Part shown: in pieces, positions 1 to 25,085 of the stretch | How positions within the stretch are numbered: position 1 is the stretch's first letter | How the letters are laid out: the number at the start of each line of letters is the position of its first letter | IMG/VR virus record: IMGVR_UViG_3300013010_000063 | Location: 1-25,085 of that record | Reading direction: 5' to 3' (one strand) | Source of the DNA: a virus | Length of the DNA stretch: 25,085 bases | Notes under the pieces: generated by a model | Database searches by the model: none | The model's input: the letters and a program-made list of their open reading frames with translations, nothing else | Told to the model about the DNA's origin: nothing | Position numbers and translations under genes: made by a program

Positions 1-60
1 ATGGTCTTCTGAACATTTTATAATAGTTTCGCCTTTTTTCATAGTAACATTTTTAGCCAT
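1..60 (-). CDS. Partial CDS, unidentified neck/tail gene (5' end only)
   Basis: An ATG at 60 reads 20 codons without a stop to the window edge; it begins M-A-K-N-V-T-M-K-K-G. It shares one base with the TAA of the preceding gene (a TAATG junction) and has a strong GAGGGAG Shine-Dalgarno sequence just upstream, so the start looks real. It follows a tail-terminator-like gene, where siphoviruses usually place the tail tube protein, but 20 residues are too few to identify it. Confidence 0.6.
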   Translation of the reverse strand, partial: MAKNVTMKKGETIIKCSEDH

Positions 61-503
61 TATGCACTCCCTCTAGTAAATTCATAAACAACCCTTGCTG
101 TTATTCTTACACCACCATAAGGATAAATAGTTCCCTCGTCTGATGATGCTTCTATTATTTGGGTATCTATTGCATTACCATTTCTAGTTATATCATTATC
201 TAAAGTTTCTTCAACAACTTCTATAATTTGATTTCTAACAGTATCTATATTTGTTGTTGTGCCTTTACCAAAAGCAACTATTAAAAAATCTATTGTACCT
301 CGATATGTTCCTGCTCCAGTATCGCCTATGCTTAATACTTCCCTTGTTTCATCACCACTTTGTATAAACATTGCAGGAAACTGGGCATCACTTAATTCTT
401 CAACTTCAAAAGGTTCTCTAGTAATCTTTTTAAACTCAATAGGACTTGTTACAGCATCAAGTTTTGTGATTATATCACTAGCTATGTTTTCTCTTTTGCT
501 CAT
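60..503 (-). CDS. Neck / tail-terminator-like protein (putative)
   Basis: This 147-aa protein lies directly after an HK97-gp10-like gene and before the next tail gene. Size and position match tail terminator or tail completion proteins, which form a ring at the top of the tail and join it to the head. The N-terminal helix followed by alternating beta segments (residues 60-80 and 125-143) is compatible with that fold, but there is no diagnostic motif. It overlaps the upstream gene by four bases (ATGA), implying coupled translation. The role is inferred mainly from gene order. Confidence 0.6.
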   Translation of the reverse strand: MSKRENIASDIITKLDAVTSPIEFKKITREPFEVEELSDAQFPAMFIQSGDETREVLSIGDTGAGTYRGTIDFLIVAFGKGTTTNIDTVRNQIIEVVEETLDNDITRNGNAIDTQIIEASSDEGTIYPYGGVRITARVVYEFTRGSA

Positions 504-970
504 AATTTCATTTCTTTAAAATAAAAATTTTGAAATTCTTTAATTATTTTATCTTCTTCTTTGTTACCTATAGCAAAAAAAGGTCTTGTTGTCTTTCTTT
601 TGCCTACTCCAAAACTATCGTGATAACTTGCAATCTTTTCTCTTTCCTTATTAGCAAAAAATAATGTGCTTTTTAAACCACCAGTTTTAAAGTCTAAACT
701 TCTAAACATTTTACCAGTATCTGTTAAATCAACAAAACCAGTTTGTCTACCTCGCTTTTTTCGGCTTCTCACAGTAGATGGAGCATATGACCTCATATTA
801 CCCCCATCTGGTAGTTTACCTGCTTGTGTTCGCTTTGTAATCATCAATATAGCCATGTTTGAAACTCTATTAAGTGATTTGGTTATTACTGCCTTTTGTT
901 TTCTACTAATTTTCTTTAGTAGATTAGTTATTTCTATAGAATTTACGTTAACTTTTACATCAACTGACAT
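500..970 (-). CDS. HK97 gp10-like / Mu gpG-like neck (virion morphogenesis) protein
   Basis: This is a 156-aa basic protein. After an N-terminal helical segment come a proline/serine stretch with a basic SRKKRGR patch (residues 72-80) and a C-terminal TRPFFAIGNKEEDKI segment. The TRPF(F/L)-hydrophobic-x-acidic pattern is typical of the HK97 gp10 and phage virion-morphogenesis families, which act at the head-tail interface. It sits between the head-tail adaptor and the tail terminator candidate, the usual position. The ATG overlaps the previous stop as TAATG. Family assignment is by recalled motif and synteny. Confidence 0.72.
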   Translation of the reverse strand: MSVDVKVNVNSIEITNLLKKISRKQKAVITKSLNRVSNMAILMITKRTQAGKLPDGGNMRSYAPSTVRSRKKRGRQTGFVDLTDTGKMFRSLDFKTGGLKSTLFFANKEREKIASYHDSFGVGKRKTTRPFFAIGNKEEDKIIKEFQNFYFKEMKL

Positions 971-1446
971 TATCTAACTAACCTTAACTGATGTAATGAT
1001 TCTTTTTCACTATCTGAAACAGTACCACCACCATCTTCATCATATTCAACACCATCTCTAAGAATAGCTTGAAATTCTTCTTCATATCTATCTCTATAGA
1101 AATCTATTTGAACTTGGAATGTGTCTTTGCCCTCGCCAGTATCTGGGTCTTTCCATTTAGTTAGAATTGGATAAGCATATTTCCATAAAGCTAAATAAAC
1201 TACTGATTGTGTCCATTGTGAGTTTGTTAGCTTGCTATTAGTCATTTCAACTGATGTTACTTTGGTAATATCCTTATATCTGACTTGATGCCTATATCTT
1301 TCCCACCATTCTTCACGAACTCGTCTTAAAACATCATTTTCAGCAAATTGTAATTGATCGCCAAAATCGGTAATGCCAAAACCTAATATATCTGGTTGTA
1401 TCTTTTGTAAATCGGTATTAGCAACTGCAAATTCAGATGTAGCCAT
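970..1446 (-). CDS. Head-tail adaptor / connector protein (putative)
   Basis: This 158-aa protein begins with an acidic DLQKIQPDILGFGI segment and contains aromatic helices (REEWWERYRHQVRY, residues 44-57; VVYLALWKYAYPIL, residues 82-95), like the helical bundle of gp6/gp15-type connector adaptors that dock under the portal. The C-terminal third holds a DRYEEEFQAILRDGVEYDEDGGG segment. Its place between the capsid gene and the gp10-like gene supports an adaptor role. It follows the stop of the 80-aa gene with no spacer and ends in a TAATG overlap. No exact family is assigned. Confidence 0.62.
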   Translation of the reverse strand: MATSEFAVANTDLQKIQPDILGFGITDFGDQLQFAENDVLRRVREEWWERYRHQVRYKDITKVTSVEMTNSKLTNSQWTQSVVYLALWKYAYPILTKWKDPDTGEGKDTFQVQIDFYRDRYEEEFQAILRDGVEYDEDGGGTVSDSEKESLHQLRLVR

Positions 1447-1689
1447 TTACTTACCCTTTTTTTTAGATTTTTTATGTTTTGCACTTTTGTTGTTAAAAGA
1501 ATCTACATCAATAATTGATTCTTCTTTTTTCCATTCATTATCTATTTTTGGTTCTGGTGTAGGCTCTACTTTAGGCTCAACATATAAAGACCAACCTCTT
1601 TTTGCCCATAATTTTTCATTTGGCTCATATTGTATTTTTAATCTTTCAATAATATCGCCTTTTTTATTTGATAGCTTTACAGTTTCCAT
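1447..1689 (-). CDS. Small lysine-rich protein of unknown function, downstream of capsid
   Basis: This 80-aa protein starts METVKLSNKKGD and ends in a Ser/Lys-rich tail (KSAKHKKSKKKGK). A longer frame opens with GTG at 1725, but that codon lies in a terminator hairpin; the ATG at 1689 has an AGGGA ribosome site about seven bases upstream, so I chose it. Residues 5-45 form a compact region with WSLYVEPKVEP, and the middle is proline/glutamate rich. Capsid-adjacent small proteins can be head decoration or completion factors, but nothing here proves that. Confidence 0.7.
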   Translation of the reverse strand: METVKLSNKKGDIIERLKIQYEPNEKLWAKRGWSLYVEPKVEPTPEPKIDNEWKKEESIIDVDSFNNKSAKHKKSKKKGK

Positions 1690-1702
1690 CTTAAATCCCT
1701 TT

Positions 1703-1728
1703 AATAAAAGGGGTGGATTGACCACCCC
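1703..1728 (-). terminator. Rho-independent terminator after the major capsid gene
   Basis: On the minus strand a perfect 7-bp GC-rich stem (GGGGTGG/CCACCCC at 1710-1728) with a 5-base loop is followed at once by TTTTATT. It begins 15 bases after the capsid stop codon, so it should end or attenuate transcripts of the scaffold-capsid unit and lower expression of the connector genes beyond. Confidence 0.85.
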
Positions 1729-1743
1729 ATATATTATTAATTA

Positions 1744-2586
1744 TTAAAGTGCAGAGTCTGCAGTTAATTTAACACCATAGCTATCGTGTAGTTCTCCTAC
1801 ACCATATACTGCTGTTGCTACAATTTCATCTGCTCTCAAACTTGCATCTCTTTGACTTTCAATCTTTAGGTCTTGCATCATAGCCATACCTAAAGCATCT
1901 TGAGAAAAGATTGCACCGATTGAATCATCTGAACCATCTACAGAAATATTTGAAGATTCAAAGACTTGGACACCTGCGATTTGACCTACAAATCCTGCTC
2001 TAAGTGCTTCGTTACCTAAATCTGGCATATTACCTGCACTACCAACAAATGTATTTGTTAGTTGTTTTTTGATTTGATACATGACCTTTGGGTGAAATAC
2101 ACCATAATAAGGTGCAGGAACATTTGCAGTCTTTAGTTTTGCAACTGCTTTGAACATTTCATCAATGGTAAGTTCGCCACCTGCAGAACCTTGACCCTCT
2201 GAAAAGCCAGTAAATAAAGCTGACAAATCTGTATCAACTTTTTTTGCGATTGCTTCACCAAATAACCTACCAATATCTCCTGCAACATTTCTTGATGCTG
2301 AATTTCTTGCTAAGTCTGTTAGTGTTGTCATAATACCAACTTCAGATGCTGTAATAGTAACTGAACTTGGGTTTATAGCTGTGTTTGAAAGGTCTGATGC
2401 TTCACTTACTGCTGATGCTGATACTACTCCATAAATCGGTACTTCTACTGATTTACCACCACCTACAATAGTGTAGTTTCTGACAAGGTTTCTCATTATT
2501 GATTGCTCATTTGCAACGAATAATGCTTCTGCAACTATCTCGGTGTATAGTTCCGAAATGGTTGAACTGGTTGTTTCACCTGACAT
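1744..2586 (-). CDS. Major capsid protein (HK97 fold, putative)
   Basis: This 280-aa acidic protein has the layout of a phage-encoded HK97-fold major capsid protein. A helical N-arm (SELYTEIVAEALFVANEQSI) leads to an E-loop-like VGGGKSVEVPIYG segment (residues 41-53), a long spine-helix region with NSASRNVAGDIGRLFGEAIAKKVD, and an A-domain with YYGVFHPKVMYQIKKQL and GQIAGVQVFESSNI. The C-terminal DEIVATAVYGVGELHDSYGVKL segment resembles the closing strands of marine siphophage capsids. It follows the scaffold gene, has a strong AAGGAG ribosome site, and is followed directly by a strong terminator. These are the marks of a highly expressed capsid gene. Confidence 0.88.
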   Translation of the reverse strand: MSGETTSSTISELYTEIVAEALFVANEQSIMRNLVRNYTIVGGGKSVEVPIYGVVSASAVSEASDLSNTAINPSSVTITASEVGIMTTLTDLARNSASRNVAGDIGRLFGEAIAKKVDTDLSALFTGFSEGQGSAGGELTIDEMFKAVAKLKTANVPAPYYGVFHPKVMYQIKKQLTNTFVGSAGNMPDLGNEALRAGFVGQIAGVQVFESSNISVDGSDDSIGAIFSQDALGMAMMQDLKIESQRDASLRADEIVATAVYGVGELHDSYGVKLTADSAL

Positions 2587-2615
2587 ATTTTAACTCCTTA
2601 TAAATTTAATGTCAT

Positions 2616-3317
2616 TTAATTGTTCAAAACAATCGTACTAGGTTTGGAATTTCTAATTTTTCTGTATTCAGAATATTTTTTCCTATCCGTTGGATTGTTC
2701 ATATCTAAATCACTCAAATTTAAAGGTTTGTTGAGTTCTGACCTATCCACATTTGACACCGAGCCAGAACCACTAGGGGTAGCACTAACGAAGTGAGGGT
2801 TTTGTGTTAAGAACTCTTGAACCAATTCGTCTGTGGATAAAAGTTCACCCATTTTGTTATATCTTGCTAATCCAGATTTATCAAGTATTTCTACATTCCC
2901 TGATTCATTTAACTTAATATCGCTTTTTAAAAGTTCTACAACTTGGTCTGGATTAATAGCTTTATTCCTTGATGCTGATGATAATAAAGACTTGTTTATC
3001 TTAATATCTTTTAGCTGATTTTCTAAGTTTGTTTTTTCTTTATTAAACTCTTGAGTTCTTGTTTTAAGTATTTCCTCAAACTCACCCTTTTGAATTCTTT
3101 GCTTTTCTTCTAGGTCTTTTTGTGTCTTTACAGCATTTACAGCAATATCTAAATCTTCAACGCCCAGTTTCTTATACATAGACCCCCTTTCTTTGGCTAA
3201 TCGTCTTTCAACAATGTTATTAACCTCATCTTGGGTAAATGTATTGGTTGGCTGTTCTTGTACTTGTGGTGCTTCTTCTTGAGTTTCAGCAGTTTGTTCT
3301 ACTTGATTTTCTTCCAT
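2616..3317 (-). CDS. Capsid scaffolding protein
   Basis: This 233-aa highly charged protein has a Gln/Glu-rich, Pro-containing N-terminus (QTAETQEEAPQVQEQPT). It is followed by TFTQDEVNNIVERRLAKERG and a long predicted coiled coil (residues 50-110, rich in K, E and Q), then a polar C-terminus. The DEVN-xIVxRRLAKER pattern is typical of phage scaffold proteins encoded just before the capsid gene. Scaffold directs assembly of the procapsid and is then removed. The start has an excellent GGAGG site and lies about 20 bases below a strong promoter. No protease domain is fused to it. Confidence 0.85.
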   Translation of the reverse strand: MEENQVEQTAETQEEAPQVQEQPTNTFTQDEVNNIVERRLAKERGSMYKKLGVEDLDIAVNAVKTQKDLEEKQRIQKGEFEEILKTRTQEFNKEKTNLENQLKDIKINKSLLSSASRNKAINPDQVVELLKSDIKLNESGNVEILDKSGLARYNKMGELLSTDELVQEFLTQNPHFVSATPSGSGSVSNVDRSELNKPLNLSDLDMNNPTDRKKYSEYRKIRNSKPSTIVLNN

Positions 3318-3341
3318 TTAAACCTCCATATTGGTAGTATC

Positions 3342-3370
3342 TTTATAGCATCTTCTTCTTTAATTTTCAA
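3342..3370 (-). promoter_or_regulatory. Sigma70-type promoter for scaffold and capsid genes
   Basis: Read on the minus strand: TTGAAA (3370-3365), 17-base spacer, TATAAA (3347-3342), with an extended -10 TG one base before it. Each hexamer matches consensus at five of six positions. The predicted start near 3335 leaves a leader of about 18 bases with a GGAGG site before the scaffold ATG. Paired with the terminator at 1703-1728, it defines a two-gene capsid transcript. Confidence 0.75.
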
Positions 3371-3583
3371 CTAATCGTCATCTTCTGGTTCTAACCAATT
3401 ATTATGACCCTCTTTCTCTGCTATCTCTGGCAATCTTAAAAACATTCTTTCATCATAACTAGCAAAATATAAAAATTCTTCATCATTTATTTGCCTACCT
3501 ATTTCTCTAAATCTTTTATAATCTTTAACTGTGATAATTTTTTTTTCGACAATATCACCTGCTTCACCAATTATTTCTCTCAT
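3371..3583 (-). CDS. Hypothetical protein between MuF and scaffold genes
   Basis: This 70-aa acidic protein starts MREIIGEAGDIVEKKI and contains KDYKRFREIGRQINDEEFLYFASYDERMFLRLP, then an acidic end (LEPEDDD). It overlaps the metallopeptidase-fused head gene by four bases (ATGA), so it is probably made by coupled translation. Its close tie to that gene raises the possibility that it partners or restrains the metallopeptidase domain, but this is only positional. No family is recognised. Confidence 0.75.
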   Translation of the reverse strand: MREIIGEAGDIVEKKIITVKDYKRFREIGRQINDEEFLYFASYDERMFLRLPEIAEKEGHNNWLEPEDDD

Positions 3584-5364
3584 TTTAACACCTCATCTTC
3601 TAAAAATTGAATAAATTTTGGGTCTACAAGTTGTTCTTTACCCATATGATATAAGCTAAAATTTTCTGCAAACCATTCTTGAACGTCTTGAGTTGAATAC
3701 CTTGTTGCACCCTTTTTGTAATACATACCCTCATCAAAAACTTTATTAGTTAATTTTTCTTCTATTGGTGGTTGTTCATATAATGGAATACGTTTAGGTC
3801 TATTTTTTAATTGATGTACTGTATGTGCAAATTCGTGATAAAGAACATTTCTAAATTTATCAAATTCATCATCAAAATAATAAAAAGCATTATGTGGTCT
3901 TACCCAAGTATCTGGTTTTTTCTTTCTTTCTTTAGTTACACTATCTCCAATTTTAAACTTTTTCCCCAAGTCGGCTTCTCTTTGATAGTAACCTTTACCA
4001 GTAAAAGCATTTCTAAATACTTCTGTGTCTCTATCCACATTGTTTTTATTAAAATACTTTGGGTTTATTTTTAAATTCCCATCACCCATTGACATTAATG
4101 CTCTACCCTTTGCAGTAACAGTAATAGACCTTAATTTTGGAACATTATATAATTCTGCTAATTCATCTAATTCTTGCATAACTGCATTTAATTGACTTGC
4201 TATTTCATTTTCTAGTTTTTCAACCCCAGTAACCTTACCAACATTTGTTTCATTAAATCTTGAATTTCCTACTGGTGGGTATCTATCATCTTTTGCATTT
4301 CTAGTAATTTGTTTTTGTAATTGGCTTGATATTAAACCACTATCCACAAAATTAAGTTCTTGAGAAGTTAAGGGGTTTTTTAATGATGACCTTTGACCTC
4401 TTCTTATTAACTCTGGTTCACTTTCCTCAACTACTGGTTCATCTGGCACTTCATCTACTGTTTCTTCACCCCATGCAGGGTCTGTGGGTATCCAAGTATG
4501 TCTACATCTATAACCACCCCTGACAATAAAAGGGTCTCCAGTTGACTTTCCCTGCCATGACCTAGTGTTCCACATATCCCTAATTTGTTCTTCTGTAAGT
4601 GTCTTATTCAGCATATTCACACAGAATTCACGACTATCTCTTACTAATGTACCAGTATATGTAAAATGATTTAATCCTGCTTCTTTTGCTTTTGCTACTG
4701 TAAACTGCCCATGAAACTGCATAACACTGTCGTGAGCAATCTGACTGGCATAACGTCTTAGATTGTTTCCTGCCCTATCACTCGCATATTGAGTGTGCAA
4801 TTTCCTTACTGCATCTTCTACTTGTGCTTTTTTTGCACTATCAAATTTATTCTCGTTAACAAAATCAACTAATTCATTTATCTCACGAGTATTTGAGGAT
4901 TTATAAACTCCATTGATATGTGATTTGATATTACTAACCATATCGTTAAATGGTCTACCTGCTATTGTACTTTGGTAAACCTCATCATTAATCACCTTTA
5001 GAAATCGTTCTGCTATATCTTCAAAGCCACTAAATGACTGGGTTTTCAAGGCATTGATGGTTGCTAAATCTACATCTGTTAGGTTTTTAAACTTTGCAGG
5101 AATTGGCATTTTCCCAAAAGTATCTAATGTTTCTTTTGCTATTTTATTATAATCATCATTAATTATTAGATCAGCTTCATTCAAAAATGTGGATTCAATT
5201 ATGGTTCTTAGTCTGGGTTGTAACTGGATAGCTAATCTTTGAGAAACTAAGTTACCTTTTGTGGCTCTGGTAATTTCATTAACTACATCATTTTCTAACT
5301 TATATAATACGTTTATTATACGTTCTTCATGCTGATCGGCTAATTTTTCTAAAATTCTTGACAT
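3580..5364 (-). CDS. MuF-type minor head protein fused to a C-terminal zincin metallopeptidase domain
   Basis: In this 594-aa protein, residues 1-300 look like the Mu gpF / SPP1 gp7 head-morphogenesis domain. That part has a helical N-terminus, TYTGTLVRDSREFC (235-248), and the family's closing GGYRCRHTW motif (283-291). An acidic Pro/Glu linker follows (300-322). Residues 350-594 form a second domain with YHEFAHTVHQL (509-519), an HExxH zinc site (H510, E511, H514), and EWFAENF (563-569), whose E563 or E567 could be the third zinc ligand. MuF proteins are few-copy head proteins, and some carry C-terminal effector domains. The fused peptidase may be packaged in the virion and injected, or act in assembly; which is unknown. 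Confidence 0.85.
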   Translation of the reverse strand: MSRILEKLADQHEERIINVLYKLENDVVNEITRATKGNLVSQRLAIQLQPRLRTIIESTFLNEADLIINDDYNKIAKETLDTFGKMPIPAKFKNLTDVDLATINALKTQSFSGFEDIAERFLKVINDEVYQSTIAGRPFNDMVSNIKSHINGVYKSSNTREINELVDFVNENKFDSAKKAQVEDAVRKLHTQYASDRAGNNLRRYASQIAHDSVMQFHGQFTVAKAKEAGLNHFTYTGTLVRDSREFCVNMLNKTLTEEQIRDMWNTRSWQGKSTGDPFIVRGGYRCRHTWIPTDPAWGEETVDEVPDEPVVEESEPELIRRGQRSSLKNPLTSQELNFVDSGLISSQLQKQITRNAKDDRYPPVGNSRFNETNVGKVTGVEKLENEIASQLNAVMQELDELAELYNVPKLRSITVTAKGRALMSMGDGNLKINPKYFNKNNVDRDTEVFRNAFTGKGYYQREADLGKKFKIGDSVTKERKKKPDTWVRPHNAFYYFDDEFDKFRNVLYHEFAHTVHQLKNRPKRIPLYEQPPIEEKLTNKVFDEGMYYKKGATRYSTQDVQEWFAENFSLYHMGKEQLVDPKFIQFLEDEVLK

Positions 5365-5367
5365 ATT

Positions 5368-5655
5368 TTATAATGGAAAGTTCTTTTTCCACGCCCTTAT
5401 TGACCAGTAAGCAGGTGAAAGTGTCTTTTGCCCTTTAACTTCTTTTAAAACCCCACCCATTCTAGCTAAAAAAGACTTTTGTCTTGCAGGTATGTTTTTC
5501 TTTATGGTCATTCCCCTAGCACCAAATGTAACCTTTTTAACATTACCAGTAGATTTATTCTTTACATAAACACCAAACTTTTTTCTTTTAGATTCTGTTG
5601 CTGACAATCTAAATGGTTTATTTAATGCTACGTTTCTACCTCTATATAATGCCAT
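5368..5655 (-). CDS. Small basic phage protein, possible virion component (RKKFGVYVKNKSTGNVKKV type)
   Basis: This 95-aa, strongly basic protein has a central KKFGVYVKNKSTGNVKKVTF segment, then FGARGMTIKKNIPARQKSFLARM, ending SPAYWSIRAWKKNFPL. I recall similar short domains (KFxVYVK...TGNVxKVxFG ... RKxFxARH ... YWSxxxW) in head modules of marine myo- and siphophages, as stand-alone proteins or as tails of scaffold/protease proteins. The role is unknown; it may bind DNA or join the capsid interior. It has an AAGGA ribosome site and lies three bases before the MuF gene. It is the last of a run of four small genes between portal and MuF. Confidence 0.8.
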   Translation of the reverse strand: MALYRGRNVALNKPFRLSATESKRKKFGVYVKNKSTGNVKKVTFGARGMTIKKNIPARQKSFLARMGGVLKEVKGQKTLSPAYWSIRAWKKNFPL

Positions 5656-5693
5656 ACTAAGTCCTTGTTTTTACTAGGGTTTTCCCAGGATTA

Positions 5694-5813
5694 TTACCTA
5701 TCATTTAATCTTTCGTTAACTATTGCCTTACATACTGGGCATTTATAAACATCTTTCAAAACCTCTATTAGAAACACCTTACAAATAATACATATTTTTT
5801 TAGGCTTCTCCAT
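5694..5813 (-). CDS. 39-aa zinc-ribbon-like microprotein
   Basis: A short reading frame runs from ATG 5813 to TAA 5694: MEKPKKICIICK..., then KCPVCKAIVNERLNDR. It has two CxxC pairs (C8-x2-C11 and C25-x2-C28) spaced as in a minimal zinc ribbon, which is hard to explain by chance in a 39-codon frame. It fills the gap between two conserved small basic genes in the head module. The ribosome site is weak, so it is probably translated by coupling from the gene ending at 5824. Function unknown; DNA or protein binding is plausible. Confidence 0.65.
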   Translation of the reverse strand: MEKPKKICIICKVFLIEVLKDVYKCPVCKAIVNERLNDR

Positions 5814-5823
5814 AACATCAGCA

Positions 5824-6087
5824 TCATTTTCTTTTACGCTTACTGGCTCTTGATATTATATCTTTATCAAAAGAACCAGACCTGCCACGACTAATTAGCT
5901 TGTTTACTCTTGCCATTGCCCATGCTGACATAGGTATTCTAGGTCTTGAACCAGATGAAAGAAATGCACCTTGACCTCTACGAAAACTAGCTTTTAAATC
6001 TGCTAAATTAAATAACTTAGATTTTTTGGCTTTTGCTCTAAGTGTTGCAATAGTTCTTGCTGATAAAGGTTTCCTTTTTACTGCCAT
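5824..6087 (-). CDS. Small basic conserved phage protein (RRGQGAFLSSGSRP family)
   Basis: This 87-aa basic protein starts MAVKRKPLSARTIATLRAKA and contains FRRGQGAFLSSGSRPRIPMS followed by AWAMARVNKLI, ending in SKRKRK. The RxGQGA(F/Y)LSSGSRP...AWAMxRVNxFI pattern is a DUF-type domain I recall from many marine phages, often close to head genes and sometimes as part of larger virion proteins; its function is not established. The start overlaps the preceding stop as TAATG, with an AAGGA site ten bases upstream. The high Arg/Lys content fits nucleic-acid binding. Confidence 0.85.
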   Translation of the reverse strand: MAVKRKPLSARTIATLRAKAKKSKLFNLADLKASFRRGQGAFLSSGSRPRIPMSAWAMARVNKLISRGRSGSFDKDIISRASKRKRK

Positions 6088-6260
6088 TAAGACTTATTCC
6101 TTTTCTTTAATAGTGACATTGGTATTCTTGCACCTGCCTTATACAAAGAACTAATCTGCTTTAATAAGGTTGCTCTAGCATTTCTTTTTGCACCTTTTAA
6201 ACCAGATAGATATTTTTTAGGTATCTTAGTCTTTTTATCTTTAGGAACTTTCCTCGCCAA
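6087..6260 (-). CDS. 57-aa basic conserved phage protein with TTG start
   Basis: The frame runs from TTG 6260 to TAA 6087 and encodes MARKVPKDKKTKIPKKYLSG, then LKGAKRNARATLLKQISSLY and KAGARIPMSLLKKRNKS. There is no ATG near its 5' end, so a standard scan misses it. Support comes from a GAGGG ribosome site seven bases before the TTG, TAATG coupling to the next gene, and a KIPKKYLSGLxGxxRxAR...RIPxSLLKKR pattern that I recall in small head-module proteins of other phages. It overlaps the 3' end of the portal gene by 20 bases. Function unknown; very basic. Confidence 0.8.
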   Translation of the reverse strand: MARKVPKDKKTKIPKKYLSGLKGAKRNARATLLKQISSLYKAGARIPMSLLKKRNKS

Positions 6261-7659
6261 CTGTTTGACCCTCTACTTCGGTTGTTTGGAATTGACCTCT
6301 AACAGTTCTAACAGCATCTATTTCTTCATTAATAGTTTTCATAGTTTCGTTATCATCTATTACTGCTTCTGCTATTTGTTTATCTATTTCTTTGTTAAAA
6401 GTTTCTGATTTTATGCCAGATGCTTTAGCCATTTGTAAATATTGCAGGTCATTCGCCCAATCTCTAATATCAAAAGTGTCTGGATAATTAACTGAACCAT
6501 TCCATTGTTTATCTAACCATTTAGCAAATAAACCCCAGATTTGTTCTTCTGCATTTTCTAAATAATCGGCTTTTTCTGATAATCTAGCATTTAAAAGTTG
6601 AAATTCTGTTTGTAAGGCAATTCCACTAGCTATTTGTGTACCAGTTGCCCTAACAGAACCCATATGGGTAATTCTATCAATAGCATCAACTTTATTTTGT
6701 ATGCACTTCATTATTCCATCTAGGTTTTGACCACTAGGTTGGATTATATAAGGCTTTAAAGATGAATCTAAATCTTCTGGTATTTCTATTATAGCACCTG
6801 CACCTGCACTAGCTTCAACATTAGGCGTTTTAACTAAACTAGGGTGGTTAGCTAATCTGATTAATTGTTCTTTCTCGGAATAATCATTATAAATAGATTG
6901 TTGAAGAAAGGCTACGTCTGATAAATCACTTATACCAATAGGTCGTTTATTACCTCGCAAATTATAAACATTAACAGCAGGAATAGTTCCTATTGGGTTA
7001 GGTATTTCTTCAATTAGCTTGACTTCACCCTCTGATGTTGGTTGATCGTATTCTTCTACTGAATATGTGCTTATAGTTTCTTCTGTGAATACTTTGATTA
7101 TGGCTCTTTCAGAATTTATATCTTCAACAAGTACCAACAAATCTAAATAAAATCTTCCACTAGCTGATCTAGCATAATTCCAATTTACTATGTTTTCTGG
7201 TGTATATATTGAAATATAAGGTCTAATATCTTGAGCAAGTTCTTCTGCTCTAGTCTTTGCATTAGATTGTGGCTTATCAACTACAACCCAACAGTTACCA
7301 TAAATACTAGCATTCATCTGGACTTCTCGCATGACTGAATCAAATGACCTACCATCTAAATCAGCATCTTGAATAAATGAAGTTAATTGTGGCTCATTAT
7401 CTAAATCACCATAATCTCTTGATGGTGGTACTCTCCATAAGAAACTGGTGTATATCTGGACTACGTTTTTACAATGGTTGTCTAGGGGTGTATGCCTTAC
7501 TCTTTGGTCATATTCCTCTGGCGATTCTAAAACATATCTGTGTAAGTAATAACCATTTTTATAATCATTACCACCTAAATAGCTTCTTATATAAAACTCC
7601 CAATTACTTATATTTGAGTGCCATAAATCGTGTTTTTGTGTAAGTGTTTCCCTATTCAT
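6241..7659 (-). CDS. Portal protein
   Basis: This 472-aa protein follows the terminase gene. Portal dodecamers form the DNA entry channel of the head and dock the terminase. Portal-like features are the N-terminal RHTPLDNHCKNVVQIYTSFL, VMREVQMNASIYGNCWVVVD (about residue 110), a wing with PYISIYTPENIVNW, IPAVNVYNLRG, then long helices near residues 260-280 (DVAFLQQSIYNDYSEKEQLI) and TGTQIASGIALQTEFQLLNA, as in SPP1 gp6/DUF4055-type portals. A GTG at 7668 would extend it by three codons. I prefer ATG 7659, which shares a TAATG overlap with terL and has an AGAGG site eight bases upstream. Confidence 0.87.
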   Translation of the reverse strand: MNRETLTQKHDLWHSNISNWEFYIRSYLGGNDYKNGYYLHRYVLESPEEYDQRVRHTPLDNHCKNVVQIYTSFLWRVPPSRDYGDLDNEPQLTSFIQDADLDGRSFDSVMREVQMNASIYGNCWVVVDKPQSNAKTRAEELAQDIRPYISIYTPENIVNWNYARSASGRFYLDLLVLVEDINSERAIIKVFTEETISTYSVEEYDQPTSEGEVKLIEEIPNPIGTIPAVNVYNLRGNKRPIGISDLSDVAFLQQSIYNDYSEKEQLIRLANHPSLVKTPNVEASAGAGAIIEIPEDLDSSLKPYIIQPSGQNLDGIMKCIQNKVDAIDRITHMGSVRATGTQIASGIALQTEFQLLNARLSEKADYLENAEEQIWGLFAKWLDKQWNGSVNYPDTFDIRDWANDLQYLQMAKASGIKSETFNKEIDKQIAEAVIDDNETMKTINEEIDAVRTVRGQFQTTEVEGQTVGEESS

Positions 7660-8876
7660 TAACTCCACCTCTTAGTTGGACTAGGTGCAAAATTACGTCT
7701 TAGTGGGAAATTAAACTCTATTAAATAGCCAAGAGCATCATTCATATGGTCATACCCACTATCTTTATCAGGTACATGTGTTCCCTCTTTGTATATTTGT
7801 CTTTCTATGCTTTTAATAACATTTTTGCAAGATTTAACAATAAACAGACTATTTTTCCCATTAACATTTTTTAATTTTGCATTAACTGCATTAATTCTAT
7901 CCCTAATTAAAGGTGCTGTATTTTTACATTTTACATCAAATCCTGCATTTTTCAAGATACTTAAATCGGTAAATCCCCCTGCTGATGTTTTTCTTTGTCT
8001 AGCACTAGGGTCTGGGTAGACAACTATTTGTTTATTTTTATATCTATTCCTTATTTCTTCACACATTTCTTGGGTATTTGAGGAATAAATTTGTATCTCA
8101 TCAACGACTATAATTTTCTCATTAATTATAACACAAACTACAGCACTCATAGGGTCTACGTTAAAGTCTAAACCTATGTGTAAAACTGCTGTTTCTTTTT
8201 GGTATTTTTCAATAATATTACTTTCTCTACTAAAATTATAATAAATCATTCCAGAATAATTAACAAATGTGGCTTCATATTCTTGTTGAAATGTTCTTAT
8301 ATCTAAATCTTGTTTTGCTTGTTCAACTTCGTCTTGATCTACATTACCACCCTCAATAGTAGTATATTTAAAACTTGCCCATTCTTTATTAGTTTCACCT
8401 TGCTTAAATAGTTCATATGACCAGTTTCCAAACCCTCTTGGACTTCCACAGAATAAAGCATGACCTTTTGTATCTGATAATGTAGGTCTTAAAACCTCAA
8501 ACCATGCTTCTTTATTAACGTCTGCAAACTCATCAATACATAAGAAATTCAAACCAACACCTCTTAGTGATTGCTCGTTATCACTTCCCCTAAGTGTAAT
8601 AGTTGAATTGTTTTTAAGGGTAATAGTCAAATCACTATGGTTTATGTTCTTAACCCATTTATGATATATCATTTTTTCTTTTAATACATTCCAACATATA
8701 GCTTTAGCTTGTCTATAAGTTGGTGCAACATACCAAACTCTTTGATTAGGTTTACTGGCAAACTTTGCTAATTCATTAATCGCTAGAAATGTTTTACCAA
8801 ATCTTCTACCAGTAATAAGAACCCTAAACCTTGCTTCGTTACTTATTACTTTCTTTTGAGGTTTGGTTAATGCCAT
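7659..8876 (-). CDS. terL: Terminase large subunit (packaging ATPase and nuclease)
   Basis: This 405-aa protein has the complete motif set. The ATPase has Walker A TGRRFGKT (22-29), an APTYRQAK segment (51-58), Walker B FLCIDEFAD (111-119) with catalytic E116, and the coupling motif FCGSPRG (142-148). The RNase-H-like nuclease has acidic residues D237 in GLDFNVDP, D289 in VVYPDPSA, and D376/D380 in DHMNDALGY. It cuts the concatemer and pumps DNA through the portal. It overlaps terS and the portal gene by single-base TAATG junctions, so the packaging genes are tightly coupled. Length is normal to slightly short, and no motif is missing. Confidence 0.96.
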   Translation of the reverse strand: MALTKPQKKVISNEARFRVLITGRRFGKTFLAINELAKFASKPNQRVWYVAPTYRQAKAICWNVLKEKMIYHKWVKNINHSDLTITLKNNSTITLRGSDNEQSLRGVGLNFLCIDEFADVNKEAWFEVLRPTLSDTKGHALFCGSPRGFGNWSYELFKQGETNKEWASFKYTTIEGGNVDQDEVEQAKQDLDIRTFQQEYEATFVNYSGMIYYNFSRESNIIEKYQKETAVLHIGLDFNVDPMSAVVCVIINEKIIVVDEIQIYSSNTQEMCEEIRNRYKNKQIVVYPDPSARQRKTSAGGFTDLSILKNAGFDVKCKNTAPLIRDRINAVNAKLKNVNGKNSLFIVKSCKNVIKSIERQIYKEGTHVPDKDSGYDHMNDALGYLIEFNFPLRRNFAPSPTKRWS

Positions 8877-9181
8877 TAATCTGATGACCAGACTAAAGGT
8901 TCTTCTAATTCATTTTGCTCTATCTTATCTTGTTGACCTAACATATTCTTTCCCAGAAAGATTTGCATTGTAACATTGCCACTTTCAGCAGATGCCCATT
9001 GCAGTTGTCTTAGTCTTATTTTTACGTCAACTTTCCCTTTTCTAAGAAATTCCGAATAACTCTTTTCTAAAAGGTCTGCTGAACAACCAAAAAAGTCTGC
9101 TATTTCTTTATTTGTACACCCATAAGATGCTAACTTAACAACTTCTTTAGTATCGATATTATATTTCTTTGGTCTTGCCAT
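8876..9181 (-). CDS. Terminase small subunit (DNA recognition), putative
   Basis: This 101-aa protein starts MARPKKYNIDTKEVVKLASYGCTNKEIADFFGCSADLLEK: a helix-turn-helix (residues 12-40) of the type that lets small terminase subunits recognise the packaging site. It continues with RLRQLQWASAESGNVTMQIFLGKNMLGQQDK; the A-x-x-GN-x-x-M-x-IFLGKN-x-LGQ-x-D pattern is typical of small terminases of this size. It ends with an acidic tail. TAATG coupling to terL supports the call. The upstream gap holds a nested inverted repeat (9272-9330) that could be its binding site. Confidence 0.86.
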   Translation of the reverse strand: MARPKKYNIDTKEVVKLASYGCTNKEIADFFGCSADLLEKSYSEFLRKGKVDVKIRLRQLQWASAESGNVTMQIFLGKNMLGQQDKIEQNELEEPLVWSSD

Positions 9182-9271
9182 TCCTATTTACCCCATAGTT
9201 AGGTAATTAAGATTTATATAATTATTTCTAAAAAAGCTACATATTTTTATATTTTATACATTTTAGGCTTG

Positions 9272-9330
9272 ATTTAAGAGCCATAGAGCAGGGGTTAACT
9301 TACCCTATGGTATGATTGCACCTCTTAAAT
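9272..9330. repeat. Nested inverted repeat upstream of terminase genes (terminator or packaging-site candidate)
   Basis: Outer arms ATTTAAGAG (9272-9280) and CTCTTAAAT (9322-9330) are a perfect 9-bp inverted repeat. Nested inside, CCATAG (9281-9286) pairs with CTATGG (9305-9310), around a GC-rich core that includes the palindrome GTTAAC (9294-9299) and GGGT/ACCC arms. On the right, 11 bases (9311-9321) bulge out. The outer right arm touches the stop codon of the preceding gene. There is no adjacent T-run, so it is a poor classical terminator. The rest of the gap (9182-9271) is very AT-rich with no gene and no clear promoter. Confidence 0.7.
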
Positions 9331-9626
9331 TAATCTAAACTCCCTACAAACTTCGCATTAGCATAATCGTAATTTCTATTTTTAGCAGTAACTCCAGATG
9401 GTTGCACTTCTAAATCTTTATCTTGATCGAACTTTACACCCAAATAATAATCCATATAACCAATAAACTTATAAGAACCCTCTTTGTCTTTATCTGATAG
9501 TTCTTTGGGTACATCTTCAAATTTACCCTCATCTTCTGTTTTAGGTCGTTTGTTTTTATTTTTAAATTCCCTAAAAAGTTTTTTTAAATCATAATAACTG
9601 TTTTTGACTTCGCTGTTTACATACAT
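9330..9626 (-). CDS. Hypothetical protein, last gene of the early/replication operon
   Basis: This 98-aa hydrophilic protein starts MYVNSEVKNSYYDLKKLF. A Lys/Asp/Glu-rich stretch (KNKNKRPKTEDEGKFEDVP) follows, then SYKFIGYMDYYLGVKFDQ and a C-terminal YDYANAKFVGSL. I use ATG 9626, not the TTG six bases upstream, because a GGAGATT ribosome site lies seven bases before it, resembling the recurrent GGAGATCA site of this genome. It is the last leftward gene before the terminase gap. No family is recognised. Confidence 0.72.
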   Translation of the reverse strand: MYVNSEVKNSYYDLKKLFREFKNKNKRPKTEDEGKFEDVPKELSDKDKEGSYKFIGYMDYYLGVKFDQDKDLEVQPSGVTAKNRNYDYANAKFVGSLD

Positions 9627-9628
9627 TT

Positions 9629-9826
9629 TCAATCTCCAAGATCATATTCTTTAATTAACTCTAGCAATTTTAAACCATCATCAAAACCTTTTTTATAATA
9701 AGCTGATGAATTATTTCTAGGGTCTGGCTTTTGATTTAATATGCCATCATAAATACCATCTTTGTAAAAAGCTAAATATGTTTGTCGTTTCTTTTCTAAT
9801 GGATTTCTAATATCTATTACATTCAT
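9629..9826 (-). CDS. Hypothetical small protein
   Basis: This 65-aa protein starts MNVIDIRNPLEKKRQTYLAF and contains KDGIYDGILNQKPDPRNNSSAYYKKGFDDG, then an acidic LLELIKEYDLGD end. The repeated Y-K-x-G-x-x-D-G pattern (YKDGIYDG, YKKGFDDG) is notable: two related helical units. ATG 9826 was chosen because GGAG lies six bases upstream and the previous gene stops at 9828, which leaves no long overlap. Nothing identifies its function. Confidence 0.72.
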   Translation of the reverse strand: MNVIDIRNPLEKKRQTYLAFYKDGIYDGILNQKPDPRNNSSAYYKKGFDDGLKLLELIKEYDLGD

Positions 9827-9827
9827 A

Positions 9828-10025
9828 TTAATCTCCGTATAAAACACTTTTGACAAGTGGACTCATTTTATGTTCTAATTTTTTTCGCATTTCTTCTAAA
9901 TCACTAATTGCATCATTAAGACAATCTAATTGTGTAACTTCTGGCATTTCTTTAAATGCAGATTGTGGTTTTGCTACTGCTTGTTCTGATGTTTCTTGAT
10001 AGTTTATAGAAATTATTTTAATCAT
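9828..10025 (-). CDS. Hypothetical small protein
   Basis: This 65-aa protein starts MIKIISINYQETSEQAVAKP; residues 30-57 (EVTQLDCLNDAISDLEEMRKKLEHKM) look like an amphipathic helix or short coiled coil. It starts at ATG 10025 in an ATGA overlap with the DUF1376-like replication gene and has a strong GGGGAG site six bases upstream; the TTG two codons earlier is less likely. Coupling suggests it works with the replication protein, as a loader or accessory factor might, but there is no direct evidence. Confidence 0.72.
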   Translation of the reverse strand: MIKIISINYQETSEQAVAKPQSAFKEMPEVTQLDCLNDAISDLEEMRKKLEHKMSPLVKSVLYGD

Positions 10026-10903
10026 ATCCAACTCCCCATATCTAAATAAATTACTGCTTCTTCTCTACTAAATACACCCTCATTAATGGCTCTTTGAACG
10101 TCATAGGGGTGTTGTTTTGCATATTTGTGTACAAAGGCACTACCCTTTTTGTTATCAACTGCTTCTTTAAAAACTTTTAACCTCATAGAATATTGATCTG
10201 TTTTGAGTTCTTCTTTTTTAGTTGGTTTTTCATCTTCATACTTTTTAGCTGATAACCAGAAAGCAGGTTGTTTAGCAAATTGTTTATCCTCAACAGAATT
10301 ATAATATTTATTATACATATCTGCTAGTTCTTCTGGTTTTTCTATCCACTCTTGCTCTAGCTTGACAAAGTTCTTTTCAGCTATGCCCTTACTCACTTTA
10401 TTGGAAACCTTATTCCAGAACTTATGAAAAAAGGGATTATAACTTATTTTAGTGGTTTTAGTAGTGGTAGGGGTAGTGGTAGGGGTAGGAGGGGTTTCAT
10501 CTAGGTTAGCGTTAGGTTTTACTCTAGGTTCTATGCTAGGTTTTTTTGGTCTACCACCTAACTTGCCATTTTCCTTAGATGCTTCCATTCTTCTTGTAAT
10601 AAATAGATACTCTTGTAACTGTCTTTCATTCTGGAAATGTTCACCAACTTGGATAAAAAATTGTTCTAAAATTTTATGACAACTTTCTTTTTCACTTTCT
10701 GTAAAACAACTGGCTATCCTATAGTATTTAGTATTGTCGCATGGTATTCCAGAACATCTTTTGTTCCAGTTATAACAAAGCAATCTAATATATATGCCTA
10801 TTTCCTCATTTGTTAAGGCTTGAGTACCTGCAATGAAATCTTCTGTGAAAAGATACCATGCTTTTAATTTTTCTCTAGGTTTTGAATTTTCGTCTATAAA
10901 CAT
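10022..10903 (-). CDS. DUF1376-like replication-initiation protein (lambda O / DnaT-like role), putative
   Basis: In this 293-aa protein, residues 14-105 match the DUF1376 pattern: AWYLFTEDFIAGTQALTNEE, then GIYIRLLCYNWNKRCSGIPC, then a stretch ending in LEQFF. ASKENGKLGGRPKK (119-132) follows, a linker seen after this domain in phage replication proteins. Next come a Pro/Thr low-complexity spacer (TPPTPTTTPTTTKTT) and a C-terminal helical domain with FHKFWNKV and QPAFWLSAKKYEDE. DUF1376 proteins often stand where lambda O or DnaT-like helicase loaders do. The role is inferred from domain and position in an operon with SSB and an exonuclease. It has the GGAGATCA-type ribosome site. Confidence 0.75.
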   Translation of the reverse strand: MFIDENSKPREKLKAWYLFTEDFIAGTQALTNEEIGIYIRLLCYNWNKRCSGIPCDNTKYYRIASCFTESEKESCHKILEQFFIQVGEHFQNERQLQEYLFITRRMEASKENGKLGGRPKKPSIEPRVKPNANLDETPPTPTTTPTTTKTTKISYNPFFHKFWNKVSNKVSKGIAEKNFVKLEQEWIEKPEELADMYNKYYNSVEDKQFAKQPAFWLSAKKYEDEKPTKKEELKTDQYSMRLKVFKEAVDNKKGSAFVHKYAKQHPYDVQRAINEGVFSREEAVIYLDMGSWI

Positions 10904-10937
10904 TTTTGATCTCCAAATCTATTTAGTTTATTGTAAC

Positions 10938-10968
10938 CCCTCTAGGCAAAAACCTAAAGGGATTTTTT
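10938..10968 (+). terminator. Terminator-like hairpin pointing rightward, between replication gene and exonuclease
   Basis: CCCTCTAGG (10938-10946), a 6-base loop, and CCTAAAGGG (10953-10961) form a 9-bp stem with one C-A mismatch, followed on the plus strand by ATTTTTT. On the minus strand the mismatch becomes a U-G wobble, so the leftward RNA folds better but lacks a U-tract. It lies in the 68-base gap between two leftward genes. Possibly it blocks antisense transcription, or stabilises or processes the leftward mRNA. Confidence 0.5.
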
Positions 10969-10971
10969 GGT

Positions 10972-11763
10972 TTAATATCCCCAGACTTCTTTTCTGGCAT
11001 TTAAAACAGTTTCTTCTTTCCAAATCCAATTATCAGGGTTCGGTATCAAAGAGTTTTTAATGTCATCTGGACTATTAACAGTTTTTAAGTAATTACCCAT
11101 CACTTCAACTATGTGTTCACATATTTTCATAGGCATAACATAATCATCTAATGTCATTGCAATATATTCAGCATCTTTAGTTTTAGTTGGGGTTTTAAGA
11201 TACCATAATATCTGCTTAGCATTAGTTGCCTTTTGATAAATAGCTTGTTGCATAGCATGGGAAATACTTATCTTTTGAGGTAAAAGTTTAGATGTTTTCA
11301 AATCAATAAAAAAATCTTCTTTAGTATTTTTATCTTCAAAATGAAAATCGGTATAACCTATGAATGGAATACCTTTTATATCTAATTCTACCTTTTTTTG
11401 ATAGTTCAATAAAGTCCACCTATAAGCATATTCTTGAAAGGTTTTAGTACCTAATTCTAATAGTGGAACTAGGTTTGCCCTTTCATCATCTATTTTAGGG
11501 TCATTTATTTCTAAACAATTAGCATCATATTCAGCTATCATCTTTTCACTAGCTTCTTCAATAGGTATTCCATTTAGAAACATATTGATACCAGATTCAA
11601 CAACTTGCCCTCTAATAGCAGGTGCAGATGTTGGAAATTGATAGCCAAATATTCGCCTTAATGCCCACCTTTCACGATAAAAAGCAAATTCATTAAGATG
11701 ACTAAATGACAATGGAAGTAAACCTTTCCCATAATTATCAAACTTTTTAAAATGCTCTATCAT
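10972..11763 (-). CDS. PD-(D/E)XK nuclease of the RecB/Cas4 exonuclease type
   Basis: This 263-aa protein has LSFSHLNEFAFYRERWALRR (18-37), the start typical of RecB/Cas4-like nucleases (S-x-S-x-L-x-x-F). RGQVVESG (51-58) stands at the usual His/Glu motif. The catalytic core is D139 in GYTDF and D154-x-K156 in FFIDLKTSK, followed by the QxxxY-like HAMQQAIYQKA (169-179). No Cys cluster is visible, so an Fe-S version is unlikely. In phages such enzymes process ends for recombination-dependent replication. The next gene upstream overlaps it by four bases (ATGA). An annealing partner is not recognised in the window. Confidence 0.83.
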   Translation of the reverse strand: MIEHFKKFDNYGKGLLPLSFSHLNEFAFYRERWALRRIFGYQFPTSAPAIRGQVVESGINMFLNGIPIEEASEKMIAEYDANCLEINDPKIDDERANLVPLLELGTKTFQEYAYRWTLLNYQKKVELDIKGIPFIGYTDFHFEDKNTKEDFFIDLKTSKLLPQKISISHAMQQAIYQKATNAKQILWYLKTPTKTKDAEYIAMTLDDYVMPMKICEHIVEVMGNYLKTVNSPDDIKNSLIPNPDNWIWKEETVLNARKEVWGY

Positions 11764-12005
11764 ATTTTGTCAATCCACTCTTGAAGATGTTTTTTATTTT
11801 CAAGAACTTGTAGTTTTAAATCAAAACATTGATCGTGAACATTGCTAGTCCTGCCAAACTTAATAATATATTCATTTAGAGCAAAAACTAGTTTATCCAT
11901 AACACCTATATCGGCTAAATGTTTAAACATTGCAGTTTCTTTTTCTTTGTCCTGCTCTAATTCTCTTTGGTTTAATTCTTCCTCAAGATTATATTTATCC
12001 GACAT
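11760..12005 (-). CDS. Hypothetical protein, coupled to the PD-(D/E)XK nuclease
   Basis: This 81-aa, Glu/Lys-rich, probably all-helical protein starts MSDKYNLEEELNQRELEQDK and ends VLENKKHLQEWIDKI. It overlaps the nuclease gene by ATGA and the HTH gene by TAATG, so all three are translationally linked. It could be a nuclease accessory subunit, but no motif shows this. Confidence 0.72.
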   Translation of the reverse strand: MSDKYNLEEELNQRELEQDKEKETAMFKHLADIGVMDKLVFALNEYIIKFGRTSNVHDQCFDLKLQVLENKKHLQEWIDKI

Positions 12006-12223
12006 TAATCTTTCTCCTTTAACAATGTACTGCTTAACAAAGTATATTCAGCGAAAGTTTTGCCATTTTCGGTGATGTTATTTGTGATTATATTATAACC
12101 TTGATCTCGTAAATCATAAATTCTGGCACTTAATCTGGTGCATCTAAATTTATGAATACATTCCCAAGAAGTTATTGTGTTACCTTTTTTAAGGTACTCT
12201 AAGATTGCTTGTGTTTGTGACAT
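12005..12223 (-). CDS. Winged-helix DNA-binding protein (HTH_39-like)
   Basis: This 72-aa protein starts MSQTQAILEYLKKGNTITSW, then ECIHKFRCTRLSARIYDLRD and QGYNIITNNI. The pattern T-Q-x-x-I-L-x-x-L-x-x-G-x-x-I-T...F-x-x-x-R-L-S-A-R-I-x-D-L-R-x-x-G-Y-x-I is the small HTH_39-type winged helix common in phage early operons. The C-terminus (NGKTFAEYTLL) fits the wing. It probably binds phage DNA as a local regulator or replication accessory. No repressor-like dimerisation or cleavage domain is present. Confidence 0.8.
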   Translation of the reverse strand: MSQTQAILEYLKKGNTITSWECIHKFRCTRLSARIYDLRDQGYNIITNNITENGKTFAEYTLLSSTLLKEKD

Positions 12224-12234
12224 GATAATCCTTT

Positions 12235-12591
12235 CTATAAATTATGTTTTGCCATTTCCCTTTCATTAACCACCTTAGTTCTTAGGTCATCACGAAAGGC
12301 TTTAAAGGACTCAAATCTAATTTTAGCTTGATTCCTCTTTTTTAAGGTCATTTCGTATCTATCAAAATAATCCTTAAACTTTGTGTCCGAATAAATTAAA
12401 CCATTTAATTCGGTTATATTTTTGTAACCACCTTGCCTGCTGAAGTAAACTGTTAATTCTGCAACAATCATTTTTTCTTCTTTTTTCATTAATTCTACAG
12501 CAGTATCTAAATCAGCAAATGTAATTCCTAGTTCTTCCTGCTGATAAGATAGCTTGTTTGGTTCAAAATCTACTAAATAAATATCACTCAT
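12235..12591 (-). CDS. Hypothetical early protein downstream of SSB
   Basis: This 118-aa protein starts MSDIYLVDFEPNKLSYQQEE and is mostly helical and charged: DLDTAVELMKKEEKMIVAEL, DYFDRYEMTLKKRNQAKIRFESFKAFRDDLRT. The start is coupled to ssb by a TAATG junction. Its length, helicity and position between SSB and a DNA-binding protein fit a recombination or replication accessory role. No annealing-protein (Erf, RecT, Red-beta) motif can be seen. Confidence 0.78.
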   Translation of the reverse strand: MSDIYLVDFEPNKLSYQQEELGITFADLDTAVELMKKEEKMIVAELTVYFSRQGGYKNITELNGLIYSDTKFKDYFDRYEMTLKKRNQAKIRFESFKAFRDDLRTKVVNEREMAKHNL

Positions 12592-12950
12592 TAGAATGGT
12601 ATCTCATCATTTAGGTCTGGATTTGGAATATTATTAGTTTGTGCATTTACTGGTTTTGCACCAAATGAAAAGCTATTAACCTTTAAGCTAAGAATGGTTT
12701 TGTTTACACCATCTTTTTCATATTCTCTTGTGGATAACTCGCCATTTACGAATATTTGCTGACCTTTTAAAAGATACTTAACTGCTCCCTCACCTTGCTT
12801 TCCCCAGATGGCACAATCTACCCATAAAGTCTTTTTATTATCTCCATAACCAACATTAGTTCCTATAGAAAAATTACAAACATTATATCCACTTACTTCT
12901 TTTAATTCGGCATCTTTTGCAAGTCTGCCATCAAAATTACAATTATTCAT
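12591..12950 (-). CDS. ssb: Single-stranded DNA-binding protein
   Basis: This 119-aa protein has the bacterial/phage SSB OB-fold: MNNCNFDGRLAKDAELKEVS (a GRLxxDxEL start), VCNFSIGTNVGYGDNKKTLW and VDCAIWGKQGEGAVKYLLKG (x-x-V-x-x-WGKxGE-x-x-x-x-L-x-KGxQI), then FVNGELSTREYEKDGVNKT. The C-terminal tip DLNDEIPF keeps the acidic D-x-x-IPF end through which SSB recruits host replication and repair enzymes. Phage SSBs lacking that tip are common, so its presence suggests use of host SSB partners. It lies in the early operon with nuclease and replication genes. Confidence 0.95.
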   Translation of the reverse strand: MNNCNFDGRLAKDAELKEVSGYNVCNFSIGTNVGYGDNKKTLWVDCAIWGKQGEGAVKYLLKGQQIFVNGELSTREYEKDGVNKTILSLKVNSFSFGAKPVNAQTNNIPNPDLNDEIPF

Positions 12951-12962
12951 TTTAACTCCCTT

Positions 12963-13151
12963 TTATTCTTCACTTATGCTTATGACTTCTAGTTCATTAT
13001 GCAGGGTTTGATAATTTCGCCTTGTAGCAATATTTTTCCACCTTTTTTCTGCTTCCTCATAATTCTTAGCTTTTATATTAACATTGTAATATTTGGTTTC
13101 TTTACAATGGATAACAAAGTTACTTAATTTAATTTCATTTTTTATTTTCAT
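12963..13151 (-). CDS. Hypothetical small protein
   Basis: This 62-aa, Lys/Asn/Glu-rich protein starts MKIKNEIKLSNFVIHCKETK and contains YYNVNIKAKNYEEAEKRWKNIATRR. The pattern (beta strands, then Y-E-E-A-E-K as a helix) recalls short alpha/beta phage domains that fit sequences such as V-x-A-x-N-x-E-E-A, but the family is unnamed. ATG 13151 has a GGGGTGA site; a GTG lies three codons upstream. The start overlaps the HNH gene by 17 bases. Confidence 0.7.
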   Translation of the reverse strand: MKIKNEIKLSNFVIHCKETKYYNVNIKAKNYEEAEKRWKNIATRRNYQTLHNELEVISISEE

Positions 13152-13437
13152 ATAAATCACCCCACTCTTTATTATAAATTCTTTCTTTTAACTTTTCTAT
13201 CCATTCCTTGTTTATAGACTTATCTTTGTGTGCCAAATCATGGCATGACCTACAAACTGGGAATAAATTATCAATCCTATTTAATCGGTTGTTTTTAACC
13301 CCACCCATGCCTTTTGGTATAAGGTGGTGTATATCTACAGCTTGTTGCCTAAAGCAACCCCAACAGATGGGAATATCGTCTGCATGATACCCCCAAAAGT
13401 CGGCAAATAGTTTTTTATAATTTTTTGAGGTTTTCAT
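13135..13437 (-). CDS. HNH endonuclease domain protein
   Basis: This 100-aa protein shows the HNH core: CWGCFRQQ (C25-x2-C28), VDIHHLIPKGMGG (34-46, H37/H38), RIDNLFPVC (54-62, N57) and CRSCHDLAH (62-70), so both zinc Cys pairs and the catalytic His-Asn-His set are intact. HNH proteins near terminases help packaging, but this one is in the early operon between SSB-side genes, more like a free-standing homing-type or host-DNA-cutting nuclease. ATG 13437 is preferred over the GTG at 13446; neither has a strong ribosome site, and it overlaps the upstream gene by 23 bases. Confidence 0.87.
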   Translation of the reverse strand: MKTSKNYKKLFADFWGYHADDIPICWGCFRQQAVDIHHLIPKGMGGVKNNRLNRIDNLFPVCRSCHDLAHKDKSINKEWIEKLKERIYNKEWGDLYENKK

Positions 13438-13861
13438 TAAAAGCACTTACTGCATTTTTGGTTAATTTTTCAATATCCTCAACACTAAAATGCCCAGAAC
13501 CCATTGACCTACCAACAATACCAGTTACAAAAATATCTAATCTTTGTGTATCGCCTTTATTGAACCCATTTGCAGGTGGTGTAAAGTTTGAATTGTTTAC
13601 AACATTACCTAAAGTTTGAGGTGCATTATTTTGTTGAACATTATTATCAGCAATTTGAACATCTTTTACGTTAGTATATTGATTGCCATTTGCTGACGTT
13701 TTAACATTCATTATAGTGTAGTTGATAGCATCACCAGACTTTGGCATAGGGTTCATAACTACACCCCTATAGTACAATCTAGTTCCATCAATTAGATTTA
13801 TTGAATAGTTGGGAACACCATCTTTAGTATTATCATAAATTTTATCTATTATATTAGCCAT
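13415..13861 (-). CDS. Hypothetical early protein, possibly OB-like with helical tail
   Basis: In this 148-aa protein, residues 16-72 (VPNYSINLIDGTRLYYRGVV, then MNPMPKSGDAINYTIMNVKT) read as alternating beta strands around a turn, like a small OB fold. An Asn/Gln/Pro-rich linker (73-103) follows, then a helical end (RLDIFVTGIVGRSMGSGHFS, then VEDIEKLTKNAVSAFNENLK). The architecture - nucleic-acid-binding-like core, floppy linker, short helical tail - would suit a replication or recombination accessory protein. The IFVTGIVGRSMGSG motif recurs in my memory of phage hypotheticals near SSB, but no function is established. Confidence 0.75.
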   Translation of the reverse strand: MANIIDKIYDNTKDGVPNYSINLIDGTRLYYRGVVMNPMPKSGDAINYTIMNVKTSANGNQYTNVKDVQIADNNVQQNNAPQTLGNVVNNSNFTPPANGFNKGDTQRLDIFVTGIVGRSMGSGHFSVEDIEKLTKNAVSAFNENLKKL

Positions 13862-13872
13862 TTTATCCTCTA

Positions 13873-14178
13873 TTATTTATTTATTACATTATAGCCACGA
13901 CCCTCAAGACATCTATTAACAAAGTCTGTGCGAGTATTTAACTTTGGACTTAACCATAAAACTTTCCATCTAAGGTTATTATAAATGGTTTTACCTATAT
14001 CCCAACCTGCATTGGTTTGATCTTCAACTAGGCTTTTACAAGTAAAATAGTCATCATGGAATCTGTTCATATCGCCTTTGATATTTGCAGATGATTTTCC
14101 CCTGCTATCTACTATTGGCATTGTAGAACACCCCCCTATAGATACTAGAACGAAAATTATTGAAATTGTTTTATACAT
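13873..14178 (-). CDS. Small lipoprotein of unknown function
   Basis: This 101-aa protein starts MYKTISIIFVLVSIGGCSTM: a lysine, a hydrophobic core and a lipobox-like I-G-G-C17, followed by Ser-Thr, so it is probably lipid-modified at C17. The mature part has TCKSLVEDQTNAGWDIGKTI, WLSPKLNTRTDFVNRCLEGRGYNVINK, with two more cysteines. It is not an Rz1-type spanin, since it is not nested in an Rz gene. Early-operon phage lipoproteins often alter the host envelope or block superinfection; that is inference. The frame can open at 14196, but ATG 14178 has the recurrent GGAGATCA site. Confidence 0.75.
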   Translation of the reverse strand: MYKTISIIFVLVSIGGCSTMPIVDSRGKSSANIKGDMNRFHDDYFTCKSLVEDQTNAGWDIGKTIYNNLRWKVLWLSPKLNTRTDFVNRCLEGRGYNVINK

Positions 14179-14197
14179 TTTTGATCTCCAAATCATT

Positions 14198-14227
14198 TAT
14201 AAACCTACATTATTTTATTGGTTTATA
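14198..14227. repeat. 8-bp inverted repeat between protease and lipoprotein genes
   Basis: TATAAACC (14198-14205) and GGTTTATA (14220-14227) are perfect inverted arms around 14 bases. The element lies between the stop of the protease gene and the GGAGATCA ribosome site of the lipoprotein gene. No T-run follows on the leftward strand. Possibly an mRNA stem or protein-binding site. Confidence 0.45.
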
Positions 14228-14231
14228 CAAC

Positions 14232-14711
14232 TTATTTAGTGTAATAACCATTAACAGTTCTTATAGCTTTTTTAACTTCTCTTTGTTCCCAATAAGAATA
14301 TCTGGTATCTCCAATATCGTTAACTACACCTTTTTGCATAGTCATAATGTGTCTGGGTATACAAACTATAATATTATCTAAATGTGTAAGTTGATCTAAT
14401 TTAGTTCTTTCTTTAGAACCAAACTTTACTAAAGAAATATATTTCCACCCATTATCTAATAAATATTTGTGATAAATTTCTTTATAAATTCCATTTCTAG
14501 GTGATAAACCATTAGACCTGCTTTTCATTTGTCTAGCTATTTTAGTTTTTTTAGTTTCACTATATAGCTTATTGCGAATAAAAAACTGGTCATAAATAGT
14601 CATATAATCTTCACCAGTAGCTATAGCGATTGCTCTAGTAACACAATCACCAGTTTCACCTTTAAAATATTTTGACCTACCACCATCATTAAATTTATAT
14701 TTTAGTTCCAT
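14232..14711 (-). CDS. Papain-like cysteine protease (putative)
   Basis: In this 159-aa protein, residues 16-40 read FKGETGDCVTRAIAIATGED-YMTIY, the Cys box of phage papain-like peptidases (G-D-C-V-x-R-A; C23 the nucleophile). The second half has LDNIIVCIPRHIMTMQKGVV-NDIGDTR, with H121 as the catalytic His and N131/D132 or D135 as the third residue, matching the H-x-M/A-x-x-x-x-G-x-x-x-D-x-x-D-T pattern. The order Cys...His...Asp/Asn is right for clan CA. Its target is unknown; placement in the early operon suggests a host protein or an early takeover role rather than capsid maturation. It has a GGAGATCAG ribosome site. Confidence 0.72.
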   Translation of the reverse strand: MELKYKFNDGGRSKYFKGETGDCVTRAIAIATGEDYMTIYDQFFIRNKLYSETKKTKIARQMKSRSNGLSPRNGIYKEIYHKYLLDNGWKYISLVKFGSKERTKLDQLTHLDNIIVCIPRHIMTMQKGVVNDIGDTRYSYWEQREVKKAIRTVNGYYTK

Positions 14712-14720
14712 TCTGATCTC

Positions 14721-14813
14721 CTACAAAAAAAACATTAATAAACAGAAACCTATAGTTCCAAAAACCATAAATTCCAAAAGATAAACACCATAATTTTTTA
14801 GAAAATTAATCAT
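14721..14813 (-). CDS. 30-aa single-TM microprotein
   Basis: A short frame runs from ATG 14813 to TAG 14721: MINFLKNYGVYLLEFMVFGT-IGFCLLMFFL. The last 20 residues form one continuous hydrophobic segment. The ATG shares a base with the stop of the upstream gene (TAATG, as at many other junctions here), and its TAG merges into the ribosome site of the protease gene, so the frame is well packed in the operon. Probably a small inner-membrane peptide; function unknown. Confidence 0.6.
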   Translation of the reverse strand: MINFLKNYGVYLLEFMVFGTIGFCLLMFFL

Positions 14814-15007
14814 TATCCTACCTGCCTAATCATAACAATTTTATCTGGGTGTAAATTGTAATCTATATATGTTTGCTCTTTAACTTCATATTTTTCACAA
14901 TATGTGTCTGGATAGTCATTAGTATCAACAGTTTTTAAAACACTTTTAGTTTTAACACCTTTGCCATTATTCCAGACAAACCAAGATATTTTCCAAGTTC
15001 TTTTCAT
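14813..15007 (-). CDS. Hypothetical small early protein
   Basis: This 64-aa protein starts MKRTWKISWFVWNNGKGVKT and contains KSVLKTVDTNDYPDTYCEKY. It is rich in aromatic residues and beta-prone. It is coupled at both ends by TAATG overlaps and lies third after the leftward promoter's first gene, a typical place for host-takeover peptides. No family is recognised. Confidence 0.72.
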   Translation of the reverse strand: MKRTWKISWFVWNNGKGVKTKSVLKTVDTNDYPDTYCEKYEVKEQTYIDYNLHPDKIVMIRQVG

Positions 15008-15243
15008 TATTTTACCCCTTTTAATTTTTCTAATACTAATTTGTTTAAATTATATCTAACTGAATAATAAAGGTTTAGTTCTCCTTTATCTCCATTCTTT
15101 TCTAACTCTTTTTTATTTAATTCTCTGGTTGCAACCACTATTTCATTATACTCCTTAACAACCCCATAGTATTGAGCCACAGACATATTCAGAACCCTAA
15201 CAGTATAGAGTTCTGTATTTCCAATTTTAGGTAGTTTATTCAT
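15007..15243 (-). CDS. Hypothetical small early protein
   Basis: This 78-aa protein starts MNKLPKIGNTELYTVRVLNM and is charged and probably helical (VVKEYNEIVVATRELNKKEL, then SVRYNLNKLVLEKLKGVK). It overlaps the upstream gene by eight bases and the downstream gene by one (TAATG). Nothing visible assigns a function. Confidence 0.72.
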   Translation of the reverse strand: MNKLPKIGNTELYTVRVLNMSVAQYYGVVKEYNEIVVATRELNKKELEKNGDKGELNLYYSVRYNLNKLVLEKLKGVK

Positions 15244-15421
15244 TAGTTTGCTCCTTTAATCTAGTAAATAGCTTTGAGCCAAAACCAATATAATGATCTA
15301 TTGCACAAGTTTCTTCACCATCTCGGTGCATTGAAGTAGCTTTAGTTGTTAAATGCTCTCCAAAGCTATCTAATGCTTCATAAACGTATTTTAATTCTTC
15401 TTTTGAAAGTTCTATTTTCAT
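15236..15421 (-). CDS. Hypothetical small early protein
   Basis: This 61-aa, helix-rich acidic protein starts MKIELSKEELKYVYEALDSF and contains TSMHRDGEETCAIDHYIGFG. The pattern EL-x-x-V-x-x-AL-x-x-F resembles small phage helical proteins that regulate or bind host factors, but the match is too loose for a call. The start overlaps the previous stop as TAATG. Confidence 0.72.
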   Translation of the reverse strand: MKIELSKEELKYVYEALDSFGEHLTTKATSMHRDGEETCAIDHYIGFGSKLFTRLKEQTNE

Positions 15422-16005
15422 TAGTTTACCCCCTTAATCTTAGTTAAATGTGTTTCATAAATAATATTATCTTCATCACCAACATTCTTATGTGCTTTTA
15501 TTTCAGCAGTACAATAAACAGTATCGCCAACATTTAACGTCCACATAAATTTAGATTGGCTAAAAGAAATAAATACATTGTGATCTGCATCAATAAATTT
15601 AGTGCAAAGCGACCTACCAAAACGACCATCAAAAGTAAAACTATCGGTAACACCTAATGTAAGTTTTTTTGTTTCGCCTACATTGGCAACCTTTTCACTT
15701 AAAGGATATTCTATTTCTGGCTTTGTGGTTTCTTGAACTATTGGCTCTACTTTTTTATCAGCAGTTCCATCTCTAGTTATTTCTTCTAATTCCCATTTGT
15801 GAGGAATATGTAACTTTGAATTTGTATCTTTGTGGGTTTCATAAAGACACTTAGCAACTATAACTGCTTTATCATAATCTGTAGAGAGATTAGTAATGTG
15901 AATGGTTTTTTCATACATTCCATAAGATGAATACTCGTCAAACGTATGGTAAAGGCAAAACATCTTATTATCACGACCACTATTTATTGTGTAAATGCTT
16001 TTCAT
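15421..16005 (-). CDS. First gene of leftward early operon; C-terminal OB-like domain
   Basis: In this 194-aa protein, residues 1-75 hold an unrecognised N-terminal part (GRDNKMFCLYHTFDEYSSYG, KAVIVAKCLYETHKD). A Pro/Glu/Lys linker follows (85-105), then TLGVTDSFTFDGRFGRSLCT-KFID...NVFISFSQ and LNVGDTVYCTAEIKAHKNVG...YETHLTKIKG (115-192). The last part resembles the OB-like domain found at the ends of phage and plasmid DNA-metabolism proteins (G-x-x-Y-x-x-x-G-x-V-K-x-H-x-x-x-x-x-x-x-T-x-L-x-R). ATG 16005 is preferred to an upstream TTG because GGAGATCA lies just before it. It sits directly under the leftward promoter and operator, so it should be among the first proteins made. Confidence 0.75.
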   Translation of the reverse strand: MKSIYTINSGRDNKMFCLYHTFDEYSSYGMYEKTIHITNLSTDYDKAVIVAKCLYETHKDTNSKLHIPHKWELEEITRDGTADKKVEPIVQETTKPEIEYPLSEKVANVGETKKLTLGVTDSFTFDGRFGRSLCTKFIDADHNVFISFSQSKFMWTLNVGDTVYCTAEIKAHKNVGDEDNIIYETHLTKIKGVN

Positions 16006-16043
16006 ATTGATCTCCAATTATTATTATTATTTATTTATTAATT

Positions 16044-16065
16044 AACCTAGCTTAAACTCTAGGTT
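16044..16065. promoter_or_regulatory. Operator-like inverted repeat over the leftward promoter
   Basis: AACCTAG (16044-16050) and CTAGGTT (16059-16065) are perfect 7-bp inverted arms around 8 bases, 22 bp in all, with arm centres 15 bp apart. The repeat overlaps the -10 and the spacer of the leftward promoter. Its 9-mer CTAGGTTTA recurs at 16255-16263, just before the rightward gene. This is a likely repressor or activator site. Confidence 0.65.
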
Positions 16066-16077
16066 TATATATGTCAA
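16049..16077 (-). promoter_or_regulatory. Leftward early promoter (sigma70 type)
   Basis: Minus strand: perfect TTGACA (16077-16072), 17-base spacer, TAAGCT (16054-16049), which keeps T1, A2 and T6 of the -10. The start would fall near 16042, 37 bases before the ATG at 16005. A weak -10 beside a perfect -35, with an operator-like repeat on top, suggests a regulated promoter for the whole 16005-9330 operon. Confidence 0.72.
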
Positions 16078-16132
16078 GCCCTAAATGCATTTTTTTTAAT
16101 TATTTTCAAACTATTGTTTTATTTGGGTTTAT

Positions 16133-16163
16133 TTGATACTATCTGATAGAAAGTAATTATACT
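16133..16163 (+). promoter_or_regulatory. Possible rightward promoter with 11-bp palindrome
   Basis: TTGATA (16133-16138) and TATACT (16158-16163) are -35/-10-like but 19 bases apart, longer than ideal; an alternative pair (TTGTTT near 16114 and TACTAT near 16137) has a 17-base spacer. Between them CTATC-T-GATAG (16139-16149) is a perfect odd palindrome. A rightward promoter must exist in 16080-16255 for the nuclease gene, but which pair is used is uncertain. Confidence 0.35.
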
Positions 16164-16185
16164 CTGATCTCCAATCGTAGTATAA

Positions 16186-16271
16186 ATAAGGGGTAAAGAT
16201 TATTTCTTCGAGGTACTTAAATAAATCGCAGTATTTATATGAAGTGAAACAGAACTAGGTTTACCCCTTAT
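16186..16271 (+). ncRNA. Structured 5' leader of the VRR-NUC gene (12-bp closing stem over the start codon)
   Basis: ATAAGGGGTAAA (16186-16197) and TTTACCCCTTAT (16260-16271) are a perfect 12-bp inverted repeat enclosing 62 bases; the right arm covers the AT of the ATG at 16270. Inside, ATAAAT-CGCAGT-ATTTAT forms a 6-bp hairpin with a 6-base loop, and flanking ACTT/AAGT can extend it. Pairing would hide the start codon, so this looks like a translational switch or attenuating leader. It does not resemble a tRNA or a riboswitch class I know. Confidence 0.55.
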
Positions 16272-16632
16272 GACTAAAGAATCAGAAATTCAAATAGCGT
16301 GTAATCAGCTACTAAATATCTTAGCCAATACCTACTATTTCAGACATTTTCATGTTCCAAATGAGGGTAAAAGGTCTATTTATCTTCATGCTAAAATGAA
16401 AAAAATGGGTTTGAAATCTGGCTGTCCAGATATAATTGTTGAATATCCTATGGGTAAAATTCTTTATATCGAACTTAAAAACGAAAAGGGTAGATTATCC
16501 GATAATCAAAAGTTGTGGGCAGTACAATCTAAAGGACTAGGTACACCTCATTTTGTAGTCAAGGGGGGTCTGACCGAATGTTTAGATCAAGTAAAACAAA
16601 TCATTGAAACTAACATTCCTATGAGGTGTTGA
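16270..16632 (+). CDS. VRR-NUC (PD-(D/E)XK) nuclease, the only rightward gene
   Basis: This 120-aa protein is a complete stand-alone VRR-NUC domain. It has E6 in the first helix (KESEIQIACNQLL), HVPNEGKRS (28-36), KKMGLKSGCPDIIV (44-57) with catalytic D54, YIELKNEKGRLS (66-77) with E68-x-K70, and Q80 in SDNQKLWAVQ. Such enzymes resolve or trim DNA structures, and phages often carry them as single-domain Holliday-junction-type nucleases. It is transcribed away from the early operon, from the far side of the divergent control region. It has only a weak AGG site, and its start is buried in a stem. It converges on the 51-aa gene with a 9-base gap. Confidence 0.9.
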   Translation: MTKESEIQIACNQLLNILANTYYFRHFHVPNEGKRSIYLHAKMKKMGLKSGCPDIIVEYPMGKILYIELKNEKGRLSDNQKLWAVQSKGLGTPHFVVKGGLTECLDQVKQIIETNIPMRC

Positions 16633-16641
16633 GGATACTGC

Positions 16642-16797
16642 CTAACCCTTTAGCCTTTTAGTGGACAAAAGTCGCTGTACTGCCCTAAAATCGCCCTTAA
16701 AGGGCATCTTGTTCTTTCTGGTTCTAGTCTTTCTTCTTCTCATAGGTCTTTTCCCTATAAGTTCAGAAATAGTAGATGTAGTTGTTAGACCACTCAC
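16642..16797 (-). CDS. 51-aa arginine/lysine-rich protein with GTG start
   Basis: The frame runs from GTG 16797 to TAG 16642: MSGLTTTSTISELIGKRPMR, then RRKTRTRKNKMPFKGDFRAV and QRLLSTKRLKG. The GTG overlaps the upstream stop as GTGA, like the other coupled starts here. An internal ATG at 16743 with AGGG upstream could give a 33-aa form. It fills the gap between two annotated genes that would otherwise be about 160 bases empty. It is extremely basic, so probably binds nucleic acid or membrane; no family recognised. Confidence 0.6.
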   Translation of the reverse strand: MSGLTTTSTISELIGKRPMRRRKTRTRKNKMPFKGDFRAVQRLLSTKRLKG

Positions 16798-16991
16798 TTT
16801 TTCTTTTTCTTCATAACTTTCTTTTTCTTTTTAGGTGGTCTACCTACTTTACTTCCATAAGTTCCTTGTCCTTTTGGCATTTCTCTTTCCTTTCTTTGTT
16901 TATTTTTTAGTGTCTTTACATGCAGGGAATAAAAATAATTCCCAATCTTATTAAAAAACTTAGCTAATCTTAGCCAATGCCACAACATCAT
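16794..16991 (-). CDS. Small basic protein (MPKGQGTYGSKVGRPPKKKKK type)
   Basis: This 65-aa frame starts at ATG 16991 in an ATGA overlap with the holin gene. Residues 1-30 (MMLWHWLRLAKFFNKIGNYF-YSLHVKTLKN) form an amphipathic aromatic segment. From residue 38 it reads MPKGQGTYGSKVGRPPKKKK and ends in poly-lysine. ATG 16880 has a good AAAGGA site, so a 28-aa protein starting there may be the main or a second product; I recall stand-alone MPKGxGTYGxKxGRPPKKK proteins in other phages. The basic tail suggests DNA or membrane binding. Which start is used is undecided. Confidence 0.65.
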   Translation of the reverse strand: MMLWHWLRLAKFFNKIGNYFYSLHVKTLKNKQRKEREMPKGQGTYGSKVGRPPKKKKKVMKKKKK

Positions 16992-17365
16992 TTTTTTGTA
17001 TCCGTTTTTTTAATCTTATCAAATGACCTCATTCCACCAATTCCGAGCATACCAAACATTAATGGCATCATAACAGACATATCAGCTTGAGGAATAGTAA
17101 CACCAAACCCTGCACAAATAGGTGCGACCATGTAATTAATTCCTAGCGATAATCCAGAAATCCAACCTATTAGGGGTCTCCAAGAACTTTGAAACCAATT
17201 ACCTTTAGCATCTTCTTTAAGAACCTCTATTTGAGCAAGAGCAAGTTCTTGACCATGTTTTTCAGCCATAGTAGCTATTTCATGGGCAAGTTTGTTTTTA
17301 GTGTCTTTATCCTCAATAAATTTACCTAATAACTTAGATGCTACTGGTAATAAACTAGCTATCAT
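16988..17365 (-). CDS. Holin of the gene-transfer-agent three-TM type
   Basis: This 125-aa protein has a hydrophobic N-terminal stretch (MIASLLPVASKLLGKFI), a charged helical loop (EDKDTKNKLAHEIATMAEKH...EVLKEDAKGN), then WFQSSWRPLIGWISGLSLGI-NYMVAPICAGFGV and MSVMMPLMFGMLGIGGMRSFDKIK. The N-W-F-Q-x-S-W-R-P-x-x-G-W ... P-x-x-x-x-x-x-G-x-x-G-x-R-x-x-D-K pattern is characteristic of the 3TM GTA/prophage holin family. It would make the membrane hole that releases the lysozyme encoded next to it. It has a GGAG site and overlaps the next gene. Confidence 0.85.
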   Translation of the reverse strand: MIASLLPVASKLLGKFIEDKDTKNKLAHEIATMAEKHGQELALAQIEVLKEDAKGNWFQSSWRPLIGWISGLSLGINYMVAPICAGFGVTIPQADMSVMMPLMFGMLGIGGMRSFDKIKKTDTKK

Positions 17366-17409
17366 TTTATTTACCTTTCTCCAGGATTTTACCCCTATAA
17401 ATCAATGAC

Positions 17410-17844
17410 TTAGATGCTTTTCCTCATCTTTTCTATTAACCTATCCCAACGATTTGTGGTTTGATTATATGCCCTGCTATCTTTCATTTCTACAATAGCA
17501 GTTTCAATATCATTATCTTCTAATGCTTTTTTGAATTTCTTAAACTGGTTTAATTTTGGCAACCCTAATTGAAATGACATATGGATTACACATTCTTTAA
17601 CATTATCGTCTATATTCATATCTTTATAAAAAGTTTCTGCATCTTGTATAGAAACACCTAAATCTAAAACAAATAGTTCTCTTGCTCTTTGTTCTGTTAT
17701 TGGGTTCATTAGTTCATCTTTTTCATCATCACGAATTAAATGCCCACAGCCGATTGTCCAGAACCCCAAATGGTCTTGATAGGGTTCTAATACCAAATGA
17801 CCCTCTTCCCTCATTATATCGTCTTTTAATGTCTCTAAATCCAT
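17410..17844 (-). CDS. Endolysin, T4-type lysozyme (glycoside hydrolase 24)
   Basis: This 144-aa protein starts MDLETLKDDIMREEGHLVLE and has PYQDHLGFWTIGCGHLI. Aligned with T4 lysozyme, E14 matches the catalytic Glu (EG), D24 the catalytic Asp (YxD) and T30 the Thr in WTIGxGHL. Later SFQLGLPKLNQFKKFKKAL and RAYNQTTNRWDRLIEKMRK match the helical lobe (the N-R-W-x-R-L-x-x-M ending). It cleaves peptidoglycan. No signal peptide is visible, so it needs a holin for release. It is coupled by TAATG to a two-TM protein upstream. Confidence 0.93.
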   Translation of the reverse strand: MDLETLKDDIMREEGHLVLEPYQDHLGFWTIGCGHLIRDDEKDELMNPITEQRARELFVLDLGVSIQDAETFYKDMNIDDNVKECVIHMSFQLGLPKLNQFKKFKKALEDNDIETAIVEMKDSRAYNQTTNRWDRLIEKMRKSI

Positions 17845-18050
17845 TATTTATCCACCTTATGCTCTTGACCTATCCAAATTCCAAAAATTCCAGTCATTAC
17901 ACCCATAACAACCGATACAAATGCTGATTGTGATGCTGTGGGTGCATCTAACCCCATAAACCATTCTGCACATCTCCACGACATTACAGTACTAGCCAAC
18001 ATCATTAATCTTGGTAATATTTTCCATTTTAAAAAAGTTTCAACATTCAT
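17844..18050 (-). CDS. Two-TM small membrane protein, holin candidate
   Basis: This 68-aa protein has TM1 around ILPRLMMLASTVMSWRCAEW (11-30) and TM2 around SAFVSVVMGVMTGIFGIWIG (42-61), with a charged HKVDK tail. The WFMGLDxPTxSQxAF turn between the helices is like the loop of small phage holin-like proteins. It is coupled to the lysozyme by TAATG. With the 3TM holin downstream, the module has at least two holin-like genes; one may be an antiholin or pinholin. Confidence 0.75.
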   Translation of the reverse strand: MNVETFLKWKILPRLMMLASTVMSWRCAEWFMGLDAPTASQSAFVSVVMGVMTGIFGIWIGQEHKVDK

Positions 18051-18277
18051 CTTAATAATATCTCATTTAAACCAAAACCCTCTAATAAAATTAGGGTAAA
18101 AAATAATAATAAAATTCCACCTGCTATTAGTTTACCAGAAAAATTTGTAGAACCAATCTTTATTGCAACAAATTCATTTCCTAAAATTCTCAAAGATAAT
18201 TCAAAACTATTTTCATCAAGTTTAACTTTTAATGGTTTTTCATACATTTTTTTTGTATCTAATTTATTTTCTGTCAT
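18047..18277 (-). CDS. Single-TM hypothetical protein of the lysis module
   Basis: In this 76-aa protein, the N-terminal 47 residues are polar (MTENKLDTKKMYEKPLKVKL...NEFVAIKIGSTNFSG). Then comes one TM segment KLIAGGILLLFFTLILLEGF (49-68) and a short tail. It could be a holin partner, antiholin or spanin-like factor; there is no motif. It is linked to both neighbours by ATGA overlaps. Confidence 0.72.
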   Translation of the reverse strand: MTENKLDTKKMYEKPLKVKLDENSFELSLRILGNEFVAIKIGSTNFSGKLIAGGILLLFFTLILLEGFGLNEILLR

Positions 18278-19017
18278 TTGGCTATACTCCTAAGACTTTC
18301 CATTACTTTATCAATATCTGGTTCTTCACCATTAGGATTATAATAACATTTATATTGTTTAGGGCAGTTTCTTTCTATCATCATTTCAAATGTTTTATTG
18401 CCACCTTGATATATACACGCTTGTTGACCAGTAATTTGCGACTTAACTATTTTCTTTAATCTACAAGTTGTGTATTTCTTTTCTTGTATTTTCCCCTGCC
18501 ATATTTTTTGTTGTCTGGTGTAATCTTTACTTTTGTATTCGTATGCAAACGCTCTTACAGTTACAACCAAGACAGCTAACATTAGACCAATACCAATAAG
18601 CGTATAACCAACCCATTTCAAAATCTCCATTATTTCTTCTTGTTGTTTTCTAGCTTGAATCCTCGCTTGTTTTTGTGCTTCTTTAGCTTCATTAATTCTA
18701 TTCGCTCTTTCAGCAATTATTTCTTCCCAAGCATTCGCACCAAATCTCATACAAATTATGAATTTTAATTCTTGTCGTTTTTCTTCTAATAATTTTCTAT
18801 TAATATAGTCATCTGCTGACTTTTCTACTGAACCAAACTGTTCAGCAATGGACATGCCTTTTCCCTGCTTTTTATTCATTTGTTCTTCACCTAGAAAGAA
18901 CCCATCAATTTGTTTGGCTATGCCTGATATATCTTGAACTGTATTGATATTGCTTTTAATAAACTCTACTGATTTCTGTACTAGAGCAATACCAGTTAGA
19001 ATTTCTGCAACAACCAT
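18274..19017 (-). CDS. Single-TM protein with coiled coil and four-Cys C-terminal domain
   Basis: In this 247-aa protein, residues 1-130 are soluble, with AEQFGSVEKSADDYINRKLL and a long charged helix (AERANRINEAKEAQKQARIQ-ARKQQEEI). One TM (135-158, WVGYTLIGIGLMLAVLVVTV) follows, then a basic domain with Cys at 185, 201, 218 and 224 that could pair in the periplasm. Its MRFGANAWEEIIAERANRI segment recalls hypothetical proteins in marine phages, without known function. Its length and topology (one TM, coiled coil, periplasmic end) fit an i-spanin-like or membrane-linked lysis role, but no overlapping lipoprotein partner is visible. Confidence 0.75.
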   Translation of the reverse strand: MVVAEILTGIALVQKSVEFIKSNINTVQDISGIAKQIDGFFLGEEQMNKKQGKGMSIAEQFGSVEKSADDYINRKLLEEKRQELKFIICMRFGANAWEEIIAERANRINEAKEAQKQARIQARKQQEEIMEILKWVGYTLIGIGLMLAVLVVTVRAFAYEYKSKDYTRQQKIWQGKIQEKKYTTCRLKKIVKSQITGQQACIYQGGNKTFEMMIERNCPKQYKCYYNPNGEEPDIDKVMESLRSIAK

Positions 19018-19018
19018 T

Positions 19019-19186
19019 CTACCTCACTAATAAACCTATAAGAAGTAACACTATCGCTGATATAGAAGAAATCATATAAACTTCTATTCTTTTAATTCTC
19101 AAAATACTTTCTTTGAATCTTTCTTCAGATACAGCTATGTGTTTTTCTAAAGTAACATGAATTTCTTGTAATGATGGTTTAGCCAT
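19019..19186 (-). CDS. XhlA/hemolysin-like small membrane protein
   Basis: The frame runs from ATG 19186 to TAG 19019: MAKPSLQEIHVTLEKHIAVS, then EERFKESILRIKRIEVYMIS and SISAIVLLLIGLLVR (55 aa). It has a short amphipathic helix with heptad-like spacing and a C-terminal TM, the layout of XhlA-type proteins that sit with phage holins and endolysins. The ATG follows the previous stop without a gap, and one base separates its TAG from the next ATG. It fills what would otherwise be an unexplained gap of about 170 bases. Confidence 0.75.
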   Translation of the reverse strand: MAKPSLQEIHVTLEKHIAVSEERFKESILRIKRIEVYMISSISAIVLLLIGLLVR

Positions 19187-19741
19187 TTACACCTCGTCTG
19201 GGTAATTATATATAGGTGCTTTCCCACTAGGCTCACCATCTCTATTAGTAGGAACATCAAATAACTTTTTAAAATCAGCTAATTTAGAACAAGCATTTAT
19301 TTTATCTTCTATAGTTTTACTGGCAGTTCTAACATCTGTTCTGTATTTGCTTATATCATATGGAATAGCTGTATCTGCTTCTGCTTTTCTTGTTACATAC
19401 CAATCACTAGATGAAAGTAAACCATTAGCAGTTGTTTTAGTTTGTGCAATCCAATTTGATTTAAGACCTAACTGAACAATTTGTTTTCCAGTAATAGGAT
19501 CGTTGACTGCTTTGCCATCTTCATCAACTACATTCTCATCTGCTAGTTTTCTCTCAATACCTTTTGCCCAATAAAATCTATTGTCATAACTTGTATCAAC
19601 ATCAGCTTCTATAGATACACCCCACTTTTTTAAATCATCACTTGACCATGAAGATGACCAGTTATAAGGGTGCTTAAACCCATCATCATCTTGCCAAGCC
19701 TTACCAACTTTGAGGTATCGTTCTTTATATTTATAAGCCAT
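19187..19741 (-). CDS. Tail-fibre assembly-chaperone-like protein (Phage_tail_APC type)
   Basis: In this 184-aa protein, residues 101-140 read TKTTANGLLSSSDWYVTRKA, then EADTAIPYDISKYRTDVRTA, matching the pattern LL-x-x-S/T-DW-x-x-x-R...P-x-x-x-x-x-YR-x-x-LR of tail assembly chaperones encoded right after tail fibres. The N-terminal half (Trp-rich, NWSSSWSSDDLKKWGVSIEA) is unassigned. It immediately follows the large adhesin gene in transcription order, the standard place for a chaperone that helps fibre folding or attachment. Confidence 0.77.
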   Translation of the reverse strand: MAYKYKERYLKVGKAWQDDDGFKHPYNWSSSWSSDDLKKWGVSIEADVDTSYDNRFYWAKGIERKLADENVVDEDGKAVNDPITGKQIVQLGLKSNWIAQTKTTANGLLSSSDWYVTRKAEADTAIPYDISKYRTDVRTASKTIEDKINACSKLADFKKLFDVPTNRDGEPSGKAPIYNYPDEV

Positions 19742-19750
19742 TATATTCTC

Positions 19751-22732
19751 CTATCTTGCATTAGCATATTTAAAAGGGTTTTCAGCAAATGCCATATAGA
19801 TGTATGTATGACCACTGCCATTTACTTGTGTACCACTAGTTCTTGGAGCAAACCCATTTGAATAAAAATCTAAAAAGTTTCCACTATATCCAGTTTCAAC
19901 AGCAGGGTCATTTGCTTGCAATGCTCTTAATGCTTCGTTAAAAGGGTCTCGAGTTGAATCTAATATCCACCAACTACCACTACCAGTACCAGTTGTTTTC
20001 AGCATAACGAATGAGGGTCGGAAACCTAAATGAACATACGTTCCTGCCGTTCCTGATGTTGCTCCATTGCCTATATATTTGCCAAAACGACTATAACCCT
20101 CTACCTCTGCGAAACAATAGGCAACCATAGCATCACTAGCACCATTAACCCCATTAGAATCCACATTTGCTTGATAAGTAGAATAAGTTGTATCGCCTAC
20201 AGTTTTTATATATCCATTGGAGTGAGCAGATGGAGCAAATGAATAAAGGTCTGAAGATAAGTAAAATGCATAAGTTGACTGCAAATCTTTATGCCAAACT
20301 CGCCAATGAACAGAATCATCTCTATTTTTAGTAATAATCATAGCAGGTGTTTTCGCTACACCATCAACTTGTACTCCATGACCAATAGTAGCATCATTTG
20401 TATTATTACCAGTAAAAGTTACAATGCTAAACCCTGCATCTGTGTTTGTATTACTTACTGATAAAATAGAACCATCAAAGTTAGTTTGTCCAAATGTTGC
20501 ATTAGTACGAACCTCTGCTCCCATTCCAGAATGGTTTTGGCAATAATAATAAAGGTTTGCAACTCCACTCGCTACAGTAATTGTAGTTGTGTAAGCAGAA
20601 TCATTTTTTACAACACCAGTTGTATATTCAGAACCTGCACTTGTTCCACTACTATGTGTTCCATCATTTGTTAATGAAAATCTTAAAGGGTGAGATTGTG
20701 CAGAACTATCAGACCAATCAAAAGTGTATGTACCACCCTCTTGCAAATCTAAATCTACACCATTTGTACCAAATCCAGTTGAACCATCACTTTTAAAAAA
20801 TTGATATTTATTAGAGCCAGTACCATGACCAAAATCGGTGCTATCAGAAACCACTTTAACCTTATAAGTTTTTGTTGGTGCTGTACCATTTGCTTTCCAA
20901 TTCCAAGCTACAAAAGTTTCTGTGTTGTCATTTACATTTGAGTCTGTTCCTAAAGTAAATCCAGTTGATGTAAATGCCTTTAGAGATGTTGCTGAATCTG
21001 ATTCATCATTAGTCAAATTACTAAATAATCTTTTTGTTGCACCTCTATTTGAATCAAATAAAACGTGTTCTTGAGCTGATAACCTTTTTTTAATCCAAGT
21101 CCAATCTGGTTGAAAGTCTACAGCAATAGCAGTATTATCTGTCGCATTACCAGTATAAAGAACTGTATTAAAATGGTCATCTGCTTGTGTATCAGCATTA
21201 GGACTTATGGTTGTTTCTGGAAGATTTGCTGAACATAATGCTAGAAAGCCTGATGGTATATATTGAAAATCACCTATGCCATTTGCATCTGCATTTCCTC
21301 CTGCTGATATTGCTCCACCAAATGTAGAATCTTGTCCAAAGTTAGCAACATGAACATCTGTGCTTGTTCCATTTGCCATATACCATTGTAGGTTTTGTGC
21401 TTCATCATCTGTAAAAGTAAATGTTGGGTTTGCACCAGTTGCAGGATTGCCACCACTTAAATTTCCAGAATATAACCAAGCATTGTTTCTTCCAATAAAT
21501 CCTTTATTATTATCTATATCTAATGCTAATTGTAAAATATCCCCTGCTTGCATAGTTACATTTATAGCACCACCAACTTGTGAAGTTTCATCATTAATAG
21601 CTATATATGGAATACCACCATTTAATACTGCATATCCATAAAAGATAGCACCCCATTTATTTGCTACGTTTCCTTGAGCAATATTTGATGAATAAGTTGT
21701 AGCTTGTAACCAACCCCAATCTATTTCACCATTTGTGCTACCAATAGTTTTAACTCTAAATTCACAATACCACTTACCACTAGTAGGTCTAAAGGTATTT
21801 CCCATATAGGAATTTGTAGGTAAAGAAACTTCAAGATTTCCATTTGATAATGTGGCAGTGCCTGCAAGACTACTAGATTGTTCGCCACCAGTAAATAATG
21901 CATTCCAAGTTGAGAAATTATTCTCAGGACTATCAGGCATATTACAATCAGATGCGACTATACCACTAGATGTAAAATGATGTGTGTTGCCACTTGTATC
22001 TGCACCTATTGTTGATGCTGATGCAGTTCCCGTTCCAGTTTGTTCAAATTGTAATCTAAAACCATTAGTTCCATATGAGCCAGTATATTTTATTGGAATC
22101 CAAACACCATTTTTAGTTTCACCAAAACTAGATGGAGTTAATTGTGCATCATTGACAAAGTTTACTTCTGCTAAATATCCATCTGTATAATTAGTTAAAT
22201 TTGCATACTTACCAATCTGATGAAGAACTGCTGTGTTTACATGAAGTAAATCAGAGTTTTGTGCTATAACACCATAACTAGCATCTGTGGTTCTTAATTC
22301 TGTTCCATTAAGATACAATCTTACTCTATTTGAATCATTATAAGTATCACTTGAATCAGCAACTTCTGTATCTACTGCAAACATTATATGATACCAAGCT
22401 GATGTGTCTCTTAATCTAGCAGAATATGACCTACCAAGTTGGTTTCCACTATTAGTTAAATGATACCAACGTATAATATCACTAGCACCATCAAGGTAAA
22501 ATATAGTAGAATTTACACTTGAAGTTCCTGCTGACAAAAATATTTGATTAACACCAGTAGTTATATTTCCTCTTTTAAACCACCCACTCCAAGTAAATTT
22601 TCTTCTGTTTCCAGTATCACTAGGAGTTCTACTTAAATAAGCACCACTACCATCATCTAGTCTCAATGACTGTGTAGCAACACCATTATAGAAACTCGGA
22701 CTTGCACCAAACCATAATTCTGAACTTACCAT
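19751..22732 (-). CDS. Large multidomain tail adhesin (LamG-, SPRY-, DUF7483- and cupredoxin-like domains)
   Basis: This 993-aa protein is built of recognisable blocks. A LamG/ConA-like jelly roll spans residues 20-200 (KFTWSGWFKRGN, AWYHIMFAVD, YLNGTELR). A SPRY-like domain spans 300-465 (GKWYCEFRVKT, GWLQATTY, LALDIDNNKGFIG). A DUF7483-like unit spans 515-615 (VLFDSNRGATKRLFSNLT, FVAWNWKANG). A cupredoxin-like domain spans 620-745 (SHPLRFSLTNDGTH, LYYYCQNHSGMG; H681, C731, H734, M737). A second DUF7483-like unit ends at HTYIYMAFAENPFKYANAR. Such proteins bind receptors as virion fibres. It is followed by a fibre-chaperone-like gene. It is the largest gene in the window, and function is inferred from domain types and position. 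Confidence 0.83.
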   Translation of the reverse strand: MVSSELWFGASPSFYNGVATQSLRLDDGSGAYLSRTPSDTGNRRKFTWSGWFKRGNITTGVNQIFLSAGTSSVNSTIFYLDGASDIIRWYHLTNSGNQLGRSYSARLRDTSAWYHIMFAVDTEVADSSDTYNDSNRVRLYLNGTELRTTDASYGVIAQNSDLLHVNTAVLHQIGKYANLTNYTDGYLAEVNFVNDAQLTPSSFGETKNGVWIPIKYTGSYGTNGFRLQFEQTGTGTASASTIGADTSGNTHHFTSSGIVASDCNMPDSPENNFSTWNALFTGGEQSSSLAGTATLSNGNLEVSLPTNSYMGNTFRPTSGKWYCEFRVKTIGSTNGEIDWGWLQATTYSSNIAQGNVANKWGAIFYGYAVLNGGIPYIAINDETSQVGGAINVTMQAGDILQLALDIDNNKGFIGRNNAWLYSGNLSGGNPATGANPTFTFTDDEAQNLQWYMANGTSTDVHVANFGQDSTFGGAISAGGNADANGIGDFQYIPSGFLALCSANLPETTISPNADTQADDHFNTVLYTGNATDNTAIAVDFQPDWTWIKKRLSAQEHVLFDSNRGATKRLFSNLTNDESDSATSLKAFTSTGFTLGTDSNVNDNTETFVAWNWKANGTAPTKTYKVKVVSDSTDFGHGTGSNKYQFFKSDGSTGFGTNGVDLDLQEGGTYTFDWSDSSAQSHPLRFSLTNDGTHSSGTSAGSEYTTGVVKNDSAYTTTITVASGVANLYYYCQNHSGMGAEVRTNATFGQTNFDGSILSVSNTNTDAGFSIVTFTGNNTNDATIGHGVQVDGVAKTPAMIITKNRDDSVHWRVWHKDLQSTYAFYLSSDLYSFAPSAHSNGYIKTVGDTTYSTYQANVDSNGVNGASDAMVAYCFAEVEGYSRFGKYIGNGATSGTAGTYVHLGFRPSFVMLKTTGTGSGSWWILDSTRDPFNEALRALQANDPAVETGYSGNFLDFYSNGFAPRTSGTQVNGSGHTYIYMAFAENPFKYANAR

Positions 22733-22737
22733 TTATT

Positions 22738-23634
22738 TTACCCAAAGTTTAATTGTGGACTTCCTAACAAAATTGAATTTGATGCCTTAATAAAATATGG
22801 CACAATGTCATACTGGGAACTTGTACCAGATAAACCTAAACTATTTACACCGCCTGCACCTACTGTTTCATAATCTGTTGATAATGTAACTGTACCAGTT
22901 CCAGATGAGGGTTGTATAAATACAATTATACCACTTTGACCGATATTTGAATCTTCTGTACTTGGGGTTGCTAAAGTATTTGAGCCACTTGATAAAGTTA
23001 CAAAAAAGTTTTGGTCTGTATCAAAATTTAAAGTCAATCCAGATGATGTATCAATAGCAGGAACACAAGCAGTTCCTAAAACAATTCTTCCAGTTCCATT
23101 AGGAGTTAAAGCAATATCCCCATTAGCACCATCAGCAATAGTAATATTGCCAGAATTTGTTCCTGCATTTGTGTTTAAAATTAAATCACCAGTTCCATTC
23201 GTTGTGATGGTAGCATTTGCATTGCTATCACCAACTTGCACTGTATCTGCTTGTAATGTTACATCACCAGTTCCATTAGGAACTAAATCAATGTTAGCAT
23301 TTGATGTTGAAACTATATCATTGCCATTAACATCTAAAGAACCACCTAATTGTGGACTTGTATCACCTAGAACGTCTGTTGCTGAATCCGATACGTTTAC
23401 AGTATTTGCAGATGTGTTAAATGTTGCAAATGTAATATCGTCTGAACCATCATAAAACTTTAAAATGGGTGCTGATGCACTTGAAGTATCTAGCCAAAAT
23501 GTACCAGATACAGCACTTGCAGGTCTTGAACTCCCAGAATTTGTTGTGTTTATTGACTCTAAAACATCATTCAAATCACTTCTAAATGATGGAAAAGATT
23601 GGTTTGCAATAGTATAATCTGTTGATTGTGCCAT
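22738..23634 (-). CDS. Tail fibre / virion protein with NGTG repeats
   Basis: This 298-aa protein starts MAQSTDYTIANQSFPSFRSD-LNDVLESINTTNSG, a conserved opening of marine phage fibre proteins (N-x-x-F-P-x-F-R-x-D-L-N-x-x-L). The middle carries repeats: LVPNGTGDVTLQ, TTNGTGDLILN, LTPNGTGRIVLG, each about 30 residues apart and alternating with strand-forming stretches, as in a beta-helical or repetitive shaft. The C-terminus (IIVFIQPSSGTG, DIVPYFIKASNS) is a beta-rich head. The DNA repeats are visible as three copies of CCAGTTCCATT on the plus strand. Probably a trimeric fibre or connector between tip and adhesin. Confidence 0.8.
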   Translation of the reverse strand: MAQSTDYTIANQSFPSFRSDLNDVLESINTTNSGSSRPASAVSGTFWLDTSSASAPILKFYDGSDDITFATFNTSANTVNVSDSATDVLGDTSPQLGGSLDVNGNDIVSTSNANIDLVPNGTGDVTLQADTVQVGDSNANATITTNGTGDLILNTNAGTNSGNITIADGANGDIALTPNGTGRIVLGTACVPAIDTSSGLTLNFDTDQNFFVTLSSGSNTLATPSTEDSNIGQSGIIVFIQPSSGTGTVTLSTDYETVGAGGVNSLGLSGTSSQYDIVPYFIKASNSILLGSPQLNFG

Positions 23635-23651
23635 AATTATTTATACTCCTT

Positions 23652-25085
23652 TTAAAATCCCTTTGCAATAAAATCGAAAGTTTTAGAAACTCCAGAATTA
23701 GAACTATTTAAAAAGGCAACATCAAAACCATTTATTGTTTTATTTGAAACTGTAAAATAATCTCCAGTTGCCATTGATTGCCCAGTTATTCCTAAAGCAT
23801 AATTACCACTTTTGAATGGATTTGTAAACGTAACAGATTTAGTTGTTGTTCCAGAAACTATATCATTACCACTAAATATTCTATCTTGCATATCTACTGT
23901 AACAGTTACTGCCGATACAACTGGGGTACTAGCCAAATCTCTTGAAGTTAAAACAACCTTAAATTTTAAATATCTAGCTTCGTATTCTCCAATAACAAAA
24001 TTTCTAAAATTTGTGTATGTACTATTATCATCACTTGTAGCAATTTCTAAATGAGCATTACAGTTTGCAGGGGTATCACCATCAAAGTTAGAACTAGCAT
24101 CATCAAAATTTCCACTTTTATTATCAAATAAATCATCTGGATTATCTGAACTTTGTGTTATTGATGCTGTAACTCTTGCAGTATGTTTAGCACCAATATC
24201 AATTACATTTGCAAATTCATAGTTACCAGTAGATAAAAAATCTGCATTACTTGCACCAGAATCAAAGAACCTAGTTGTATTTGTATCAAAATTCCCACTT
24301 GCTGAATCAAATAATTCTGAACTATCTAATTCTAAAGCACCATCTAATAATACAACATTTGTTTTTGTTCCACTAAATGTAGGGTGTTCTGCTTGGGTTG
24401 TTATTGCATTAAAGTTTAAAACTCCACTAACATTAGAAATTATTGCAGTAGCATTTGAACTAAAGTTTCCTAACTTATCCACAGCTTTAATAAGATATGT
24501 TCCTTTTCTTGATGGTACTGATATTGAAGTTGCAGGTCTTGATATTTTTTCAACTAAAGCAACCGAGTTTTGCCAATCGGCTGTTCCATCTAATTCTTCT
24601 GAAAATCTAAGATTATAATAGGCTAAGTCTAAATCTGTTACAGCTTCCCAAGATAAATGTGCTTCTTGACCAGAAACATTACATGAAAAATCTGTTACAT
24701 CTGATGGTGGTGCGATTGCTCCAACTATGGTTCTTTGTGCTGACACATAAGTTGAAGAAACACCTGCTGTATTGACTGCTTTAACTCTTACGTCATAGAT
24801 TGATTGGTCAACAACATTTAAAACCCTATGATTAAGACCAGAACCTTGTGCATAAATAATAAAATCAGATTCAGAACTTAATTTATATTCTACCTGATAA
24901 AAATCGATAAATTTATCTGGACTTGCACCAACTAAAACATCTAATGCAACAATAACAGTTCCATCATTATATTGAATTAATTGGTCTGATAAAGTTACAC
25001 TTGCAGGGGGTTGAACTGTAAATGGATTAGGCAAAGTTGTATTTGGTATTGTGGCAACCTCTTGTTGTGTTCCAAATGTATAAAA
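23652..25085 (-). CDS. Tail tip / J-like protein with fibronectin III domains, C-terminal part (open at right edge)
   Basis: 477 codons are visible, open at 25085, so the 5' end lies outside; a TTG at 25034 is not a credible start because the frame reads on (FYTFGTQQEVATIPNTT). Two fibronectin-III-like domains follow: roughly residues 25-125 (YQVEYKLSSESDFIIYAQGS, YDVRVKAVNTAGVSS) and 127-215 (AHLSWEAVTDLDLAYYNLRF, YLIKAVDKLGNFSS). The C-terminal part has LFDSASGNFD and LFDNKSGNFD copies and ends in beta-rich virion-like sequence. Lambda J and related tip proteins carry FN3 domains near their ends and set host range. It is first of the fibre genes, followed by the NGTG fibre and adhesin. Confidence 0.8.
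   Translation of the reverse strand, partial: FYTFGTQQEVATIPNTTLPNPFTVQPPASVTLSDQLIQYNDGTVIVALDVLVGASPDKFIDFYQVEYKLSSESDFIIYAQGSGLNHRVLNVVDQSIYDVRVKAVNTAGVSSTYVSAQRTIVGAIAPPSDVTDFSCNVSGQEAHLSWEAVTDLDLAYYNLRFSEELDGTADWQNSVALVEKISRPATSISVPSRKGTYLIKAVDKLGNFSSNATAIISNVSGVLNFNAITTQAEHPTFSGTKTNVVLLDGALELDSSELFDSASGNFDTNTTRFFDSGASNADFLSTGNYEFANVIDIGAKHTARVTASITQSSDNPDDLFDNKSGNFDDASSNFDGDTPANCNAHLEIATSDDNSTYTNFRNFVIGEYEARYLKFKVVLTSRDLASTPVVSAVTVTVDMQDRIFSGNDIVSGTTTKSVTFTNPFKSGNYALGITGQSMATGDYFTVSNKTINGFDVAFLNSSNSGVSKTFDFIAKGF

What the first reader, a model, noticed from the sequence alone, without database searches (positions are those of the whole stretch)
16186..16271. 12-bp perfect stem hides the start of the only rightward gene
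Arms 16186-16197 and 16260-16271 are exact complements, and the right arm includes two of three bases of the nuclease ATG. The 62-base loop holds its own hairpin. This could be a thermo-, ligand- or protein-gated translational switch controlling a nuclease toxic to the host or to the phage itself.
Basis: partly seen in the sequence, partly recalled or inferred. Interest (0 to 1): 0.6.

Follow-up and report, generated by a model that had tools for sequence, protein, structure and literature searches.

The report
Phage leader RNA matching sibling start-sites
In a family of marine phages, the RNA in front of a DNA-junction nuclease gene carries one hairpin that hides that gene's start codon and a second whose loop matches, letter for letter and phage by phage, the ribosome-binding sites of several other genes of the same phage, as expected of a built-in antisense regulator.

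Summary
The stem is real at the stated coordinates. In the window alone it could be chance: 18 of 60 shuffles hold such a repeat. Comparison settles it. In 96 distinct leaders of VRR-NUC relatives the same stem (HP2: AGGGGGUAA…UUACCCCCU-AUG) covers the start region, with compensatory changes and hairpin lengths of about 25 to 80 nt.

Directly upstream lies a second hairpin, HP1 (16157-16185). Its stem differs between lineages but stays paired; its loop is CUCCA. HP1 is complementary to ribosome-binding sites of leftward genes of the same phage. In the window, TGATCTCCAA occurs four times (0.04 expected): once in HP1 and three times over leftward ribosome-binding sites. Across phages the three bases before CUCC change (GAU, GAA, AUG, AUA, AUU) and those after GGAG in 2-5 target sites change to match. 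In 40 loci the HP1 9-mer recurs 73 times on its strand (1.8 expected), 69 beside a leftward ATG, once on the other strand. No other leader segment clearly does this.

Best reading: the leader is a trans-acting antisense RNA blocking translation of leftward genes, including a DnaD-like replication protein, and is joined to a self-closed nuclease message. Expression and repression are inferred, not shown.

The parts
16114..16142 (+). putative rightward promoter TTGTTT-17-TACTAT; start of RNA near 16149
   Evidence: read from sequence; an equivalent TTGTnA/TTGATA-16..18-TAnnnT lies ahead of the hairpins in many relatives, only modestly better than shuffles (8.4 vs 7.5; for the window itself the scorer preferred another site)
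16157..16185 (+). HP1: hairpin with loop CTCCA (16169-16173); stem covaries between lineages; presumed antisense hairpin
16165..16174 (+). TGATCTCCAA, HP1 pairing segment, complementary to ribosome-binding sites of leftward genes
16186..16197 (+). HP2 5' arm ATAAGGGGTAAA
   Evidence: conserved in relatives
16204..16254 (+). loop module A (TTCTTCGAGGTACTTAAATAAATCGCAGTATTTATATGAAGTGAAACAGAA), present or absent between near-identical phages
   Evidence: 21 IMG/VR stretches hold its 23-nt core, all seen in HP2 loops of this gene; none in GTDB genomes
16260..16271 (+). HP2 3' arm TTTACCCCTTAT, covers the spacer and first two bases of the ATG
16270..16632 (+). VRR-NUC protein, 120 aa, probable Holliday-junction resolvase type
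   Evidence: Pfam PF08774; PHROG 5702 Holliday junction resolvase E=4e-11
16044..16077 (-). putative leftward promoter TTGACA-17-TAAGCT with dyad AACCTAG-N8-CTAGGTT over spacer and -10
   Evidence: read from sequence; dyad seen in relatives
16008..16017 (-). target site 1: RBS TTGGAGATCA of leftward gene 15421-16005
   Evidence: duplex -17.3 kcal/mol
14712..14721 (-). target site 2: RBS GGAGATCAGA of leftward gene 14232-14711
   Evidence: duplex -18.2
14182..14191 (-). target site 3: RBS TTGGAGATCA of leftward lipoprotein-like gene 13873-14178
   Evidence: duplex -22.2
10907..10916 (-). target site 4: RBS TTGGAGATCA of leftward DUF1376/DnaD-like replication gene 10022-10903
   Evidence: duplex -16.9

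Best explanation
The rightward transcript of this divergent region has two jobs. (1) Its hairpin HP1 presents a CUCCA loop flanked by phage-specific bases. It base-pairs over about 9-11 nt with the Shine-Dalgarno region of 2-5 leftward mRNAs of the same phage (first gene of the leftward operon, a lipoprotein-like gene, the DnaD-like replication gene) and so blocks ribosome binding: a trans-acting antisense RNA with a small regulon. (2) Its second hairpin HP2 sequesters the start of the VRR-NUC message, so the nuclease is translated poorly unless HP2 is opened. Shown by sequence: both hairpins, their covariation, and the co-variation of HP1 with the target sites. Inferred: that the RNA is made, that pairing represses the targets, and that HP2 restrains translation. 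Not known: what opens HP2, and when the RNA acts in infection.
For: HP1 stems differ between lineages yet stay complementary (18 distinct stems among the 20 lineages listed; own -7.6 vs swapped -4.0 kcal/mol, 0/20000). HP1 triplet predicts the SD triplet after GGAG: GAU->AUC 25/121 sites (0/271 in GAA phages), GAA->UUC 85/271 (3/121 in GAU phages), AUG->CAU 15/56, AUA->UAU 7/18, AUU->AAU 3/9. Orthologous genes 1-5 kb away switch with it: lipoprotein-like ATC/TTC/CAT, DUF1376 ATC/TTC, MYYN TTC/CAT; portal and terminase do not. HP1 type changed about 9 times on the VRR-NUC tree. HP1 9-mer: 73 further occurrences in 40 loci vs 1.8 expected, 69 beside a minus-strand ATG, 1 on the other strand. Own-specific complementarity peaks at HP1 in 18 of 18 lineages and is near zero through most of the leader. 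Matching sites have TT before GGAG in 70 cases, where the 16S tail would favour AA.
Against: No transcript or expression data. The promoter is only a weak consensus match. A few lineages fit partly (HP1 GTT with SD GGAGAAA, two of three bases; some lipoprotein-like genes in the AUG lineage drifted to CAA/CTA/CGA), and some first genes lack the site (L013, L020). CUCC resembles the 16S anti-SD, so the four core bases pair with many SDs; only the flanks carry specificity. The permutation tests do not correct for shared ancestry.
Confidence: 0.75

Rival explanations
1. The shared motif (GAnCTCCAAT) is a double-stranded DNA operator: a phage regulator binds it at the rightward promoter and at leftward gene starts, and its specificity co-evolves with the sites.
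For: A sequence-specific protein would also make HP1 and distant sites change together; the region holds promoter-like elements and an AACCTAG dyad.
Against: Does not explain why HP1 is always a hairpin with freely changing but complementary stems, why every site sits exactly on a Shine-Dalgarno sequence inside operons, or why the motif is nearly absent in the other orientation (1 vs 73).
Confidence: 0.1
2. Direction reversed: leftward early mRNAs pair with HP1 and thereby remodel the leader to open or close HP2, so that nuclease translation senses early transcription.
For: HP1 abuts HP2 (16185/16186); same pairing data.
Against: Sites lie exactly on Shine-Dalgarno sequences of several genes, as expected if those genes are regulated; no predicted coupling between HP1 opening and HP2 melting was found.
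Confidence: 0.12
3. Only HP2 matters: a start-codon-occluding stem (thermosensor, riboswitch or site for a translational repressor) and HP1 is a 5' stabilising hairpin.
For: HP2 is strongly conserved; loop module A is far more conserved than its surroundings.
Against: Does not account for the HP1-RBS co-variation; Rfam has no match; no ligand or protein evidence.
Confidence: 0.06

Closest known systems
c4 antisense RNA of phages P1 and P7 (Citron and Schuster 1990, as reviewed in PMC12197685)
   Same: Phage RNA whose loops pair with complementary sequence around a ribosome-binding site of the same phage; related phages carry different, matching specificities (heteroimmunity).
   Different: c4 is a 77-nt RNA acting on ant; here the pairing hairpin is the 5' leader of a nuclease mRNA, has several targets including a replication gene, and no homology or temperate life style is shown.
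sar RNA of phage P22 (PMC12197685)
   Same: Small phage RNA that blocks translation initiation of a phage gene (ant).
   Different: Single target, ant; different phage group and different target genes.
RNAIII of Staphylococcus aureus (PMC2837412)
   Same: mRNA that is also a regulator; C-rich hairpin loops pair with Shine-Dalgarno regions of several mRNAs.
   Different: Bacterial quorum-sensing RNA; no sequence relation; the coding part there is delta-hemolysin, here a junction nuclease.
Start-codon-occluding leader hairpins (RNA thermometers, phage translational operators; general knowledge)
   Same: Stem covers the initiation region, as HP2 does.
   Different: No temperature, ligand or protein response tested; HP2 stem is G/C-rich, up to 12 bp, with a variable loop.

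Membership tests
trans-acting phage antisense RNA (c4/sar type, functional class) | structured RNA with loop complementary to RBS of phage mRNA | tested here: met
trans-acting phage antisense RNA (c4/sar type, functional class) | complementarity maintained by co-variation between RNA and target | tested here: met
trans-acting phage antisense RNA (c4/sar type, functional class) | RNA expressed and represses translation in vivo | not testable with these tools
   no transcriptome of these phages; pelagiphage RNA-seq PMC12753301 covers HTVC022P and HTVC027P, and its text mentions neither antisense nor small RNA
c4 RNA family (homology) | sequence/structure homology to known RNA family | tested here: not met
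   no Rfam match at gathering score; only a chance miRNA hit at E=0.43
translational start-codon switch (HP2) | conserved stem sequesters start region | tested here: met
translational start-codon switch (HP2) | signal that opens the stem | not tested
   none identified
VRR-NUC / Holliday-junction resolvase | VRR-NUC domain, single-domain protein | tested here: met
   PF08774 above cut-off, PHROG 5702; activity known for relatives, PMC4103454

The most novel reading that the evidence does not exclude
Pelagiphage-like viruses carry a family of leader hairpins whose loop specificity defines compatibility groups, like plasmid antisense RNAs: each phage's nuclease-mRNA leader restrains its own early and replication genes and would cross-repress co-infecting phages of the same loop type but not of others. 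Strong C/U-loop hairpins in cultured pelagiphages HTVC111P and HTVC202P, matching RBSs of divergent genes, would be further members.
Probability: 0.25. Interest if true: 0.88.

Novelty: new variant of a known kind. Interest (0 to 1): 0.74.

Why it matters
Antisense control by phage RNAs is known from a few model phages. Here natural sequence variation alone gives a compensatory-mutation experiment: the RNA and several distant target sites change together in at least five specificities in abundant, mostly uncultured marine phages. It suggests a simple way to couple nuclease, replication and early-gene output, and possibly superinfection compatibility. It can be tested with synthetic reporters, and perhaps in the cultured pelagiphages HTVC111P and HTVC202P.

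Tried and rejected
Single-subunit phage RNA polymerase promoters (GGGGTAAA boxes facing each other): rejected; in the window GGGGTAA also occurs as an ordinary Shine-Dalgarno sequence and in relatives only the pairing is kept. Known riboswitch or ribozyme: no Rfam match. att site or host-derived insert for module A: its core is absent from GTDB genomes. HP2 3' arm or HP0 loop as further antisense segments: no clear own-phage specificity (HP2 arm about -0.7 kcal/mol). Intrinsic terminator after HP2: no T-run in the sequence. VRR-NUC relatives in GTDB genomes: none. RNAalifold on the HP1 alignment found no consensus because bulges shift the register; swap tests were used instead. Close DNA relatives among deposited phages: none.

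Full report
1. Observation. The arms 16186-16197 and 16260-16271 are exact complements around a 62-nt loop, and the right arm holds the A and T of the ATG at 16270. The ORF 16270-16632 is a 120-aa VRR-NUC protein (PHROG 5702 Holliday junction resolvase) and is the only rightward ORF with a family match found. The other recognised genes run leftward. In a shuffled window a 12-bp perfect inverted repeat with a loop of at most 100 nt is present in 18 of 60 shuffles, 6 of 60 with four or more G/C. So one sequence does not prove function.

2. Origin. The window is a 25,085-base IMG/VR record. Its terminase is 56-58% identical to pelagiphages HTVC026P, 111P, 112P and 202P, so a SAR11-type host is plausible but unproven. 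Those isolates do not carry this VRR-NUC gene.

3. HP2 in relatives. 80 relatives (76-100% aa identity) and later sets give 96 distinct leaders. Nearly all have a G-run arm and a C-run arm ending at the start codon, with compensatory changes and a hairpin of about 25 to 80 nt. In L023-L025 and L175-L190 the ATG has moved into the loop, still inside the structure. Own arms pair better than swapped arms (-17.2 vs -14.3, 0/20000 permutations). The 8 nt before the start are predicted 99% paired vs 51% in shuffled leaders.

4. The loop. A module of about 50 nt (16204-16254) sits in the HP2 loop of the window and of diverged phages (L020, L027, L088, L090, L092) but is missing in near-identical ones (L011, L013). 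Its 23-nt core was found in 21 viral stretches, in each case in this loop, and nowhere in GTDB genomes. Its role is unknown.

5. HP1. Just upstream is a second hairpin, 16157-16185, loop CUCCA. Its stem varies widely while staying paired: GCAC..GUGC, UAGCCUA..UAGGCUA, AUAGUA..UACUAU. Own arms beat swapped arms -7.6 vs -4.0 kcal/mol, 0/20000. The loop is predicted unpaired in most lineages.

6. HP1 matches ribosome-binding sites. TGATCTCCAA occurs four times in the window, all on the + strand: HP1 and the RBSs of the leftward genes starting at 16005, 14178 and 10903; 0.04 expected. A fourth RBS (14711) pairs over 10 nt. Predicted duplexes are -17 to -22 kcal/mol against -6 to -12.5 for other starts tested.

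7. Co-variation. Across phages the triplet before CUCC in HP1 changes, and the triplet after GGAG in several RBSs of the same phage changes to match. Orthologous genes show it: lipoprotein-like gene ATC (4), TTC (15), CAT (2); DUF1376 ATC (3), TTC (11); MYYN gene CAT (5), TTC (2). Portal and terminase sites do not switch. HP1 type changed about nine times on the VRR-NUC tree, including between close relatives (ATA L206/L202 vs GAA L205/L210). In 40 loci of at least 7 kb the own HP1 9-mer recurs 73 times on the HP1 strand, 69 beside a leftward ATG, once on the other strand, 1.8 expected. Scanning the leader, own-specific complementarity peaks at HP1 (18/18 lineages, -3.9 kcal/mol), with only a weak -0.7 signal in the HP2 3' arm. 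The duplex gain is equal for other phages of the same HP1 type and lost for other types (-13.3, -13.3, -10.1).

8. Mechanism. The simplest account is a trans-acting antisense RNA: the rightward leader pairs with leftward Shine-Dalgarno regions and blocks initiation, while HP2 holds its own reading frame shut. Inferred, not shown: transcription from the promoter near 16114-16142 (modest support), repression in vivo, timing, and the signal that opens HP2.

9. Comparison. It works like c4 of P1/P7 and sar of P22 (PMC12197685) and resembles RNAIII in using C-rich loops on Shine-Dalgarno sites while being an mRNA (PMC2837412). No homology to a known RNA family was found. The paper searches found no description of such an element in pelagiphages, within an open-access library only.

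10. Limits. Contigs are related and partly redundant; unique RBS sequences were counted, but the permutation tests do not correct for ancestry. The GTT lineage matches in two of three bases. Some first genes lack the site.

Noticed in passing
L212 (HTVC202P) 4011-4046 +; L104 (HTVC111P) about 4007-4040 +; L105 (HTVC026P) leftward leader of gp03: Cultured pelagiphages carry strong hairpins (folded leader segments -20 to -26 kcal/mol) with C/U-rich loops in the divergent region. In HTVC111P 5 of 9 SD-bearing minus-strand ORFs have at least 7 nt complementary to the loop against 0 of 17 on the plus strand; HTVC202P loop ATTCTCTC matches AGGAGAGAAT RBSs. The automatic loop pick failed for HTVC026P.
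   Followed up: partly
window 16204-16254 and HP2 loops of L020, L022, L027, L088, L090, L092: A 50-nt loop module, nearly invariant in its core, comes and goes between near-identical phages and is shared by diverged ones: a small exchangeable RNA piece of unknown role.
   Followed up: partly
window 16044-16065 and the same place in relatives: Conserved dyad AACCTAG..CTAGGTT over the spacer and -10 of the putative leftward promoter looks like an operator; the binding protein is unknown.
   Followed up: no
L053, L027, L034, L070 and others, about 30-45 nt upstream of HP1: A further hairpin (HP0) with a C/U-rich loop (e.g. TTCC-TCCTACGATAAGC-GGAA) precedes HP1 in many lineages but not in the L044/L158 group; no own-phage RBS specificity was seen.
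   Followed up: partly
first leftward gene next to the promoter in each relative: The gene beside the promoter differs from phage to phage (an exchange hot spot) yet usually carries the RBS that matches the local HP1.
   Followed up: partly
window 13873-14178 (-): Small lipoprotein-like gene (GGCSTMPIVDSRGKSSANIKGDMN) shared across these phages, no PHROG match, consistently among the matching genes.
   Followed up: no
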